Position numbers and translations under genes: made by a program. Below the pieces are notes generated by a model, which was given only the letters and a program-made list of their open reading frames with translations, made no database searches and was not told where the DNA came from. A DNA stretch of 64,000 nucleotides. Origin: Candidatus Methylomirabilota bacterium. Its GTDB lineage: Bacteria > Methylomirabilota > Methylomirabilia > Rokubacteriales > CSP1-6. This document shows, in pieces, positions 1-64,000 of the stretch; the stretch's first letter is position 1; each line of letters begins with the position of its first letter. Location: NCBI GenBank assembly GCA_036002485.1, contig DASYTI010000035.1, positions 1 to 64,000 of the forward strand. The letters run 5' to 3'.

Positions 1-4
1 CTCG

Positions 5-73
5 CTAGGCCAGCAACATTCTCGTCAGCAGTGCGACAACTACCGCGGTCGCGAAGGCCATCCAGTCCCTCAT
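5..73 (-). CDS. Candidate 22-residue single-pass membrane peptide
   Basis: A tiny ORF begins with MRDWMAFATAVVVALL and ends in MLLA, so almost all of it could form one transmembrane helix. It is listed because a strong Shine-Dalgarno-like run GGGAGGG lies about seven bases before this ATG; the same frame extends further upstream, but only this start has such a site. No function is recognised and nothing downstream is visible because the window begins here. It may equally be a chance ORF. Confidence 0.3.
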   Translation of the reverse strand: MRDWMAFATAVVVALLTRMLLA

Positions 74-353
74 GGGCTGTCCCTCCCTCATCTCCACTAT
101 CCTCGACGACGCCGACTCGCCTCTCCGGCGAGGAAGCCGTGAAAATTGCATTCGTCGAGCCAAAAACGGGATTGCTGGAAGAACAGCGCCTTGCCCCTCA
201 TTGCAGGCTGCTCGATTTCGGAACTGTAAGCTTTTCCGACTCGGGCCCCGGAAAGGACGGGGCCGTGGCGGACGGAAAACTCTTGCCAATGGGGGCGTCC
301 GGCGTCACTCTTCGGCGCATGATGATTCGCCGAATCGGTCGCGCGTGGGCACG

Positions 354-623
354 ATGATCGCTCGGGTGATGATCGTCACGCCCCGCTACGATCGCGAGTT
401 CCGGCAGCTGATGGAGCGCGCGGTCGCCGGAGAGCCGACGGTTAGCGTCATCGAGGACAGACGCGTCGGTCAGCGCCGCAAGCGCGTGACGATGCGGACG
501 GGCAGCGACCGCCGCAAGGGCGATCGCCGTGGCCGCCAGAGGCCCGAGGCGGGCACCATCGTCGTGTTCCGTGAGGCCACCGGCGCCCTACCTGTCTCGG
601 TGTCCGCCACTTCCAAGAGCTGA
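354..623 (+). CDS. Hypothetical basic small protein
   Basis: An 89-residue protein starting MIARVMIVTPRYDREF. The middle is very basic, with QRRKRVTMR followed by DRRKGDRRG, a motif seen in many small uncharacterised bacterial proteins, and the end is polar. No signal peptide or membrane segment is visible. The frame is open further upstream but that part has shadow-like composition; ATG 354 or the ATG 15 bases later are the sensible starts, neither with a strong ribosome site. It converges on the LLM oxidoreductase gene with a hairpin between them. Function unknown. Confidence 0.5.
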   Translation: MIARVMIVTPRYDREFRQLMERAVAGEPTVSVIEDRRVGQRRKRVTMRTGSDRRKGDRRGRQRPEAGTIVVFREATGALPVSVSATSKS

Positions 624-656
624 GCCCGCTGAAGATCGATTACGCATCGAGACTCC

Positions 657-735
657 CCCTGATTTACTCAGCCCTCGCCTCGCGGCGGCGCCGCTCAGCT
701 CGAACTACGGCCCTCTCCCCCATTGGGGGAGAGGG
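657..735. repeat. Dispersed palindromic repeat, family 1 (locus a)
   Basis: This intergenic stretch joins two modules that recur across the window: the CTCAGCCCTCGCCTC...CAGCTCGAACT module and a CCCTCTCCCCC / GGGGGAGAGGG hairpin. The same pair occurs near 11.4 kb and 31.6 kb. It lies between convergent genes. Confidence 0.8.
711..735. terminator. Hairpin between convergent genes
   Basis: A perfect 11-bp stem, CCCTCTCCCCC with GGGGGAGAGGG, closes an ATT loop. It sits just past the end of the minus-strand LLM oxidoreductase gene and about 90 bases past the plus-strand small gene, so it could terminate both. There is no long T run, so factor-independent termination is an inference. Confidence 0.5.
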
Positions 736-745
736 TTTCGAAACG

Positions 746-1654
746 TCACCGGTAGAGGTCGATGAGCTCCTGGAGCGCGGCCATCTGGTTGCCGCGCGTC
801 GATGACGGCACCACGATCAATGTCTTGACGCCCGCGGCCCGCCACGCCTCGATGCCCTCGCGCACCTCGGCCGCGCTGCCGTAGAGGGTGACCTGCGAGA
901 GCCAGCGCTCCGACATGAGGCGGGGAATGCTCTCCTCCTCGCCGCTCGCGATGGCCTTGCGGATGGCCAGCATCTCGTCCTCGAAGCCGGCCTCGATCCA
1001 GTAGTTCTGATAGTTGGGAAGCTTGACGTAGCCGGTGAGCGTGCGCCGATTGACGGCGGCGGCGGCCGCGCGATCAGCGTCGATGCAGGTCGGAATCATG
1101 TTGCCGATGAAGAAGTCCGGGTCCTGTCTCGCGGGGGCGGGCAGATGAGCGAGCGAGGCGGCCATGTGTGAGCGGGCCGCATTGGCCCACACCGCGCCCT
1201 GGGCGATCTCGCCGGCCAGGGCGACCATCTTCTGCCGGAGGGTGGCCAGCACGATGGGCGGGAGCGCCCCCGTCTGCGTGCCGCCCGCGCGAAGCTCGCC
1301 CACGAATCGCCGCATGTCCTCCAGCGGCGTGCCCGGCTTTACGTTGAGCCGCTCCAGGGTCGGGCCATGGCTGACGCCGATGCCGAAGCGGAACCGGCCC
1401 CCCGAAAGCTCGTGGATGAGGGCGGCCGTCTGGGCATAGTCGCGGGGATGCCGGGCATAGATGTTGGCGATGGTGGTCCCGAACTTTATGTCCCGGGTCT
1501 GGAGGGCGATCGCTTCGCACAAGCCCAGGCCGTCGCCGAAGCTCGGACAGTAGAGGCCCGCGAAACCTTCCTGCTCGAGACGCCGGGCGATCTCCAGGGT
1601 GGCTTTCCGCCGCCCCGGCACGGCGGCGAGGCTCACCGCCGGCTTCTCGGTCAT
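746..1654 (-). CDS. LLM class flavin-dependent oxidoreductase
   Basis: A 302-residue luciferase-like monooxygenase-family enzyme expected to use FMN or F420 on an unknown substrate. Typical features are the early EQEGFAGLYCPSFGDGLGLC strand-turn, the ARHPRDYAQTAALIHELSGGRF helix and the glycine-rich GIGVSHGP that follows it, and a C-terminal segment with LYGSAAEVREGIEAW and VKTLIVVPS as in this family. The chosen ATG overlaps the TGA of the upstream nitroreductase by four bases (ATGA), implying translational coupling. The frame stays open upstream but overlaps the nitroreductase, so the longer version is not real. The actual reaction cannot be told from sequence. Confidence 0.88.
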   Translation of the reverse strand: MTEKPAVSLAAVPGRRKATLEIARRLEQEGFAGLYCPSFGDGLGLCEAIALQTRDIKFGTTIANIYARHPRDYAQTAALIHELSGGRFRFGIGVSHGPTLERLNVKPGTPLEDMRRFVGELRAGGTQTGALPPIVLATLRQKMVALAGEIAQGAVWANAARSHMAASLAHLPAPARQDPDFFIGNMIPTCIDADRAAAAAVNRRTLTGYVKLPNYQNYWIEAGFEDEMLAIRKAIASGEEESIPRLMSERWLSQVTLYGSAAEVREGIEAWRAAGVKTLIVVPSSTRGNQMAALQELIDLYR

Positions 1655-2274
1655 GCCCACGGCACCGTGCTGCCCCATCGGTTCCACGAGGTGGTCTCCG
1701 AGACGGGCTTGCGCCGGCTCGGGCCGTACTTGACGGCCGGATAGCCCAAGGGGATGCAGAAGTGAAAGACCATCTCCTTGGGGATGCCCAAGAGCGCGCG
1801 GAAGCGTTCCATCACCGTGGCGTGGAGCGTGGTGGGGAGCGAGCCGATCCCCAGCCCATGGGCGGCCAGCATCAGGTTCTGGCAGGCGGGGATGACCGAG
1901 TTGGCGCCGCCCGGGGGCGCCGCGAACGCGAAGACCACGCACGGGACATCCTTCATCGCGTCGGCCAGCTCCATGGCCGCGCGATAGTTCGTCTCTCCCG
2001 GCGGGACGTCCTGTGGCCCGCTCCAGCCCTGGTCGTCGCGGCGCTTGGCCCACCAGGCCTCGCGGTACAGAGCGCCGAATTCGCGGATCCGCTGGCGATC
2101 GGTGACGACGAGGAAGCGCGCCACCTGGTGATTGCCGCCATTGGGCGCCTTGACCGCCGCCTCGAGGAGGAGGCGAAGATCCTCGACGGGGATGGGGTCG
2201 GGCCTGAGCTTCCTGATCGAGCGCTGCGTGAAGAGGGCTTCGCCGAGCGGCATGGTCAACCGATCTGCATTCAT
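1651..2274 (-). CDS. Nitroreductase family protein
   Basis: A 207-residue FMN-dependent nitroreductase-fold protein. The N-terminal FTQRSIRKLRPDPIP segment is the phosphate-binding RRSxRxF-like element, followed by LEAAVKAPNGGNHQ, which packs against FMN, and a central GGANSVIPACQNLMLAAHGL helix with LGIGSLPT; the C-terminal GIPKEMVFHFCIPLGYPA is also standard. Likely a cytoplasmic NAD(P)H-dependent reductase of nitro, quinone or related compounds. It is first in a two-gene operon with the LLM oxidoreductase, so both flavoproteins probably serve one pathway. An internal ATG seven codons in (position 2253) is an alternative start. Confidence 0.88.
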   Translation of the reverse strand: MNADRLTMPLGEALFTQRSIRKLRPDPIPVEDLRLLLEAAVKAPNGGNHQVARFLVVTDRQRIREFGALYREAWWAKRRDDQGWSGPQDVPPGETNYRAAMELADAMKDVPCVVFAFAAPPGGANSVIPACQNLMLAAHGLGIGSLPTTLHATVMERFRALLGIPKEMVFHFCIPLGYPAVKYGPSRRKPVSETTSWNRWGSTVPWA

Positions 2275-2449
2275 ACAGGTAGCCCCTTCATGGTGTGGGT
2301 GCGGTGAGCCTGCCGTGCGTTCGCTGCCGTCCTTGCCGATCGAGTGGGTCGGGTACAGCTGTCGAACATAGCCGCGAGAGGGAATCTGCGCAACAGGACC
2401 CCCTCATCTGATCCAGACGAGGCTGTTTTGACTCTCGCCCCTCACCCTG

Positions 2450-2472
2450 CCCTCTCCCCAGAGGGGAGAGGG
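2450..2472. terminator. Family 1 hairpin downstream of the receiver gene
   Basis: CCCTCTCCCC and GGGGAGAGGG form a perfect 10-bp stem around AGA, preceded by CCCCTCACCCTG as at the other family 1 loci. It lies 13 bases past the stop of the minus-strand receiver gene and is therefore a probable terminator as well as a copy of the dispersed repeat. The rest of 2275-2449 shows nothing recognisable. Confidence 0.55.
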
Positions 2473-2485
2473 ATTCACAAGACGC

Positions 2486-2893
2486 TTAGGGGGACTGGAG
2501 AGCCTGGCGAACGACCTGCTGGAGCTCGGCGAGATTGAAGGGCTTGCGCAGTAAGGGCAGACCGCGCTCGTCGAGAAAACGATGCTGCTCGGACGTTCCC
2601 GCGCTCCCCGTCAGGAAGATGATCCTCGTCGGCGGGTGTTCTTTACCTTCGGTCAGCGCGCGATAGAGGCCGACCCCATCGAGCTGCGGCATGTGGAGAT
2701 CGCTCAGGATCAGATCGAAGCGGGCGTGACGGATTTTCTCGAGAGCGGCCACGCCGTTCTCCGCGCTGTCGAGCTCATAGCCCTCGACGTCGAGCGTGTC
2801 CATGATGAGGCGAATGAGCAGAGGATCATCGTCGACGACCAGGATTCGAGCGGGGGCGCCCGAGGCGGAAGACGGCGCTTGGTTATTGGGCAT
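2486..2893 (-). CDS. Stand-alone response regulator receiver protein (CheY-like)
   Basis: A 135-residue single receiver domain. ILVVDDDPLL supplies the acidic pair, FDLILSDLHMP carries the phosphoacceptor aspartate, IIFLTGSAG the conserved Thr/Ser and LRKPFNL the conserved lysine. There is no output domain, so it probably acts by protein contact after phosphorylation by a separate kinase. It is divergent from the large multidomain regulator, separated by about 190 bases, so the two may share control, but no partner kinase is adjacent. The first 15 residues are a polar Ala/Ser-rich leader. Confidence 0.9.
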   Translation of the reverse strand: MPNNQAPSSASGAPARILVVDDDPLLIRLIMDTLDVEGYELDSAENGVAALEKIRHARFDLILSDLHMPQLDGVGLYRALTEGKEHPPTRIIFLTGSAGTSEQHRFLDERGLPLLRKPFNLAELQQVVRQALQSP

Positions 2894-3083
2894 AGGGTAT
2901 GTCTCGACCTCTTGGGGAGCAAGCGACGGGCCAGTTTTATCCGATCATGAAATCGGCCACTTGCCGGGTCGCGGAGATCGGGAGCCATCTGAGAATTGTC
3001 ACCGATACGCCGAAACAAGGAGGAGGGCAAACGCATCGCGCCCAGGATCTTGGAGGTCAGACGTGAACGGATGCTTCTGAGCA

Positions 3084-6000
3084 ATGGGATGGAGTAATGT
3101 TAGGCGCGTGACGGCGGGGCTGGAAGAGCTCGTGGGCGAGAGCACGGCCATCCAGGCGGTGCGTGAGAATGTGCAGCGGCTGCTCGCGCGTCCTCAGGCC
3201 GGCCGCAAGATGCCGGCCGTCCTCATCCAGGGCGAGACGGGAACGGGCAAGGGCCTGGTGGCCCGCCTCCTTCACCGGCTTGGTCCGCGCGCGGGCGGCC
3301 CCTTCGTGGACGTCAACTGTGCCGCGATCCCCGAAGGCCTGATCGAGGCCGAGCTCTTCGGCTTCGAGCGCGGAGCCTTCACCGATGCCCGACGGGCGAA
3401 GCCCGGGCTCTTCCAGGCCGCCCACCGCGGCACGATCTTCCTCGACGAGATCGGCCTGCTCCCGCTCGCCCTCCAGGCCAAGCTCCTCAAGGTGCTCGAA
3501 GAGCAGACGGTGCGTCGCCTGGGGAGCACCACGAATGAGCCGGTCGATGCGTGGATCATCAGCGCCACCAATGCCGACCTGAAGGCCGCCATTCTCGAAC
3601 GAGTCTTCCGCGAAGATCTCTACCACCGGCTGGCCGTGCTGACCGTGTCGCTGCCCGCCCTCCGCGAGCGCGGCTCCGACGTGCTCGTGCTCGCCGAGCG
3701 CTTCCTGGCCCGCGCCTGCGACGACTACGGGCTGCCGGCCAAGAAATTCTCGCCGGAGGCCGAAGGGCGGCTCCTCCGCTATCCCTGGCCCGGCAATGTC
3801 CGCGAGCTGGCCAATGTGGCCGAGCGTGTCGCGCTGCTCGCGGAGGCGCAAGTCGTGAGCGCCGATATGCTCGAGCTGCCGGAGGCGGCGCCCGCCACTC
3901 CGGGGAGCGCGCTCATGCCGTCGGCCTCGAGACCGTCGCTCCAGGACGCGATGCGGGAGCACTTGCACGCGGCCCTGACCCGGACGGGCTGGAACATCTC
4001 GCGCACGGCGATCATGCTGGGCATCTCGCGCAATACCCTGCGCGCGCGTATCCGGAAGTACGGTCTCCGTGGCGAGGTGGACACGGCCGTCGTGGAGGCT
4101 CCCGAGCGCGGAGCCCCCGTACCCGCCCCCGAGCCATTCCGTCAGGCTCCCGCGCCCGTCCCCGCACCCACGCGCATCCGCTGGGAGCGCCGGCGCATCA
4201 CCCTGCTGCGCGCCGAGCTCATCCCGAACGCCCAGAGCGAGGACCCCTCGAGCCAGAGTCGGGAGCTCGAGGTCCTGATGAACAAGGTGCGCGGCTTTGG
4301 CGGGCACATCGACGAGCTGAGCCAGAGCGGCATCGCGGCCGTCTTCGGCCTGGAGCCGGCGGAGGACGCGCCCCAGCGCGCGGCGCATGCGGCGCTGACC
4401 ATCGGCAAGGCCCTCGAGCGGCTGCAGGCGGAGCTCGGCGCGGTCTCCCGCGTGAAGCTGGCCATTCACACGAGCCCGTTCCTGGTGACCCGGCTGAGCG
4501 GGGCCGCCACCATGGATGCCGAGACCAGGCAGCGGGCCTGGGCGGCCGTCAAGGCGCTGCTGGATCCGGCCCCGCCCGGCGCCATCGTCGTGAGCGGGGC
4601 GGCCCGACCATTTCTCGACCGGCGATTCAACCTCGAACGAATGGACTTCGAACTTGAACCAGCGGGGAAGGCGTACCGGCTCATCGCGCTCGCCCCGCAC
4701 GCTCTCGGCCCCTCGGGACAGATGACCGCCTTCGTGGGCCGGAGCCAGGAGCTCCAGGTCTTGCAGAGCCGGCTCGCGGCCGCGGTGGGAGGGCAGGGGC
4801 AGCTCGTGAGCATCGCGGGCGATGCGGGCATCGGAAAGTCGCGGCTGCTCTTTGAGTTCCGCCGGTGGGCGGCCGGGCAAGGGGTGGGCTATCTCGAAGG
4901 GCATTGTGTCTCGTACGGCAGCACCATCCCCTACTCGCCGGTCATCGATCTCATCCGGCAGGGCTTCGCCATCACCGATGCGGATGGACCGGCGGCGGTC
5001 GCCGAGAAGATCCGGTCGGGGCTCGGAGTCCTGGGGTTGGCCCGCGACGAGTGGCTGCCGTACTTGCTCAATCTCCTGGGCTTCAAGGAAGGGACGAGGC
5101 AGCTGGAGAGCCTCAGTCCCGAGGCGGTGAAGACGCGGACCTTCGAGGCGCTCCGGCAGATCACGCTGCGCGCGAACCAGAATCGCCCGCTGATCATCGC
5201 GGTGGAAGACCTGCACTGGATCGATCGGACCTCGGAGGAACTGTTCGCGTCTCTTGCCGAGAGTCTCCCCGGGGCGCCCGTGCTCCTCGTCACCACGTAC
5301 CGCTCCGGGTATGGCCCGCCCTGGATCGGCAAGTCCTATGCGACCCAGATCGCCCTGGCCCCCCTGTCGTCCGAGGAGAGCCTGACCCTCGCCCAGTCCA
5401 TCGTGCCCGCGGCGCCGCTCCCGGAGCCGCTGGCCCGGGTCATCCTGAACCGGGCCGAGGGCAATCCGTTCTTCCTCGAGGAGCTGACTCGCGCGGTCAC
5501 CGAGCGCAGCGATCTCCGCGTCGACCAGGCCGTGCCGGACACCGTGCAGGGGGTGCTCATGGCGCGGATCGAGCGGCTGGGCGAGGAGCCCCGGCGTCTG
5601 CTCCAGACCGCCTCGGTCCTTGGGCGCGTCGCGCCGCTGAGAACGCTCGAGATCATCTGGGGCGATGCCGCCGACCTGGGCCTGCATCTGCGCGAGCTGG
5701 AGCGTCTCGAGTTCCTCTACGAGCAGCGCGCCGGTGAGGGCACGGACTTTGTCTTCAAGCACGCCCTCACCCAGGAAGTAGCCTACGAGAGCCTACTCGA
5801 GGCTCAGCGTCGGGAGCTCCACGCCGCGGCTGGCCACGCCATCGAGCGGCTGCACGCCGATCGGCTCGAAGATGTCTACGATCGACTGGCCTATCACTTC
5901 GCCCGGACGGCCGAGACGGCCAAGGCCGTCGACTACTTGACGCGCTTCGCCGACAAGGCCGCCTCTCGTCATGCCTACGTGGAGGCGATCGCGGCGCTGG

Positions 6001-7181
6001 AGGAGGCTCGCGCGCGAGTGTCCGAGCTCCCGGCCGAGGTGCAGGACCGGCTGGCCCTGGCCCTCGTTCTGCGCCAGAGCGGCTCGCTGCTCTACCTGGG
6101 CCGCTTCCGGGAGATCCTCGACCTCCTCCTGGGCCACGAGGAGCGGCTCAACCGGCTGGCCGATCCGCGCCTCACGGGTCTCTTTCACTTCCAGGCCGGA
6201 CTGGTCTGGAGCTTCATGGGCGACAACGAGCGCTCCGAAGCGCATGCGCGCAAGGCTCTCGAGGCCTCCCGGCAATCGGGGGACGAGGCGACCCTGGGCA
6301 AGGCCCACTACGTCCTGGCCCTCGATGGCGTCTGGTGGGGTCGGCCTCAGGAGGTCATCACCCACGGGTCCATGGCCGTCGAGCTGCTCGAGCGCACGGG
6401 CGAGCGGTACTGGCTGGGACTCACCCACTGCATCCTCGGACTCAACTACGCCCTCATCGGGCAGTTCGACACGGCGCTGACCGAGCAAGCGAAGTGCGGG
6501 GCTATCGGCCTCGCCATGGGGGGCTCGCGGCTTCAGAACTATGCGGGCTGGGCGACCGGGGCCATCCGCGCCTTCATGGGTGAGGCCGGGCTGGGGATCG
6601 AAGCCTGCCGCCAGAGCCTCGAGGGCTCGCCGGATCCTTTCAACACGGCCGACGCTCTCGGCTTTCTCGGCTATTCCTATCTCGAAAACGGCCAGCCCGA
6701 TCAAGGCATCGGACATCTGGATCAGGCCATCGCGATGTTCGCGCGGTTCCGCCACCGGCACTTCCAGTGCCTGTTCACGGCGTATCTGACCGAGGCTCTC
6801 TTCCTGACCGGCGACCTCGCCCGCGCACGCCGGGTGGCCGCCGAAGGACTCGCCCTCGCCACCGAGGCGAAGTTTCACTTCGGAACGGCCCTCGTCCGCC
6901 GTCAGCTCGGGCGCCTCGCTCAGGCCGACGGATCGCCCACCGATGCCTCGAGGCTCCTCGGCGAGGCCCGCGAGCTCTTCGCCTCGATCGAGGCGCAGCA
7001 CGAAGTGGGCCGCACCGAGCTGGCCCTGGCCGAGCTCGCCCACGCCCAGGCCGACCAGGAGGCGGCGAGAACGCACCTCGCGCGGGCGCACGCGCTCTTC
7101 GCGCGGCTCGGGCTGCCCCGCTATATCGGGCGCACGGAGCGCCTCGCCGCGGGCTGGGGTGTGCCGCTGGCCGCCCCATGA
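3084..7181 (+). CDS. Giant regulator: sigma-54-type AAA+ / Fis HTH / cyclase-like / STAND ATPase / TPR fusion
   Basis: A 1365-residue cytoplasmic protein. Residues about 14-250 are an NtrC-type AAA+ domain with Walker A GETGTGKG (about 50), FERGAFTDA (about 97), Walker B TIFLDEIG and YPWPGNVREL. A Fis-like helix-turn-helix (NISRTAIMLGISRNTLRARI) follows near 290-330. Residues about 370-550 resemble a degenerate class III cyclase domain, then comes a second P-loop, GDAGIGKSR (about 579), with EDLHWID as in AAA_16/STAND regulators, and finally long TPR-like repeats. The loop that contacts sigma-54 reads GAFTDA instead of GAFTGA. ATG 3084 has no clear ribosome site; GTG 3108 is an alternative. 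It is coupled by ATGA to the GMC oxidoreductase. Confidence 0.85.
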   Translation: MGWSNVRRVTAGLEELVGESTAIQAVRENVQRLLARPQAGRKMPAVLIQGETGTGKGLVARLLHRLGPRAGGPFVDVNCAAIPEGLIEAELFGFERGAFTDARRAKPGLFQAAHRGTIFLDEIGLLPLALQAKLLKVLEEQTVRRLGSTTNEPVDAWIISATNADLKAAILERVFREDLYHRLAVLTVSLPALRERGSDVLVLAERFLARACDDYGLPAKKFSPEAEGRLLRYPWPGNVRELANVAERVALLAEAQVVSADMLELPEAAPATPGSALMPSASRPSLQDAMREHLHAALTRTGWNISRTAIMLGISRNTLRARIRKYGLRGEVDTAVVEAPERGAPVPAPEPFRQAPAPVPAPTRIRWERRRITLLRAELIPNAQSEDPSSQSRELEVLMNKVRGFGGHIDELSQSGIAAVFGLEPAEDAPQRAAHAALTIGKALERLQAELGAVSRVKLAIHTSPFLVTRLSGAATMDAETRQRAWAAVKALLDPAPPGAIVVSGAARPFLDRRFNLERMDFELEPAGKAYRLIALAPHALGPSGQMTAFVGRSQELQVLQSRLAAAVGGQGQLVSIAGDAGIGKSRLLFEFRRWAAGQGVGYLEGHCVSYGSTIPYSPVIDLIRQGFAITDADGPAAVAEKIRSGLGVLGLARDEWLPYLLNLLGFKEGTRQLESLSPEAVKTRTFEALRQITLRANQNRPLIIAVEDLHWIDRTSEELFASLAESLPGAPVLLVTTYRSGYGPPWIGKSYATQIALAPLSSEESLTLAQSIVPAAPLPEPLARVILNRAEGNPFFLEELTRAVTERSDLRVDQAVPDTVQGVLMARIERLGEEPRRLLQTASVLGRVAPLRTLEIIWGDAADLGLHLRELERLEFLYEQRAGEGTDFVFKHALTQEVAYESLLEAQRRELHAAAGHAIERLHADRLEDVYDRLAYHFARTAETAKAVDYLTRFADKAASRHAYVEAIAALEEARARVSELPAEVQDRLALALVLRQSGSLLYLGRFREILDLLLGHEERLNRLADPRLTGLFHFQAGLVWSFMGDNERSEAHARKALEASRQSGDEATLGKAHYVLALDGVWWGRPQEVITHGSMAVELLERTGERYWLGLTHCILGLNYALIGQFDTALTEQAKCGAIGLAMGGSRLQNYAGWATGAIRAFMGEAGLGIEACRQSLEGSPDPFNTADALGFLGYSYLENGQPDQGIGHLDQAIAMFARFRHRHFQCLFTAYLTEALFLTGDLARARRVAAEGLALATEAKFHFGTALVRRQLGRLAQADGSPTDASRLLGEARELFASIEAQHEVGRTELALAELAHAQADQEAARTHLARAHALFARLGLPRYIGRTERLAAGWGVPLAAP

Positions 7182-8923
7182 TGGCCGAAGGGTACGACTA
7201 CGACGCGGTGGTGATCGGCTCGGGCTTCGGGGGAGCGGTGACGGGATGCCGTCTCGCCCAAGCCGGCTATGGGGTCGTGATCCTCGAGCGAGGTCACCGG
7301 TGGGGCCCGCGCAAAGGCTATCGCAACGAGGGCAGCCGGACGGGAGATCAGCCGGACGCAGACGTGATGGCCTACCCGCGCACGAGCCGGGATCCGTGGC
7401 TCTGGGACCACGAGCATCCGGAGCGCACGCGGGGCTGGGTGGACTTCCGGCAGTTCCCTCACATGCGCGTCATCCAGGGCGCCGGCGTGGGCGGCGGCTC
7501 GCTCATCTACGCCAATGTGTCCATCGATGCGAACCCGGAATCGTTTGCCCGGGGCTGGCCCGAGCAGATCACCTTCGAGAAGCTCGCGCCCTACTACGCG
7601 CGGGTGGGCGAGATGCTCGAGCTCGGCCGCGTGCCGGAGAGACAGAGGTCCGAGCGCGTCAGCCTGATGCGCGACGCGGCGCACGCCAATGGCTGGGGCG
7701 AGCGCTTTCACGCGGTTGACGTGGCCGTCCGCTTCGATCCGGAGATGACCTATGACTCCTCGCAAAGACCCGATCCCGCGAAGTTCCTGCGCGAGCGGAA
7801 CCGTCATGGCGCCTGGCAGGGCTCGTGCGCCCATCTCGCCAACTGCGACATCGGCTGCGATGTGGGAGCCAAGAACACGCTCGACAAGAACTATCTCTTC
7901 GTGGCCGAGCGAGAGCGCGCCCAGATCAGGCCGCTCCACCTGGTGCGCTCCATCGAAGTATTCGGAGCCGGCTACCGTGTCCACTTCGACCGTATCGTCG
8001 AGGACCGATTCGAGCCGGGCAGCGTGACCGGCCGTCTCGTCATCGTGGCGGCGGGCTCGCTGGGCTCGACCGAGCTTCTCCTCCGCTGCCGGGACCAGTA
8101 CCGCACGCTTCCCCGGCTGAGCCGTGTCCTCGGCCAGGGCTGGAGCAGCAATGGCGACTTCCTCACGCCCGCCCTGCACTTTGGCCGGCCCCTGCTTTAC
8201 CCAGGCCGGGGCATCACGATCGCGGGCTCCATCAACTTCCTCGACGGTCGCCCGGATGATCCCGCCCCGCCCCAGGAAAAGCCCAAGTTCCTGATCGAGG
8301 ACGGGGGCTTCCCCTATCAGGTGGCGGGCGCCCTCATCCGCCACCTCGCCATGAACCGCGGTCATGACGTGCGCCTGCGCCACCGTGTCCTCCACCTCGG
8401 ACTCAAGATCGCCGCCCGTCTCTATGATTTCGTGCACTGGGTGACGCGGCGTTCCGCCTTGCGGTTCCTGCGGCCGTTGTTCGAGCACGCGGATCCGATC
8501 AATCACCTCATGCCGTGGTTCGCGCAGGGTCAGGACAAGGCGGACGGCACCCTGTCCATTCGGCACGGCGAGCTACATCTGGACTGGCCCTACGAGCACT
8601 CGAAGCCCGTGATCGACGCGATCTACGAGACCCACCGCCGACTCGCCCGCTCCACGGGAGGGTGGGTTCTGCCGCCCATCACCTGGACCTGGTTTCACTC
8701 GCTCATCACTCCGCACCCGCTCGGAGGCTGCAACATGGGAACCGATGCGGAGACTGGCGTCGTCGATCACACGGGCGAGGTGTTCGAATACCGCGGGCTC
8801 TACGTCGCCGACGGTGCCATCGTGCCGGAGGCGCTCGGACTCAACCCGTCCAAGACCATCGCCGCCCTCGCCGAGCGCATCGCGGAGCACATCATCCGCG
8901 ACCATCCCCCCGGTCCTCGGTAG
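7178..8923 (+). CDS. GMC family FAD-dependent oxidoreductase (cholesterol-oxidase-like)
   Basis: A 581-residue flavoprotein. YDAVVIGSGFGGAVTGCRLA is the N-terminal FAD-binding glycine motif, GAGVGGGSLIYANV the second dinucleotide signature, and HPLGGCNMG near the C-terminus carries the conserved active-site histidine region typical of cholesterol oxidase-like members, followed by LYVADGAIVPEALGLNPSKTI. It probably oxidises an alcohol or sterol-like substrate using oxygen or another acceptor. No signal peptide is seen. ATG 7178 overlaps the regulator's TGA, and an SGNH hydrolase follows 14 bases downstream, so the three genes likely form one unit. Confidence 0.9.
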   Translation: MMAEGYDYDAVVIGSGFGGAVTGCRLAQAGYGVVILERGHRWGPRKGYRNEGSRTGDQPDADVMAYPRTSRDPWLWDHEHPERTRGWVDFRQFPHMRVIQGAGVGGGSLIYANVSIDANPESFARGWPEQITFEKLAPYYARVGEMLELGRVPERQRSERVSLMRDAAHANGWGERFHAVDVAVRFDPEMTYDSSQRPDPAKFLRERNRHGAWQGSCAHLANCDIGCDVGAKNTLDKNYLFVAERERAQIRPLHLVRSIEVFGAGYRVHFDRIVEDRFEPGSVTGRLVIVAAGSLGSTELLLRCRDQYRTLPRLSRVLGQGWSSNGDFLTPALHFGRPLLYPGRGITIAGSINFLDGRPDDPAPPQEKPKFLIEDGGFPYQVAGALIRHLAMNRGHDVRLRHRVLHLGLKIAARLYDFVHWVTRRSALRFLRPLFEHADPINHLMPWFAQGQDKADGTLSIRHGELHLDWPYEHSKPVIDAIYETHRRLARSTGGWVLPPITWTWFHSLITPHPLGGCNMGTDAETGVVDHTGEVFEYRGLYVADGAIVPEALGLNPSKTIAALAERIAEHIIRDHPPGPR

Positions 8924-8937
8924 GGAGCGGGGAAGAC

Positions 8938-9837
8938 ATGGCGATCGGCGGCCTTCCCTACGAGATGGCGGTGCTGGGTGACTCGGTGCTCTGGGGCTCG
9001 GGCTTGTCCGAGGACGACAAGTGCTGGAGCCTGGTGCGCCGGTGGGTCGAGCAAAGGCTGGGCCGACCGGTCCATGTCCAGGTCCTGGCGCATTCGCTGG
9101 CGGGAATCGCCCCCGATGCGGCCAAGGACCCGGACTCGCCCGCGTGGGGGGAGATTCGCTTCCGCCACCCCTCGATCACCTACCAGGTGCTCTCGGATCC
9201 GCGCATGAAGGCTCCCGCTCCGCCCTCCATCGACCTCGTGCTCGTGGACGGGGGGATCAATGATCTGGGCCCCCTGAATCTTTTTTTCCCATGGCACTCG
9301 CCGCGCTGGGTGCGGGAGGAGGCCGCCGAGCATTGCGGCCGGAAGATGAAGAACCTGCTCCTCCCTCTGCTCGACACCTTCACGAAGGCCCGCGTGGTCG
9401 TCACCGGCTACTACCCGCTCGTGTCGGGTCAGACCTGGTTCGTTCGCGCCCTCGCGCCGGTGCCGAGGCTCCGGACTCGGCTCGTCGATCTTTCGGCAGA
9501 GTGGCGTCGAGCATCCGAGGAGTGGCTGCAGTGGGCCGTCCACCAGGCCAACCTGCACGTCTCCGCGAGCCCGGTGCCCCGGGTGCTCTACGCCAACGCG
9601 GACTTCCGCCCCGAGAATTGCTACGGCGCTCCCGACACGTACCTCTGGACACTGAAGGAGGCCTTCACCGACTGGAGCGCCGTGGGAAGACGGCGACGCT
9701 GCGAGTGCATCCGGCAGAAGCCGTGGGATCCCATCTGTCCCATCGACATGGCCTTCCATCCGAACCCCAAGGGCGCCCGCGCCTATGCGGCGAGCGTCAC
9801 GAAGATTCTCGAGCCCGTCCTGCCCGCCGCCCGCTGA
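8938..9837 (+). CDS. SGNH/GDSL-type hydrolase family protein
   Basis: A 299-residue protein with the SGNH block I motif as AVLGDSVLWGSGL (nucleophile Ser), a VLVDGGINDLG block III-like segment with the Asn, and a C-terminal DMAFHPNPKGARAYA block V with Asp and His of the catalytic triad. It is therefore likely an esterase or lipase-like hydrolase. A GGGAGCGGGGAAG ribosome site precedes the ATG; longer in-frame starts lie inside the oxidoreductase gene and are rejected. No signal peptide is evident. Its substrate may be the lipid or ester related to the upstream GMC oxidoreductase. Confidence 0.82.
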   Translation: MAIGGLPYEMAVLGDSVLWGSGLSEDDKCWSLVRRWVEQRLGRPVHVQVLAHSLAGIAPDAAKDPDSPAWGEIRFRHPSITYQVLSDPRMKAPAPPSIDLVLVDGGINDLGPLNLFFPWHSPRWVREEAAEHCGRKMKNLLLPLLDTFTKARVVVTGYYPLVSGQTWFVRALAPVPRLRTRLVDLSAEWRRASEEWLQWAVHQANLHVSASPVPRVLYANADFRPENCYGAPDTYLWTLKEAFTDWSAVGRRRRCECIRQKPWDPICPIDMAFHPNPKGARAYAASVTKILEPVLPAAR

Positions 9838-9851
9838 CCACGTCGTGGCCC

Positions 9852-9967
9852 TCTTCGCGAGACAACGCCACCCTCACCCAACCCTCTCCCTCGGAGAGGG
9901 AGAGGGATTCATTTTGAGTAGATCAGGGGGCGGCCTGAATGGGCTACATGCATAGTCCAGGCTAGGG
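9852..9967. repeat. Dispersed palindromic repeat, family 1 (locus c)
   Basis: Begins with TTCGCGAGACAACGCCACCCTCACC, contains CCCTCTCCCTC/GAGGGAGAGGG (11-bp stem, GGA loop) and ends in TAGTCCAGGCTAGG, the reverse of the CCTGGACTA terminus seen at other copies. It fills the gap between the convergent SGNH hydrolase and NDH-2 genes and probably acts as a terminator for both. Confidence 0.8.
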
Positions 9968-9969
9968 GC

Positions 9970-11244
9970 TCAGCTTTTCCCATGGTCTCCCTTCCAGGGT
10001 TTCGTGATCAGCCGGGCCCCACGATGCCAGGTGACATAGGCCCAGGCCCACTCGAAGAGCACCAGGAAGCGATTGCGGAAGCCGATGAGAAACATGATGT
10101 GGACGAAGAGCCAGGCGAGCCAGGCCACGAGCCCCGAGAGCTTGAGCGGGCCTATCACGGCCACGGCCGCCGCTCTCCCGATGGTCGCCATGGTGCCCCG
10201 GTCGCGATACCGGAAGGCTCGAGTCGGCCGGCCCTCGAGCCTCTCAAGCACGTTGGCGGCCGTCGCGCGCCCTTCCTGTATCGCCACGGGAGCGAGACCG
10301 GGCAGCGGTCCGCCCGCCTCTTCCACGAGCGCACACATGTCGCCGATGGCGAAGGCCTCGGGGTGGCCGGGGATCGAGAGATCGCGATCGACGAGGACGC
10401 GTCCGGACCGGTCGAGGGGCACCCCGAGGGTGCGGGCCAGCGGAGTGGCGGCCACCCCGGCCGCCCAGAGCACGGTGCGGGCGCGGATCTGCTCGCCGCC
10501 GATCCACACCGCGTCCGGGGTCACCCGAGCGACGACGGCGTGGGTGCGCACTTCGACGCCGATCTTTCGGAGCGCCTCCTCCGCGCGCAGTGAGAGCGTC
10601 TCGGGAAAGGCGCTCAGGATGCGCGGGCCGCCTTCCAGCAGGATGATGTGCGCCTTGGTCGGATCGATGAGGCGGAAGTCCCGGGCGATGGTCTCGCGGG
10701 AGATCTCGGCGAGTGCGCCCGCCAGCTCGACGCCCGTCGGGCCGCCCCCGATGACGACGAAGGTGAGGAGGGCGTGCTGCTCCGCCCCGTCCTCTTCGCG
10801 CTCGGCGGCCTCGTAGGCCAGGAGCACGCGCCGGCGGATCTCCAGGGCATCCTCGAGAGTCTTGAGGCCGGGGGCCAGCCTTTCCCACTCGTCATGGCCG
10901 AAGTAGGAGTGGCTGGCTCCCGCGGCAAGGATGAGGGCGTCATAGCTCATGTGCCCTCGATCGAGGTCGAGGCGACGGCTGGCCAGGTCCACCTTCTCCA
11001 CCTCGGCGAGGAGCACGGTAATGTTGGTCGCGCGGCGCAGGATGGAGCGGAGCGGGGTGGCGATATCGGCGGCGCTCAGGGCGGCGGTGGCGACCTGGTA
11101 GAGAAGCGGCTGGAAGAGATGATAGTTGCGCCGGTCGAGCAGGGTCACGCGGACGGGGCGGTTGGCCAGGGCCCGAGCGGCGTAGAGTCCGCCAAAGCCA
11201 CCCCCCACGATCACGACGTGCGGAGGCGTGGTCGCTCCAGGCAT
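9970..11244 (-). CDS. ndh: Type II NADH:quinone oxidoreductase (NDH-2)
   Basis: A 424-residue single-subunit, non-proton-pumping NADH dehydrogenase. VVIVGGGFGGLYAARAL binds FAD, RRNYHLFQPLLYQVATA is the diagnostic quinone-site segment, FVVIGGGPTGVELAGALAE binds NADH, and AIGDMC plus APVAIQEGRATAANV complete the second FAD site. The C-terminal region (LVAWLAWLFVHIMFLIGF and FEWAWAYVTW) is amphipathic or hydrophobic and should anchor it to the inner membrane. ATG at 11244 gives the usual length; a longer frame adds 12 residues. It is a single gene between two copies of repeat family 1. Confidence 0.95.
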   Translation of the reverse strand: MPGATTPPHVVIVGGGFGGLYAARALANRPVRVTLLDRRNYHLFQPLLYQVATAALSAADIATPLRSILRRATNITVLLAEVEKVDLASRRLDLDRGHMSYDALILAAGASHSYFGHDEWERLAPGLKTLEDALEIRRRVLLAYEAAEREEDGAEQHALLTFVVIGGGPTGVELAGALAEISRETIARDFRLIDPTKAHIILLEGGPRILSAFPETLSLRAEEALRKIGVEVRTHAVVARVTPDAVWIGGEQIRARTVLWAAGVAATPLARTLGVPLDRSGRVLVDRDLSIPGHPEAFAIGDMCALVEEAGGPLPGLAPVAIQEGRATAANVLERLEGRPTRAFRYRDRGTMATIGRAAAVAVIGPLKLSGLVAWLAWLFVHIMFLIGFRNRFLVLFEWAWAYVTWHRGARLITKPWKGDHGKS

Positions 11245-11366
11245 GCGCGTATGGTGTGGGCCAGACGCTCGAGCTGTCAAACGCTCGAGGCGGGCGCGGG
11301 GAGGCCGAGGCGGCGCGCCGATATCGGTCGGCGCTTAGCGGGGGCCGATCGTGGCGAAGTCCCTCG

Positions 11367-11580
11367 CCTGGACTATTCGCGAGACAACGTCACCCTGGTC
11401 TACTCAGCCCTCGCCTCAGGGCTACGCCCTTCAGCTCGAACTGCGGATTCATTTTCATCCCTCTCCCCATCGGGGGAGAGGGCCGCACTTCGAGCTGAGC
11501 GGCGTAGCCGCGAGGTGAGGGCTGAGTAGATCAGGGGGCGGCCAGGAAGCGGTACGTGCGTTCGTGAATAATTCGCTAGG
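11367..11580. repeat. Dispersed palindromic repeat, family 1 (locus d)
   Basis: CCTGGACTATTCGCGA opens the element; the CTCAGCCCTCGCCTC module then appears twice in opposite orientation around a CCCTCTCCCC hairpin, and the far end TTCGTGAATAATTCGCTAGG is an imperfect inverse of the start. The TAG stop of the OsmC-like gene lies inside the last bases of the element. Outside it, 11245-11366 shows nothing recognisable. Confidence 0.8.
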
Positions 11581-12088
11581 ACGAAGCGGCATGGGGCGTC
11601 TCTTCCCGTATGGAGAGCGTCTGGTCGCCGGCTTTGAGCGCGGCAGACCAGGTGATCTCTATGGCGTTCTTGACGCTCTGATGGGCGGGGCAGCCCTGAG
11701 GATGCGCGGCCAGGGCCCGCTCGGTCGCCTCCCGCGAGTCCGCCGGCACGGCGAGCTCGTAGTGCACGTGGATGGACTTGATGTGGATGGTTTTGCCGAT
11801 GCCGGCGATCCGGCCTTCGGCGGTGGCGACGAAGGACTCGCGGTCGAAGGCGATCTTGCGCCCTGCCAGGGCGCCGCGCAGGGTGCCGTACATTCACCCG
11901 GCGACGGCGGCCACGATGTGGTCGAGGGTGGAGGCGACGGGCGGTCCCTCGGCGACCCCGTAGTATTCGCGCAGGCCGCCCTGCACGCCATAGACCACGG
12001 GGGCGGGGACGTCGCCGAGATATGCGTGACGATAGCCGTGCCGGTACTCGAGACGCGAGCGCGAGATGTACTCGAATGGCTCAGGCAT
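11576..12088 (-). CDS. OsmC-like peroxidase, predicted selenoprotein (Sec65 at an in-frame TGA)
   Basis: Read straight through one TGA (11894-11896) this is a normal 170-residue OsmC/Ohr-family protein. Before the TGA are a start with GGAGAG ribosome site and the usual N-terminal half ending LDHIVAAVAG; after it come MYGTLRGALAG and the C-terminal half with HPQGCPAHQSV. OsmC proteins reduce hydroperoxides with two cysteines, the first directly after AxxG in this helix and the second in the CP motif. Here the first is TGA (residue 65) and the second is Cys133. A perfect hairpin starts 19 bases after the TGA. Sec-containing OsmC homologues are known in other bacteria. The alternative is a nonsense mutation, but no other damage is visible. 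Confidence 0.82.
11858..11874 (-). promoter_or_regulatory. Candidate bacterial SECIS hairpin of the OsmC-like gene
   Basis: On the coding strand GCGCCCT and AGGGCGC form a perfect 7-bp stem around a GGC loop. The loop starts 26 bases after the TGA, inside the 16-37 base window reported for bacterial SECIS elements, and its first two loop bases are G as the consensus asks. High GC makes chance hairpins common, so this supports but does not prove Sec insertion. Confidence 0.6.
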
Positions 12089-12325
12089 GAGAGCTCTCCG
12101 TGGTGTGGGTGGCCGCCGCGCGGTTGTCGTGTCGCGACGAAGGCAGAGTAGCACGAGCCCGATTCGAGAAACTTCATCCGGTGAGATGCTACGATCCACA
12201 CACCATTCTGGGCCCGGGCGGACAAGTCTGGAGCGCGGACCATGCGTCCAACCGGTGACGAGTCCACCCAACCCCCCGCGCCTGCGCGCCCATCGCCCGA
12301 GCCCGGCAGCCCGAGGAGGTGCGTC
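12089..12325. promoter_or_regulatory. Divergent promoter region of the two predicted selenoprotein genes
   Basis: This 237-base gap separates the starts of the OsmC-like and DUF3179 genes and must hold both promoters. No confident -35/-10 pair or operator palindrome was picked out. The end contains the strong GAGGAGGT ribosome site of the DUF3179 gene. Co-regulation of the pair is inferred from geometry only. Confidence 0.4.
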
Positions 12326-13705
12326 ATGAAAAAGGCCATCGTCATGGTCGTGGGCTTGGCCGTCTTCAGCGGCGGCCCGGTCGGCGGGTACCTGGTCGCT
12401 TTCGCTCCGGCACGCGCCGAGGCTCCGACGCTCGACGTGCTGATGTCCGAGCTGCTGCGCCCGGAGACCGCCCGCCGTGAGCCCGCGCTGCGCGAGATCG
12501 TCCGCCGCGGCGAGCGCCGCGCGATTCCCGGGCTCATCGACGTCCTTCGCTTCGACCTGTTTCTCGATTCCAGCGTGGCGGACGCCCTCGACCGGTTCTC
12601 CGGCCAATCGTTCGGTCACGACTGGGCGCGCTGGGTCGAGTGGCTCGCCGAGCGCGAGGACATCCGCCCACACCCGGGCTATGCGGCGTGGAAGGGCGCG
12701 CTCTTTCAGCTCATCGACCCCGCCTTCGGCGAGTTCCTCTACCCGGGCGTGAAGCATCGGGCGCGGCTGGAGGAGATCCAGTGGGGCGGCGTACGCAAGG
12801 ACGGCATCCCAGCCCTCACGAACCCTCGGCACCTTCCCGCCGCTGCGGCGACCTACCTCGGTTCCGACGAGCTGGTGCTCGGCGTGGTGGTGCGGGGCGA
12901 GGCGCGGGCCTATCCGCTCCGGATCATGGACTGGCACGAGATGGCCAACGACGTGGTCGGCGGGGTGCCCATCAGCATCGCGTACTGAACACTGTGTGGA
13001 TCGGCGATCCACTACGAGACCACCGTGCGTGGTCGCACCTTCGTGTTCGGCTCCTCGGGCTTCCTCTTCCGCAGCAACAAGCTCATGTACGACGAGCAGA
13101 CGAAGAGTCTCTGGCACCACATGCGCGGCGAACCGGTGGTGGGGCCGCTCGCCGACAGCGGGATCCGGTTGGCGCCGCGCCCCGTGGTGACCACCACCTG
13201 GCGCGACTGGGCTCGTGCCCACCCGAAGACGAAGGTCCTCGACATCGACACGGGTCATGTCCGCGACTACACGCCGGGGCGGCCCTACGGCGGGTACTAC
13301 GCGAGCCCCGACACCATGTTCCCGGTCTTTCCCCGGAGTACCGGGCTGGCCACCAAGGACGTCATCTTCGTCCTCCGTCTCGATCCGCACCGCAAGGTTT
13401 ATCCGCTGGCCGTCTTCGACCGCGAACCCGTGATCAACGACGCGGTGGGGGGCACCTCCGTCGTGCTCGTTGGTCGCCGCGCGACGCGGACGGCGCGCGC
13501 ATACGAGCGCGGGGCGCGCACCTTCCGGCTCGGGGGCGGGCCCGACGAGCTGGTCGAGCGGGGGAGTGGCGAGTCCTGGCGCGTGGAGGAGGAGGCGCTG
13601 GTGCATCCCGGGAGCGGGCGGCGGCTGGCGCGCCTGGCTGGGCACAACGCCTTCTGGTTCGGCTGGTTCGCCTTTCACCCGGAGACGGCCGTCTACGGGC
13701 GCTGA
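12326..13705 (+). CDS. DUF3179 domain protein, predicted exported selenoprotein (Sec221 at an in-frame TGA)
   Basis: Read through TGA 12986-12988 this is a 459-residue DUF3179 protein. MKKAIVMVVGLAVFSGG...ARAEA is a signal peptide and GAGGAGGT precedes the ATG. The family hallmark is a stretch like HExxND..GG.P....YCPLCG; here it reads HEMANDVVGGVPISIAY, then the TGA, then TLCGSAIHYE, so the first Cys of the CxxC is TGA and the second is Cys224. The following frame continues without defect through FGSSGFLFRSNKLMYDEQT and SLWHHMRGEPVVGPL to the end. A 7-bp hairpin follows the TGA. The predicted product has a UxxC motif outside the cytoplasm, suggesting a redox role; DUF3179 has no established reaction. 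Confidence 0.82.
12996..13012 (+). promoter_or_regulatory. Candidate bacterial SECIS hairpin of the DUF3179 gene
   Basis: GTGGATC and GATCCAC pair perfectly over 7 bp around a GGC loop, the same loop as in the OsmC-like gene. The loop begins 14 bases after the TGA, slightly nearer than the usual 16-37 base range, which is the weak point of the call. Confidence 0.55.
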
Positions 13706-13741
13706 GGCGAAGGGCCAGATAGTCCCCCGCGTCTCCCGGCC

Positions 13742-14809
13742 CTAGACGGCGTCGGCGACGGCCTTGCCGAGATCGGAGGTGCTGGCCGCCCCGCCGATGT
13801 CGGGGGTGCGAGGCGCGTCGGAGCCGGACTCGAGCACGTGCTCGATGGCCTTCACGATGGCCGCGCCCGCCGCGGGCTCCCCGAGATGCTCGAGCATCAT
13901 CGCGCCTGACCAGATTTGCCCGATGGGGTTGGCGATGGCCCGGCCATAGATGTCCGGGGCCGAGCCGTGCACGGGCTCGAAGAGCGAGGGGAAGGCGCGC
14001 TCTGGATTGATATTGCCCGACGGCGCGATGCCGATGGTGCCGGCGGTGGCCGGACCGAGGTCGGACAGGATATCGCCGAAGAGGTTCGAGGCGACGATGA
14101 CGTCGAAGCGCTGCGGGTTGAGCACCATCTGAATGGTGAGGCCGTCGATGTGGTACTGGGCGGTGCGGACTTGCGGATACTGCTTGCTCATGGCCGCGAA
14201 GCGCTCGTCCCAGTACGGCATGGTGATGGAGATGCCATTGGACTTGGTGGCCGACGTCACGTGCTGTCTGACCCGCTTGACTGCGAGCTCGAAGGCGAAC
14301 TTCATGATGCGATCGACGCCCTTGCGGGTGAAGCAGGACTGCTGGGTGACGAACTCGCGCTCCGTGCCCTCGAACATCCGGCCGCCCACCGAGGAGTACT
14401 CGCCCTCGGTGTTCTCGCGGATCACGTAGTAGTCGATGTCGCCGGGCTTGCGGCCCGCGAGCGGGCAGGGGATGCCGGGCATGAGCTTCACGGGCCGGAG
14501 ATTGACGTACTGGTCGAACTCGCGGCGGAACTTGATGAGCGAGCTCCACAGGGACACGTGGTCCGGCACCTGGGCGGGCCAGCCCGTGGCCCCGAAATAG
14601 ATCGCGTCGTGGCCGCCCACCAGCTCCTTCCAGTTCTCCGGCATCCACTCGCCGCTCTTGACCAGGCGGTCGCAGTTCCAGTCGAAGTGCTCGAGGGTGA
14701 GGGTGAAGCCGAACTTGCGGGCGGCGGCGTCGAGGACGCGCACGCCTTCCGGCATGACCTCCTTGCCGATGCCGTCACCGGGGATGACCGCGATGCGATA
14801 GGTCTTCAT
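13742..14809 (-). CDS. Tartrate / isocitrate / isopropylmalate dehydrogenase family enzyme
   Basis: A 355-residue NAD-dependent decarboxylating dehydrogenase. Seen are IAVIPGDGIGKEVMPEGVRVL, LRPVKL with the substrate-binding arginines, YYVIRENTEGEYSSVGGR, NLFGDILSDLGP with the metal-binding aspartates and FEPVHGSAPDIYG, which binds NAD. The spacing and the SSVGGR variant fit tartrate dehydrogenase (TtuC-like) better than LeuB or Icd, but this is inference. MKTYRIAVIPGDGIG gives the natural start; a longer frame adds 27 poor residues. It converges on the DUF3179 gene with only 36 bases between and has no obvious operon partners. Confidence 0.9.
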   Translation of the reverse strand: MKTYRIAVIPGDGIGKEVMPEGVRVLDAAARKFGFTLTLEHFDWNCDRLVKSGEWMPENWKELVGGHDAIYFGATGWPAQVPDHVSLWSSLIKFRREFDQYVNLRPVKLMPGIPCPLAGRKPGDIDYYVIRENTEGEYSSVGGRMFEGTEREFVTQQSCFTRKGVDRIMKFAFELAVKRVRQHVTSATKSNGISITMPYWDERFAAMSKQYPQVRTAQYHIDGLTIQMVLNPQRFDVIVASNLFGDILSDLGPATAGTIGIAPSGNINPERAFPSLFEPVHGSAPDIYGRAIANPIGQIWSGAMMLEHLGEPAAGAAIVKAIEHVLESGSDAPRTPDIGGAASTSDLGKAVADAV

Positions 14810-14896
14810 GGACGTGCGGCGAGCATAGCTGCCCGGGCGCGCCTTGGCAAGATGAGCACGTGGCGGGCACGAGGGCAGCGGGAATGCCACAGAGTG

Positions 14897-14934
14897 AGAG
14901 GTCGCGCCCGCGTGGCGACGAGGGCGCGACCTCT
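14897..14934 (-). terminator. Strong hairpin downstream of the LapA-hemerythrin gene
   Basis: AGAGGTCGCGCCC and GGGCGCGACCTCT make a perfect 13-bp stem with a 12-base loop. It begins 25 bases past the stop of the minus-strand hemerythrin gene and before the next start at 14809. No T run follows, so its efficiency as an intrinsic terminator is uncertain. Confidence 0.6.
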
Positions 14935-14959
14935 TGGCCGACCGTCGTCTTCTTGGGGC

Positions 14960-15757
14960 CTAGGCCACCCGCCCCATATGCTTCGACTTCATGTCGGCCA
15001 TCTGGGCGCCGGCGCGCTCGAGGCGATTCTCGTCACACGCCTTGCTGATCCGCGGAAAGATGGTCCCCTCTTCTTCCCGGATGTGACGCTCGAGGCTCAT
15101 GTGCACCTCTTTCACCTTGCCCAACCATGCCGCCTCCTCCGAACGGAGGTACCGGATGACCTCGAGCAGGTTGCCGACCTCTAGCGCTTCCTCCTGGTGA
15201 CGCTTTCTCCAGCCCGCGAGCTCACGGTCGCTCAGGGCCGCATCGCGCGAGAGCGGCTCGTACAGGCAGGCATCCTCGATCTCCTCGTGGAGCTTGAGCT
15301 CGGGCGCCAGCTCCTGCCACAGGCCGCCGCGCTGCTGCGGCGAGGCCCGCAGGACCTTGTCGAACGCGGCCTTGGCCCTCTGATGCTCCTGCTTCAAGAA
15401 CTCGATGGCATTCCCGGAATAGTCTCCTCTGCTGGGCGTCGGTGGTGGTGCCGCGGACCGCAAGAAGCGGGGCTGGCCGACGGGACGAACCACATATGGA
15501 GATGACCTTTCCGGAGAGAGCTCGGCCAGGCGGCGCTGAAGCTTCCGGATTCTCCGTTCGAGCTGGATCTGCTGGGCGAAGGCACTGATCGAGGCCACGA
15601 CAATGCCCACGAAGGCCGAGAGCAGGATGACCAGCGACATGGGCAGTTCCACCGTGCGCCAGCCGAGGAAGTTCACCGCCACCATGTCAGAGTTCTGCAG
15701 GGTGAACAGGGCCGCTCCCACGCCGAGAATCGCGACCAGGAGGTATACGAAGAGCAT
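14960..15757 (-). CDS. LapA-domain / hemerythrin HHE fusion membrane protein
   Basis: A 265-residue protein. MLFVYLLVAILGVGAALFTL and SLVILLSAFVGIVVASISAF are two membrane helices arranged as in LapA/DUF1049 proteins with NFLGWRTVELP between them, then a basic coiled-coil-like segment (QLERRIRKLQRRLAEL). From about residue 130 a hemerythrin-like domain carries EFLKQEHQRAKAAF, LKLHEEIEDACLYEPL and MSLERHIREEEGTIFPRI, which supply the iron-ligand histidines and glutamates. It may sense or bind oxygen or NO at the inner membrane. GGAGGACTCC gives the ribosome site for ATG 15757. The joined architecture is uncommon. Confidence 0.85.
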   Translation of the reverse strand: MLFVYLLVAILGVGAALFTLQNSDMVAVNFLGWRTVELPMSLVILLSAFVGIVVASISAFAQQIQLERRIRKLQRRLAELSPERSSPYVVRPVGQPRFLRSAAPPPTPSRGDYSGNAIEFLKQEHQRAKAAFDKVLRASPQQRGGLWQELAPELKLHEEIEDACLYEPLSRDAALSDRELAGWRKRHQEEALEVGNLLEVIRYLRSEEAAWLGKVKEVHMSLERHIREEEGTIFPRISKACDENRLERAGAQMADMKSKHMGRVA

Positions 15758-15912
15758 GGAGTCCTCCCCGCCAAAGGGGTTAGCCAGCCGACACCATCGG
15801 GAAATATTGCATCGCATATGCCAGCCGCTCAGGGGTTCAGAAGCCGAGAGATTCGCCGCATTTTCGACGGAACTGCCGGGCGGCGGAAGGAAAACCGCAG
15901 AGGAGGTGGTCG

Positions 15913-15996
15913 ATGCCCAGTAAGGTCTTCCGGGTTCGCTGGGTAGGAACTACCGGGCACGGTCCGGGCGCTCGGTGCCAGGACCGGAGACGCTAG
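15913..15996 (+). CDS. Candidate 27-residue basic peptide
   Basis: MPSKVFRVRWVGTTGHG begins a very basic 27-residue ORF. It is listed only because AGGAGG stands six bases before the ATG, one of the best ribosome sites in the window, in a gap otherwise without genes. It starts 155 bases from the divergent hemerythrin gene. Its last bases overlap the end of the broken acetyltransferase on the other strand. No homology is recognised. Confidence 0.25.
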   Translation: MPSKVFRVRWVGTTGHGPGARCQDRRR

Positions 15997-16386
15997 ACGA
16001 GGGCCCAGACGTCGGAGGCCTGCTTCGGAAAGAGCGCGGTCAGGAGCGCGCGGACCTCATGGGTGCGCGAGCAGGGGAAACCACACGGCCCGCCACGAGA
16101 CTCCCGGCTTGAGCTCCCAGCCGGTCACGTCGAAACGCGCGCCGGCAAGTCTCGGGGAGTGGGTCAGGAAGCCCACGGGGTCGCCCTCGGCGCTCTCGAA
16201 GATCCGCATCTCCTGGCGGAGCGCGCTGCCCGGGCTGCGGCCGACGAGCTCGTAGCGCCAGAGCCCCGCATCGCGAGGAACCGTGACGAGAGATCGCTCA
16301 GCGGCATGGGCATTGGTGAGGTCCGTCGCCAGGTGTCGGCCGAGTAGCGGTATAGTGCGGGGCAGCCGGCAGCCGGTGGAGTCAAG
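15993..16386 (-). pseudogene. Frameshifted C-terminal remnant of a GNAT-like acetyltransferase
   Basis: One frame encodes WRYELVGRSPGS, DPVGFLTHSP and DVTGWELKPGVSW, the usual middle part of a family of GNAT-like proteins, then runs into a stop at 16057. The adjacent frame continues with THEVRALLTALFPKQASDVW, a typical end of the same family, to a TAG at 15993-15995. The two halves join by a one-base slip near 16060-16070. The acetyl-CoA-binding N-terminal part is missing, the space being taken by the Zn-ribbon gene, so this is a decayed fragment rather than a sequencing slip alone. Confidence 0.6.
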
Positions 16387-16416
16387 TGAGGATCCCATCA
16401 CCCGAGGGAGGCGACC

Positions 16417-16857
16417 GTGGACCTGCAACGCCCCGTGCCCCAACCCATCACTCCTGAGGCCCGGCCCTACTGGGACGGCGCCCGGGACGGCAAGCTGATG
16501 CTGCCCAAGTGCCAGGCGTGCGGGAAGGCCTTCTTCTACCCGCGCGTGCGCTGTCCCTTCTGCTCCTCTCGGGATATCGCCTGGTTCCAGGCGAGCGGTC
16601 GCGGCACTCTCTACTCCTTCGAGATCGCCCACCAGATCCTGAACAAGGCCTTCAAGGTCAAGCCGCCCGTCATTCTGGCCATGGTGGAATTGGAAGAAGG
16701 CCCACGCCTCATGACCAACCTCGTCAATGTCGCGCCGGACCCGAAGGCGATCTCGTGCGATATGCCCGTGGAGGTGGTCTTCGAGAAGCTCACGGACGAG
16801 ATCAGCCTGCCCATGTTCCAGCCCGTGGGGGCTGCCGCCGCGGGAGGCTCGCGATGA
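16417..16857 (+). CDS. Zn-ribbon / OB-fold (DUF35) acyl-CoA-associated protein
   Basis: A 146-residue protein of the DUF35 family that accompanies non-canonical thiolases. A rubredoxin-like zinc ribbon is formed by CQACG and CPFCSS (residues about 32-52), and an OB fold follows with GTLYSFEIAHQIL and ILAMVELEEGPRLMTNLV. Start is GTG with GGGAGG eight bases upstream; there is no nearby ATG. It overlaps the thiolase-like gene by four bases, and the two proteins are expected to form a complex in the cytoplasm acting on an acyl-CoA. Confidence 0.9.
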   Translation: MDLQRPVPQPITPEARPYWDGARDGKLMLPKCQACGKAFFYPRVRCPFCSSRDIAWFQASGRGTLYSFEIAHQILNKAFKVKPPVILAMVELEEGPRLMTNLVNVAPDPKAISCDMPVEVVFEKLTDEISLPMFQPVGAAAAGGSR

Positions 16858-18020
16858 GCGACCTCTCCCGGATGAAGGAGCTGGTCGGCTCCACCTGCAT
16901 CGTCGGGGTGGACGAGAGCGACGAGCTCGGCACCCTGCCGAACAAGAGCCAGCTGAGCCTGCACGTCGAGGCCGTCCACAACGCCGTGCGGGATGCCGGC
17001 CTCAAGGTCTCCGACATCGACGGGGTCTTCACCGCCGGCCAGCACTCCCCCGCCACCATCGCCGAGGCCGTGGGGGTGACCCCGCGCTATGTCGACGGCA
17101 CCACGGTGGGCGGCTGCTCCTTCATCATCATGGTCGGCCACGCCATGCTTGCCCTCCATCACGGCCTCTGTGACGTAGCGGTCATCGCCCACGGCGAGTC
17201 GGGGCGCTCGGGGGTAGGCGTCACCCCGCGGCGCGACACCGCGCTGCCCGGGCAGTTCGAGACGCCGTATGGCTTCGGAGGGGCTCCGACCATGTTCGGC
17301 CTCATCACCACGCGCCACATGCACGAGCACGGCACCACGCTCGAGCAATGGGCGCAGGTCGCGGTGTCCACACGGAAGTGGGCCGCTCTCAATCCCAAGG
17401 CCAAGAACCGCGAGCCCATCACGGTGCAGGACGTCCTCAACTCCCGCCCGGTGGTCTGGCCCTTCAATGTCCTGAACATCTGTCTCGTCACCGATGCGGG
17501 CGGCGCCGTGGTGATGACCCGGGCCGACCGCGCCAAGGACTGCGCCAAGAAGCCCGTCTATATCCGAGGGGCGGGCGAGGGGGTCGAGCACGTGATGCTG
17601 ACCCAGATGCAAAGCCTGAGCACGAGCGTGGCCACGCGGCTGTCCGGCGAGAAGGCCTTCGCCATGGCCGGCGTCAAGCCCGGCGATTTCGACCACATCA
17701 TGCTCTACGACGCCTTTACCTCGGGGCCGCCGATCATGCTGGAGTCGCTCGGTCTCTGCAAGCCGGGCGAAGGCGTGCACTTCTTCGAGGAGGGACGATC
17801 GACCCCGGGCGGCAAGCTCCCCATCAACACCAACGGCGGCGGGCTCTCGTACACGCACTCGGGCATGTACGGCATCTTCCCCATCATCGAATCCGTGCGG
17901 CAGCTCCGCGGCGAGTGCGGGGCCCGGCAGGTGCCGAACGTCAAGCTGGGCTTGGTGAACGGCATGGGGGGAATGTTCTCGGCCGCGGGCACCCTCGTGC
18001 TCTCCACCCAACCGAAATGA
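16854..18020 (+). CDS. Thiolase-like protein (SCP-x/acetyl-CoA acetyltransferase family)
   Basis: A 388-residue thiolase-superfamily protein. Seen are the VEAVHNAVRDAGLKVSDIDGVF start of the fold, TVGGCSFIIMVGHAML, where the nucleophile cysteine is expected, YDAFTSGPPIMLESLG, and the C-terminal NTNGGGLSYTHSGMYG and NGMGGMFSAAGTLVL, which hold the conserved His/Gly elements of this non-canonical branch. It probably performs C-C bond cleavage or formation on a CoA ester with the coupled DUF35 protein as partner, possibly in the breakdown of a sterol-like or aromatic substrate. The start overlaps the previous stop as ATGA. Confidence 0.88.
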   Translation: MSDLSRMKELVGSTCIVGVDESDELGTLPNKSQLSLHVEAVHNAVRDAGLKVSDIDGVFTAGQHSPATIAEAVGVTPRYVDGTTVGGCSFIIMVGHAMLALHHGLCDVAVIAHGESGRSGVGVTPRRDTALPGQFETPYGFGGAPTMFGLITTRHMHEHGTTLEQWAQVAVSTRKWAALNPKAKNREPITVQDVLNSRPVVWPFNVLNICLVTDAGGAVVMTRADRAKDCAKKPVYIRGAGEGVEHVMLTQMQSLSTSVATRLSGEKAFAMAGVKPGDFDHIMLYDAFTSGPPIMLESLGLCKPGEGVHFFEEGRSTPGGKLPINTNGGGLSYTHSGMYGIFPIIESVRQLRGECGARQVPNVKLGLVNGMGGMFSAAGTLVLSTQPK

Positions 18021-18053
18021 TCCACCATCCACCCTCGAGTCGAGTGAGGAGAC

Positions 18054-19376
18054 ATGGCCATGCATAGCGGCGACCTGAAAACGCGACTTCTGCGAGTCCT
18101 CGTGGCCGTCATTCTCGCGGTGATCGGCGGGCTGGTCGGTTCCGCCGCGGCGGACGAGACCTGTCAATCCCCCTTCCTGCCCAAGGTCACCGGACAGGAG
18201 GACTACATCTACGTGTGGACCCTCGGCGTCAAGGGCGTGGCCGATGGCAACGACAGCATCGTCACCGTGGACGCCAATCCCAAGTCGGCGAGCTCTGGCA
18301 AGATCATCCACCGGGCGCCCGTGACGGGCCGGCACGAGGCCCATCACGCCGGCTTCACCGACGACCGGCGCTTCCTGTGGGCGGGCGGCCTCGACACGAG
18401 CCAGATCTTCATCTTCGACGTCGGGTCGAACCCCGCCCAGCCCCGGCTCGTGAAGAAGATTTCCACCTTCGTCAAGGACACGGGCGGCCTCGTCGGCCCT
18501 CACACCTTTTACGCGCTCCCCGGGCGCATGCTCATCTCGGCCCTGTCCAATGCCCAGGACAGCTCCGGCCGTACCGGCCTCGCCGAGTACAGCAATGACG
18601 GCAAGTTCATCCGCACCATCTGGATGCCCAAGGAAGCCCCCTACGGCTATGACGTGCGGGTCAACGTCAATCTCAATCGAATGCTGACGTCGTCTTTCAG
18701 CGGCAAGAAGAACTACATGCGGCCGTTCGGCGACCTCGTGAAGGACGCGGAGGCCATGAAGCAGTTCGGGGATTCGGTGATCGTGTGGGACTTCCATGCC
18801 CGGAAGCCGCTCCAGATCCTGCGCGTGCCGGGCGCTCCCCTCGAGCTGCGCTGGGCCCTCCTGCCGAATCATCACTACGCCTTCACCTCGACGGCCCTCA
18901 CGGGCAAGCTGGTGCTCATCCATCAGCAAGAGGACGGGAAGTGGGCGGCCAAGGACATCGCCGATATCGGCGCTACCATTCCCGTCGATATCAGCATCGC
19001 GCCCGACGACAGCAAGGTCTACGTCAACACCTTCATGGACGGCACGCTGCGGGTCTATGACGTGTCGAACCCCTTCGAGGGCAAGCTCATCGAGCAGGTG
19101 AAGCTCGGGGAGATGGCCAACATGGTGTCCTCGTCCTGGGACGGCACGCGCGTCTACGCGACCAACTCGCTCCTCTCGCAATGGGACAAGCCGGGCGACT
19201 ACTGGCTCAAGGGCTATGCGTGGGAAGGCGGCAAGCTGGTCGCGAAGTTCACCACCGACTTCAATCCCGCGGGCCGGGCCCACATCATGAACTTCGGGAG
19301 CAAGGTCTTCGGCCCGAAGGCCGCGCGTCCGGCTCCGAGTGGCGAACGGGTCAGCGCGTATGCCGCGCCCCGCTGA
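18054..19376 (+). CDS. mtoX: SBP56 family protein, probable methanethiol oxidase
   Basis: A 440-residue selenium-binding-protein (SBP56) homologue. An N-terminal signal peptide (TRLLRVLVAVILAVIGG...AAADE) sends it out of the cytoplasm. TCQSPFLPKVTGQEDYIYVW, GRHEAHHAGFTDDRRFLWAG, VGPHTFYALP and GRAHIMNF match the methanethiol oxidase branch, a copper-dependent beta-propeller that turns methanethiol into formaldehyde, H2S and H2O2. The next gene encodes an SCO-type copper chaperone, the same pairing reported for mtoX in methylotrophs. The name comes from selenium binding in animal homologues and does not mean it contains selenocysteine; no in-frame TGA is present. Confidence 0.88.
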   Translation: MAMHSGDLKTRLLRVLVAVILAVIGGLVGSAAADETCQSPFLPKVTGQEDYIYVWTLGVKGVADGNDSIVTVDANPKSASSGKIIHRAPVTGRHEAHHAGFTDDRRFLWAGGLDTSQIFIFDVGSNPAQPRLVKKISTFVKDTGGLVGPHTFYALPGRMLISALSNAQDSSGRTGLAEYSNDGKFIRTIWMPKEAPYGYDVRVNVNLNRMLTSSFSGKKNYMRPFGDLVKDAEAMKQFGDSVIVWDFHARKPLQILRVPGAPLELRWALLPNHHYAFTSTALTGKLVLIHQQEDGKWAAKDIADIGATIPVDISIAPDDSKVYVNTFMDGTLRVYDVSNPFEGKLIEQVKLGEMANMVSSSWDGTRVYATNSLLSQWDKPGDYWLKGYAWEGGKLVAKFTTDFNPAGRAHIMNFGSKVFGPKAARPAPSGERVSAYAAPR

Positions 19377-19410
19377 CCTGGAGGCTGCGCAAGGCCGCGG
19401 TCTCTGACCG

Positions 19411-20127
19411 ATGCGAAGAGGTCTGCGCGCCTTCGCTCTGCTGGCCGGGGTCGCCGGTGGACTGCTCGCCACGGCTCCCCTGAGCGCCCACGAAGCCCTG
19501 AGCCTTGAAGACGAGTTCGTCAAGGGCGTCTTCTCGCCGGCCTTCACGCCGCCGGCCGCGGGAAGCTACGAGCTTCCGGCCGTCAAGCGCGTGCCGGGCG
19601 TGGTCCTGAAGGATCTGGCCGGGCGCCCGGTGAGTACCCGCCACGTGACGGCGGGCAAGGTCGCCGTGGTCAGCTTCATCTATACGACCTGTCCGGAGCG
19701 CCTGGGCTGCCCCCTGGCCAGTCTTGCCCTGCAGGAGCTTCAGGCCAAGCTCAAGGACGAGGGCCTGTCGCGGCACGCGATGCTGCTGTCGATCAGCTTC
19801 GATCCCGTTCGCGACACGCCCGGTCAGCTTGCCAAGTACGCGCGGATCTATGGCGCCGATCCCCGGCTGTGGCGCTTCATGACGGCCCCATCGGAGCGCG
19901 CCCTCGATCATGTGCTCGACAGCTACGGCCAGGATCGCGCGGCCGTCTACGACGAGCAGGGCCGGTTCACGGGCCGGTACCGTCACGTGCTCAAGGTGTT
20001 CCTGGTCGATCCCGCCGGGTATATCAGGAATGTCTACAGCGCGGGTTTTCTGGTTCCGGATCTCGTCCTGAACGACATCAAAACCGTGCTCGGCGAGAGC
20101 GCGCCGCGCGAGGTGGTCAGGCGCTAG
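19411..20127 (+). CDS. SCO1/SenC family copper chaperone
   Basis: A 238-residue exported thioredoxin-fold protein with signal peptide ALLAGVAGGLLATAPLSAHE. The copper-binding loop reads TTCPERLGCPLAS, i.e. two cysteines five residues apart rather than the usual three, and the later GRYRHVLKVFLVD supplies the histidine ligand; SISFDPVRDTP is typical of the family. It follows mtoX by 34 bases and probably loads copper into that enzyme, although a role in cytochrome oxidase assembly cannot be excluded. Its TAG overlaps the TAG of the convergent transporter within a CTAG palindrome. Confidence 0.88.
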   Translation: MRRGLRAFALLAGVAGGLLATAPLSAHEALSLEDEFVKGVFSPAFTPPAAGSYELPAVKRVPGVVLKDLAGRPVSTRHVTAGKVAVVSFIYTTCPERLGCPLASLALQELQAKLKDEGLSRHAMLLSISFDPVRDTPGQLAKYARIYGADPRLWRFMTAPSERALDHVLDSYGQDRAAVYDEQGRFTGRYRHVLKVFLVDPAGYIRNVYSAGFLVPDLVLNDIKTVLGESAPREVVRR

Positions 20128-21017
20128 CTCGGGATTCCGGAAGCCGGAGCGCGCCAGTGGGCCAACCAGAGACCGAGGGCGACGCTGGCGAGGCCGAGAG
20201 CGGACAGGGGCGAGATCTGCTCGCCGAGGAAGAGAGCGCCGAGCCCCGCGGCGGTGATGGGGCTGAGGGCCAGGAAGACCGTGACTTGAGTTGCCGGAGC
20301 GTGGCCCAAGGCCCAGAGCCAGAGGTAGTAGCCGACCCCGCTGCTGAAGCCGATGAAGACGATGGCGAGCCACCCGCCTGGCGAGAAGCGCGGCAGGGAG
20401 GCGAAGAACCCTTCGCCGGCGGCCGGGACGGCGAGAAAGCCCACCGAGGCGAGCATGGCGAAGGCGCTGACGGGCAAGGCCGGGTATTTGCGGAGATAGG
20501 GCCGATAGAGCACGCTGCACACGGCGCCGCTCAGCGCGCTGGCGAACACGGCCAGCTCGCCGACCCATTCCAGACCGCTCCCGCCCGCGAGGGCCTTCTC
20601 TCCGATGGCGAGGCCGACGCCCGCTATGGTCGACAGGACGCCGAGAATCTTCGGCAGGGTCAGCCGCTCGTGGCCGAGGGCGGCGGCCAGCAGCATGGTC
20701 AGCAGCGGAAAAGTCGCGAAGATCAGGGCGGCCCGTGCGGAAGGAATGAAGCGGAGGCCGTAGTTCAGGAGCGCGATGAGGACACCGAACTGCACGATCC
20801 CGAGGAGCGCGATGGGGAGCACATCGCGTCGCGCGAACCGCATGGGCTTGGCGGAAAGCCACACCACGGGCAGCAGGCAGCAGAATCCGATGGCATAGCG
20901 CAGGAGGGCCAGCGAGGTCGGGCCCGTCTGATCGACCACGAAGCGCGTGGCGACCATGGCGGATCCGACCTGGACGCCGGTGGCGGCCGCCGCGGCCGCG
21001 GCCAGGGCGCGGGCCAT
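20124..21017 (-). CDS. EamA/DMT family permease
   Basis: A 297-residue inner-membrane protein with about ten hydrophobic helices in two EamA repeats. The first repeat shows SLALLRYAIGFCCLLPVVWL and ALLNYGLRFIPSARAALIFA, the second GVGYYLWLWALGHAPATQ and LSPITAAGLGALFLGEQISP, both typical of drug/metabolite exporters. The substrate is unknown. It ends tail to tail with the SCO gene, sharing the CTAG stop sequence, and starts 18 bases after the stop of the MarR-GNAT gene on the same strand, so the regulator and transporter likely form an operon. Confidence 0.9.
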   Translation of the reverse strand: MARALAAAAAAATGVQVGSAMVATRFVVDQTGPTSLALLRYAIGFCCLLPVVWLSAKPMRFARRDVLPIALLGIVQFGVLIALLNYGLRFIPSARAALIFATFPLLTMLLAAALGHERLTLPKILGVLSTIAGVGLAIGEKALAGGSGLEWVGELAVFASALSGAVCSVLYRPYLRKYPALPVSAFAMLASVGFLAVPAAGEGFFASLPRFSPGGWLAIVFIGFSSGVGYYLWLWALGHAPATQVTVFLALSPITAAGLGALFLGEQISPLSALGLASVALGLWLAHWRAPASGIPS

Positions 21018-21035
21018 CAGACCTTCATCTCCGCG

Positions 21036-21965
21036 TCACAGCTTCAAATCCCACGTTTCGCCGACCAGGTCGTGGCCGAAGCTCCGGTGGCGCTCTTCGT
21101 GGACGAGGCGGAAGCCGGCTTCCTTGTAGATGCGGCGCGCGGCGCGGAGCACGCTGTTGGTCCACAGGGTGATCTTCCGGTAGCCGGCCTGTCCCGCGAA
21201 GCGCACGCACTCATCGACGAGGCGCGCGCCGATGCCCAGCCCGCGCGCCTTGGGCTCCACGAGCATGAGGCGGAGCTTGGCCACCGTGGGCGACTGCTTG
21301 ACCACGAAGACGGAGCCCACGGGCTCGCCGTCCTTCTCCGCGATCCAGCAGCGCTCCTTCTTCGGATCGTAGCGCTCGATGAACTTCTTGACGATGCCCG
21401 CCACCATCGCCTCGAAGGTCTCGTCCCAGCCGTACTCCTGGGCGTAGAGCGCCCCATGTCGGCTCACCACCCACCCCATGTCACCGGGGCGATGGGGCCG
21501 AAGCAGGTACGGCACGCGCGTCTCGGACTGGGCGCCCAGCACCCCTTCGATCGCGTGCATGGACTCGACGAGCCGGATCTGCTCACGGGCGGGCAAGGGC
21601 CGGAGCATGGCGCCGATCTCGTCCCGGGAACGCGCATTGAGGGGCGCGAAGGCGGCTTGCCCGCGTGAGGTCAGGAAGAGATGGCTTTGCCGTCCGTCTG
21701 CCTTGGACGGCGTGCGCTTGAGGAACCCGCGCTTCTCGAAGAGGCGGAGGATGCGGCTGAGATAGCCCGGGTCTAGCCCGAGCTCCCGGCCGAGCTCGGT
21801 GGCGGTGGGGCGCTCGCGATGCGCCAGCTCGTAGAGCACGCGCACCTGGCTGAGAGAGAACTGGCTCCTGAGGTAGCTCTCCTGGAGAAGGCCGATCTGG
21901 CGAGTGTAGAAGCGGTTGAAGCGTCGCACCGCGGCCACGCGCCGCTCGAAGTCGCTCTGGGCCAT
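21036..21965 (-). CDS. Bifunctional MarR-type HTH / GNAT acetyltransferase regulator
   Basis: A 309-residue fusion. Residues about 30-135 are a MarR winged helix with FSLSQVRVLYELAHRERPTATELGRELGLDPGYLSRIL and a wing at KADGRQSHLFLT. Residues about 150-309 are a GNAT domain with LRLMLVEPKARGLGIGARLVDECVRFA as the acetyl-CoA loop and ARRIYKEAGFRLV. Such fusions act as DNA-binding proteins whose acetyltransferase may work on small molecules. GGAGGTGACCC precedes the ATG. Two palindromes 33-65 bases upstream look like autoregulatory sites, and the EamA transporter downstream is the likely target. Confidence 0.9.
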   Translation of the reverse strand: MAQSDFERRVAAVRRFNRFYTRQIGLLQESYLRSQFSLSQVRVLYELAHRERPTATELGRELGLDPGYLSRILRLFEKRGFLKRTPSKADGRQSHLFLTSRGQAAFAPLNARSRDEIGAMLRPLPAREQIRLVESMHAIEGVLGAQSETRVPYLLRPHRPGDMGWVVSRHGALYAQEYGWDETFEAMVAGIVKKFIERYDPKKERCWIAEKDGEPVGSVFVVKQSPTVAKLRLMLVEPKARGLGIGARLVDECVRFAGQAGYRKITLWTNSVLRAARRIYKEAGFRLVHEERHRSFGHDLVGETWDLKL

Positions 21966-21997
21966 GGGTCACCTCCGGGAAGGCCGTTCGAGGTAGG

Positions 21998-22030
21998 TGA
22001 CATAGTCACATAGATGCTTGACTACGTCAA
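21998..22030. promoter_or_regulatory. Tandem palindromic operators upstream of the MarR-GNAT gene
   Basis: TGACATAGTCA (21998-22008) and TTGACTACGTCAA (22018-22030) share the core TGAC(N3)GTCA and their centres are 21 bases apart, two helical turns. The position just ahead of a MarR family gene fits autoregulation by a dimer pair. The region is also notably AT-richer than its surroundings. Confidence 0.6.
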
Positions 22031-22070
22031 CTAACGTCGCAGCGCCGGAGAGGTTTACTCACGACCTCGC

Positions 22071-22239
22071 AGATTGCTCAAAAAGGTCCAGATGCGAGTC
22101 GTCGCCCGAAGGCTGCACGCGAGGCGTAGTTCTCACTCAGCCCTCGCCTCGTGGCTGCGCCTCTCAGCTCGAACTGCCACGTACGTTGAGCGTGCCGCCG
22201 AGGGCGACAACGAAGCAGATGGGCCTTTTTCAGCAATCT
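22071..22239. repeat. MITE-like palindromic repeat, family 2 (copy A)
   Basis: Ends AGATTGCTCAAAAAGG and CCTTTTTCAGCAATCT are near-perfect inverse copies and the match continues inward (TCCAGATGCG... / ...GCAGATGGGCC, GTCGCCC / GGGCGAC). The interior shares about 80 bases with copy C, including the CTCAGCCCTCGCCTC module. It lies one base from the stop of the GlsB-like gene and can fold as a very long terminator stem with a T5 run. Confidence 0.8.
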
Positions 22240-22240
22240 G

Positions 22241-22516
22241 CTAGGGACGGCTGCGGCTGATCAGGCTGATGACGGCGACGAACAGGGCCGACCCGATGAT
22301 CGACCAGATGATGGGGAAAGATTTGCCGCTGATGGTGACCGTGAAGAGCTCCGGGAGGTGGAGGCTTCTCGCGAGCCAGGTTCCGATGAGGGCCCCGATG
22401 AAGCCGAGGGCGATGGAGACGAGACAGCCCCCGCGCGAGCTGCCCCCGATGGCCTGACCGAGCGATCCACAGATACCCGCGATCACGAGCAGAAGGAGGA
22501 ACTCGAGCAAGGTCAT
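22241..22516 (-). CDS. GlsB/YeaQ/YmgE family stress-associated membrane protein
   Basis: A 91-residue protein with three membrane helices (LEFLLLLVIAGICGSLGQAI, CLVSIALGFIGALIGTWLAR, IIWSIIGSALFVAVISLI). The GQAIGGSSRGG and LGFIGALIGTWL patterns define the transglycosylase-associated/GlsB family, small inner-membrane proteins linked with general stress; the biochemical role is unsettled. It stands alone, with repeat family 2 copy A directly at its stop codon. Confidence 0.88.
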   Translation of the reverse strand: MTLLEFLLLLVIAGICGSLGQAIGGSSRGGCLVSIALGFIGALIGTWLARSLHLPELFTVTISGKSFPIIWSIIGSALFVAVISLISRSRP

Positions 22517-22556
22517 CGCGCACTACCTCCAGGTGTCCCAGGACTGAGCCGCATGG

Positions 22557-22883
22557 TCAGGAGCCGATGGGGATGGGCAGGTCGAAGAGGGGCGCGTACT
22601 GCTGAGCGCCGAACACGTCGCGCTCCCCCGGGCTCCCGCTCGGTCGCTCCCGACGTATGGTGAACTTGATGGCCAAGGCGGGATCGTACTCGACGAAGGC
22701 GGTGAGGCGCTCGCGGGGGATGGCGTAGAGACGGGTCACCACCTCGGCCGTGAGGGCCCCGCTTCGCTTCACGAGCTCGTAGCTCGCGCGGTCAGGAAAG
22801 ATGATGTCGAAGGTGATCTGGTCCACCCCCGCGTTCTTGCTCCGGATGGTCTTGGCCAGCTCCACGAGCGGTCTCGTGGTCAT
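22557..22883 (-). CDS. DUF4387 domain protein
   Basis: A 108-residue protein with LAKTIRSKNAGVDQITFDIIF at the start and IKFTIRRERPSGSPGERDVFGAQQYAPL at the end, which is the DUF4387 pattern. This family almost always follows AtuA-type (DUF1446) genes, as here, where its ATG overlaps the AtuA-like stop. It is probably the small partner of that protein, forming a CoA-ester-processing enzyme, but no reaction is proven. ATG 22883 is set by the four-base overlap; the longer frame runs into the upstream gene. Confidence 0.88.
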   Translation of the reverse strand: MTTRPLVELAKTIRSKNAGVDQITFDIIFPDRASYELVKRSGALTAEVVTRLYAIPRERLTAFVEYDPALAIKFTIRRERPSGSPGERDVFGAQQYAPLFDLPIPIGS

Positions 22884-24247
22884 CCGCCCGCCACCTCGAG
22901 CTTGACGGTGATGAGCTCGAGCGGGTCGGCGAGGGGGAGGACGTGGTTCACCGTCCACTCGTAGCCGGCCTTCCCGCGGAGCACTTCATCCATCATGAGG
23001 GCCGCCGTCCCCGCCGTGCCCTTGACCTCGGGCAGCCGCGCATAGAAGAGGTTGCGGGTGGCCAGGGCGCAGATGACCTCGGCGTCTTCGAAGCGCGGGG
23101 CGACCGCCTCGACCACGAGACAGAGCTCGTGAGCGGGGAGGGCGCGCCGCGGCTCCCACGGGCCCATGACCCCGTCGCGCCCGTACACGTGGTAGTAGAG
23201 CTGGTATTGCTGGCCCGGCGGGCCCCAGCGGTCCTCCACCTTGGAGCGTGCCCAGGCCATCACGGCATCGATGTGGCGGATGGTGTACGGGTCCCGGATC
23301 CCCGCGATGGCCAGGGCGCGCTCGCCGACCTTCCCGGCGCCCTCGAGCTTGATGCGGTAGACAGGATCTCGCCGGAACGCGAACCCGCTCACCCGGGCGG
23401 TTTGCTCGTCGACCTGCTCGTAGCGGCAGTGGGTCATGTCGAGCGCGCCCCCCGCCACGTGCTCGAAGAAAGGATTCGCGCGCTCGTACATGGCGTGGCT
23501 CGCCACCGAGGCGACCGTGCAGCGCTGCCCCGGGTGCATGGCGGTGACGGAGACGGTATCCCGCGTCACCGTGCCCATGATGCTCTCCTTGCCCATGAAG
23601 GGCTCGGCCGCGAAGGAGGCGCACTCGAGCACCTTGCCCAGGTAATACGACGCCGCCTCGGGAAAGCCCGCGCGGATGGCCGGGGCCGCGAAGAGGCACG
23701 AGTCGCTCGAGCGCCCGGCGATGACCACGTCGGCGCCCTCGTCCAGCGCCCGGATGATGGGCACGCCCATGACGGCCACGAGCCGGGCGGTCCGGGCCAG
23801 AGTCTCCGTGGTGAGGCGTGGGCGTCCGTCCAGTCCGTCGACGTGAACGCCATTCTCGAGGCGTCGCGCCAGCTCCTCGCGGCTCACCTGAGAGTAGATG
23901 GTGGCGAGCTTGAAAGGCGCCAGACCATGCTGGCGCGCGAGGTCGCGGATGATCTCCGCATACTCGTTCACGCCGCGATCCGTGCCGGTGTCGGAGGCGG
24001 AGCCCACGATCATGGGAACGCCGAGCCCCCGCGCGGCCAGGAGCATCAGCTCCAGGTCGTGCCGCTGCCACTCTTCGGGACTGCAGCGCTCGTCGGCGCC
24101 CAGGGGCTGGGGGCCGATATCGCAGCTCCCGGAGTCCGCGACAATCGCATCGGGCCGACGTGCCACCCCGATCTCGAAGCTGCCTCGCTCGATGGGGGTA
24201 AACCCCAGATGCCCGGTCGGCGAGAGAATGGTCAGACGATCCGACAT
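22880..24247 (-). CDS. AtuA-like (DUF1446) acyclic terpene utilisation protein
   Basis: A 455-residue cytoplasmic protein. The glycine-rich and acidic segments DAIVADSGSCDIGPQ, GSASDTGTDRGVNEY, GADVVIAGRSSDSCLFAAPAI and the C-terminal VKGTAGTAALMMDEVLRGK match the AtuA/DUF1446 family, named from acyclic terpene utilisation in Pseudomonas but widespread in organisms without that pathway. With DUF4387 it forms a coupled pair. The lack of the other atu genes argues for a different substrate, possibly a short hydroxyacyl-CoA; this is inference. ATG 24247 gives the normal family length. Confidence 0.88.
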   Translation of the reverse strand: MSDRLTILSPTGHLGFTPIERGSFEIGVARRPDAIVADSGSCDIGPQPLGADERCSPEEWQRHDLELMLLAARGLGVPMIVGSASDTGTDRGVNEYAEIIRDLARQHGLAPFKLATIYSQVSREELARRLENGVHVDGLDGRPRLTTETLARTARLVAVMGVPIIRALDEGADVVIAGRSSDSCLFAAPAIRAGFPEAASYYLGKVLECASFAAEPFMGKESIMGTVTRDTVSVTAMHPGQRCTVASVASHAMYERANPFFEHVAGGALDMTHCRYEQVDEQTARVSGFAFRRDPVYRIKLEGAGKVGERALAIAGIRDPYTIRHIDAVMAWARSKVEDRWGPPGQQYQLYYHVYGRDGVMGPWEPRRALPAHELCLVVEAVAPRFEDAEVICALATRNLFYARLPEVKGTAGTAALMMDEVLRGKAGYEWTVNHVLPLADPLELITVKLEVAGG

Positions 24248-24306
24248 GGATGCTCGCGTCCCTTTCCGTCGACGGCCCTTGACCGCGGGCCGTCGCTCCT
24301 GGGGCG

Positions 24307-26721
24307 CTAGCAGTCTAACGCGTTACTGTCTCGTGGAGGAGGGCTGGGGCCCGAGATGTCGTCCAGGACCTGGCGCACCGTCCGCACCAGCGTCTCCGGC
24401 GCGAAGGGCTTGGCCAGGAAGGCGAGCTCCTGATGCAGAATGCCATGCTGGCTGAGGGCATCGTCGGTATAGCCGGACACGTAGAGGACCCGGGTGTGTG
24501 GACGGATGGCCAGCAATCGCTCGGCGAGCTCTCGGCCGTTCATGCCGGGCATCACGACGTCGGTGACCATGAGGTCGATGCGGCCGCTCTCCGCCCCCGC
24601 GATCCGAAGGGCGTCCTCGCCGTCGCGCGCTTCGAGCACCGTGTAGCCATAGAGCGCGAGACTTTCCTTAGCCACGGCGCGGACGTCGTCCTCGTCCTCG
24701 ACGAGGAGCAGCGTTTCCGTACCGCGCAGTGAGTGAGGCGACGGTCGGGGCCGGGAGGCCGCCTCCGACGTCATGTCCACGCGGGGAAGATAGATCGTGA
24801 AGGTGCATCCAGACCCCAGCACGCTCTCCACGGTGATGTGCCCGGAGTGCTGTTTCACGATCCCGTAGACCGTCGAGAGGCCGAGCCCGGTTCCTTTGCC
24901 CACCTCCTTCGTGGTGAAGAAGGGTTCGAAGGCCTGCGCCTGCACGTCCTGGCTCATGCCCGTGCCCTCGTCACGCACGAGGAGCGCGACATATGGTCCC
25001 GCCTGGGTCCCCGGGTGCTGCCCGACGAAGGCCGCGTCCAGATCGACATCGGCCGTCTCGATGGCGACCCTCCCGCCGCCCGGCATGGCGTCCCGGGAAT
25101 TGATGACGAGATTCGTGACCACCTGCTCGAGGCTCGCTCGATCGGCCTTCACCCGCCCCCGGGAGGCCGGAACCACCACGAGGTTGATGTCCTCGCCGAT
25201 GAGGCGGCGCAGCAGCGGGGCCAGCTCGCTCACCACCGTGGTCAGGTCGAGCACGCGCGGCTGGAGCACCTGCTTGCGGCTGAAGGCCAGGAGCTGCTGG
25301 GTCAGCTCGGTGGCCCGCTCGGCCGTCTTTCTGATCTGCTCGATGCTTGCCTGGACGGGATCGCGAGGGCTGAGGCGCTGGAGCAAGAGATCGCTCCGCC
25401 CGCGGATGACGGTGAGGAGATTGTTGAAATCGTGGGCGATGCCTCCGGCCAGACGGCCGATCGCCTCCATCTTCTGGCTCTGTCGAAGCTGGGCTTCGCT
25501 GTGGCGCAACGCCTCTTCCGAGCGGCTCCGCGAGATCGCGATGCCCGCGATGTGGGTGGCCCGTTCGACGATGAGACGGTGGGCGTCGTCCGGGCTCCGC
25601 GGCTCCCGGTAGTACATGGCGAGGGTGCCGAGGACACTGCCGTCGGAGGCCAGGATGGGCGTCGACCAGCAGGCTCGGAGATTGTGCCGGAGGGCGAGGT
25701 CGCGAAACCCGACCCAGAGCGGATCCGTGGCGATGTCGGTCACCACGACGGCTTCCTTCCGGTAGGCCGCCGTTCCGCAGGAGCCGCCCCTCGGCCCGAT
25801 GGCGATGCCGTCGATGGCCATGACGTACTCTTCCGGGAGACTGGGGGCCGCCCCGTGACGAAGATGCACGCCATCCGGATCGAGCAGGAGGACCGAGCAC
25901 AGCATGCCATCGGTCTGGGTCTCCACGATCCCGCAGAGGGTGGCGAGCACTTTCGGCAGCTCGATCCCCGCCGCGATCATCTCGAGCAGCTGCCGCTCTC
26001 CCGCCAGGATCGCCTCGGTCCGCTTCCGCTCGCTGAGGTCACGAATGTATCCCGTGAACACGGGGGGCGAGTCCAGGCCGATGCGGGTGACGGCCAGCTC
26101 GACGGGGAACTCGGTGCCGTCGGCCCGCATGGCGGTCAGCTCGATTCGCTTGCCGATGACCGGCCCCTCTCCCGTGGCCATGTAGTGGGCCAGGCCCTGA
26201 CGGTGGCGGGCCCGCAATGACGGCGGCACGATCAGCTCACCGAGCTCCCGGCCCAGCGCCTCGCTCCGCGAGTACCCGAAGGTCCGCTCGGCCGCCGGAT
26301 TGAACTGGAGGATCTTGCCCGCATGATCCATGGTGATCACGCAATCGAGGGCGGTCTCCAGGATCGCCTTCATACGAGCGTCGCTCTCGCGACGGTCCTG
26401 AAGCAGATCCCAGAAGAATCGCAGGCTGCCCGCGCCGATGACCTCGACACCCGGAGGTCGGGTACGAAGAAGATCGTTCAGGACCTCGGGGTGTCCGGTG
26501 ACCTCGAGCACGAGGTTGACGGGATGGGAGAAGACCTCGAGGTGATGCGCGTTCGTGGGGATCCCGAGCGCCCGGGCGTGGGCGAGGGCCGGGGCGTCGG
26601 GACGAGAGTCGATGACGATGGCCACGCGCGCGGCCGGCCACTCCAGCAGCAGATCGAGGAGCGCCGACCCGCCCTGTCCACCGCCAACGAGACCAATGGT
26701 CAGACGAGAAGCTGCGGACAT
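24307..26721 (-). CDS. Hybrid histidine kinase with N-terminal Rossmann-like, PAS, GAF and receiver domains
   Basis: An 804-residue cytoplasmic sensor. Residues 1-110 look like a dinucleotide-binding fold (TIGLVGGGQGGSALLDLL, then IVIDSR and VNLVLEVTGHP). A PAS domain follows (about 115-240, ILQFNPAAERTFGYSRSEALG), then GAF (about 245-400). The kinase core has GGIAHDFNNLLTVI with His430 as phosphoacceptor, an N box (NLVINSRDAMPGGG) and GKGTGLGLSTVYG. A receiver closes the protein (LLVEDEDDV, TDVVMPGMNG, FLAKPF). There is no membrane segment. GGAGG precedes ATG 26721; the longer frame upstream is non-coding in style. No output regulator gene is adjacent. Confidence 0.9.
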   Translation of the reverse strand: MSAASRLTIGLVGGGQGGSALLDLLLEWPAARVAIVIDSRPDAPALAHARALGIPTNAHHLEVFSHPVNLVLEVTGHPEVLNDLLRTRPPGVEVIGAGSLRFFWDLLQDRRESDARMKAILETALDCVITMDHAGKILQFNPAAERTFGYSRSEALGRELGELIVPPSLRARHRQGLAHYMATGEGPVIGKRIELTAMRADGTEFPVELAVTRIGLDSPPVFTGYIRDLSERKRTEAILAGERQLLEMIAAGIELPKVLATLCGIVETQTDGMLCSVLLLDPDGVHLRHGAAPSLPEEYVMAIDGIAIGPRGGSCGTAAYRKEAVVVTDIATDPLWVGFRDLALRHNLRACWSTPILASDGSVLGTLAMYYREPRSPDDAHRLIVERATHIAGIAISRSRSEEALRHSEAQLRQSQKMEAIGRLAGGIAHDFNNLLTVIRGRSDLLLQRLSPRDPVQASIEQIRKTAERATELTQQLLAFSRKQVLQPRVLDLTTVVSELAPLLRRLIGEDINLVVVPASRGRVKADRASLEQVVTNLVINSRDAMPGGGRVAIETADVDLDAAFVGQHPGTQAGPYVALLVRDEGTGMSQDVQAQAFEPFFTTKEVGKGTGLGLSTVYGIVKQHSGHITVESVLGSGCTFTIYLPRVDMTSEAASRPRPSPHSLRGTETLLLVEDEDDVRAVAKESLALYGYTVLEARDGEDALRIAGAESGRIDLMVTDVVMPGMNGRELAERLLAIRPHTRVLYVSGYTDDALSQHGILHQELAFLAKPFAPETLVRTVRQVLDDISGPSPPPRDSNALDC

Positions 26722-26881
26722 CTCCCCAACCTCCAGGCTCCGTTGCCAGGTCTGGTAGCGCTCGATTCGCTTCGAGTATAGCCCCCAGGCTGAGATACCC
26801 AAGGGTTTCCCCTTCGCGCTCGCCCATGCCGCCCAAGTCCCCGTCGACCCAATCTTCTTTGACGATGGTATATTTCCCCCC

Positions 26882-27121
26882 ATGGCACTCGAGGAGGCGC
26901 TCGAGTTTCTGGAGGCGGGGGCCTGGCAGAAGGCCCACGAGATCGTCCAGGCCGAGAAGTCCACCCTGGCGGCGTGGCTGCACGGCATCGTCCACACCCT
27001 CGAGGGCGATCTGGACAATGCGCGCTACTGGTATCGGAAGGCCGACCGCGCGTTTCCCGGCCCTCAAGCTGTACAGCAGGAGATCGCCGCGGCCCGGCGG
27101 CAGCTGGGCGGCGCCGCCTGA
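26882..27121 (+). CDS. Small TPR-like conserved protein
   Basis: A 79-residue helical protein: ALEEALEFLEAGAWQKAHEIVQ and WLHGIVHTLEGDLDNARYWYRKADRAFPG look like one and a half tetratricopeptide-like hairpins, so it may bind another protein. The ATG is immediately preceded by a pyrimidine run without a good ribosome site, so translation may be leaderless or weak. It is divergent from the kinase gene (160-base gap, containing a TATATT box-like sequence) and is followed by the ABM gene 20 bases on. Confidence 0.65.
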   Translation: MALEEALEFLEAGAWQKAHEIVQAEKSTLAAWLHGIVHTLEGDLDNARYWYRKADRAFPGPQAVQQEIAAARRQLGGAA

Positions 27122-27141
27122 TCATTCCCTAAGGAGACCCT

Positions 27142-27459
27142 ATGCTCGCGATCTGGGTGAAGGTGCGCGTCAAGCCGGCGGAGCGTCAGCGCTTCCTCAA
27201 GGCCATCGAACACGACGCGCTCGGATCGGAAAAGGACGAGCCCGGCTGCCTGCGCTTCAATGTGCTCCAGGACGCGCAGGACGAGAACGTCTACTACTTC
27301 TACGAGGTCTACAAGGACGAGGCGGCCCTGGAGGCGCATCGCAAGGCTCCGCACTATGCCGTGTGGCGCGCGGCGGCGGATTCGCTGGACGGCCCCACCG
27401 AGCCCATCCGCTGCCAGACCGTCTTTCCGGCGGAGCGCGGGTACTGGGGCAAGCCATAG
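27142..27459 (+). CDS. Antibiotic biosynthesis monooxygenase (ABM) domain protein
   Basis: A 105-residue ferredoxin-like alpha+beta barrel protein of the YgiN/ABM family. AIWVKVRVKPAERQRFLKAI, EPGCLRFNVLQDAQDENVYYFYEVYKDEAALEAHRKAPHY and the closing VWRAAAD segment are all classic. Such dimeric proteins act as cofactor-free quinol monooxygenases or bind small aromatics or haem breakdown products. AAGGAGACCCT gives a clear ribosome site. It appears to be in a co-directional run with the TPR-like gene and lgt. Confidence 0.9.
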   Translation: MLAIWVKVRVKPAERQRFLKAIEHDALGSEKDEPGCLRFNVLQDAQDENVYYFYEVYKDEAALEAHRKAPHYAVWRAAADSLDGPTEPIRCQTVFPAERGYWGKP

Positions 27460-27500
27460 CCCTGAACGAGGTCGACCGCTCGCGCAGGTAAGCGGAGGGC

Positions 27501-28292
27501 ATGTTCAGGTCTCCCGGCCCCATCGCCTTTCACCTGGGTCCGCTGGCCATCCGGTGGTACGGCATCCTCACCGCGGCGTCCATCGCGCTGGGCCTCTGGC
27601 TCGCCGACCGCCAGGCCCGGGCCGAAGATCTTCCCGGGGAGGAGATCTCTCGCTGCGCGTGGTGGGCCGTGGTGACCGGGTACATCGGCGCGCGGCTCTA
27701 CGAGGTTGCCTTCAACTGGGACTACTACGGCCGACACCTGGAGAAGATCCCCGCCGTGTGGGAGGGCGGCCTCGCCATTCACGGCGGCTTCATCGTGGGA
27801 GGCCTCGTGGGGGCCGGGCTCGCCGCGCGACGTGGCCTGCCCGTGCTCCGCTGCCTGGATATCGCGGCGCCCAGCCTGGCCATCGCCCAGGCCATCGGGC
27901 GCTGGGGCAACTTCTTCAACGAGGAAGCCTTTGGACGGCCCACGGATTTGCCGTGGCGACTCTACATCTCGCCTCCGCATCGGCCGCCCGAGTACGCCGC
28001 CGCGGAGTTCTTCCATCCGACCTTCCTCTACGAATCGCTCTGGGACCTCGCCCTCTTCGTGGTCCTGATCTGGTGGCTCCGTCCGAGATATGGGAGGCGG
28101 CCGGGCGTCTTGTTCTTCGCGTATATCGGCCTGTACTCGGTGGGCCGTTTCGCCATCGAAGCCTTGCGGCTGGATAGCTTCTTCGTGGCGGGATTCCGTG
28201 TGGCCCAGCTGGCGAGTCTGGTCGGCCTCGCCTTCGCCATGGGCGGGCTCGTGTGGGTGTTCCGCCAGGCTCCGGTCCCGGGGAAGCAGTGA
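27501..28292 (+). CDS. lgt: Prolipoprotein diacylglyceryl transferase
   Basis: A 263-residue polytopic inner-membrane enzyme that moves diacylglyceryl from phosphatidylglycerol onto the lipobox cysteine of prolipoproteins. IAFHLGPLAIRWYGI opens the protein, GGLAIHGGFIVGG holds the essential His-Gly-Gly, and GRWGNFFNEEAFGRPTDLPW is the Lgt signature; YFHPTFLYESLWD-like FHPTFLYESLWDL follows. Length is normal for the family. Its TGA overlaps the GTG of the following SDR. Confidence 0.95.
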   Translation: MFRSPGPIAFHLGPLAIRWYGILTAASIALGLWLADRQARAEDLPGEEISRCAWWAVVTGYIGARLYEVAFNWDYYGRHLEKIPAVWEGGLAIHGGFIVGGLVGAGLAARRGLPVLRCLDIAAPSLAIAQAIGRWGNFFNEEAFGRPTDLPWRLYISPPHRPPEYAAAEFFHPTFLYESLWDLALFVVLIWWLRPRYGRRPGVLFFAYIGLYSVGRFAIEALRLDSFFVAGFRVAQLASLVGLAFAMGGLVWVFRQAPVPGKQ

Positions 28293-29032
28293 TCGATCTC
28301 GGCGGCAAGGTTGCCCTCGTGACCGGCGCCTCGCGCGGGATCGGCCGGGCCTGTGCCATCCGGCTGGGCGCCCTGGGGGCTACCGTTGTCGTGAACTACC
28401 ACACGAGCGCGGGGGCGGCGGCCGAAGTCGTCGCCGCGATCGAGAAGGGTGGGGGCCGCGCGCTGGCCGTGCAAGGCGATGTGAGCCGCTTCGAAACCGC
28501 CCTCGAGGTGGTGAAGACGGCCACGGCGGCGCGCGGGCGGCTCGATGTCCTGGTGAACAATGCCGGCACCACGCGCGATGGCCTGCTCGTCTCCATGAAG
28601 GAGGAGGAGTTCGACTTCGTGATCGCGCAGAATCTCAAGAGCGTCTTCAACTGCAGCAAGGCGGCCGTCCGCCAGATGATCAGGCAGCGCTACGGCCGCA
28701 TCGTCAACCTCACCTCGGTGGTGGGCCTGATCGGCGGCGCGGGACAGACGAACTATTCCGCGGCCAAGGCCGGGATCATCGGATTCACCAAGGCCATGGC
28801 CAAGGAGTACGGCGCCAAGAATATCGCCGTGAACGCCGTGGCCCCCGGCTATGTGCCGACCGATCTGACGGCGGGGCTGCCGGAGGAGGTGAGAGAGCGC
28901 ATCGTGGGCCTGACCGCGTATGGTCGGATGGGAACCGCGGAGGAGGTGGCGAGCGTGGTCGCGTTTCTCGCCTCCGACGCGGCGAGCTACGTCACCGGCC
29001 AGATCATCGCGGTGGACGGAGGCTTGACGTAA
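28289..29032 (+). CDS. 3-oxoacyl-ACP reductase-like SDR
   Basis: A 247-residue short-chain dehydrogenase close to FabG. It has VALVTGASRGIGRACAIRL for NADP(H), NNAGTTRDGLLVSMKEEEFD, and the catalytic Ser, Tyr and Lys in LTSVVGLIGGAGQTNYSAAKAG, with AKNIAVNAVAPGYVPTDLT after it. It could serve fatty acid synthesis or reduce another acyl-CoA or beta-keto substrate. GTG 28289 overlaps the lgt stop as GTGA and gives the canonical N-terminus VIDLGGKVALVTG; the longer ATG start lies within lgt. Confidence 0.9.
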   Translation: MIDLGGKVALVTGASRGIGRACAIRLGALGATVVVNYHTSAGAAAEVVAAIEKGGGRALAVQGDVSRFETALEVVKTATAARGRLDVLVNNAGTTRDGLLVSMKEEEFDFVIAQNLKSVFNCSKAAVRQMIRQRYGRIVNLTSVVGLIGGAGQTNYSAAKAGIIGFTKAMAKEYGAKNIAVNAVAPGYVPTDLTAGLPEEVRERIVGLTAYGRMGTAEEVASVVAFLASDAASYVTGQIIAVDGGLT

Positions 29033-29100
29033 GTCACGCCCTGACCCTGTGGTATGAATGGACCGCATCAACCGGTCGCCACTCTCACCAGGAGGGGCCC

Positions 29101-29406
29101 ATGATCGCCGACCGCTACAGCAAGGCCGTGCTGACCGTCATCGCCGCGGCGCTCATCGCGATCGCCGCGCGCCCCTGGCTGCCCGAGGTGGGATGGTCTG
29201 CCCTGCTTCGCCCTCAGCCGGCGGTGGCGCAGACCCCCTTGCCGAGGTACGAGGTGGTGGTGCCGAAGGCCTGGGGCAAGTTCATCGGTTTCAGCAATAA
29301 CAACCTCCTGCTGGAGGCGCCGGATCGCACCTTGCGGGTCGTCGACGTCGAGGGGAAGGCCCCGGAGTTCCCCAAGATCAAGATGCTGATCCGCTGGGGA
29401 GACTAG
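29101..29406 (+). CDS. Hypothetical exported or membrane-anchored protein
   Basis: A 101-residue protein with N-terminal hydrophobic helix AVLTVIAAALIAIAARPWL, then a proline-rich linker ending PAVAQTP, which could be cleaved, and a short beta-type domain (RYEVVVPKAWGKFIGFSNNNLLLEAPDRTLRVVDVEG). AGGAGGGGCCC gives a clear ribosome site. It stands between the SDR and an acyltransferase gene. No family is recognised; the globular part may be a small beta-sandwich outside the cytoplasm. Confidence 0.7.
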   Translation: MIADRYSKAVLTVIAAALIAIAARPWLPEVGWSALLRPQPAVAQTPLPRYEVVVPKAWGKFIGFSNNNLLLEAPDRTLRVVDVEGKAPEFPKIKMLIRWGD

Positions 29407-29427
29407 CGCCACGGCCGGCGAGCCCGT

Positions 29428-30336
29428 GTGCCCGCCTCGCTGACCCGCGTCGACCGTCCGGCCCCCCGGCCGCGGTGGTACTCGCACGCCTATAACCGGG
29501 CGGATCTGTACCGGCTCGCGGCGGGGCTCGGCTGGCTGCCCCGCCCCATCCGACTCACGCTGGCGCGCCAGCTCGGACGGCTTGCCCCACGCCTCATGCC
29601 GCGGGAGCGGATCGCCATCGAAAAGACCCTGGCCCGCGTGACGGGCGCCACGGGATCCCGGCTGGCGTCATTGACGCTCCGGACCTTCACGGATTTCGCG
29701 ATGTGCTTCAGCGATCTGGTCTCCACGAATCGCCAACCCGTGGCACGGCTCACCGCGCATGTCCGAAAGGTCGAGGGGGTCGAGCACATGGACCGGCTCC
29801 GTGGCGGGTTCATCTCGCCGAGCGCCCATGTCGGCAACTGGGATCTGGCGGGCCGCCTCCTGGCCGGCCGCACGGCGCGGAAGACTCACGTGGTCGTGGC
29901 CGAGGAAGAGGCGCGCGAGCTTCAGCGCTGGGTCCGTCGCGACGGCGATGGAGTCCGCTTCGTTCCACGCACACGCCCGACCATCTCGCTCGAGCTGGTG
30001 GCCGCCCTCCGCCGCGGCGAGGTGGTGGCCGTGCAGGGAGACCGGGCGCTGGGCACGCGCGGGGACGCGCTGATTCCCTTCTTCGGGACGCCCGCGCCCT
30101 TCCCGCTGGGTCCATTCCTCCTCGCCGGCGCTGTCGGGGTGCCCCTGGTGCCCGCCTTCTGCCTGCTCGACCCTGATCATCGCTATCTCGTCAAGGTGGC
30201 CGAGCCCATGGAGGTGGCGCGGGGCGGAGCGGAAGACGCCGCCCGCGCCTGGGTCGCCGTCCTCGAAGAGGTCGTCCGCGCGCATCCGACCCAGTGGTTC
30301 AACTTCTTCGACATCTGGAGCCCGTGGCCGGCATGA
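29428..30336 (+). CDS. LpxL/HtrB-like lysophospholipid acyltransferase family protein
   Basis: A 302-residue acyltransferase. SAHVGNWDLAG contains the H-x4-D catalytic motif, GDRALGTRGDALIPFFG is the second conserved block, and HPTQWFNFFDIWSPW near the end matches the lipid A acyltransferase family. It may acylate lipid A or another glycolipid, or act as the acyltransferase of a small biosynthetic cluster. The start is GTG at 29428, 21 bases after the previous gene. The lack of an obvious N-terminal membrane helix is unlike E. coli LpxL. It is coupled by ATGA to a methyltransferase. Confidence 0.82.
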   Translation: MPASLTRVDRPAPRPRWYSHAYNRADLYRLAAGLGWLPRPIRLTLARQLGRLAPRLMPRERIAIEKTLARVTGATGSRLASLTLRTFTDFAMCFSDLVSTNRQPVARLTAHVRKVEGVEHMDRLRGGFISPSAHVGNWDLAGRLLAGRTARKTHVVVAEEEARELQRWVRRDGDGVRFVPRTRPTISLELVAALRRGEVVAVQGDRALGTRGDALIPFFGTPAPFPLGPFLLAGAVGVPLVPAFCLLDPDHRYLVKVAEPMEVARGGAEDAARAWVAVLEEVVRAHPTQWFNFFDIWSPWPA

Positions 30337-31562
30337 GCCAGCCCGGGGCCGCCGAGGGGCCGGTGCTCGGAGCCGGCGGAGAGAAGGAAGCGCGGGAGAC
30401 GGCGGCGCTGCTCGCGCGGCTGCTGCCCCTCGAGCTGCGACCGCTCTTCGACGTTGCGTTCGTGCGCTCCCATGTCCTCTACGAGCAGTTCGTCTACCGG
30501 CTCGTGCTCCAGGTCGTCCGGGAGACCGGGCTCGAGGACGCCATGCAGGAGGAGGGGAGGGCGGAGGACATCGCGCGCCGGGCCAAGCTCGGCGCTCAGG
30601 CGCTCGTGCCGCTGGACTGGATGCTCCGAACCCTCGCCGCCCGCGGATTGCTCGAGGCGTTGGCGGACGAAGGACAAGGCCGGTATCGCGCGCTCGGCCC
30701 TCTGCCCATGCTCGACCCCGCCTCGGTGAGAGAGGAACAGCTCCGGAGCGCGCCGACCTGGATGCCCTCGTATGTTCTGGCGGAGACCGTGGCTCGCGAC
30801 TACCCGGCGTTCCTGCGCGGCGAGACGTCCGGCGAGGACGTGCTCTTTTCCCCTCGGCGGCTCCGGCTCTGGATCGACTATTTCTCCAATGACAATGGCC
30901 TCTACGTGGTCAACAATCGCGTGGGGGCCATCGCGGCGGAGCAGTGGATGCCCGCGGCCGGCGGGACCATTCTGGAGCTGGGCGGGGGCCTGGGCAGCGG
31001 CGCCCTGGCGCTCCTGGAACACCTCGAGGCCGAAGGAAGGCTCGGCACGATCGCGGGATACCGCTTCACGGAGTTCGTGCCCGCCTTCCTCCGCCGCGGA
31101 GAACAGACGCTGCGGGCGCGCTACCCGGCGCTCTCGGCCCTGAGCGCCGCCACCCTCGACATGAACCGCCCGTTCGCGGAGCAGGGCGTGGCGCCCGCCA
31201 GCGTCTCTGTCGTCTACGCCGTCAACACCCTCCACGTGGCGCGCGATCTGGATTTCACCCTGGGCGAGATATTCCAGGCCCTCGAGCCCGGCGGCCGCCT
31301 CGTCGTCTCCGAGTGCGTGCGCCCGCGCCCGCGGCAGCCCATCGAGGCGGAGTTCGTCTTCAACCTCACCGAGACCTTCCGATCGCCTCGGTTGCATCCG
31401 CTCTACCGCCCGAGCGGCGGCTTCCTCACCCCCGAGCAGTGGAGGGGGGCCATGGAGGCGGCCGGATTCGTGGACACGCGCTTCCTGCCGGACATCCCGC
31501 GCCTCCGCGACAAGGCGCCACGCTTCGTGGTCGCCGCCGTCGGCGCGACGCGCCCCGGCTGA
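30333..31562 (+). CDS. SAM-dependent class I methyltransferase
   Basis: A 409-residue protein. The second half is a Rossmann methyltransferase with GGTILELGGGLGSGALALLEHL as the SAM-binding motif I, FTEFVPAFLRRGEQ as the motif II acidic loop, VSVVYAVNTLHVARD and a LEPGGRLVVSECVRPRP post-motif. The first 190 residues are helical with a dimerisation/winged-helix look, as in O-methyltransferases that contain an N-terminal HTH-like domain. It overlaps the acyltransferase stop by four bases. The substrate is unknown; with the SDR and acyltransferase it may modify a lipid or polyketide-like product. Confidence 0.82.
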   Translation: MSQPGAAEGPVLGAGGEKEARETAALLARLLPLELRPLFDVAFVRSHVLYEQFVYRLVLQVVRETGLEDAMQEEGRAEDIARRAKLGAQALVPLDWMLRTLAARGLLEALADEGQGRYRALGPLPMLDPASVREEQLRSAPTWMPSYVLAETVARDYPAFLRGETSGEDVLFSPRRLRLWIDYFSNDNGLYVVNNRVGAIAAEQWMPAAGGTILELGGGLGSGALALLEHLEAEGRLGTIAGYRFTEFVPAFLRRGEQTLRARYPALSALSAATLDMNRPFAEQGVAPASVSVVYAVNTLHVARDLDFTLGEIFQALEPGGRLVVSECVRPRPRQPIEAEFVFNLTETFRSPRLHPLYRPSGGFLTPEQWRGAMEAAGFVDTRFLPDIPRLRDKAPRFVVAAVGATRPG

Positions 31563-31576
31563 GGGCCTTCCTCTAG

Positions 31577-31779
31577 CCGGGACTATTCACGAGAGCGCCT
31601 ACCGCATCCTGGCCTCCCCCTCCTTGTCTACTCAGCCCTCGCCTCAGGGCTTCGCCCTTCAGCTCGAATTGCGGCCCTCTCCCCCTTCGGGGGCGAGGGA
31701 TCAAAATGAATCCCTCTCCCTCGGAGAGGGAGAGGGCTGGGTGAGGGTGGCGCTAACTCGCGAATAGCGCGGGCTAGGG
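31577..31779. repeat. Dispersed palindromic repeat, family 1 (locus e)
   Basis: CCGGGACTATTCACGA starts the element; CTCAGCCCTCGCCTC and CAGCTCGAATTGCGG, two CCCTCTCC-type hairpins and GGGATCAAAATGAATCCC follow; CGCGAATAGCGCGGGCTAGG closes it. The CaiB gene stop TAG is inside the closing end. The element fills the space between the convergent methyltransferase and CoA transferase genes. Confidence 0.8.
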
Positions 31780-32982
31780 TGCTTCGACCGCGTGAGAGGC
31801 GAGGAGGGCGCTGATGCGCTCCTCGTCGTAGCCGAGCAGACTGGCAAGGACTTCGCGCGTATGCTCGCCCACGCGATACGGAGCGGGCCGCTGCGGATGC
31901 ACGGGCTCTCCGTCAAGGTGATAGGGGCTGGCGGTGACCCGAACGCTCCCCCGCGCGCGATGGGGCAGGGTGGCGAAGAATCTCCGCTCGGCGAGATGGG
32001 GCGAGGCGATGACCTCGGAGGGGTTCAGCACGGGGGCACTGGGGATCCGCGCCTTGTCGAGAACCTCGAGAGCGGCCTCCACGCTCTCGAACCTGTTCAG
32101 CCACTGCCCGATCAGCTCTTGCAGCGCGCGCCAGTTCGTGCGGCGCCCATCCCGGGTGGCGAAGCGCGGATCCTTGGCCAGCTCCGGGCGCTCCATCACC
32201 GTGAGGAGCCTCGACCAGAGATCGGGGGCGCCCACGCTCTGCAGGGCCAGATAGCGGTCGCCGATCTTGTGGACGAGCATGCCCGGCCGAGGATTGCCGT
32301 GCTCGCCGCCTCCATTCAGCACGGACGCGAAGGTGACGCTGTCCGAGGCCACGAGCGCCTCGAGCATCGAGACATCGAGGCGGGCGCCCTGGCCCGTGCG
32401 CGTGCGGCGAAGGAGCGCGCCCAGGATGGCGGTGGCCGCGTGGGTGGCCGCGAGCATGTCGGCGGCCTGGAGGTTCGAGGACCGCGGATTCGCCTCGTCT
32501 CCTTGCTCGAGATGCATGAGTCCGGAGATGGCATTGGTGATGTGCGCGAAGGCGGGGCGAAGCCGCCACGGCCCGCTCTGGCCGAATCCCGAGATCGAGC
32601 AATAGACGATGTCGGGCTTGACCTCGCGGATGGCCGGGTAGTCGCAGCCGAGGCGGGCGGCCACCCCGGGCGTGAAGTTCTCGATGAAGACATCGGCGTG
32701 GCGGGCGATATCGACGACCACGGGGCGCCCCTCGGGGTTGGAGAGGTCCACCGACACGCTTTCCTTGCCGGCATTGACGCGGGCGAAATAGGTGCTCTGG
32801 TCCCCGCGGCCGGGCTCGAGCTGATACACGTTGTGACGCGTCTCGTCACCATCGCCCGGCCGCTCGATCTTGATGACCCGCGCTCCCATGTCGGCGAGCA
32901 GCCGCGTGCAGTACGGGCCGGCCAGCACGCGGGTGAGATCCAGCACCACCAATCCCGCCAGCGGGAGCGAATCCGTGTTCAT
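31774..32982 (-). CDS. CaiB/BaiF family CoA transferase
   Basis: A 402-residue class III CoA transferase. GLVVLDLTRVLAGPYCTRLLADMGARVIKIERPGDGDETR is the family start, VDLSNPEGRPVV and VFIENFTPGVAARLG follow, and YCSISGFGQSGP is diagnostic. The aspartate that forms the glutamyl/aspartyl-CoA ester in this family lies in the middle region near DMLAATHAATAIL. It moves CoA between carboxylic acids, probably in degradation of an organic acid. There are no partner genes; the start follows a stretch ending in repeat family 2 copy B. Confidence 0.9.
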   Translation of the reverse strand: MNTDSLPLAGLVVLDLTRVLAGPYCTRLLADMGARVIKIERPGDGDETRHNVYQLEPGRGDQSTYFARVNAGKESVSVDLSNPEGRPVVVDIARHADVFIENFTPGVAARLGCDYPAIREVKPDIVYCSISGFGQSGPWRLRPAFAHITNAISGLMHLEQGDEANPRSSNLQAADMLAATHAATAILGALLRRTRTGQGARLDVSMLEALVASDSVTFASVLNGGGEHGNPRPGMLVHKIGDRYLALQSVGAPDLWSRLLTVMERPELAKDPRFATRDGRRTNWRALQELIGQWLNRFESVEAALEVLDKARIPSAPVLNPSEVIASPHLAERRFFATLPHRARGSVRVTASPYHLDGEPVHPQRPAPYRVGEHTREVLASLLGYDEERISALLASHAVEAP

Positions 32983-33063
32983 CGCTACCTCACGCCACAC
33001 TTGAGAGGAACGACCATGTGGTGCCTTGTTTCTTCCGAATTCAACAACCGGGCCAGTTGCCCA

Positions 33064-33190
33064 TTCGGCGGCTCAAAAAGGCCCAGATGCGAGGCGGCGC
33101 CCGAAGGTCGCAGGTGAGGCGTACTCTCTGTACGTTGAACCTGCGGCCGAGGGCGCCAACGAAGCAGATGGGCCTTTTTCAGCCGCCGAA
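33064..33190. repeat. MITE-like palindromic repeat, family 2 (copy B)
   Basis: The short form of the element, 127 bases: TTCGGCGGCTCAAAAAGGCC at one end and GGCCTTTTTCAGCCGCCGAA at the other are inverse copies differing at one base; inside are CAGATGCGAGGCGGCGCCCG and CGAGGGCGCCAACGAAGCAG arms and a CTGTACGTTGAACC loop region. It begins three bases from the stop of the downstream-facing SDR gene. Confidence 0.8.
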
Positions 33191-33193
33191 CCT

Positions 33194-33970
33194 CTAGTGC
33201 ATGATGACGCCGCCCGTGACATTGATCGCTTGCCCCGTCATGTAGGCGGCGCGGCTCGAGGCGAGGAAGCCGATCACGTTCGCCACGTCCTGGGGAGTCT
33301 CCATTCGTCCGAGCGGGATCTGGGCGAGGCGCTGGCGCGTGAACTCTTCGGGCGACACACCCTGGAGCGCCCCCTGCTCGCGCGAGACGAGGGTCCACAT
33401 GTCGGTCTCGACGAAGCCGGGGCAGACGCAGTTGACCCGGATCCCGTCGGCGGCGTGGGCGAGGGCGAGACTCTTCGTGATGCTGACCACCGCGGCCTTG
33501 CTCGCATTGTAGGGCAGGTTGTTGCGGCTGCCGACCTTGCTGGCCAGCGAGGCGAGGCTGATGATGGCCCCCCGCTTCTGCGCGATCATGGTGGGCAGGA
33601 CGGCCTGGCTGGCGAAGAAGACGGCCTTGGCATTGACGCTCAGGACGGCGTCCCAGTGCTCTTCGGTGACCTCCAGGGGCAGCGCCGCGCGGTAGATGCC
33701 CGCGTTGTTGACGAACACGTCGATCCGCCCGAATTCTCCCCGGGCGCGATCCGCCATGGCCTGGAGGTCGGCGCGCAAGGTGACGTCGGTCGGCACGATG
33801 AGCACGCGGCGCCCGAGGCCCTTGACCTCGGAGGCCGTGCGATCGGCGCCGGCCCGGTCAAGCTCCGCGATCACGATGTCGGCGCCCATGCGCGCCAGCT
33901 CGAGGGCGGTGGCGCGTCCGATGCCGCGTCCGGCGCCGGTGACGATGGCGATCTGTCCGTCCAGCTCCAT
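33194..33970 (-). CDS. SDR family NAD(P)-dependent oxidoreductase
   Basis: A 258-residue classical SDR. IAIVTGAGRGIGRATALELARM binds the cofactor, NNAGIYRAALPL and LASLASKVGSRNNLPYNASKAAVV contain the Asn, Ser, Tyr and Lys of the active site, and IRVNCVCPGFVETDMW follows. The acidic residue at the end of strand 2 (IAELDRAG) suggests NAD(H) rather than NADP(H). It is last in the operon with the aldehyde oxidoreductase, so oxidation of an alcohol to the aldehyde substrate, or the reverse, is plausible. Confidence 0.9.
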   Translation of the reverse strand: MELDGQIAIVTGAGRGIGRATALELARMGADIVIAELDRAGADRTASEVKGLGRRVLIVPTDVTLRADLQAMADRARGEFGRIDVFVNNAGIYRAALPLEVTEEHWDAVLSVNAKAVFFASQAVLPTMIAQKRGAIISLASLASKVGSRNNLPYNASKAAVVSITKSLALAHAADGIRVNCVCPGFVETDMWTLVSREQGALQGVSPEEFTRQRLAQIPLGRMETPQDVANVIGFLASSRAAYMTGQAINVTGGVIMH

Positions 33971-34000
33971 GGGTCTTCTCCTGGCGTGTCGAGTGGGTGC

Positions 34001-34102
34001 TCAGCCGCGACGGTTCGCCCCGGGGCGCTTCATCTCGAAGATGCCGTGGACGTGCGTGTAGAGGTTTCCGCACAGGCGACCCACCGGGCGCAGCCGGTCC
34101 AT
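34001..34102 (-). CDS. Candidate 33-residue peptide in the AOR operon
   Basis: MDRLRPVGRLCGNLYTHVHG opens a 33-residue ORF 20 bases after the aldehyde oxidoreductase stop and 30 bases before the SDR start. GGGAG stands four bases from its ATG, close but usable. It has one cysteine and two histidines, and a basic tail (KRPGANRRG). It could be a small accessory peptide, an upstream regulatory ORF, or chance; nothing is recognised. Confidence 0.3.
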   Translation of the reverse strand: MDRLRPVGRLCGNLYTHVHGIFEMKRPGANRRG

Positions 34103-34122
34103 GCTCTCCCTCGGTGGTCCGG

Positions 34123-35940
34123 CTAGACCGCGCGCGCGGCGTCTTCCTCGAGCTCGAGGGCGCGGATGGTCTCCGCCGTGGGCGCGCCGGTGGCCAGGTC
34201 CCAGCCCTGCTCGACGTAGTAGTCGGTGACGATCTTGTCCTGCTGCTCCGACGTGAAGCCGGCATGCTTGGGCAGGGGATCGCTGAAGCGCGCGGGCAGG
34301 CGGTCGTGGGCGCGGCCGAAGCCCTCGCGCATGTTGAAGAGCCGGGCCAGGGTGAGACCACGGTGCGCGGTGGTGATCATCTCCTCGGCGGTGATGTCCC
34401 AGCCCGTGACGGCCCGGAGGATGGTCAGCGACTGGTCGTCCTCGTAGGCCAGGAAGTGGCAGAGCCCGATCTGGTTGCGCAGGCCGTTGCGGTTGCTGGT
34501 CTGGCGCATGTGGTCCCCGCCCGTCGGGGCCAGCAAGTACGACGCCCGCATGACGGGCATGTGCCGCGGGTCGTGCATGGCCATCTCCATGCCCTTGACC
34601 GTGGTCAGGAAGGCCTCGGAGCCGCGGCCGAGCCGCCGGGCCGCGCGCTGCGATCCCTCGGCCAGGAGATCGCCGATGCCCCGGCGATAGGCGATCATCT
34701 CGACCAGCTTGACCACGCCGTCGGCGTCGTGGAAACGGAGCGGCACCCCGTCCGTGTCCTCGAGGGTCAGGATGCCCTTCTCGAAGCACTCCATGGCCCA
34801 GGCCAGGGTGGCCCCGAGGGAGACGGTGTCCATGCAGAGATAGTTGCACATCTCGTTGGACTTGCAGATGGCGATCAGGTCGTCGAGCCCGAGATTGACG
34901 CCCAGCGACGCGAGCGATTCGTACTCGGGCCCGCCGTAGCGCGGGTCCACGCGATAACGTCCGAGCGGGTCCACGGCCACGCGGGCGCGGCCCTTGTAGA
35001 GCGATTCCGACAGCTCGCGCGCCTTCTCTTCCTTCTCTTCGATGTGGACGACTTTCTTGCAGCGGACCGAGCACGCGTAGCAGGCGCCCATCCTCACGCG
35101 CACCTGGTCGCGCACCGCGATGGCGTCCACCTTGGCGATGGTGTCAGCGGCGCCCAGGCGATAGTTGAGGACGGGCATGCCCCCCTCCAGGCTCTTGCCC
35201 TGCATGGCCGCGCCCGTGCCGAACTCGTGGAAGGCGCGGTGCTTCTCGTCCATGGTGCCGGAGACCCACTTGGCGACTCCGAGCAGCGAGGGCTGGTCGG
35301 CGATCTTGACAGGGATCTTGCCACGCACGGCGATGGCCTTGAGCTTCTTCGAGCCCATGACGGCGCCCATGCCGGTGCGGCCCGCCACCTCGTTCAGGTC
35401 GTTGGCGATGGAGGCGAAGCGGACGAGGTTCTCGCCGGCCGGACCGATCTGGGCCACGCGGATGCGCGGATCGCCAAGCTCGGCGAGGATGGCGTCTTCC
35501 ACCTCTCCGGTGATCTTTCCCCAGAGGTGGGAGGCGTCGCGAATCTCGACGGCGCCATCGTTGATCCACAGGTAGACGGGCGTGGGTGCCACGCCGTGGA
35601 AGACGATGGCGTCCCAGCCCGCGCGCTTGAGCTCGGCGCCCCAGTAGCCGCCCGACTCCGACTCGCCGAAGCCTCCGGTGAGGGGGGACTTCGCGCCCAC
35701 ACTGTGACGGCCCGCCCCGGGCACCGGCGCGCCCGTGATGACCCCCGGCGCGATGATCAGGATATTGTCGGGCCCGAGGGGGTCGGCCCCCTTGGGCACG
35801 TACTTGAGGAGATAGTGGCCGATGAGGCCACGGCCACCGGCGTAGCGACGGAAGAAAGCGTCTCCCGGCTCCTCGATCCAGGTGCTCCGGTCGCCGAGAT
35901 TCACGTGCAGGATCTTGTTCCAGTAGCCGTAGCGGTCCAT
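34123..35940 (-). CDS. Aldehyde:ferredoxin oxidoreductase family protein (tungsten/molybdenum bis-pterin)
   Basis: A 605-residue AOR-family enzyme. WNKILHVNLGDRST, FFRRYAGGRGLIGHYLL and VGAKSPLTGGFGESESGGYWG are the N-terminal family pattern, VAGRTGMGAVMGSKKLKAI the pterin-binding region, and CYACSVRC with a fourth Cys in MCNYLCMDT bind a 4Fe-4S cluster. It would oxidise aldehydes to acids with a low-potential acceptor. A MoaD-like gene sits six bases upstream and a ThDP enzyme before that, a layout suggesting cofactor maturation and aldehyde production from one operon. Presence in an apparently aerobic lineage is noteworthy; such aerobic AOR homologues exist but their substrates are poorly known. 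Confidence 0.9.
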   Translation of the reverse strand: MDRYGYWNKILHVNLGDRSTWIEEPGDAFFRRYAGGRGLIGHYLLKYVPKGADPLGPDNILIIAPGVITGAPVPGAGRHSVGAKSPLTGGFGESESGGYWGAELKRAGWDAIVFHGVAPTPVYLWINDGAVEIRDASHLWGKITGEVEDAILAELGDPRIRVAQIGPAGENLVRFASIANDLNEVAGRTGMGAVMGSKKLKAIAVRGKIPVKIADQPSLLGVAKWVSGTMDEKHRAFHEFGTGAAMQGKSLEGGMPVLNYRLGAADTIAKVDAIAVRDQVRVRMGACYACSVRCKKVVHIEEKEEKARELSESLYKGRARVAVDPLGRYRVDPRYGGPEYESLASLGVNLGLDDLIAICKSNEMCNYLCMDTVSLGATLAWAMECFEKGILTLEDTDGVPLRFHDADGVVKLVEMIAYRRGIGDLLAEGSQRAARRLGRGSEAFLTTVKGMEMAMHDPRHMPVMRASYLLAPTGGDHMRQTSNRNGLRNQIGLCHFLAYEDDQSLTILRAVTGWDITAEEMITTAHRGLTLARLFNMREGFGRAHDRLPARFSDPLPKHAGFTSEQQDKIVTDYYVEQGWDLATGAPTAETIRALELEEDAARAV

Positions 35941-35946
35941 GAATTC

Positions 35947-36384
35947 CTATCTCCCTTCCATCTTGGTGGTCGCCTCGCCTGCGGCTGCGGCTCCCCCTAT
36001 GTCTTGAATGGTCGCCTCGCCTGCGGCTGCGGCTCCCCCTTCCATCTTGGTGGTCGCCTCGCCTGCGGCTGCGGCTCCCCCTTCCATCGGGTTCAGCAGC
36101 ATGACGTCTGCGCCGTCGCGCAAAGGTGTCTCACGCCCCGCCAGTTCTCCGTCCACCGCGATGGTCACCTCGGCTCCGGTTTCGACGCCGATGGCGACGA
36201 GCAGGTCGGCCGCGGTGGCGCCCTCCGGCACGGTATAGCGCTGGGGCCCTTCGGCGCCGCGGGGCAGAAAGCGGCGGAGATCGGCGAAGAAGGTGACCGC
36301 GATCGTGATGGTGCGAGCATCCGCGCGAGTCGAATCGCTGGGCCGGCTCATGGGCGATTGGGCGAAAGTATACCTTACGGTCAT
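35947..36384 (-). CDS. MoaD/ThiS family sulfur-carrier-like protein with tandem-repeat tail
   Basis: A 145-residue protein. Residues about 27-100 form a ubiquitin-like MoaD/ThiS fold (ITIAVTFFADLRRFLP, VPEGATAADLLVAIGV, VTIAVDGELAGRETPLRDGADVMLLNPMEGG). Normally these proteins end exactly at GG, the site that is adenylated and thiocarboxylated. Here the GG at MEGG is followed by three 14-residue repeats built on GGAAAAGEAT and an end MEGR, so the sulfur-carrier terminus is not free unless it is cut. It lies between the ThDP enzyme (ATGA overlap) and the aldehyde oxidoreductase, fitting a role in its pterin cofactor. Confidence 0.8.
   Translation of the reverse strand: MTVRYTFAQSPMSRPSDSTRADARTITIAVTFFADLRRFLPRGAEGPQRYTVPEGATAADLLVAIGVETGAEVTIAVDGELAGRETPLRDGADVMLLNPMEGGAAAAGEATTKMEGGAAAAGEATIQDIGGAAAAGEATTKMEGR
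35968..36082. repeat. Three 42-bp tandem repeats in the MoaD-like gene
   Basis: A 31-base block GGTCGCCTCGCCTGCGGCTG... recurs exactly at 35968, 36010 and 36052, a period of 42 bases or 14 codons. The linkers vary (two have CTTCCATCTTGGT). The period keeps reading frame, so the repeat lengthens the protein tail without disrupting it, as from slipped-strand duplication. Confidence 0.9.
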
Positions 36385-38078
36385 GGGACCTGGGGGGTTG
36401 CCTTCTCACCCCGGACGGCGGTCGCGGGAGTGGGAAACTCCTCCGGGTCGATGGGGACCTCGACGATGGTCGGCTTGCCCGAGCGCAGGGCCGCCGTGAT
36501 GGCGTCTCCGATCTGATCGGGATGCTCCACGTAGTATCCCTCGGCGCCGAAGAGTCGGGCGAACTGGTCGTAGCGTGGGTTCCCGAGATCGCAGCCGATG
36601 TAGCGTCCGCCATAGAAATGCTTCTGGTAGGCCTTCTCGGAGCCCCAGCAATTGTTGTTCATCACCAGGGTGACGACATTGATCCCATGCCGTACCGCCG
36701 TCTCGATCTCCTGGGCATTCATGAGGAAGCCGCCATCGCCGTGGATGGCCAGCACGGGCGCATCGGGACGGCCGAGCTTGGCCCCCAGAGCCTCCGGGAA
36801 TGCGAAGCCCAGTCCGCCGAGGTCGAGGGGAGTGAGAAAGGTGCGGGGCCGGCTGAAGTGCAAGCGATCGTATCCGTAGGCCGGCGCCGCTCCCGCGTCG
36901 AGCGCGACGATGGTCTCTGGGGGCAGCGCGCGGCGGAGCTCGGCATAGACCCGCTGGGGTTTGAGCGGCGTCGCCTGGAAGCCAGCCTCGGCGGCGAGCC
37001 GGGCCTCGCGCTGGGCCCGCAGCGCCTCGGCCTCGTGTCGCCACGCCTGGCGGGCCGAGCCAACGCCGTCGCGGCCGAGGGTGTCCAGCAAGGCCCGGCA
37101 CGCCTCCCGCGCATCCGCCTGGATTCCTATCGACGTCGCGTAGTAGCGGCCGATATCTCTGCTCTCGACGTCTATCTGGATGATGGCGGTCTCGGGCCGG
37201 ATATGGCGGTGGTCGAAGTGGGTCGTGAAGTGCGCAAGCCGCGAGCCCATGACGAGGAGGAGATCGGCGCGCCGGCAGGCCGCGGCCGCCTCCGGCGATC
37301 CGGCGCGGCCGAGCGGCCCTATGTAGAGAGGATGCCCATTGGGGACGGCGTCGTTGCGGCCATACGCGGTGATCATCGGGATCGCGTGCTGCTCGCTCAG
37401 ACGCACCACGAGGGCATTCGCGTCGGCCCGCGTGACGCCGCCTCCCACCAGGAGAAGCGGTCGCTCGGCTTGCCGCAGGAGGCGCGCCGCCTCCGCGATG
37501 GCGTCTGGATGCGGAGGCAGCGGATGAGTCACTCGATACCCTCCCGGCGCGAGCTCTCCTCCCGGGAGCGTCTGATCGTTCAGGACATTTCGCGGGATCT
37601 CCACGAAGACGGGTCCGCGACGTCCGGTCATGGCCGCGCGCAGGGCCGCGCGCAGCAGCTCGGGAATGCGCCCCGGCGAGGGGATCTGGATGGCCAGCTT
37701 GGTCACGGGTCGGAACATGCTCACGAGATCGAAGTCCTGGAACGCATCCTTCCGGTAGTGGTCCAGGTCGACGCCGCCGACCAGGACCACCACGGGGGAA
37801 TGGGCGACATGGGCCGCGGCCACGCCCGTGAGAAGGTTGGTGGCCCCGGGGCCGCTCGTGACGAGACAGACGCCGGGCACATCCGTCACCCGGGCCAGTC
37901 CGTCGGCCATGAAGGCGGCCGCCTGCTCGTGACGGACATTGATGTACTCGACGCTGCGGTCGTCGTAGAGCGCGTCGAGCACATCCAGAAAGGTCGAGCC
38001 GACGATCCCGAAGATGTACCGGACCTGCTCGGCCTTCAGCAGCTCCACGACCGCGCGTCCGGCGCTCCGCTCGCTCAT
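36381..38078 (-). CDS. Thiamine diphosphate-dependent enzyme (acetolactate synthase-like)
   Basis: A 565-residue ThDP enzyme with all three domains. The N-terminal part has VRHEQAAAFMADGLARV, carrying the catalytic Glu, and TSGPGATNLLTGVAAA; the central part has LLLVGGGVTRADANALV; the C-terminal part has IHGDGGFLMNAQEIETAVRHG...VMNNN, the GDG-N motif for ThDP/Mg. It resembles acetolactate synthase large subunit and benzoylformate/indolepyruvate-type decarboxylases; there is no regulatory subunit gene nearby. Since it is first in the operon with an aldehyde oxidoreductase, it may supply the aldehyde by decarboxylating a 2-keto acid, which is inference. Confidence 0.9.
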   Translation of the reverse strand: MSERSAGRAVVELLKAEQVRYIFGIVGSTFLDVLDALYDDRSVEYINVRHEQAAAFMADGLARVTDVPGVCLVTSGPGATNLLTGVAAAHVAHSPVVVLVGGVDLDHYRKDAFQDFDLVSMFRPVTKLAIQIPSPGRIPELLRAALRAAMTGRRGPVFVEIPRNVLNDQTLPGGELAPGGYRVTHPLPPHPDAIAEAARLLRQAERPLLLVGGGVTRADANALVVRLSEQHAIPMITAYGRNDAVPNGHPLYIGPLGRAGSPEAAAACRRADLLLVMGSRLAHFTTHFDHRHIRPETAIIQIDVESRDIGRYYATSIGIQADAREACRALLDTLGRDGVGSARQAWRHEAEALRAQREARLAAEAGFQATPLKPQRVYAELRRALPPETIVALDAGAAPAYGYDRLHFSRPRTFLTPLDLGGLGFAFPEALGAKLGRPDAPVLAIHGDGGFLMNAQEIETAVRHGINVVTLVMNNNCWGSEKAYQKHFYGGRYIGCDLGNPRYDQFARLFGAEGYYVEHPDQIGDAITAALRSGKPTIVEVPIDPEEFPTPATAVRGEKATPQVP

Positions 38079-38111
38079 CGGTCCAGCTACACTAGCATGC
38101 TCGGAGGGAGG

Positions 38112-38723
38112 TCAGCGGACCGGCAAGAGACGGGGTGGACGGGCCCCGCGGCGCGGGGCACCCCTCACGGGAATGTAGTCGAGCTCGATCCGGGCCCTGG
38201 CCTGGCGCAGGAGGAGTCCGCCGCGGCTCATATCGCCGCGGCCCACGAAGGCCGGCGGGAAGCGCAGACGCTCGCCGAGGACTTCGAGGAGCGGATCGAG
38301 GTACTTGCCCGTGGCGATGCTGCCCAGCAAGACGACCTCGCCGCCGGGCCCAAGGGCGTCGGCGAGACGACGCGCCTTTTGCAAGAGCGGACGACGATAC
38401 CGGGGGTCGTCCACGTGAATGTCCACGCTGGCGAACCGCCGCAGTCGTTTGACGTCGACGCGCGTCTCCGGGGGCTCGAGCCCGTCGGTGGGAGTGATCA
38501 CGTAGACGCCGGGCAGCCCGGGGGGCGGGCTCGCGAAGGCCTCTGCGTAGGTGAGCTTGCCCCGGAAATAGAGCCCGCTCAGGAAGGAGAAGACCTCACC
38601 GAGAGGTGCCCCGGCCACGCTACGGACGCGCATGGCCAGATCGAACCGAGCGCGCGCGCTCAGCATGAGCAGGGCACGCTCTCCGCCACAGTGGGCGGGG
38701 GAGAGCAGGAAGATGCGGCTCAC
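38112..38723 (-). CDS. Conserved unknown protein coupled to ligD
   Basis: A 203-residue protein starting at GTG, giving VSRIFLLSPAHCGGERALLML. SP.hCGG-ER-type segment, GLYFRGKLTYAEAF, GVYVITPTDGL, VDIHVDDPRYRRPLLQKARRLADAL and VVLLGSIATGKYLDPLLEVLG suggest an alpha/beta enzyme-like fold; the whole is well-ordered and not a shadow. I do not recognise a named family. The GTG overlaps the LigD TGA by four bases, so it is translated with the ligase, which makes a link to double-strand break repair or nucleotide handling possible. The basic C-terminal tail (PRRGARPPRLLPVR) may bind nucleic acid. Confidence 0.7.
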   Translation of the reverse strand: MSRIFLLSPAHCGGERALLMLSARARFDLAMRVRSVAGAPLGEVFSFLSGLYFRGKLTYAEAFASPPPGLPGVYVITPTDGLEPPETRVDVKRLRRFASVDIHVDDPRYRRPLLQKARRLADALGPGGEVVLLGSIATGKYLDPLLEVLGERLRFPPAFVGRGDMSRGGLLLRQARARIELDYIPVRGAPRRGARPPRLLPVR

Positions 38724-41398
38724 GCCCGCCTGGCCGCGGCCACTGGCCTGGCCTCGAGAGCTCCTACCTTCGGTAGCTTCTGCCGTATCGTCCAGTAGCG
38801 CGCCCACGGGTCCACCTTGAGGCCGGCCAGACGTCGCGGCAGGTTCACGATCGTGTAGTGGTCGGAAGTGATCGCGGGCGAGAGCTCCTCCCAGCCCAGC
38901 GGTACGGAAACGGGTGCCGAGGGCTTGGCGCGCGTGGAGTAGGCGGCCACGCTGGTCGCTCCCCGGACATTCCTCAGGTAGTCGATGAAGATCTTGCCCT
39001 GGCGCACGCTCTTCGCCATGTGCGCGACGTAGCCGCGCGGGTCCTCTCTGGCGATGCCCTGGGCCAGCGTTCGGGCAAAGGCGGCGCCCTCGTCCCAGGT
39101 CGGCCCAGGTGAGAGGGGCGCCACCACGTGCAAACCCTTGCCCCCCGTGGTCTTGACGAAGCTCTCGAGGTGAAGCGCGAGGAGCCGCTCGCGGATGAGC
39201 CGGGCGCCCTCGACCACGCGCTTCCAGGTGACTCCGGGGCCCGGATCGAGGTCGAAGACGAGGCGGTCCGGCTGCTCGAGCCGCTCCACCACCGAGTTCC
39301 ACGTGTGGATCTCGAGGATGCCGATCTGGACCAGCCCGATGAGGGCGGCGAGCGAATCGACGACCAGGTACTCGCCGATCTTCGTTCTCTCCCGGATCTT
39401 GACTCGTCGCAGACTCTCGGGTGCCCAGGTGCCGACGTGCTTCTGATAGAAGCATTCCTTGGCGACGCCCTCGGGGCAGCGCACGAGCGCGGTCGGCCTG
39501 CCCGCGAGATGCGGCAGGATCCAGTCGGCGATCGATTCGTAGAAGAGCGCGAGGTCGCGCTTCGTCGTCTTCGGAGCTGGATAGAGGACGCGGTCGGCGT
39601 GGGTGAGCCGGACGCCGGCGACCACGGCCTCGCCGGGTCCTTTCACGGATGCGGGGGTCGGGCTCTGGCGATTCTTTCCCTTGGCCGTTTTCGTCGACGA
39701 GGTCGGCATCTCGACCACCTCCTCCACGCGCACTGGAAGCTCTCGCACCACCGAGGTCGCCGGCTTGTCCTCGCGCAGACCTTGGAAGGACGGATGGCGC
39801 ATCTTGCCATCGGCCGTCCACTCGCTGAAGCTCACCTCGGCCACCAGCTCGGGCTTGACCCAGTGCGGCCGCCCGACGCCGGTCGGATTCGTGGCGAACG
39901 GGCACGCCTTCTGCTCGAGAGGCGCCAGTCGCTTCTTGAGCGCACGGAGGGTCTTCTGGTCGAAGCCGGTTCCCACCTTGCCAGCATAGACGAGGCGCCC
40001 GTCCTCGTAGACGCCGACGAGGAGAGCGCCGATCCCGATGCGCGAGCCTTCCGGGTCGGTATAGCCGCCGATCACCACTTCCTGCCGCTTGACGCACTTG
40101 ATCTTGAGCCAGTCCGCGCCTCGCGTGCTCCGGTATTGCGCATCCCGTCGCTTCGCGACCACGCCTTCGAGCCCGAGCCGGCAGGCATGCGTGAAGAAAT
40201 CCGGCCCGTCGCCGGCCACGTGATCGCTGTATCGCACCGACCCTGACTTGCCGTTGCCCGACGCGAGCAGACGCTCGAGCACCGCCTTGCGCTCTTCGAG
40301 CCGGGCCCCCGTGAGATCCCAGCCATTCAGGTGCAGAAGATCGAAGACCATGTAGACGAGCTGGCCGCGACCCGTGCCCGAGAGGAAATTCTGCAGGGCC
40401 TGAAAGCTGGTGGTGCCGTCGGGGTGGAGCACCGCGATCTCGCCGTCGAGCATCGCCCGCTCGGCGAGAAGATGCCCCACCGCCTCGGCAATGCTGGGGA
40501 ACTTCTCGGTCCAGTCGCGCCCGTTGCGGCTCAGAAGCCTGACGCGCCCATGATCGAGCCGGGCGAGAATGCGATAGCCGTCGTATTTCATCTCGTGGAG
40601 CCAGGCATCTCCGCTCGGGGCCTGGCTCACGAGAGTGGCGAGCTGGGGTGGAACGAACTTCGGAAGCGCCGCGTGGCGGGCTCCGGGCACGTCGGCGACC
40701 GAGACGGGCGCGTGACCGCGGCTCCGGCGCGCCGGGGCCGGGCGAGGCGCGGCCGGCGGCTTCCGCGGGGTGGCGGTCTTCTTGCCGCCGTCCCCATCGG
40801 AGTGCCACACGCGGTCCTCGGCGGCGGCAATTTCCTCCAGCGTTCTCCCCGTGAGCACGCTCTTGGGTTTGAGCTCGACGACGTTGGCCGAGCGCCCGGA
40901 GCGCGCCTCGGCATCGCGCTCCTTTATCAGGAGCCAGCTCCGTCCGCTGTCGTCGCCACGACGCCCGCCTCGGATCCTCACGAGCGCCCAGCCCCCGCGG
41001 AGCTTTTCGCCCTTGAGAACGAACTTGAGGTTGCCGGCCCGGTAGGCCTGGTGAGGATCGCCGACGGGCTCCCAGGTGCCGCGATCCCACAGGAGCACCG
41101 TCCCGCCTCCGTACTCGCCTTTCGGGATGATGCCCTCGAAGCTGCCGTATTCGAGCGGGTGGTCCTCCACGTGCATGGCGAGGCGCTTGTCGGCGGGGTC
41201 CAGGCTCGGCCCTTTGGGCACCGCCCAGCTCTTCAGCACTCCGTCGAGCTCGAGCCGGAAATCGTAGTGCAGCCGGCTCGCCGCGTGCTTCTGGACGACG
41301 AAGAGGAGCTCGCCCTTGCGACGCCGGGGCGCGGCTTTGCCCGAGGGTTCTGGAGTTTTCTTGAAGTTGCGCTTTCGACGATACTCGCGCAATCCCAT
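38720..41398 (-). CDS. ligD: Multifunctional non-homologous end joining DNA ligase LigD
   Basis: An 892-residue ATP-dependent ligase with three parts. Residues about 25-190 are the 3'-phosphoesterase (FVVQKHAASRLHYDFRLELDGVL, VEDHPLEYGSFEGIIPKGEYGGG). Residues about 245-540 are the ligase domain, with EMKYDGYRI holding nucleophile Lys271. Residues about 595-880 are the primase-polymerase (LTHADRVLYP, VFDLDPGPGVTWK with metal-binding Asp, TTGGKGLHVVAPL). It repairs double-strand breaks together with Ku, which is not in this window. The domain order PE-Lig-Pol is one of the known arrangements. It has a coupled unknown gene downstream. Confidence 0.96.
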   Translation of the reverse strand: MGLREYRRKRNFKKTPEPSGKAAPRRRKGELLFVVQKHAASRLHYDFRLELDGVLKSWAVPKGPSLDPADKRLAMHVEDHPLEYGSFEGIIPKGEYGGGTVLLWDRGTWEPVGDPHQAYRAGNLKFVLKGEKLRGGWALVRIRGGRRGDDSGRSWLLIKERDAEARSGRSANVVELKPKSVLTGRTLEEIAAAEDRVWHSDGDGGKKTATPRKPPAAPRPAPARRSRGHAPVSVADVPGARHAALPKFVPPQLATLVSQAPSGDAWLHEMKYDGYRILARLDHGRVRLLSRNGRDWTEKFPSIAEAVGHLLAERAMLDGEIAVLHPDGTTSFQALQNFLSGTGRGQLVYMVFDLLHLNGWDLTGARLEERKAVLERLLASGNGKSGSVRYSDHVAGDGPDFFTHACRLGLEGVVAKRRDAQYRSTRGADWLKIKCVKRQEVVIGGYTDPEGSRIGIGALLVGVYEDGRLVYAGKVGTGFDQKTLRALKKRLAPLEQKACPFATNPTGVGRPHWVKPELVAEVSFSEWTADGKMRHPSFQGLREDKPATSVVRELPVRVEEVVEMPTSSTKTAKGKNRQSPTPASVKGPGEAVVAGVRLTHADRVLYPAPKTTKRDLALFYESIADWILPHLAGRPTALVRCPEGVAKECFYQKHVGTWAPESLRRVKIRERTKIGEYLVVDSLAALIGLVQIGILEIHTWNSVVERLEQPDRLVFDLDPGPGVTWKRVVEGARLIRERLLALHLESFVKTTGGKGLHVVAPLSPGPTWDEGAAFARTLAQGIAREDPRGYVAHMAKSVRQGKIFIDYLRNVRGATSVAAYSTRAKPSAPVSVPLGWEELSPAITSDHYTIVNLPRRLAGLKVDPWARYWTIRQKLPKVGALEARPVAAARRA

Positions 41399-41562
41399 GG
41401 GTTCATCTTTCCACGGGTGGCCCTCTCCGTCTACCGGAAGCCCCAGAGCTTCCGGAGCGGCTTGACGCGGCCGCTGTTGCCGGAGCAGTATCTCCGCCGA
41501 GGGTCGATCTTCTGAAGGCGATAGGCCGGACCAACTGAAGCTGGCGACGAGGAGGGGAAGTC

Positions 41563-43068
41563 ATGAGATTACTCAGCGACCGCGAGCGGAAGGCATTGCG
41601 GGGGGCGGAGACGGCATCCTTTCCCGGCCCGATTCCCACCCAGAGCGTCTCCAGCGATGAGTTCATGCCGGCGCCCCAGACCGACAAGCAACGCCGCGTG
41701 GAGACGCGGATCAAGGACTGGGGGGGCGAGCTGGCGAAGAAGCATGGGATGTCCCGCCGGCACTTCCTCGCCACTGCCTCCGGCATGGCCACGGCGTTCC
41801 TCGCCATGAACGAGGTCTACGGCCCGCTCTACGGGGTGAGCCGGGCCGAGGCCGTCGACCGCGCCATGGCCGCCGAGCGGGCGGATTCGCTTAAGGGCCA
41901 GTTCGTGATGGACTGCCACACGCATTTCCTGCGCGATGACACGCGCATCCAGACCTTCGTCATGCAGCGCCAGGCCGTGGGGAAGGCGGGATGGAATCCC
42001 GCGCTGTCCGGCAAGGAGCAGACGATCGAGGACCTGAAGTTCGCGAACTACTACAAGGAGGTCTTTCTCGATAGCGACACCAAGGTCGCGCTGATCTCGG
42101 GGGCGCCGTCGGACATCGCGCAAGACTGGTTCCTCACCAACGAGATGAAGGCGGAGGCGCGCGCGCGGGTGAACCGGGAGGCGGGGTCCCGCCGGATGCT
42201 GAGCCATGCCATCTTCACCCCGGGGCAGCCCGGCTGGCTGGAAGCGATCGACCGGGCGATCAGCGACCTGAAGCCTGACTCGTTCAAGGGCTATACCATC
42301 GGCGACAACACGAACAAGAAGCTCAGCCAGTATCCGTGGCGCATGGACGACACCAAGGTCACTTACAAGGCCTACGAGAAGTTCCTCAAGGCGGGTTTGG
42401 TGAACGTCTGTGTCCACAAGGGGCTCTTCCCGCCGTCCGTCGAGCAGCAATTTCCACACCTCCTCGCCTACTCGGACGTCCGGGACGTGGGCAAGGCGGC
42501 CAAGGACTGGCCGCAGCTCAACTTCATCATCTATCACTCGGCCTATCGATTCGCGGGCGGGGGAAAGGTCGAAGCGGCCTGGGCCCAGTTCGAGCAGACC
42601 GGACGCATCGAGTGGGTGACCGACCTCGCCGAGATCCCATCGAAGTTCGGCGTGACCAACGTCTACGGCGACCTCGGCCAGATCTTCGCCCAGAGCACCA
42701 TTGCCGACCCGCGGGTCGCCGCGGCCATGATGGGACAGCTCGTGCGCGGGCTGGGCGCGGACCGCGTCGTGTGGGGCTCGGACGCCATCTGGACCGGCTC
42801 GCCTCAGTGGCAGATCGAGGCGCTCCGGCGTCTGGAGATCCCCGAGGACATGCAGAAGAAGCACGGATTCAAGCCCCTGGGAGCGGCCGACGGACCCGTC
42901 AAGAGCGCCATCCTGGGCGAGACCAATGCCCGACTCTACAAGTACGAGAAGCGGGCCGCTCTGGCTACCGACCGTCTCTCGGCCTTGAAGAGCGAGTACG
43001 AGAAGGAGGGCGGGACCCGCAGCAACCTGCGCTACGGGTATGTCCTTCCCTCGCGCCTCTCGGCATGA
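41563..43068 (+). CDS. Tat-exported amidohydrolase (amidohydrolase 2 family)
   Basis: A 501-residue metal-dependent hydrolase or decarboxylase. A twin-arginine motif SRRHFLATASG is at residues about 64-74, followed by a hydrophobic GMATAFLAM stretch. The 62 residues before it, with PTQSVSSDEFMPAPQT, are unusual for a signal but belong to this family. MDCHTHFLRDD gives the HxH metal motif, IIYHSAYRF the third histidine and VVWGSDAIWTGSPQWQ the metal-binding Asp, as in ACMSD-like amidohydrolases. It is coupled by ATGA with an SDR. Probably acts on a cyclic acid outside the cytoplasm. Confidence 0.85.
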   Translation: MRLLSDRERKALRGAETASFPGPIPTQSVSSDEFMPAPQTDKQRRVETRIKDWGGELAKKHGMSRRHFLATASGMATAFLAMNEVYGPLYGVSRAEAVDRAMAAERADSLKGQFVMDCHTHFLRDDTRIQTFVMQRQAVGKAGWNPALSGKEQTIEDLKFANYYKEVFLDSDTKVALISGAPSDIAQDWFLTNEMKAEARARVNREAGSRRMLSHAIFTPGQPGWLEAIDRAISDLKPDSFKGYTIGDNTNKKLSQYPWRMDDTKVTYKAYEKFLKAGLVNVCVHKGLFPPSVEQQFPHLLAYSDVRDVGKAAKDWPQLNFIIYHSAYRFAGGGKVEAAWAQFEQTGRIEWVTDLAEIPSKFGVTNVYGDLGQIFAQSTIADPRVAAAMMGQLVRGLGADRVVWGSDAIWTGSPQWQIEALRRLEIPEDMQKKHGFKPLGAADGPVKSAILGETNARLYKYEKRAALATDRLSALKSEYEKEGGTRSNLRYGYVLPSRLSA

Positions 43069-43820
43069 AGCTCGGCGGGAAGACGGCCTTCATCACGGGG
43101 GCCAGCCGCAACATCGGCCGCGCCATCGCGCTGGCCTTCGCCGCCGAGGGCGCGGATCTCATCGTCAACACGCGGGTGAACCGGGACGAGCTGGAAGCGG
43201 TGGCCGAGGAGTGCCGCAAGGCCGGGGTGCGTGCCGTCCCCGCCCTCGGCGACATCGCCGATGCCGCGGCCGTGGACCTCATGGTGAAGGAGGGGCTGGC
43301 GGAGCTGGGGGCCATCGACATTCTCGTGTGCAATGCGGCCATCCGGCCCCACAAGTCCATGGCGGAGACCTCGCTCGAGGACTGGCATCACGTGATGGGC
43401 GTCAATCTCCACTCCGCCTTCTACCTCGCGCGCGCCGTCATACCGGGCATGAAGGAGCGGAGGCGGGGCAGCATCATCGCGATCGGCGGGCAGTCGAGCC
43501 TGACCGGTCGGCCGAACACCGCCGCGGTGACCGCGGCCAAGACGGGAATGCTCGGCTTCGTGCGGGCCCTCGCCGCCGAGCTGGGGCCGTTCGGCATTCG
43601 CGCCAATGTGGTCATCCCGGGCACCATGGACACCGAGCGGCGCTATGCCGAGTGGTATCCGACGCCGCCGGGGGCGCCGGAGCAGCTCAAGCAAATCCCG
43701 CTGGGGCGGCTGGGGCGGCCCGAGGAGATTGCCGACGCCTGCGTGTTTCTCGCCTCGGATGCCTCGGCCTATATCACCGGGGACGAGATCCGCGTGATGG
43801 GGGGGCGGATCATTGGATAG
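43065..43820 (+). CDS. SDR-family protein lacking the catalytic tyrosine
   Basis: A 251-residue classical SDR fold: TAFITGASRNIGRAIALAFA binds the cofactor, VCNAAIRPHKSMAET and IRANVVIPGTMDTERRY are standard, and YITGDEIRVMGGRIIG closes it. The active site is atypical: after IAIGGQSSLTG the expected YxxxK is AAVTAAKTG, so Tyr is replaced by Val while Lys remains. It may be inactive as a standard dehydrogenase, or act through a different residue. It overlaps the amidohydrolase stop (ATGA) and is followed after 56 bases by a ModA-like protein. Confidence 0.85.
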   Translation: MKLGGKTAFITGASRNIGRAIALAFAAEGADLIVNTRVNRDELEAVAEECRKAGVRAVPALGDIADAAAVDLMVKEGLAELGAIDILVCNAAIRPHKSMAETSLEDWHHVMGVNLHSAFYLARAVIPGMKERRRGSIIAIGGQSSLTGRPNTAAVTAAKTGMLGFVRALAAELGPFGIRANVVIPGTMDTERRYAEWYPTPPGAPEQLKQIPLGRLGRPEEIADACVFLASDASAYITGDEIRVMGGRIIG

Positions 43821-43876
43821 CAGCAGTTGGGGCTAGTGACATCAGCTCGTCCGAGCGCGGACGACCAGGAGGCGCG

Positions 43877-44662
43877 ATGAGACGGAAAGCTTCGCCTACG
43901 AGCCGGTGGCTGGCCCTCGCCATCGCCGGGCTGGGGATGTGGACCTGGACAACTTCGGCCCAGGCCGCGGAGATCAAGGTGCTGAGCGCTGGTGCCGTGA
44001 AGGGTATCGTGACGGAGCTCGCGGAGACATTCCGACAGGAGACGGGCCACACGGTCACCATCACGCCGGGGACGGCGGGCGAGCTGAGGCAGAAAGTCGA
44101 GGCGGGCGATTCTGCGGATGTGGTCATCGTCACCGACACCGTGCTGGAGCAGCTCGCGGCGAAGCGGCTCGTGGTGGCGGACACGCGGGCCGACTTGGCC
44201 CGGACGGCCATCGGGGTCGCGGTACGCGAGGGCGCCCCCCTTCCCGACATCTCGACGGTAGAGGCGTTCAAGCAGACGGTGCTGGCCGCGAAGTCGCTCG
44301 TGTACACGGATCCGGGCCGCGGCGCCACCAGCGGGATTCACTTCGCCGGGGTCCTCCAGCGCCTGGGCATTGCCGATGCGGTGAAGGACAAGACGGTGCT
44401 CTGGCCGGGCGGCTACGCGGCGGAGGCGATCGTGAAGGGCCAGGCCGAGCTCTGCGTGCATCAGATCAGCGAGATCCTCCCCGTGAAGGGCGTGACGCTC
44501 GTGGGGCCGCTGCCGAGGGAGCTTCAGAAGATCACCACCTATTCCGCCGCCATTTCCACACGGGCGGCCACCCCCGAGACGGCGCGTTCTTTCATCGCGT
44601 TCGTGACCAGACCCTCCTTCAAGCAAAAATTCGTCGTTGCGGGTCTCGACTACCGCGAGTGA
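43877..44662 (+). CDS. ModA-like ABC transporter substrate-binding protein
   Basis: A 261-residue exported binding protein. The signal peptide is RWLALAIAGLGMWTWTTSAQAAE; IKVLSAGAVKGIVTELAETFRQETGHTVTITPGTAGELRQKVEAGDSADVVIVTD is the start of the molybdate-binding family. The C-terminal half with SIHFAGVLQRLGI-type and GGYAAEAIVKGQAELCVHQISEIL is also ModA-like. CAGGAGG precedes the ATG. No permease or ATPase gene is adjacent, and its neighbours are catabolic, so it may bind an organic acid rather than molybdate. Confidence 0.85.
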   Translation: MRRKASPTSRWLALAIAGLGMWTWTTSAQAAEIKVLSAGAVKGIVTELAETFRQETGHTVTITPGTAGELRQKVEAGDSADVVIVTDTVLEQLAAKRLVVADTRADLARTAIGVAVREGAPLPDISTVEAFKQTVLAAKSLVYTDPGRGATSGIHFAGVLQRLGIADAVKDKTVLWPGGYAAEAIVKGQAELCVHQISEILPVKGVTLVGPLPRELQKITTYSAAISTRAATPETARSFIAFVTRPSFKQKFVVAGLDYRE

Positions 44663-44672
44663 GGACCGAATC

Positions 44673-45719
44673 ATGACCGATCGACCGATACGCGTGGGGT
44701 TCGTGGGAGCCGGCAAGAACACCAAGCTCCACCACATTCCGAAGCTCAAGGCGCAGCCTGGCGTCGAGCTGGTGTCCGTGGCCAATCGCAGCAAGGAATC
44801 GGGCGAGCGCGTGGCCAGCGAGTTCGGCATCGGCCGGGTCCACGGGGACTGGCGGGAGGTGGTGGGGGCCAAGGACATCGACGCGGTCTGCATCGGTACC
44901 TGGCCCTACATGCACTGTGAGATCACCCTGGCCGCCCTCGAGCAGGGCAAGCACGTCCTCTGCGAGGCGCGCATGGCCATGAATGCCGCCGAGGGGCGGC
45001 GCATGCTCGAGGCCTCGCGACGGGCGCCCCACCTGATCACCCAGCTCGTGCCCTCGCCCCCCACCCTCGAGGTCGACTCGACTCTGCAGTCCCTGCTGGG
45101 CGAGGGGTATGTCGGTGAGGTGCTCGCCGTCGAGCTGCAGACCACCCAGGGCGGCCGTTTCGTCGAGCGCGAGGAGCCGCTGCACTGGCGCCAAGACGTG
45201 TCGCTCAGCGGAAACAATGTCCTCAACATGGGCATCTGGTACGAAGCGATGATGCGCTGGCTGGGTCCGCTCCAGCGCGTGACGGCCATGACCAAGATCG
45301 CCGTGCCACGACGGCGCGACGCCAAAGGCGCCCTGCAGGATGTCAAGGTGGCCGATCACATAGACATCCTGGGAGCCCTCCGGGGCGGCGGCGTCGCCCA
45401 CCTTCGCTTCAGCGCGGTCACGGCGTTCGGGCCGCAGTCCGAGGTGTGGATCTTCGGCAGCGAGGGGACGCTGCGGCTCGAGGCGGACGCCAAGCGCGTG
45501 TCCGGCGGGCGGCGCGGCGACAAGGAGCTGCGGGAGATCCCCATTCCCAAGGAGAAGCGGATCGGCTGGCGCGTCGAGGAGGAGTTCGTCAACGCCATCC
45601 GTGGCCGCGAGAAGATCTCGCGCACCAACTTCGAGGACGGCGTGCGCTACATGGAGTTCACCGACGCCGTGGCTCGGAGCGTTGCCTCCGGCAAGACCGA
45701 GAACGTCGCCGACCTCTAG
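44673..45719 (+). CDS. Gfo/Idh/MocA family oxidoreductase
   Basis: A 348-residue NAD(P)-dependent oxidoreductase. IRVGFVGAGKNTKLHHIPKL is the Rossmann start, CIGTWPYMHCEITLAALEQGKHVLCEARMAMN the central EKP-type region, where the usual EKP triad reads EAR, so the conserved Lys of the motif is missing. The second domain runs through ELQTTQGGRFVEREEPLHWRQ and VWIFGSEGTLRLEAD. It likely oxidises or reduces a sugar-like or cyclic hydroxyl. It follows the ModA-like gene by 10 bases. Confidence 0.88.
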   Translation: MTDRPIRVGFVGAGKNTKLHHIPKLKAQPGVELVSVANRSKESGERVASEFGIGRVHGDWREVVGAKDIDAVCIGTWPYMHCEITLAALEQGKHVLCEARMAMNAAEGRRMLEASRRAPHLITQLVPSPPTLEVDSTLQSLLGEGYVGEVLAVELQTTQGGRFVEREEPLHWRQDVSLSGNNVLNMGIWYEAMMRWLGPLQRVTAMTKIAVPRRRDAKGALQDVKVADHIDILGALRGGGVAHLRFSAVTAFGPQSEVWIFGSEGTLRLEADAKRVSGGRRGDKELREIPIPKEKRIGWRVEEEFVNAIRGREKISRTNFEDGVRYMEFTDAVARSVASGKTENVADL

Positions 45720-45723
45720 AATC

Positions 45724-45850
45724 ACCCCTCACCCTGCCCTCTCCCCCTCTGGGGGCGAGGGATCAAAATGAATCCCTCTCCCTCGGAGAGGGAGAGGGTG
45801 GGTGAGGGTGGGGTGAGGGGTGGCGTTGTCTCGCGAATGACCCAGGCTAA
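45724..45850. repeat. Dispersed palindromic repeat, family 1 (locus f)
   Basis: CCCCTCACCCTGCCCTCTCCCC, GGGATCAAAATGAATCCC and CCCTCTCCCTC/GAGGGAGAGGG hairpins are followed by GGCGTTGTCTCGCGAATGACCCAGG, the inverse of the CCTGG...CGAGACAACG end. The Ldh gene stop TAG lies within the last bases, as in loci d and e. It separates two convergent genes. Confidence 0.8.
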
Positions 45851-46962
45851 GGAGCGAGGAGGAAGGGGACGTCCGCGCTCTTCGCCACTGATCTGAGCTG
45901 CTCCATCAGGTCGTCGGGGACGGGCACCCCGTTCTGAAGCCGCTCCTTCCGCGTGGCCATCTCCGGGTCGCCTGCCACGAGCACGGGCTGGTCCGGATCG
46001 GCCCGCTTGGCGTCGTGCAGCACGTCGATCACCTCGTCGAGATCCCGCTCGAACTCGCCCTCCGCGCGGAAAGCCCGCGGATTGATGGCCATGAAGAAGT
46101 GGCCGATATTGTGGGGATCCGATTCTCGCTGCGTGCGCTTGCGAATCGGCGAGAACGAGGCGCCGGAGAGCGCTCCGCCGAGTATGTGCACGAGGACGGC
46201 CAGGCCGTAGCCCTTGTGACCGCCCAGGTCACGCGTGCCGCCGAGAGGCGTGATACCGCCCTCCGGCTTTTCGAAGACATGGCTGAATGCCTCCACGGGG
46301 TCCGTCACTGCCTGGCCGCTCGCGTCGACCACCCAGCCCGGGGGCAGCGACTTGTGGTTGAGCTTGTAGACCTTGACCTTTCCCGCCGCCACCGTGGTCG
46401 TGGCCATGTCGAGCTGAAAGGGCGGATTGCGCCGGGCCGGCGCCGCGAAGGCGAGCGGGTTCGTGCCCATGATGGGCTCCGCAGCGAATGTCGGCACCAG
46501 GGTCACGCCCCGGGTGGACGCGGTGACCATGCCGATGACGCCACGATCGGCCGCGATCTTCGAGTAGCAGCCGGCGGCGCCGAAGTGGTGGGAGTTGAAC
46601 ACCGACACCACGGCCACCCCGGTGACGAGGCACTTGTCGACGGCGAGGTTCATGGCGTGCACGGAAATGGGATGGCCGAGCGAAGCGTCCGCGTCGATGA
46701 GGGCCATGGCCGCTCCGTCGCGCACCGTCTTGAACACCGGGTGCATGTTGAGGCGGCCCCGGCGGAATTCCTGGTCGTAGCTGGGCAGCATCGAGATGCC
46801 GTGAGAATCGACGCCGCGCAGGTCGGTCTCCACCATCATCTCCGCCGTGGTGTCGGCATGCGGCGGGGACATGCCCCAGGCGCGAAACACGGACACGAGC
46901 TGCTGGCGGATCTGTTCCGAGGGGACTCGCATGGCTTGGCTCCCGAGCTGGGGTCTGCTCAT
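45847..46962 (-). CDS. Malate/L-lactate/ureidoglycolate dehydrogenase (Ldh2) family protein
   Basis: A 371-residue NAD(P)-dependent oxidoreductase of the Ldh_2 family, which is unrelated to classical lactate dehydrogenase. VDSHGISMLPSYDQEFRRGRL, VFNSHHFGAAGCYSKIAADRGVIGMVTAST, GTNPLAFAAPA and LGGHKGYGLAVLVHILGGALSG are the defining segments; His in SHHFG is the catalytic residue. Two starts are possible: ATG 46962 in ATGA overlap with the amidohydrolase gene, or ATG 46932, which has GGGAG seven bases upstream and gives 361 residues. Confidence 0.9.
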   Translation of the reverse strand: MSRPQLGSQAMRVPSEQIRQQLVSVFRAWGMSPPHADTTAEMMVETDLRGVDSHGISMLPSYDQEFRRGRLNMHPVFKTVRDGAAMALIDADASLGHPISVHAMNLAVDKCLVTGVAVVSVFNSHHFGAAGCYSKIAADRGVIGMVTASTRGVTLVPTFAAEPIMGTNPLAFAAPARRNPPFQLDMATTTVAAGKVKVYKLNHKSLPPGWVVDASGQAVTDPVEAFSHVFEKPEGGITPLGGTRDLGGHKGYGLAVLVHILGGALSGASFSPIRKRTQRESDPHNIGHFFMAINPRAFRAEGEFERDLDEVIDVLHDAKRADPDQPVLVAGDPEMATRKERLQNGVPVPDDLMEQLRSVAKSADVPFLLAP

Positions 46963-48416
46963 TTGGCGGCGGCGCCGTGAATGGGAAAGGCGGGCGGGAT
47001 GATCCGGTCCACGGACGCGCCATCCCAGCGCCAGGTGGGCACGTGGGTCCAGAAGCGCTGGGTCACCTGGCGGGCCTTGGCATACACCTCGTCCTCGTCG
47101 ATCCGGGTGGTGCGACCGCCCTGGACGAGGATCTTGCCGTCCACGATCACCGTGTCCACGTCGCGCCCGGACCCGGCGTCGATCAGGGCCTTGATGGGAT
47201 CGGCGTAGACGGGGGCGCCGAGATGGTCGAGGTTGATGAGGAGGATGTCGGCCTTGGCGCCGGGAGCGAGGCGCCCGAGGTCGTCGCGGCGCAGGAACTT
47301 GCAGCCTCCGAGGGTGGCGGCATTGAAGACGTCGCGATGCTGGCCCGCCTGGTAGTTCGCGTCGGCGACCTTGGCCAGGATGGACGCCCAGCGTAGCTCC
47401 GCCACCATGTCCATGGGGAAGGTGTCGGTACCGATGGCGAGGTTCACCCCCGCATCGAGGTAGCGCTGGAAGGAGCACAGGATCATGGCCATCTTGGCGT
47501 ACTTGTACGGACAGTGCCCCACGGTGGCGCCGCGCTCCGCGAGCACGCGGAGGTCGTCTCCGAACGGGTAATGGCTCCAGGCATGCGCCGTGGTGAAGAC
47601 GGCGTGGCCGATGAGGGCGCGATCGTCGAGGAATCCGATATCGGCGAGGAACTGGATGGGCGTCTTGCGGTACTCGTCCATGATCCGCTGGAACTCCACG
47701 AGGTTGCCCCCCGCGTGCGTGTGCACGGGCACGTCCAGCTCCTGCGCGGCGTCCTTGCACGCGCGCAGCAAGGGTTCGCTGCACGTCTCGACCTGAGACG
47801 GGTTGAGCATGCCGCGAAGCCGCCCCTGCGCGGCGCCATCGTACTCGCGGATGAAGGCCACGGCGTCCTTCAGTCCTTGCATGCCGAGATTGGTGTCATG
47901 GTCGTAATAGAGGCGGCCCTGGGCGTCGGTGAAGGTGTTGCGATCGCGGAAGGGCGGGCTGCCGTACACGCGCACGCCCAGCTCGTCGATCAGACGCACG
48001 TACCCTTCCCAGTCCCCGCGCTGGCCCCCCACGTCGATGATGGTGGTGGTGCCTTGCCGGAGGGCGTGGAGGAAGACGAAGGTGCGGAGGGCGGCCACCG
48101 CCTCGGGCGGCGGCGGGGTCATCTTGCCTTTCAGCGGCGCGGCGAAGCTCATGTAGTTCGAGGTGCGGTAGTCGTTCTTCGCCATGTCGAGGAGGAGATA
48201 GTCGCCCGCGTTGCCGGTCGTGTGGACATGGGTATTGATGAAGCCTGGCGAGACGAGCTTGCCCCGCGCGGAGAGGCGGGTGTCGGCCGGGCCCGCGTAC
48301 GATCCGCCGGCATGCACGATGCGGTCGTCGTCGAAGACCACGCTGCCCTGCTCGTATACCTCGTGACTCTTGCCGTTGAACGCGACCACCCAGCCGCCTT
48401 CGATGAGCGTCCTCAT
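46959..48416 (-). CDS. Amidohydrolase (cytosine deaminase/chlorohydrolase type)
   Basis: A 485-residue zinc-dependent hydrolase. SPGFINTHVHTTGNAGDYLL holds the first HxH, PVHTHAGGNL and IGHAVFTTAHAW further metal histidines, and AIGTDTFPMDMVAEL the active-site Asp; the last part, LGRLAPGAKADILLINLD, is the beta-sandwich typical of the ATZ/TRZ group. It should deaminate or hydrolyse a cyclic nitrogen compound. GGGAGGTCAGGCC precedes the ATG. It is first in an operon with the Ldh2 dehydrogenase, suggesting stepwise breakdown of one substrate such as an ureido or cyclic amide compound. Confidence 0.88.
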   Translation of the reverse strand: MRTLIEGGWVVAFNGKSHEVYEQGSVVFDDDRIVHAGGSYAGPADTRLSARGKLVSPGFINTHVHTTGNAGDYLLLDMAKNDYRTSNYMSFAAPLKGKMTPPPPEAVAALRTFVFLHALRQGTTTIIDVGGQRGDWEGYVRLIDELGVRVYGSPPFRDRNTFTDAQGRLYYDHDTNLGMQGLKDAVAFIREYDGAAQGRLRGMLNPSQVETCSEPLLRACKDAAQELDVPVHTHAGGNLVEFQRIMDEYRKTPIQFLADIGFLDDRALIGHAVFTTAHAWSHYPFGDDLRVLAERGATVGHCPYKYAKMAMILCSFQRYLDAGVNLAIGTDTFPMDMVAELRWASILAKVADANYQAGQHRDVFNAATLGGCKFLRRDDLGRLAPGAKADILLINLDHLGAPVYADPIKALIDAGSGRDVDTVIVDGKILVQGGRTTRIDEDEVYAKARQVTQRFWTHVPTWRWDGASVDRIIPPAFPIHGAAAK

Positions 48417-48724
48417 GGCCTGACCTCCCTGAAGAGGGGAACCCGCGGAACCGGCCCCCCGTCGATAGCAACCCGGGCCCGTGATGTCAAGATGGAGAGG
48501 CTGGCCTGGCCTCGAAAGCGGGCGGGGCCCGTGCGGCTCTTGACCGGCCACGCGGGCGTGGGTAGTCTTGGCGGACCTGCGGCGACCGCAGAGAGGAGTG
48601 ACGGCATGACCACGGGGCAGGTGACGGCCGGGCGCGTCTCCCCGCGCCTCGAGCCCCGCTCCCGGGAGATCGGTCTCCTCGGCTGAGCCAAGCCCGTGGG
48701 CGGAGCTCGGGCTCCCGCCCCCCT
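48417..48724. other. 308-base gap without a confident gene
   Basis: The only thing noted is a 26-codon plus-strand ORF at 48606-48686, starting MTTGQVTAGRVSPRLEP and preceded by a GAGAGGAGTGACGGC ribosome-site-like sequence. It may be a truncated gene start left by rearrangement. No repeat copy, tRNA or convincing hairpin was seen. Confidence 0.4.
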
Positions 48725-49054
48725 CTATGCTTTGTCGAAGAGCTTGAGGGCGAGGGCCCCGTGCGTCACCGCCGCGCCGGCGCGCAGGGCGGCGGCGATG
48801 AAGGCCGCCTCCGTGACCTGCTCGCGGGTGGCCCCCGCCTGCTTGGCGTTGCGCGTGTGGACATCCAGGCAGTACGGGCACTGGGTGGTGCAGGCGACGG
48901 CGAGGGCGATCAGCTCGCGATACTTGCGCGGAATGCTGCCGTCGTCCCGCCCCACGATGGAATCCAGCTCGACAAAACCCTTGAATTCCGCGGGGGCGAG
49001 CTTCTTGAACTCCCCGAGAACCTTGAGGTCATCGGTGTCGTGATAGTGGCTCAT
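48725..49054 (-). CDS. Carboxymuconolactone decarboxylase / AhpD-like protein
   Basis: A 109-residue helical protein. CTTQCPYCLDVHTRNAKQAGATREQVTEA has the CxxC plus histidine of AhpD-type alkylhydroperoxidases; IPRKYRELIALAVAC and AFIAAALRAGAAVTHGAL complete the repeat. It is probably a thiol-dependent peroxidase or related redox protein rather than an aromatic-ring decarboxylase. It stands alone, divergent from the patatin gene. No selenocysteine codon is involved here, both cysteines are ordinary. Confidence 0.9.
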   Translation of the reverse strand: MSHYHDTDDLKVLGEFKKLAPAEFKGFVELDSIVGRDDGSIPRKYRELIALAVACTTQCPYCLDVHTRNAKQAGATREQVTEAAFIAAALRAGAAVTHGALALKLFDKA

Positions 49055-49166
49055 GCGGTTCCCCCTCGTTGAATCGCTGGGTGAGAATCAGCCCGACATG
49101 GGACAGGTGTGCGCGGGTATACCCTCGTCTAGGAACCGGGAATCGTGATGACATCGGGGAGATATT

Positions 49167-50117
49167 GTGATGACGCGCCGTAAAATTGCTGGTGTGGTGG
49201 CCCTCGCCGCCTTGCTGATGCCGACTCCCGCCGGCGCGGCGTGCGCCCGGTCCAGCCTTCCCCGCGACGCGCCGATGGTCCTGGTGCTCTCGGGCGGAGG
49301 CGCCAAGGGCGCCTACGAGGCCGGCGTGGCCGCGGCCTTCGTGGAGCGCGGGCTGCCGATCCGCCTGGTGGCCGGCTCGTCGGCGGGAGCGCTCAATGCC
49401 GCCATGGTCGCCAGCGGCCGGGCTGATCGGCTGGAGACGATGTGGCGCACCGTCCAGCGCGAGCGGGTCTACACGCTGCGCGCATCTGTGTTCTTCGCAG
49501 GTTTCCTGCCGGGCTGGCTCACCCTCTTTGCCCTCAACGAGATCAGCTCGCTCTTCGATCCCGCCCCGCTTCGTGAGCTGATCACCACCTCCCTCGACTT
49601 CGACCGCATTCGCGCGTCCCCCCTGCGTCTCCTCGTGACGGCCACGGACCTGGCCAGCCGCGAGAAGCGCGTGTTCGACAACCAAACCGTCACCGTGGAT
49701 GCCCTCATGGCCGCCGCGGCCGTCCCGGGACTCTTCCCGCCCGTGGAGGTGGACGGCACCCTCCTCGTGGACGGCGGGCTGACGGGTCGCGCGCCGGTCC
49801 TGGAAGCGCTCGAAGCGGATGCCTCCGTGGGTCGCGCGGTGGTGGTGATGAGCTATGCGCCGACGGAGCGCGGGGCGGAGCCCACGACGATGCGCAGGGC
49901 CCTCGAGGAGAGCTTCGAGCTCATGATGATCCAGCAGATCCGACGAGACACCGAGCTGGCCAGGCTCCGGCACCCGGCCGTGGACGTCCAGCTCCTGGCG
50001 CCCTCGTCGCCGCTCCTCCTCCGGCCCCTCGACTTCGACGCCGAGGCCATCACGCGTCTGCTCGCCCTCGGGCGCGCCGACGCCCTCACCTGCCTCGAAG
50101 CGTGGGACCGCCGCTGA
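49167..50117 (+). CDS. Patatin-like phospholipase family protein
   Basis: A 316-residue exported lipase. The N-terminal signal peptide is KIAGVVALAALLMPTPAGAA. LVLSGGGAKGAYEAGV gives the oxyanion glycine loop, VAGSSAGALNAAM the GxSxG nucleophile, and VDGGLTGRAPVLEAL the DGG catalytic Asp, as in all patatins. It should hydrolyse phospholipid or other acyl esters in the periplasm or outside. GTG 49167 is followed by ATG 49170; GGGGAG lies six bases upstream. It converges on an amidohydrolase gene with a strong terminator between. Confidence 0.9.
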   Translation: MMTRRKIAGVVALAALLMPTPAGAACARSSLPRDAPMVLVLSGGGAKGAYEAGVAAAFVERGLPIRLVAGSSAGALNAAMVASGRADRLETMWRTVQRERVYTLRASVFFAGFLPGWLTLFALNEISSLFDPAPLRELITTSLDFDRIRASPLRLLVTATDLASREKRVFDNQTVTVDALMAAAAVPGLFPPVEVDGTLLVDGGLTGRAPVLEALEADASVGRAVVVMSYAPTERGAEPTTMRRALEESFELMMIQQIRRDTELARLRHPAVDVQLLAPSSPLLLRPLDFDAEAITRLLALGRADALTCLEAWDRR

Positions 50118-50206
50118 GGACCTGCCGTGATTGCCGAAGCCCAGCGCGCGAGGACCTTCCGCGTTCGAGCGCCGGCTTCGCCGGCGCAATGTGATTCTGG
50201 GGGGAG

Positions 50207-50237
50207 GTTCGGAAGGGGGACGGAGCCCCCTCCGAAC
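50207..50237. terminator. Bidirectional terminator between convergent genes
   Basis: GTTCGGA-A-GGGGG and CCCCC-TCCGAAC form 12 base pairs with a one-base bulge around ACGGAG, reaching the TAG of the minus-strand amidohydrolase. A second perfect hairpin, GCGCCGGC-TTC-GCCGGCGC, is at 50169-50187. Together they should stop transcription from both the patatin and amidohydrolase genes. Confidence 0.65.
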
Positions 50238-51376
50238 TAAATTAGCCCGTAGAACTTGCCCGCGTTCTCGCAGGTCATCTTGTGAGTCAGCTCGGCGGGC
50301 AGATGGCCGAACTGCTCGTCGATGTATTTCGACGACTCCGGCCACACGCCGTCACCGTGCGGATAGTCCGAGCCCCACATCAGCGATTCGACACCCATGT
50401 CGTCGATGAGCTTGGTGCCGATGCGGTCGAACTGGAAGGTGGCCTTGCACTGGCGGCGCCAGTAGTCGCTCGGCTTCATCTTGAGGCCGAGGTCGTGGAA
50501 GCGGTCCTCCCATTCGAAGTCCATCCGGTCGAGCGCGTAGGGCACCCAGCCGATACCGCTCTCTCCGAAGGCGATGCGCACCCGGGGATAGCGCTCGAGG
50601 ACGGCGCTGCCGATGATGGCGGCCAGGATGTTGACGAGGTTCATCTGGAAGGCGGACACCACGGTGAAGAAGGCGGCCCGACGGACGCGGCCCTGCGCCT
50701 TGTCGAGCACGCTCGGATCGAGGGCGGGGAAGGTGTGGAAGTGCAGGGGCAGGCCCACGTCGTTGACGGCCTGCCAGAGCGGCTCCCAGATGGGGTGCCA
50801 CATCGGCTCCATGTCCCACGAGCAGGAGAGCTCCACGCCGCGGAGGCCGAGCCTGGCCACCCGGTAGATCTCCTTCACGGCGGCGTCGATGTCGCCGTAG
50901 GGCAGGCAGGCCAGGCCGATGAAGCGGCCGGGATCGTGGCGGCAGAAGTCCACGAGCCAGTCGTTGTAGATGCGGAACATCTCCGTGGCCGCTTCGTGAT
51001 CGCGGAGGCGGGTGGCCGCGCCGAGAATGCCGTACATCACTTCGGCCTGGACGCCGTCGCGGTCCATGTCCTTGGCCCGCAGCGCGGGGTCAGACACGCG
51101 CCGGATGCCCTTCTTGCCGTCGTCGTAGAGTCCGGTGGCCGCCATGACGTCCACCCGGTGATGCTGGCCGGGCACATATTTCTGGCCGGCCGGCCCCACC
51201 CCGTTGACGAGGCCGAAAGACGTGCCGTTCTTGCAGGTCCAGTACGGTCCGTCCGGCCCTTCTGCCGTGAAGGGCATGCGGTCCTTGAGGGCCGCCGAAG
51301 CATTCGAGGTGAAAAGATCCGGCGGCATCCAGGGAAGGTCGAGGTGGCAGTCGGCGGAAATCCTCGTGTAGCTCAT
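50237..51376 (-). CDS. Amidohydrolase 2 family protein (ACMSD-like)
   Basis: A 379-residue metal-dependent hydrolase or decarboxylase. ISADCHLDLPW gives a DCH metal site in place of the usual HxH, LPLHFHTFP a histidine strand and SLMWGSDYPHGDGVWP the Asp, with NAGKFYGL at the C-terminus as in many ring-acid decarboxylases and predicted hydrolases. No signal peptide is present. The relatively long N-terminal insert (residues about 40-80) with PDGPYWTCKNG is common in this soil-bacterial subfamily. Likely acts in catabolism of a cyclic carboxylate. Confidence 0.88.
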   Translation of the reverse strand: MSYTRISADCHLDLPWMPPDLFTSNASAALKDRMPFTAEGPDGPYWTCKNGTSFGLVNGVGPAGQKYVPGQHHRVDVMAATGLYDDGKKGIRRVSDPALRAKDMDRDGVQAEVMYGILGAATRLRDHEAATEMFRIYNDWLVDFCRHDPGRFIGLACLPYGDIDAAVKEIYRVARLGLRGVELSCSWDMEPMWHPIWEPLWQAVNDVGLPLHFHTFPALDPSVLDKAQGRVRRAAFFTVVSAFQMNLVNILAAIIGSAVLERYPRVRIAFGESGIGWVPYALDRMDFEWEDRFHDLGLKMKPSDYWRRQCKATFQFDRIGTKLIDDMGVESLMWGSDYPHGDGVWPESSKYIDEQFGHLPAELTHKMTCENAGKFYGLI

Positions 51377-51548
51377 GTCGCTCCTCCGCGGTGAAGGCTC
51401 TCTCGCTCGGCCGCGCCGGGATGCTCAAAGGGCCGGATGCGCCCACGCTAGCACAGACTCGGCGATTTCGCTTCCCAGCGGTAGAGCAGGGGTTACCGGC
51501 GGGTCTGACCGATGCGATTCCGGGGCAGAGCGGGCGCGCTTTCCGTGA

Positions 51549-51650
51549 TCCCTCTCCCCCCTCGGGGGAGAGGGCAGGGTGAGGGGGCAAAGGGTACGCG
51601 TGATCGATCGAGCCCCTCACCCTGACCCTCTCCCCAGAGGGGAGAGGGAT
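51549..51650. repeat. Dispersed palindromic repeat, family 1 (locus g)
   Basis: Two hairpins of the CCCTCTCCCC type face each other: one at 51550-51574 followed by CAGGGTGAGGGG, one at 51626-51648 preceded by CCCCTCACCCTGA, so the whole is also one large inverted repeat. It occupies most of the 303-base gap between the amidohydrolase start and the ThDP beta-like stop; the remaining bases show nothing else. Confidence 0.75.
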
Positions 51651-51679
51651 GAAGAAAGGCACGTGAAACGTACGTTCTG

Positions 51680-52270
51680 CTACGAGGTCGCGCGCGCTCG
51701 GGGCTTCAAGAGCTTCGCGCGAAGCTCTTCCACTTGCTGGGGAAACGGCGTGCCGCCTCGTGCGGTCATCGGCGTCTGCTCGGCAAGGCCCGTGTGAAGC
51801 TCGACGAAGACAGGACCTTCCGTCTTGAGCAGCTCGGGAAGCCGTCGCTTGAAGTCGTCGATGTCGCGGATGGCAGAGGCATGACGATAGCCCGCGGCCT
51901 TGGCCATCATGACGAAGTCGACGGTGAGGCCGCCCGGGATGACCTGAGCGCCCGACGTGTGATAGACGCCGTTCTTGAAGAGGAGGTGCACGAGGTTCCG
52001 CGGGGCGGCGCCCGCGACCGTGGCGAGCGATCCGAGCTGCATGAGGAGCGAGCCGTCTCCATCGAAGACGATGACGCGCCGATCTGGCCGGGCCAGAGCA
52101 ATCCCCAGGCCGAGAGAGGACGCGCCGCCCATGAAACCGGCGCAGGTGGCGGACAGATCATCGGGAGCGATGGTGCGCCAGGCCGGCGCCGTGGTCATGG
52201 TCGGGATGCAGACGGCGGTGCCGCGCTGAGCCGCGATGAGGCTCAGGACTTCTTCTGGCTTCATAGCCAT
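51680..52270 (-). CDS. ThDP-binding sulfopyruvate decarboxylase beta-like subunit
   Basis: A 196-residue protein containing only the C-terminal, cofactor-binding part of a ThDP enzyme: VIVFDGDGSLLMQLGSLATVA...LLFKNGVYHTSGAQ is the GDG...N diphosphate-binding motif, and GFMGGASSLGLGIALARPDRR is its lead-in. This is the beta chain of split decarboxylases such as ComDE-type sulfopyruvate or phosphonopyruvate decarboxylase. The alpha-like partner lies 97 bases upstream. The substrate is a 2-keto acid of unknown type. Confidence 0.86.
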   Translation of the reverse strand: MAMKPEEVLSLIAAQRGTAVCIPTMTTAPAWRTIAPDDLSATCAGFMGGASSLGLGIALARPDRRVIVFDGDGSLLMQLGSLATVAGAAPRNLVHLLFKNGVYHTSGAQVIPGGLTVDFVMMAKAAGYRHASAIRDIDDFKRRLPELLKTEGPVFVELHTGLAEQTPMTARGGTPFPQQVEELRAKLLKPRARATS

Positions 52271-52367
52271 TTTAGTTTGATCTGGGAGGGAGCGGCGTCG
52301 CTCCTCCCCCAGACCCCCCCCACCACATTTACCTGACCCATTGTGGGTGATTCGGATCGTGTCCTCA

Positions 52368-52928
52368 TTAGATGGTCTCCAGCCCGACGAGGACGGCGGT
52401 GGGGCCGCGCCGCTGGCGGCTCAGCCGGTAGTACTCGGGAATCAGGCGCACGTCGTTGGGGCCCTCGAGCCGCGCATGCGGGACTCCGAAGGTATCGAGG
52501 AGCGGCTCGCAGTAACGGACCATGGAGTGGCGCGACTCCTTCGGATCCTTGTCCTTCTCGCGGCTCAGGAGCCCGATCATGTAGAAGACGGGCACCCGGC
52601 CGTCCATGGCCACGCCCCGGAGCGTGTTGATGGAGGCATAGAGGCCCGCGTGCTGGATCATGAGCACTACCGGCTCGCCGCCGATGTGAAGCCCCGCCGC
52701 GATGGTGGTGGCCTCGTCCTCCGTGGCGCAGGTGACGACGCGGATGGCCTCTTCCTTGTCGAGCGCGGCGAGCACCGATTTCTGGTGGGTGTCCGGCACG
52801 CTCAGGATCCAGCCGAGGTGGCTGTGGCGCGGGGGCTCGGCGACTTCCGCAGCGAGGGCGGCGCGCGCCTCGCGGAAGGTGTCCTTCAGCGTGTCGATGA
52901 TGAGCGGGGCGGGAATGGATTCGGCCAT
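52368..52928 (-). CDS. ThDP enzyme sulfopyruvate decarboxylase alpha-like subunit
   Basis: A 186-residue protein equal to the N-terminal domain of a ThDP enzyme: TCATEDEATTIAAGLHIGGEPVVLMIQHAGLYASINTL matches the Glu-bearing substrate/cofactor activation region, where the Glu in ATEDEA should activate the thiazolium ring. It forms the active site jointly with the beta-like subunit downstream. The 97-base gap between them holds an imperfect hairpin near 52275-52310 that may limit read-through and set the subunit ratio. It follows the LLM oxidoreductase gene by 31 bases. Confidence 0.85.
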   Translation of the reverse strand: MAESIPAPLIIDTLKDTFREARAALAAEVAEPPRHSHLGWILSVPDTHQKSVLAALDKEEAIRVVTCATEDEATTIAAGLHIGGEPVVLMIQHAGLYASINTLRGVAMDGRVPVFYMIGLLSREKDKDPKESRHSMVRYCEPLLDTFGVPHARLEGPNDVRLIPEYYRLSRQRRGPTAVLVGLETI

Positions 52929-52959
52929 GGATCTCCCCTTCGAGTCGTTGCGGTACCGG

Positions 52960-53847
52960 CTAGAGATGCGGTAAGACGGCGGCCGCGAAGAGCCGTGTAC
53001 CTTCCGGGCGTGGCGCGTCGGCGAAGTTCACGGTGAGCCGGCGGGCCCCGCGCTTGATGATGCCGAGGAGGGCGTCGGTGACCTGGGCCGGCGTGCCCGC
53101 GAGGCGGATGTCCTGCATGGGCCGGATATGGGGCTGCGTCTTGAGTCGCTCCACCTCGCCCTCCGTCTCGGCGATCAGGATGCCCGCGCGGAGGACCTGG
53201 ACGATCTCGTCATAGTCGCGGCCGACTTCCTTGCAGTGGGTCTTGAGCACCTCCTGCTTGTGGGCGTACGTCGCGTCGTCGCGGAAGCTGTAGTTCCACC
53301 AGTCCGCGTGCTTGGCCACGGCGCGCAGCAGATACTTCTCGCCGTGGCCGCCCACCACGACGGGCGGGAGGGGATCGGGCCTGGGCTCGCAGTAGGCGCC
53401 GCTGATCTGGTAGTGCTCGCCCTTGTAGCTCGCGGGCGAGGTCGTCCACATGAGCCGGATCAGCTCGATGGCCTCGCACATCTGGGCGATGCGCACGGGC
53501 GTGGGCGGGAAGGGCCAGCCGTAGGCGCGATACTCCTCTTCGTTCCAGCCGGCGCCGATGCCCAGGACCACGCGGCCTCCGGAGAGGGCATGAGCGGTCG
53601 CCACCATCTTGGCCAGGTGCGCGGGATTGCGGAAGCTGTTGCAGATCACCTCGTGGGTGCACATCTTGTCGGGATAGCGGGCGAGGGCATACGCGAGGAG
53701 CGTCCAGCCCTCGGCGACCTTGTGAGCGCCGTACTGCACGTGATCGGGAAACCAGAGCGATTCGAAGGGCCCGACGGTCTGGTCGAGATACGGAAAGGTG
53801 TCCTCCATCAGCCTCGACCAGACATTGAGACCCACGGGGATGGGCAT
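52960..53847 (-). CDS. LLM class flavin/F420-dependent oxidoreductase
   Basis: A 295-residue bacterial luciferase-family enzyme. SLWFPDHVQYG, MCTHEVICNSFRNPAHLAKMVATAHALSGGRVVLGIGAGWNEEEYRAYG and MCEAIELIRLMW are the core LLM segments, and PPVVVGGHGEKYLLRAVAKHADWWN is the second half. It uses reduced FMN or F420. GGAGCCGTCC gives the ribosome site for ATG 53847; the longer frame overlaps the upstream gene. It lies in a run with a 2-hydroxyacid dehydrogenase and the split ThDP enzyme, probably one catabolic operon. Confidence 0.9.
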   Translation of the reverse strand: MPIPVGLNVWSRLMEDTFPYLDQTVGPFESLWFPDHVQYGAHKVAEGWTLLAYALARYPDKMCTHEVICNSFRNPAHLAKMVATAHALSGGRVVLGIGAGWNEEEYRAYGWPFPPTPVRIAQMCEAIELIRLMWTTSPASYKGEHYQISGAYCEPRPDPLPPVVVGGHGEKYLLRAVAKHADWWNYSFRDDATYAHKQEVLKTHCKEVGRDYDEIVQVLRAGILIAETEGEVERLKTQPHIRPMQDIRLAGTPAQVTDALLGIIKRGARRLTVNFADAPRPEGTRLFAAAVLPHL

Positions 53848-53857
53848 GGACGGCTCC

Positions 53858-54826
53858 TCAGAACCAGCTGGATTTGTCGACCACGTTGCGCAGCGGCTGC
53901 CCGGCCAGGAAGCTCCGGCAATTGTCACGGAGGATCTCGTAGCGTCGGTCGTCGAGATAGGGACCATAGCCCGCCGTGTGAGGCGTGATCAGCACTCCCG
54001 GCATCGTCCAGAGGGGATGCGTGGCGGGAAGCGGCTCCTGTTCGAAGACGTCGAGCCCGGCCCCGGCGATCTCTCCGGCCTTGAGCGCGGCCACGAGGTC
54101 ATCGAGGCGGGTGGTCATGCCGCGTCCGATGTTGATGAAGAACGCGGTGCGCTTCATCCGCTGGAAGCGCGCGCGGTTCATGAAGCCTTCGGTAGCGGGG
54201 GTGTGCGGGACGGTCAGGATCACGAAGTCGGCCTGCGGCAGCAGGGCGTCGAGCGCGTCGGCGCCGTGGAGGGCCGTCACGCCCGGCGGCGTGTCTCGGC
54301 GGCGCGCGTCCACGCCGATCACGCGCATCCCGAAGGCCGAGGCGAGCCGGGCCACTTCCGCGCCTATCCCGCCCACCCCGACGATGAGCGCCGTCGCCTC
54401 GGGCAGATGAATCACGCCGGTGTCGTGCGCCCCCGGGCGCCACTCCTGCTTCAGCTGACGGGGCAGGTACTGATGCAGTCCGCGCGCAAAGGCCAGGACG
54501 AAGGCCATGATGTGCGCGGCGATATGGTCGTTATAGATCTCGCGGAAATTGGTGACGACCACCGGATGGTCGATCAGCTCCGGGTAATACCACCCCGCGG
54601 GCGGCGCCGCCTGGGGCGCCTGCAGCCAGCGGAGGCGCGTGGCCGCGGGCAGGAGCGCGCGGGGCAGGGTGCCGAAGGCGCAGTCGGCCTCGGCGATGGC
54701 CTGGGCGGCCTTGTCGGCGTCCTCGGCAACGACGACAGAGACATCGGGCACCTCGAGGGCGAGCCGCGCCGCCCACTGGTGCGTCGTCTTGGTCTGGGGC
54801 GGCAGCATGAGGAGGTTGGCGGGCAT
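53858..54826 (-). CDS. D-2-hydroxyacid dehydrogenase family protein
   Basis: A 322-residue NAD-dependent dehydrogenase. The NAD site is ALIVGVGGIGAEVARLASAFGMRVIGVDARRRD, the catalytic Arg is in FFINIGRGMTT, Glu in GLDVFEQEPLPATHPLW, and His in VLITPHTAGYGPYL. It reduces a 2-keto acid or oxidises the hydroxyacid. With the downstream ThDP decarboxylase subunits this gives a plausible keto acid pathway: interconvert with hydroxyacid, then decarboxylate. It is first in the minus-strand run; repeat family 2 copy C lies 40 bases upstream of its start. Confidence 0.92.
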   Translation of the reverse strand: MPANLLMLPPQTKTTHQWAARLALEVPDVSVVVAEDADKAAQAIAEADCAFGTLPRALLPAATRLRWLQAPQAAPPAGWYYPELIDHPVVVTNFREIYNDHIAAHIMAFVLAFARGLHQYLPRQLKQEWRPGAHDTGVIHLPEATALIVGVGGIGAEVARLASAFGMRVIGVDARRRDTPPGVTALHGADALDALLPQADFVILTVPHTPATEGFMNRARFQRMKRTAFFINIGRGMTTRLDDLVAALKAGEIAGAGLDVFEQEPLPATHPLWTMPGVLITPHTAGYGPYLDDRRYEILRDNCRSFLAGQPLRNVVDKSSWF

Positions 54827-54865
54827 CGGGCCTCGACATTACGCGATCCCGCCTCGCTCGGTCAA

Positions 54866-55087
54866 CGGCCGCTGAAAAAGGCCCATCTGCGGGAGTGCGG
54901 CGCCCTCGATCGCACGCTCAACGTACGTGGCAGTTCGAGCTGAGAGGCGCAGCCACGAGGCGAGGGCTGAGTGAGAACTACGCCTCGCGTGCGGATCAAC
55001 TCAGCCCTCGTCTCGCGTCGGCCAATGGCCGCCGCTCAACTCGAACTGCGGGGCGCCGCCTCGCATCTGGACCTTTTTGAGCGGCCG
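54866..55087. repeat. MITE-like palindromic repeat, family 2 (copy C)
   Basis: The largest copy (222 bases), inverted relative to A and B. CGGCCGCTGAAAAAGGCCC and GGACCTTTTTGAGCGGCCG are its ends; inside are the same GCGCCC arms, the GTACGTTGAGCG sequence and two copies of the CTCAGCCCTCG module in opposite orientation. It ends one base from the stop of the lactonase-like gene. Confidence 0.8.
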
Positions 55088-55088
55088 A

Positions 55089-55844
55089 CTAGGCGATCTT
55101 GATGATGCCGGGCTCGACCGTGGTGAAGCGGCCGGCGACCTCGGGATCGTGGCCGGCCACGATGAGCTTCTCGGCCCCCGCCAGCGCGTGGATGGTCTCG
55201 AAGGCCTCGAGCATCTCGGGAAGGCTGGTGATGATCTGCACGGGCTGGCGCGTCTCGACGTTGCGGTAGAAGTGGGAGGCATCGGAGGTCAGGACCACGG
55301 TGCCGCGCGCGGTCTTGACGGTGACGATCTGCAGGCCGGCGGTGTGGCCGCCCACGCGATGGACGCGAATCCCCGGCAGCACGTCCTGGTCGCCGTCGAG
55401 GATGCGGATGCGATTGGCGTAGTTGAGCGTCACCAGGCCGGCCAGGGCATTGACGTTGGCCGACCCGCGGAAGGCCGGCATCGACCCGTAGCGCCCCGTC
55501 CAGAACGCCACCTCCTCTCGCTGGATCCAGAACTCGGCGCTCGGGAAGAGGCTGTGTCCGGCCCAGTGGTCGTAGTGGAGGTGGGTGATGAGCGACACCG
55601 GCACGTCGGCGGCCTTGACGCCGGCGCGCTCGACCGCTGCCGCCGGGGTGATGTAATTTCGGATGCCGCGGGCCTGGGCATCGTCGTCGAGGAAGCCCGT
55701 GTCCACGAGGATCGGGTGGGGGCCACCCAGGATGAGCCACACGAAGTAGTGGAGGGTGATCGGCGCGTGCGACGACTCGCGGTAGAAGAACTGGCAGGCC
55801 GTAGTGTCCCGCTCGCCGTACTTGAGGGCGTAGACCTCGTACAT
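55089..55844 (-). CDS. N-acyl homoserine lactonase family protein (metallo-beta-lactamase fold)
   Basis: A 251-residue hydrolase. LITHLHYDHWAGH is the HxHxDH zinc site, HRVGGHTAGLQIVTV the fourth ligand histidine and VLTSDASHFY the bridging Asp, with VAGHDPEVAGRF at the end. The pattern is that of AiiA-like lactonases, but in this lineage the family probably hydrolyses other lactones. The adjacent upstream gene encodes an SMP-30-type lactonase and the operon begins with ring-cleaving dioxygenase subunits, so opening of lactone intermediates of aromatic breakdown is a reasonable role. Confidence 0.88.
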   Translation of the reverse strand: MYEVYALKYGERDTTACQFFYRESSHAPITLHYFVWLILGGPHPILVDTGFLDDDAQARGIRNYITPAAAVERAGVKAADVPVSLITHLHYDHWAGHSLFPSAEFWIQREEVAFWTGRYGSMPAFRGSANVNALAGLVTLNYANRIRILDGDQDVLPGIRVHRVGGHTAGLQIVTVKTARGTVVLTSDASHFYRNVETRQPVQIITSLPEMLEAFETIHALAGAEKLIVAGHDPEVAGRFTTVEPGIIKIA

Positions 55845-55872
55845 GTGTGTCCTCTCGTGCTGCTGGACGGGC

Positions 55873-56826
55873 TCAGCTCAGGGTGGCGCCCTGGGCATTG
55901 ACGTAGACGGAGTAGAGAGACTGGCTGCTCGCCAGGAAGAGCCGGTTCCGCTTGGGGCCGCCGAAGCAGAGATTGGCGCAGCGCTCGGGAAGCAGGATGC
56001 GCCCGATCAGCTTGGCCTCGGGATTGAAGATGGCCACGCCGTCCTGCCCCTCGCCGCCGCCGAAGCCGCACCAGAGATTGCCCTCGGTGTCGCAGCGGAA
56101 GCCGTCCGGGACGCCCGTGCCCGTATTGATGAAGGGGCGCCCATTGGCGAGCTTGGTGCCGTTGTCCACCACGTCGAAGACGCGGATCTCTCGCGGGGTC
56201 GCCCCGCTGACCACCACGTAGAGCAGCTTCTCGTCGGGGGAGAAGCAGAGGCCGTTGGGCCGTGGAATATCTCCGGTCACCACCGTGGCCTGGCCGTTCT
56301 TATCGACGCGGTACACGTTGGTGGGCAGCTCGGGCGTGGCCGTGTGCCCTTCGTAGTTGCTGAGGATGCCGAAGGGCGGATCGGTGAACCAGATGGAGTC
56401 GTCCGACTTGACCACGACGTCGTTGGGGGAGTTCAGCGGTTTGCCCTGGAAGCGGTCCAGGACCACGGTGATGGTGCCGTCGTATTCGGTGCGCGTGACC
56501 CGCCGGCTGTCGTGCTCGCAGGTGACCAGCCGACCCTGGCGGTCACGTGTATTGCCGTTGGCGAAATTGGACGGCTTGCGGAAAACGCTGACCTGGCCCG
56601 TCTCCTCTTCCCACTTCATGATGCGGTTGTTGGGGATGTCGCTCCAGAGAAGGTAGCGGCCGTCCCCGAACCAGACCGGACCTTCAGACCAGCGGAAGCC
56701 GGTGGCGAGACGCTCGACGGCCGCGTTTCCGATCCGGTATTTCGCGAAGCTCTGGTCGACGATCTCGATGGCGGAGTCGGGGTATGGCGCCGGGCTCGAC
56801 GCCCAGCGGCCCTGGCCCAGGGCCAT
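55873..56826 (-). CDS. SMP-30/gluconolactonase family protein
   Basis: A 317-residue six-bladed beta-propeller. FRWSEGPVWFGDGRYLLWSDIPNNRIMKW carries the metal-binding Glu of the family, NGNTRDRQGRLVTCEHDSRRV the next blade, NSPNDVVVKSDDSIWFTDPPFG the metal-binding Asn, and GLCFSPDEKLLYVV the last conserved Asp region. It should hydrolyse lactones. The ATG stands one base from the stop of the molybdopterin hydroxylase gene, so the two are co-translated; no signal peptide is visible. Confidence 0.92.
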   Translation of the reverse strand: MALGQGRWASSPAPYPDSAIEIVDQSFAKYRIGNAAVERLATGFRWSEGPVWFGDGRYLLWSDIPNNRIMKWEEETGQVSVFRKPSNFANGNTRDRQGRLVTCEHDSRRVTRTEYDGTITVVLDRFQGKPLNSPNDVVVKSDDSIWFTDPPFGILSNYEGHTATPELPTNVYRVDKNGQATVVTGDIPRPNGLCFSPDEKLLYVVVSGATPREIRVFDVVDNGTKLANGRPFINTGTGVPDGFRCDTEGNLWCGFGGGEGQDGVAIFNPEAKLIGRILLPERCANLCFGGPKRNRLFLASSQSLYSVYVNAQGATLS

Positions 56827-56827
56827 G

Positions 56828-59158
56828 TCAGCGGGTGACGCGCGCGGCCTGCATGGCCTGCCACACGCGGTCGCTGGCCGCAGGCATGTCGAAGTCCCGG
56901 ACGCCCACCGTCGCGAGAGCGTCCATGACCGCGTTCATGACTACCGGGAGCGCCCCGACTGTTCCCGCCTCGCCCGCGCCCTTGGCGCCCAGCGGGTTGA
57001 GCTTGGTCGGCACCGTGTTGCTGGCCACCGCGATGTCGCAGAAGGTGTCGGCGCGCGGCATGCCGTACTCCATGAACGAGGAGGTGAGGAGCTGGCCCGA
57101 CTCCTGGTCGTACACGACCTGCTCCATCAAGGCCTGGCCCACGCCCTGGGCGATGCCGCCGTGGATCTGTCCTTTGAGGGTCAGGGGGTTGATGACCGTG
57201 CCGACATCGTCGACCACGGCATATTTGACGAGGGCGACCTCGCCCGTCTCCGTGTCGATCTCGACCTCGCAGACGTGGCAACCGTTGGGATAGGTGTCGG
57301 CCGGGGGCGAGAACGTTCCCGTCTCGTAGAACCCGGGCTCCACGCCGGCGGGAAGCTTGTCGAGCTGGAAGGCGGCGCGGGCCACCTCCTTGAGGACGAC
57401 GGCGCGATCCGTCCCCTTCACGGCGAAGCGGCCGTCGGCGAACACGATGTCCGGCTCGGCCGCCTCCAGGAGGCGGGCGGCGATCTTCCGGCCCTTGGTG
57501 ATGAGCTTGTCGGCGGCCATGGAGAGCGCGGTGCCCCCGATCACCGTCGAGCGCGAGCCCATGGAGCCGATGCCGAAGGCCACGCGGTCGGTGTCGCCGT
57601 CGATGTACCGGACCTCGTGCGGATCGAGGCCGAGCTTCTCGTGGGCGATCTGCTTGAATATGGTCTCGTGGCCCTGTCCCTGGTTCTTGGAGCCCATGAG
57701 GATCATGGCCGTTCCGCTCGGGTTGAAGCGGATCTCCGCGTACTCGAGCCCCGGGGCGGCGGCGCGCTCGATGGCGTTGACGATGCCGAGCCCGCGCAGC
57801 TTGCCGCGGCGCCGCGACTCCTCGCGCCGGGCCGGGAAGCCCGCCACGTCGGCCAGGGCGAGGGCCTGATCCATGCCCTTCTCGAACTCGCCGCAGTCGT
57901 ACGTGACGCCGAATGATGTGCGGTAGGGCATGGCGGAGCCCGGGATGATGTTGATGCGACGAAGCTTCAGACGGTCCAGCCCCAGCTCGCGCGCGGCATC
58001 GTCGATGAGCCGCTCGATGACGTAGATGGCTTCGGGGCGGCCCGCCCCTCGATACGGCGCCGTCGAATTGCAATTGGTCAGGACACCCGTGACCTGCACG
58101 TGGGCGGCGGGGATGGTGTAGACGCCCACGAGGGTGACCACGTTGGAGAAGCTCGCGAGCAGGTTCCGATCCGACGAGATGTAGGCGCCCAGATTGGCCG
58201 TGGTGCGCACGCGCAGGGCGAGGAAGCGTCCCTCGGCATCGAGGGCCAGCTCCGCCTCGCTGATGTTGTCGCGCGCGTGCTCGTCGGCCGGGATGGCTTC
58301 GTGACGCTCGCAGGCCCACTTCACGGGGCGGCGGAGCTTGCGCGCGGCCCACAGGACGAGCCGGTGCTCGGGATACTGCCAGCCCTTGGTCCCGAAGCCC
58401 CCCCCGATGTCGCCGGCGATGACGCGGATCTGGTGCTCGGGGATCTGGAAGACCATGCTGGCCAGGGCGTTGCGCACGCGGTGCGGATACTGGACATCCG
58501 CATAGAGGGTGTAGCGATCCTCGCCGGGATCGTAGACGCCCAGCGCCCCGCGCGGCTCCATGTACTGGGCGTGCACGCGGGTGATGACGTAGCGGCGGCG
58601 GACGACGTGCGCCGCGCGCGCGAAGGCGGCCTCCACGGCGGCCTTGTCCCCCGCCTCGTAGACGTTGCTGACGTTGTCGGGGCACTCGTCCCACACGGGC
58701 GCGCTCCCGGGTCCCGCAGCGGCCGTGGAAGTGACCGAGGGCAGGGGATCGTAGTCGACCTGGACGAGGTCGGCGGCGTCCTTGGCCTGGGCCAGGGTCT
58801 CGGCGATCACGAAGGCGATGGGATCGCCGACATAGCGCACGCGCTCCTGCGAGAGGCCGCGATGGGGCGGGGCGAACATGGGCGCGCCGTCGGGCCGCTT
58901 CCGGCGGAGGTTCATCTTCATGGTGCCGAGGCCGTCGCGCTCGACGTCGGCGCCCGTATAGACGGCGAGGACGCCCGGCGCCTTGAGCGCCCGATCCACG
59001 TCGATGACGCGAATCCTCGCGTGGGCGTGCGGCGAGCGGAGGACGATCGCGTGAGCCTGACCGGGAAGATTGACGTCGTTGAGATAGCGACCTTCGCCCT
59101 TGAGGAGGCGGACGTCCTCGAAGCGTGTCACCGACTGGCCGATGCCGAACTTTGCCAT
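56828..59158 (-). CDS. Xanthine dehydrogenase family molybdopterin-binding subunit
   Basis: A 776-residue large subunit of a molybdenum hydroxylase. GQSVTRFEDVRLLKGEGRYLND is the start, GDIGGGFGTKGWQYPEHRLVLWAARKL and MGSKNQGQGHETIFKQIA bind the pterin, and GAKGAGEAGTVGALPVV carries the catalytic Glu. The active-site loop reads PYRGAGRPE, like the AYRGAGR of form II CoxL-type proteins, not the AYRCSFR of true CO dehydrogenase. The FAD and Fe-S subunits are missing from the window, so electrons must leave via proteins encoded elsewhere. It likely hydroxylates an N-heteroaromatic or aldehyde in this catabolic operon. Confidence 0.92.
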   Translation of the reverse strand: MAKFGIGQSVTRFEDVRLLKGEGRYLNDVNLPGQAHAIVLRSPHAHARIRVIDVDRALKAPGVLAVYTGADVERDGLGTMKMNLRRKRPDGAPMFAPPHRGLSQERVRYVGDPIAFVIAETLAQAKDAADLVQVDYDPLPSVTSTAAAGPGSAPVWDECPDNVSNVYEAGDKAAVEAAFARAAHVVRRRYVITRVHAQYMEPRGALGVYDPGEDRYTLYADVQYPHRVRNALASMVFQIPEHQIRVIAGDIGGGFGTKGWQYPEHRLVLWAARKLRRPVKWACERHEAIPADEHARDNISEAELALDAEGRFLALRVRTTANLGAYISSDRNLLASFSNVVTLVGVYTIPAAHVQVTGVLTNCNSTAPYRGAGRPEAIYVIERLIDDAARELGLDRLKLRRINIIPGSAMPYRTSFGVTYDCGEFEKGMDQALALADVAGFPARREESRRRGKLRGLGIVNAIERAAAPGLEYAEIRFNPSGTAMILMGSKNQGQGHETIFKQIAHEKLGLDPHEVRYIDGDTDRVAFGIGSMGSRSTVIGGTALSMAADKLITKGRKIAARLLEAAEPDIVFADGRFAVKGTDRAVVLKEVARAAFQLDKLPAGVEPGFYETGTFSPPADTYPNGCHVCEVEIDTETGEVALVKYAVVDDVGTVINPLTLKGQIHGGIAQGVGQALMEQVVYDQESGQLLTSSFMEYGMPRADTFCDIAVASNTVPTKLNPLGAKGAGEAGTVGALPVVMNAVMDALATVGVRDFDMPAASDRVWQAMQAARVTR

Positions 59159-59166
59159 CGAAGCGG

Positions 59167-59400
59167 TCAGATGGTGAATCGGCGCCTGAAGACCCGGCGG
59201 ATCAGGTAGGGATTGGCCCCGAGCTCGTAGAGCTTGCCGATATCGCCGGCCTTGAGGGCGGCGCGCTCCGCGGGACTGAGCTCGTGTCCCGTCAGCTCCT
59301 GGTCGGTGAGGGATTCCTTCATCTGGTGCTGGCGCGCGATGGCCGTCAGGAGCTTGTTGAGGGGATAGGAGATCTTGATCATGGATGCGTCCGCGCTCAT
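59167..59400 (-). CDS. LigA-like small subunit of extradiol dioxygenase
   Basis: A 77-residue helical protein. YPLNKLLTAIARQHQMKESL, LTGHELSPAERAALKAGDIGKLYELGANPYLIRRVFR match the alpha-chain (LigA) domain of protocatechuate 4,5-dioxygenase, which covers the substrate pocket of LigB. Its ATG overlaps the LigB stop by four bases, giving a stoichiometric pair. The protein is shorter than in Sphingobium LigA, as common in other lineages. Confidence 0.88.
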   Translation of the reverse strand: MSADASMIKISYPLNKLLTAIARQHQMKESLTDQELTGHELSPAERAALKAGDIGKLYELGANPYLIRRVFRRRFTI

Positions 59401-60230
59401 GGATGCACCCAGACCGTCGCACAGCCGGTGATCCACTCGGCGACTCCCTCGTAGGCGAGCACGTCGCCCTTCCATCCCGGCACGGCGCCGAGGAGGGCGA
59501 TCCAGTTCCGGATCTCCTGGCCGCCATTGCCGCCGTCCCGCTCGATCTCCTCCCACGTGAGCCGGGCCAGCGGCTCGATGTCGCCGCGGGCCACGTGATC
59601 GAGCACGCGCAGGTCGAACTCGGGATTGATGCGCCCCGTCTCCGGCGTCCCTACCCAGTGGGAGATCCCGCCCGTGGCCACGAGGGCCACGCGCTCGCCG
59701 CTCGGCCGGGCGCGGATGAAGTCGCCCACGAAGGCTCCGACCTGATGGCACCGCCGTGGGGTAGGCAGGGGAGGCGCCGCGCAGTTCGTGTACACCGTCA
59801 CCAGGGGCACCTCGCCTCCGGGCATCAGGAAATGGAGCGGCACCGAGAGCTCGTCCCAGCTCTCGATGTCATGGGAATAGGCGAAATCGATGCCCGCGGC
59901 GAGGCCTGCCTCGAGCAGCGCCATGGCCCACTCCGGATTCCCGCGGAGCGTGCGGGCCGGGATGCGCATGAAGGCAGCCCCGCCCTCGCTCGGCGCCTCG
60001 TAGGAGCCGGCGAGGCCGATGCAGAAGGCGGGCAGGTTGTCGTAGGCGAAGTTCTGGAGGTGGTCGTTCACGAACATCACGAGGAGATCCGGGCGGGCGG
60101 CCTGGAGTCGCCGTCCCGCTTCGCGGAAGCCCGCGTAGAGGCGATCCCGCTGCTCGGGCTTCGAGACCTCCGGCTTCCCCGTAATGAGCGGTGCGTGCGC
60201 GGTCAGTGCCGCCCCGACGATCTCAGCCAT
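59397..60230 (-). CDS. LigB-like class III extradiol ring-cleavage dioxygenase
   Basis: A 277-residue iron(II)-dependent dioxygenase of the protocatechuate 4,5-dioxygenase beta family. LTAHAPLITG gives the first His ligand, FVNDHLQNFAYDNLPAFCIG the second, and the C-terminal half has VALVATGGISHWVG with the catalytic His. It cleaves a catecholic or hydroxylated aromatic ring meta to the hydroxyl groups, together with LigA. It is first in the operon that continues with LigA, molybdenum hydroxylase, SMP-30 and lactonase. Confidence 0.9.
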   Translation of the reverse strand: MAEIVGAALTAHAPLITGKPEVSKPEQRDRLYAGFREAGRRLQAARPDLLVMFVNDHLQNFAYDNLPAFCIGLAGSYEAPSEGGAAFMRIPARTLRGNPEWAMALLEAGLAAGIDFAYSHDIESWDELSVPLHFLMPGGEVPLVTVYTNCAAPPLPTPRRCHQVGAFVGDFIRARPSGERVALVATGGISHWVGTPETGRINPEFDLRVLDHVARGDIEPLARLTWEEIERDGGNGGQEIRNWIALLGAVPGWKGDVLAYEGVAEWITGCATVWVHP

Positions 60231-60308
60231 GTCCCCTCCGGTGCTCCGGCCGTGCTGCTTGGTCCGGGCTATGGTAGTCCATCCCGGAGTCCTTGAGAAG
60301 ATGGCTGG

Positions 60309-60459
60309 CCTGGACTATTCGCGAGACAACGCCACCCTCACCCTGCCCTCTCCCTCGGAGAGGGAGAGGGATTCATTTTGATCCCTCGCCCCCGCAGGGG
60401 GAGAGGGCAGGGTGAGGGGGAGGCCAGGATGCGGTATGCGCGTTCGCGAGTAGTCCAGG
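60309..60459. repeat. Dispersed palindromic repeat, family 1 (locus h)
   Basis: The clearest complete copy: CCTGGACTATTCGCGA at the left and TTCGCGAGTAGTCCAGG at the right are inverse with one mismatch over 16 bases. Between them are CCCTCTCCCTC/GAGGGAGAGGG hairpin, GGGATTCATTTTGATCCC and CAGGGTGAGGGG. It sits between divergent genes, so it is not just a terminator. The rest of 60231-60553 holds their promoters and nothing else recognised. Confidence 0.85.
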
Positions 60460-60553
60460 CTGGGACAGGGCTCACGGGGCTCCCGCCTTCGTGATAGGGT
60501 TACGCGCGACTGAATCGCGACCGCCACCCAGAGACGATCGAGAGGAGGCAGTG

Positions 60554-61330
60554 ATGGCACACGGATTCGCAATGTTCGCGGCCACGGCGCCCGAGGTCAT
60601 TCGCGCCTCCGCGCGGGAGGCGGAAGCGCTCGGCTATGGCTCGTTCTGGGTCAATCATCCCGGCTCCACCGACGGGCTGGCGTCCCTCGCTCAGGCCGCC
60701 GGCGAGACGCGGCGCATCGAGCTGGGCATCGGCGTCATCCCGCTCCACACGCGCCCGCCGGCCAGCATCGTGCAGGGCGTCAAGGCCACGGCGCTGCCGC
60801 TGGATCGGCTGCTCCTCGGAGTGGGAAGCCCCAACCCGAAATCGCTGGCCCGAGTGCGCGAAGGCATCGCCGAGCTGCGCGGGAAGCTGTCGACGCGGCT
60901 CATCGTGGCCGCCCTCGGGCCCAAGATGTGCCATCTGGCCGGCGAGGTTGCCGACGGCGTGCTCTTCAACTGGCTGACGCCCGAGCATGCCCGCCTCTCG
61001 GCCGACTGGGTGCGCGCCGGCGCCACGGCGGCGGGCCGCACGCCGCCCACCCTCTACGCCTACGTCCGTCTCGCTCTCGGGCCGGCGGCCATCGAGCGAC
61101 TGGGAGAGGAAGGGGCGCGCTACGCGGCGATCCCGGCCTATGCGAGCCACTTCGAGCGCATGGGCGTCAAGCCGGTGGAGACAGCGATCGCGGCGCAGAC
61201 GGCCAAGGACGTTCCGCCCGCCCTCGCCAAGTGGCGGGGCGCCGTGAACGAGATCGTGCTGCGTGCCATCACGGCCAAGGACACGGTCGAGGAGAATGTG
61301 GCGCTGCTCCAAGCGGCCCGCCCGGCCTAG
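60554..61330 (+). CDS. LLM class flavin-dependent oxidoreductase
   Basis: A 258-residue short LLM-family enzyme. EAEALGYGSFWVNHPGSTDGLASLAQAAGETRRIELGIGVIPLHTRPPASI and LDRLLLGVGSPNPKSLARVREGIAELRGKLSTRLIVAALGPKMCHLAGEVADGVLFNW match the family, but the total is shorter than the usual 300-350. GAGGAGGCAGTG precedes ATG 60554. It begins a plus-strand run with a Rieske oxygenase and an SDR, probably three steps of an aromatic or related degradation. Confidence 0.88.
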   Translation: MAHGFAMFAATAPEVIRASAREAEALGYGSFWVNHPGSTDGLASLAQAAGETRRIELGIGVIPLHTRPPASIVQGVKATALPLDRLLLGVGSPNPKSLARVREGIAELRGKLSTRLIVAALGPKMCHLAGEVADGVLFNWLTPEHARLSADWVRAGATAAGRTPPTLYAYVRLALGPAAIERLGEEGARYAAIPAYASHFERMGVKPVETAIAAQTAKDVPPALAKWRGAVNEIVLRAITAKDTVEENVALLQAARPA

Positions 61331-61384
61331 CTCATGCTACGCTTCGAGCAAGCGCCAAAGAAAGTGAGCGGGAGGTGAGACTCG

Positions 61385-62710
61385 ATGCTGACCCGTGAGG
61401 ACAATGATCTCTTGACGAGAGTGGGGCCGGGCACGCCCATGGGTGCCCTCTTGCGCGAGTACTGGATGCCCGTGGTGCAGTCGCGCGAGGTAGAGTCCGG
61501 CGGGAAGGTCAAGCGCGTCCAGCTCCTCGGCGAGCGCATGGTCGTCTATCGCGCCAAGCAGGGCCAGCCCGGGCTCATCGGCGAGTTCTGCCCGCACCGG
61601 GGCGCCTCGCTCTACTTCGGCCGTGTCGAGGAGGCGGGGATGCGCTGCGTCTATCACGGCTGGCAGTACGGCCTGGACGGGCAATGTCTCGAAATGCCCT
61701 GTGAGCCCGCCGAGTCGAGCTTCGCCTCCAAGGTGCGTCACGTCGCCTATCCCTGCGTGGACCAGGGCGGGGTGATCTGGGCCTACATGGGACCGACGAG
61801 TCCGCCCCCGCCTTTGCCCGCGCTCGAGTGGACGCTCCTACCGGAGAGCAACACCTTCATCTCGAAGCGCGTCCAGGAGTGCAACTGGTTCCAGGCTCTC
61901 GAGGGCGGCATCGATTCCAGCCACATCTCCTTCCTCCACGCGCCGCTGCATCACACGGACAGCGAGGTCACGCGCGAGCTCGACCGCGCGAGCTTCGGAG
62001 TGGGCGAGGCGGTGCAGACGGCCGATCGCGCCCCGCGTTTCGAGGTCGTGGATACGGACTACGGCGTCTTGATCGGCGCGCGCCGAAGCTGGCCGGACGG
62101 CCGGCACTACTGGCGAATCACGCAGTTCCTCTTGCCCTTTCACACCATGCCGCCCACGGACCGGGACGAGAGGATCGTCCAGTCGCACATCTGGGTGCCC
62201 ATGGACGACACGCACGTCGTCAACTGGATGGTGACCTGGCATCCGGACCGTGCCCTGACCCCGGAGGAGCGCCAGATCCATCTGGAGGGCAAGGGCGCGC
62301 ACGTCTGCGATTTCGCGCCGGCGACTTCCGAGCCCTATGGCGATATCCGCACCGCCCTCAACCGCGACAACGACTACGGCATGGACTGGGACGTCCACCG
62401 CGGCAAGATGTTCTGCGGCATTCCGGGCTTCGGCGTGCAGGATCAGGCGATACAGGAGAGTCAGGGGACCGTCGTCGATCGCACCCAGGAGCGTCTGGGC
62501 ACGAGCGATGCTGCCATCATCCAGGTACGCAAGCGCCTGCTCGGCGCGGCCCGGGCTCTCTTCGAGCGGGGCACGCCGGCGCCCGGGCGCAATCCCGAGT
62601 CCTTCCTGGTGCGCTCGGCCTCGGTCCTCCTGCCGCCCGGCGCGAGCTGGGTGGACGGTGCCCTGCCGCGCATCGTGGTCAAGCCGGGCGCGCAGCTCAC
62701 CCTCGCCTGA
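61385..62710 (+). CDS. Rieske 2Fe-2S aromatic ring-hydroxylating oxygenase
   Basis: A 441-residue terminal oxygenase. FCPHRGASLYFGRVEEAGMRCVYHGWQYGLDG is the Rieske C-x-H...C-x2-H cluster motif (residues about 68-100). GGIDSSHISFLHAPLHH carries the His ligands of the mononuclear iron, as in phthalate/vanillate-type one-component oxygenases. The reductase is not encoded nearby. It hydroxylates or demethylates an aromatic compound. It follows the LLM gene, with a GGGAGGTGAGACTCG ribosome site, and precedes an SDR that may dehydrogenate the diol. Confidence 0.92.
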   Translation: MLTREDNDLLTRVGPGTPMGALLREYWMPVVQSREVESGGKVKRVQLLGERMVVYRAKQGQPGLIGEFCPHRGASLYFGRVEEAGMRCVYHGWQYGLDGQCLEMPCEPAESSFASKVRHVAYPCVDQGGVIWAYMGPTSPPPPLPALEWTLLPESNTFISKRVQECNWFQALEGGIDSSHISFLHAPLHHTDSEVTRELDRASFGVGEAVQTADRAPRFEVVDTDYGVLIGARRSWPDGRHYWRITQFLLPFHTMPPTDRDERIVQSHIWVPMDDTHVVNWMVTWHPDRALTPEERQIHLEGKGAHVCDFAPATSEPYGDIRTALNRDNDYGMDWDVHRGKMFCGIPGFGVQDQAIQESQGTVVDRTQERLGTSDAAIIQVRKRLLGAARALFERGTPAPGRNPESFLVRSASVLLPPGASWVDGALPRIVVKPGAQLTLA

Positions 62711-62730
62711 GCGCCTCTCCCAGCACACCC

Positions 62731-63510
62731 ATGGCGGTGCGGATGGCCGGTCGGGTTGCCCTGATCACCGGCGGAGGAGGCGGGATCGGCGAGGCGACCG
62801 GGCGCCTCTTCCTGGAGGAAGGCGCCGCCGTCGTCCTCGTAGACACCGACAAGGTGGCCGTGGAGACAGCCGCAGCCGGGATGACCAAGGCGGTGCCCGG
62901 CGCCCGCGTGCTCGCGCTGGTCGCCGATCTCACCTCCGAGTCCGAGGCCCGGCGCGCCATCGACGATTCCCTGGCTCGCTTCGAAGCCCTGCACACGCTG
63001 GTCAATGTCGCCGGCGTTCGCGTCTATCGGCCTCTGGCCGAGGCTGACGCGACGGGCTGGGAGTTCATCATCGGCGTGAACGTGCTCGCCACCGCGTATT
63101 GCTGCAAGGCCGCCCTGCCCGCCCTGCGCGCCACGGGGCGGGGGACCATCGTCAACGTCTCCTCCGTGTACGGCGTCATGGGACGCGCGGGCATGGGCCA
63201 GTACGACACGACCAAGGCCGCCGTGCTCGGCTTCACGCGCGCCCTCGCCGTCGAGGAAGCGCCCCACGGCATCCGCGTCAATGCCGTCTGTCCGGGCGGA
63301 ACCATCACGCCCTATCACGTCCGCCGCGCGGCGGGCCGGGGAGTCTCCGAGGCCGAGCTGCGCGCGCAGCGGAGTCAGGACAATCTCCTCGGCCGCTGGG
63401 CGGAGCCGCGGGAGATCGCCTTCCCCATTCTGTTTCTCGCCTCCGACGAGTCGTCGTTCATCACCGGCGCCACCCTCATGGTGGACGCCGGCAAGTCCAT
63501 CTTTAGCTAG
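62731..63510 (+). CDS. SDR family oxidoreductase
   Basis: A 259-residue classical SDR. VALITGGGGGIGEATGRLF is the cofactor site and VLVDTDKVA (Asp after strand 2) favours NAD. NVAGVRVYRPL and VNVSSVYGVMGRAGMGQYDTTKAAV contain the active-site Asn, Ser, Tyr and Lys, and IRVNAVCPGGTITPYHV is standard. It follows the Rieske oxygenase by 20 bases with no obvious ribosome site, so translation may depend on coupling. It could oxidise a cis-diol or another alcohol formed by that enzyme. Confidence 0.9.
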   Translation: MAVRMAGRVALITGGGGGIGEATGRLFLEEGAAVVLVDTDKVAVETAAAGMTKAVPGARVLALVADLTSESEARRAIDDSLARFEALHTLVNVAGVRVYRPLAEADATGWEFIIGVNVLATAYCCKAALPALRATGRGTIVNVSSVYGVMGRAGMGQYDTTKAAVLGFTRALAVEEAPHGIRVNAVCPGGTITPYHVRRAAGRGVSEAELRAQRSQDNLLGRWAEPREIAFPILFLASDESSFITGATLMVDAGKSIFS

Positions 63511-63544
63511 GAGCATTGGCAGCGGTGGCTGGGCGTGCCGGCCT

Positions 63545-63694
63545 CAGAACGATGTCCAATACACGCGCATCATGGTGTTCGGCCGCGACGCTGACCAGGC
63601 GCGCGCCGTCGTGGTCGCGATTGCCGGGTAGGCGTTCCACAATGTCGCTTACTTCTCCGGCACCTACGACGCGCTGGTGTCCGCCCTCAAGTAG
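63545..63694 (+). pseudogene. Rhodanese-domain remnant with an in-frame TAG
   Basis: The frame reads QNDVQYTRIMVFGRDADQAR, then VVVAIAG, a TAG at 63629-63631, then AFHNVAYFSGTYDALVSALK and a second stop. This is the last third of a rhodanese domain. The catalytic Cys loop position (usually vyCrdGdqA) is FGRDADQA, so the cysteine is Gly. There is no start codon or N-terminal part upstream. A decayed fragment is the best reading; amber read-through is not supported because the active-site residue is already lost. Confidence 0.6.
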
Positions 63695-63864
63695 TGACAC
63701 CCCCTGAGCCGCAATGGCCGGGCGGCGCGGCATCCCGAGCCACCCCGCGACCGAGAAGACACCTTATGTTATCTACGCTCTGATCACGGTGCTCTCCGCC
63801 CTCGAGCAGGTGCTGCACGAGCTTGGTCAACCGGTGCCTGAGACACGAACTCGGCTTCCTCAGT

Positions 63865-64000
63865 TCAGCGTGCGTTCGCCAGCCGCCGCCGGCCGGCGGC
63901 AACTATGGGCCAGAGCCCCAGACCGACCAGCGCGAGCGTCGCCGGGAGAGGGACCTTCGGAATCGTGCTGAGGTTGAAGTGTCCGAGCGTTCCATCAGCG
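63865..64000 (-). CDS. C-terminus of a PEP-CTERM-like exported protein (partial)
   Basis: The frame from the window end reads DGTLGHFNLSTIPK then VPLPATLALVGLGLWPIVA and AAGRRRLANAR before TGA. This is the tripartite PEP-CTERM sorting signal: VPxPAT, a membrane helix rich in Leu/Gly and a basic end RRR. The typical Glu in PEP is Leu here, a variant also known in the family. The protein's main part is outside the window, so function is unknown. Exosortase should process it, no such gene is visible here. Confidence 0.7.
   Translation of the reverse strand, partial: ADGTLGHFNLSTIPKVPLPATLALVGLGLWPIVAAGRRRLANAR

Follow-up and report, generated by a model that had tools for sequence, protein, structure and literature searches.

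An interrupted DUF3179 gene and its surroundings

The window, a 64,000-nucleotide stretch of a Candidatus Methylomirabilota contig, contains a gene whose reading frame runs on the forward strand from ATG 12326 to a terminal TGA at 13703-13705 and is broken only by the TGA at 12986-12988, as the original prediction had maintained (Table 1). When this codon is read through, the product is a member of the DUF3179 family: in a profile search, PF11376 spans residues 158-454 (E=1.5e-78), with a score of 264.6 bits against a cut-off of 27 and with profile positions 1-292 of 292 covered. Zero NCBIfam models matched the read-through protein. A good ribosome-binding site precedes the ATG, and the N-terminus (MKKAIVMVVGLAVFSGG...ARAEA) was judged by eye to resemble a signal peptide. 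The residues around the internal TGA are Y-TGA-T-L-C-G, such that residues 221-224 would form U-T-L-C, in agreement with the UxxC/T pattern of published selenocysteine (Sec)-containing DUF3179 proteins. Standard annotation would cut this gene in two, which is corrected by reading the TGA as Sec.

Table 1. Positions and properties of features at the DUF3179 locus of the window
Feature	Position	Strand	Remarks
OsmC-like gene, predicted selenoprotein	11576..12088	-	Divergent neighbour of the DUF3179 gene; ATG 12088
In-frame TGA of the OsmC-like gene (putative Sec)	11894..11896	-	G-U-M-Y-G-T
Ribosome-binding site GAGGAGGT	12313..12320	+	5 nt upstream of the ATG; from sequence
DUF3179 gene, predicted selenoprotein	12326..13705	+	459 residues, Sec at 221
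Regions of the DUF3179 protein			Signal-peptide-like N-terminus of ~32 residues; helical region 36-136; DUF3179 domain 158-454
In-frame TGA, inferred Sec221	12986..12988	+	Column otherwise always Cys
Cys224 codon	12995..12997	+	Second Cys position of U-T-L-C
Putative bSECIS hairpin	12996..13012	+	7 bp; apical loop GGC; UGA-to-loop distance 14 nt

The OsmC-like gene is arranged head-to-head with the DUF3179 gene (Pfam OsmC, E=5e-11). Further along the window, a gene of the SBP56 family (selenium-binding protein/methanethiol oxidase; 18054-19376, +) is followed by an SCO1/SenC gene (19411-20127, +). A codon-usage scan of the window for further TGA-interrupted genes was insensitive, as it missed both known cases.

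The TGA coincides with an invariant cysteine

The TGA had been proposed to replace the first Cys of a CxxC motif, and alignment with Cys-containing homologues places it precisely there: among 67 distinct DUF3179 sequences, the column is occupied by Cys (TGC/TGT) in 46 and by TGA in 21, with zero other codons. The 32 related loci retrieved in a scan of the genome collection come from Methylomirabilota, Chloroflexota, Pseudomonadota, Acidobacteriota, Planctomycetota and others. The homologues covering the column carry TGC or TGT throughout, except for L074 (Methylomirabilota, sharing 66% identity with the window protein and its TGA codon) and L095 (Mariniblastus, Planctomycetota, 42% identical, TGA at the same column). 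TGA was also found at the same codon in L131, which originates from another genome and is 57% identical to the window protein. In a profile search of 95 Methylomirabilota genomes, 18 of them, the window's included, yielded 20 DUF3179 matches that contain a single in-frame TGA, and in all 20 the TGA lies at the Sec column of the window protein. The proposed search for other DUF3179 genes with TGA at this position was thus answered by Methylomirabilota and by a planctomycete. The majority of these 20 matches belong to a second subfamily with the motif W-U-P-L-C-[FWY]-[TS]-G.

In a tree of the 67 sequences, of which 46 have Cys and 21 Sec, a Sec clade (support 100/98) unites the window gene with L131 and with L130/L074, which are the same gene by sequence. 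The well-supported branches of this tree require a minimum of three changes between Sec and Cys, and parsimony gives four. Comparison of the homologues shows the two residues to be equivalent at this column, and an in-frame UGA that falls on an invariant Cys and recurs in several lineages is the strong part of the evidence for Sec.

Several branches of the tree deserve separate description. The second Sec subfamily (L043, L044, L047, L123-L129, L133-L134 and L146-L149) is widespread in Methylomirabilota; L135, which sits on a long branch, carries U-P-L-T instead of U-x-x-C; and the closest neighbours of the planctomycete L095 carry Cys.

Selection across the TGA and the candidate bSECIS hairpin

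Compared with L074, dN/dS is ~0.23 before the TGA and ~0.25 after it, and these near-equal values show that the downstream part is maintained by selection, indicative of its translation. Over codons 223-234, within which the hairpin lies, every synonymous site matches L074 despite an overall dS of 1.1 (binomial p 4.5e-4; 2.4% in a longest-run shuffle).

The perfect GTGGATC-GGC-GATCCAC hairpin described in the original prediction was confirmed downstream of the TGA. Bacterial SECIS (bSECIS) elements have been modelled with an apical loop of 3-9 nt, a stem of 4-16 bp, a G among the first two loop nucleotides and an energy of at most -7.5 kcal/mol, and with a UGA-to-apical-loop distance of 16-37 nt for most elements, to which exceptions exist (PMC13188914). 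The stem and loop of the window hairpin lie within these ranges, as does its energy of -10.5 kcal/mol (30-nt core), and its spacing falls just short of them. Among the 1508 TGA triplets counted over both strands of the window, 2.7% precede a comparably good structure (within reach of the TGA, a perfect stem of 7 bp or more with a G at loop position one or two), and in isolated folding against shuffles the element was weakly more stable over 45 nt (z=-1.1), with z=-2.1 for the 30-nt core. Given this chance level and modest stability, the hairpin on its own constitutes modest evidence.

Comparison among homologues shows that the hairpin is conserved. In L131 it occurs in the same register with six of its seven stem pairs kept, one of them through a compensatory change from A-U to G-C, whereas Cys homologues retain between zero and six of the seven pairs, mostly one to four. 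Members of the second Sec subfamily, together with L095 and L135, carry a hairpin at a constant spacing of 20 nt, with the loop CGTGT in nearly all; five of its seven pairs show double changes, which stem from three divergent rows, a level reached in none of 500 shuffles.

A second predicted selenoprotein gene and the selenocysteine machinery

Full-length relatives of the OsmC-like gene occur in 61 Methylomirabilota genomes, and nearly all contain an in-frame TGA. In the 20 loci inspected, this TGA occupies one column and is followed by a conserved hairpin, GCGCCCT-GG[CT]-AGGGCG, the apical loop of which is of the GG kind seen in the DUF3179 gene. OsmC-like proteins (UxxT) are a known kind of selenoprotein (review table in PMC13188914), and the neighbour resembles the OsmC-related (seleno)protein model NF041052 in possessing an OsmC domain with an in-frame TGA, yet it reaches 22.5 bits against a 95-bit NCBIfam cut-off and has the motif U-M-Y-G-T. 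Searching solved structures with its sequence returned nothing credible. The presence of this apparent selenoprotein gene supports Sec decoding in the window's genome. The idea that the two adjacent genes represent a conserved functional unit found no support, as they lie on separate contigs in TGA-bearing relatives, for example in G102, G067 and G047.

The Sec machinery expected by the original prediction was recovered only in part. The window's own assembly (metagenome-type, 4.45 Mb, 95.7% complete, 253 contigs) was searched for selA, selB and tRNA-Sec; neither selA nor tRNA-Sec was found, and no selB match exceeded the cut-off. It does contain selD, which is itself of the Sec type, with an in-frame TGA in YAACAG-U-ASKMG (about 8303-8305 (-) of L052, equivalent to about 44302-44304 of contig G000:C51) and an 8-bp hairpin, GTCCCGGA-GATC-TCCGGGAC, downstream of it. 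Synthesis of such a SelD itself requires Sec decoding. A further SelD-family match, without TGA, is located on contig C54.

Among 57 genomes from the organism's taxonomic family, 52 contain a SelA profile match, which is full-length in nearly all. In all three congeners having selA, tRNA-Sec adjoins it, and selB does so in the one congener checked by profile. In the window's assembly, contig C193 runs collinear with the region flanking a congener's sel cluster and stops ~1.4 kb short of the cluster, which is therefore most likely to lie in an assembly gap (the blastn map of contigs C84/C193 was relied on, the tblastx map being noise). The missing selA, selB and tRNA-Sec are thus probably explained by the gap beside C193. 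The genomes that carry L074 and L095 each contain both selA and selB, as do the TGA-bearing genomes G046-G048.

Selenocysteine versus other readings of the TGA

The product of the DUF3179 gene is almost certainly a selenoprotein, with Sec specified by UGA 12986-12988; the UxxC protein originally predicted is strongly supported by the Cys/TGA column, selection, the hairpin and the Sec genes. A genome devoid of Sec machinery would argue against such a reading, and on its face the assembly shows this state, but it is outweighed by the Sec-type SelD and the Sec-type OsmC-like gene in the same assembly. The missing insertion genes would also be in keeping with a true nonsense mutation, leaving a decaying pseudogene or a truncated protein. 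This is very improbable, as many species keep TGA at the same column and the frame is otherwise undisrupted, and it is largely refuted by the equal purifying selection on either side of the codon. Even less credence is given to a sequencing or assembly error masking a TGC or TGT codon, which a single locus in a metagenome-type assembly of many contigs might suggest, since L074 and L131 share the TGA codon in separate genomes. For a genome-wide reassignment of TGA to Trp or Gly no support was found, and it is the least probable of these readings: the gene itself terminates at a TGA, where the DUF3179 domain ends, and the in-frame TGAs of the DUF3179, OsmC-like and SelD genes fall at Cys/Sec columns instead of Trp or Gly columns.

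For the selenoprotein, we infer that Sec is actually inserted and that the product is exported. The hairpin at 12996-13012 would act as the bacterial SECIS element directing the reading of the UGA, with decoding presumably supplied by the organism's own SelA/SelB/tRNA-Sec system.

Fold and possible function

The DUF3179 protein comprises two tandem repeats (residues 175-242 and 338-403, 29% identical), of which only the first contains the U-x-x-C motif. In an alignment of the first repeat from 65 sequences, the Sec column and His204-Glu205 are invariant, and the second Cys is nearly so; Thr takes its place in some members, including the TGA-bearing L135 (U-P-L-T), suggesting that only the first position is essential. 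AlphaFold2 models were confident for both the full protein (mean pLDDT 92, pTM 0.88) and the repeat alone (pLDDT 93), and fold searches of solved structures with either model revealed no credible relative, nor did a search of solved structures by sequence. A Rieske-like fold was considered on the basis of weak full-model matches (probability up to 0.8, E about 0.3) and was discarded, as these disappeared with the repeat alone. The C-x-H and C-x-x-H pairs that accompany the Rieske fold were likewise lacking, the motif being U/C-x-x-C, and no repeat-level Rieske match of note was obtained.

For a domain that lacks an assigned function, the repeated exchange of Cys and Sec at one column indicates the active residue. 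Judged by the motif, the invariant residues and an N-terminus of the export type, the protein most likely acts as a selenol/thiol redox enzyme outside the cytoplasm, a role to which we give about even chances. Sec221 and Cys224 would then form the redox motif of the first repeat in a product predicted to be exported, with Sec221 attacking, Cys224 resolving and His204-Glu205 taking part in the redox chemistry. Somewhat more tentatively, DUF3179 in general may be an extracytoplasmic redox enzyme with a fold unlike solved structures, the catalytic residue of which is marked by independent Cys/Sec exchanges (in the window clade, the planctomycete, the W-U-PLC clade and the U-PLT member). The main functional rival, in which the protein is still a selenoprotein and U-x-x-C is a metal-binding site instead of a redox catalyst, appears less likely: His204-Glu205 and the CxxC-like pair could serve as ligands, and the weak Rieske-ferredoxin similarity of the full model points in the same direction, but Thr at the second Cys position, also in a TGA-bearing member, and the loss of that similarity at the level of the repeat argue against it.

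Relationship to published DUF3179 selenoproteins

The assumption in the original prediction that no DUF3179 selenoprotein family had been published proved wrong, as two reviews include DUF3179 (pfam11376, UxxC/T) in their lists of bacterial selenoproteins (PMC9312934, PMC13188914). Novelty at the level of the family is thus not upheld, and the window gene is a further member of a known selenoprotein family. The paper by Zhang & Gladyshev of 2007 is said to concern the Olavius algarvensis deltaproteobacterial symbiont and to be the source of Sec-DUF3179. Both reviews cite that paper for the family, and the listing in one of them was traced to it. MBW1804167.1 and MDJ0986319.1 serve as reference proteins of the published UxxC/T form. 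No report tying DUF3179 to Methylomirabilota or Rokubacteria was found in the literature searched.

As judged by domain and motif, the window protein shares with published Sec-DUF3179 the Pfam domain and Sec within UxxC, and differs in its Methylomirabilota host, its Y-U-TLCG subfamily and an extra helical N-terminal region. Cys-containing orthologues from Chloroflexota, Pseudomonadota, Acidobacteriota and others are 36-56% identical to it, with C-x-x-C at the same columns, but carry Cys in place of Sec, and most of them lack a hairpin in the same register. This little-studied selenoprotein family is now extended to Methylomirabilota and a planctomycete. A very large selenoproteome has recently been ascribed to the phylum Methylomirabilota, one genome of which has 63 predicted selenoprotein genes (PMC13188914).
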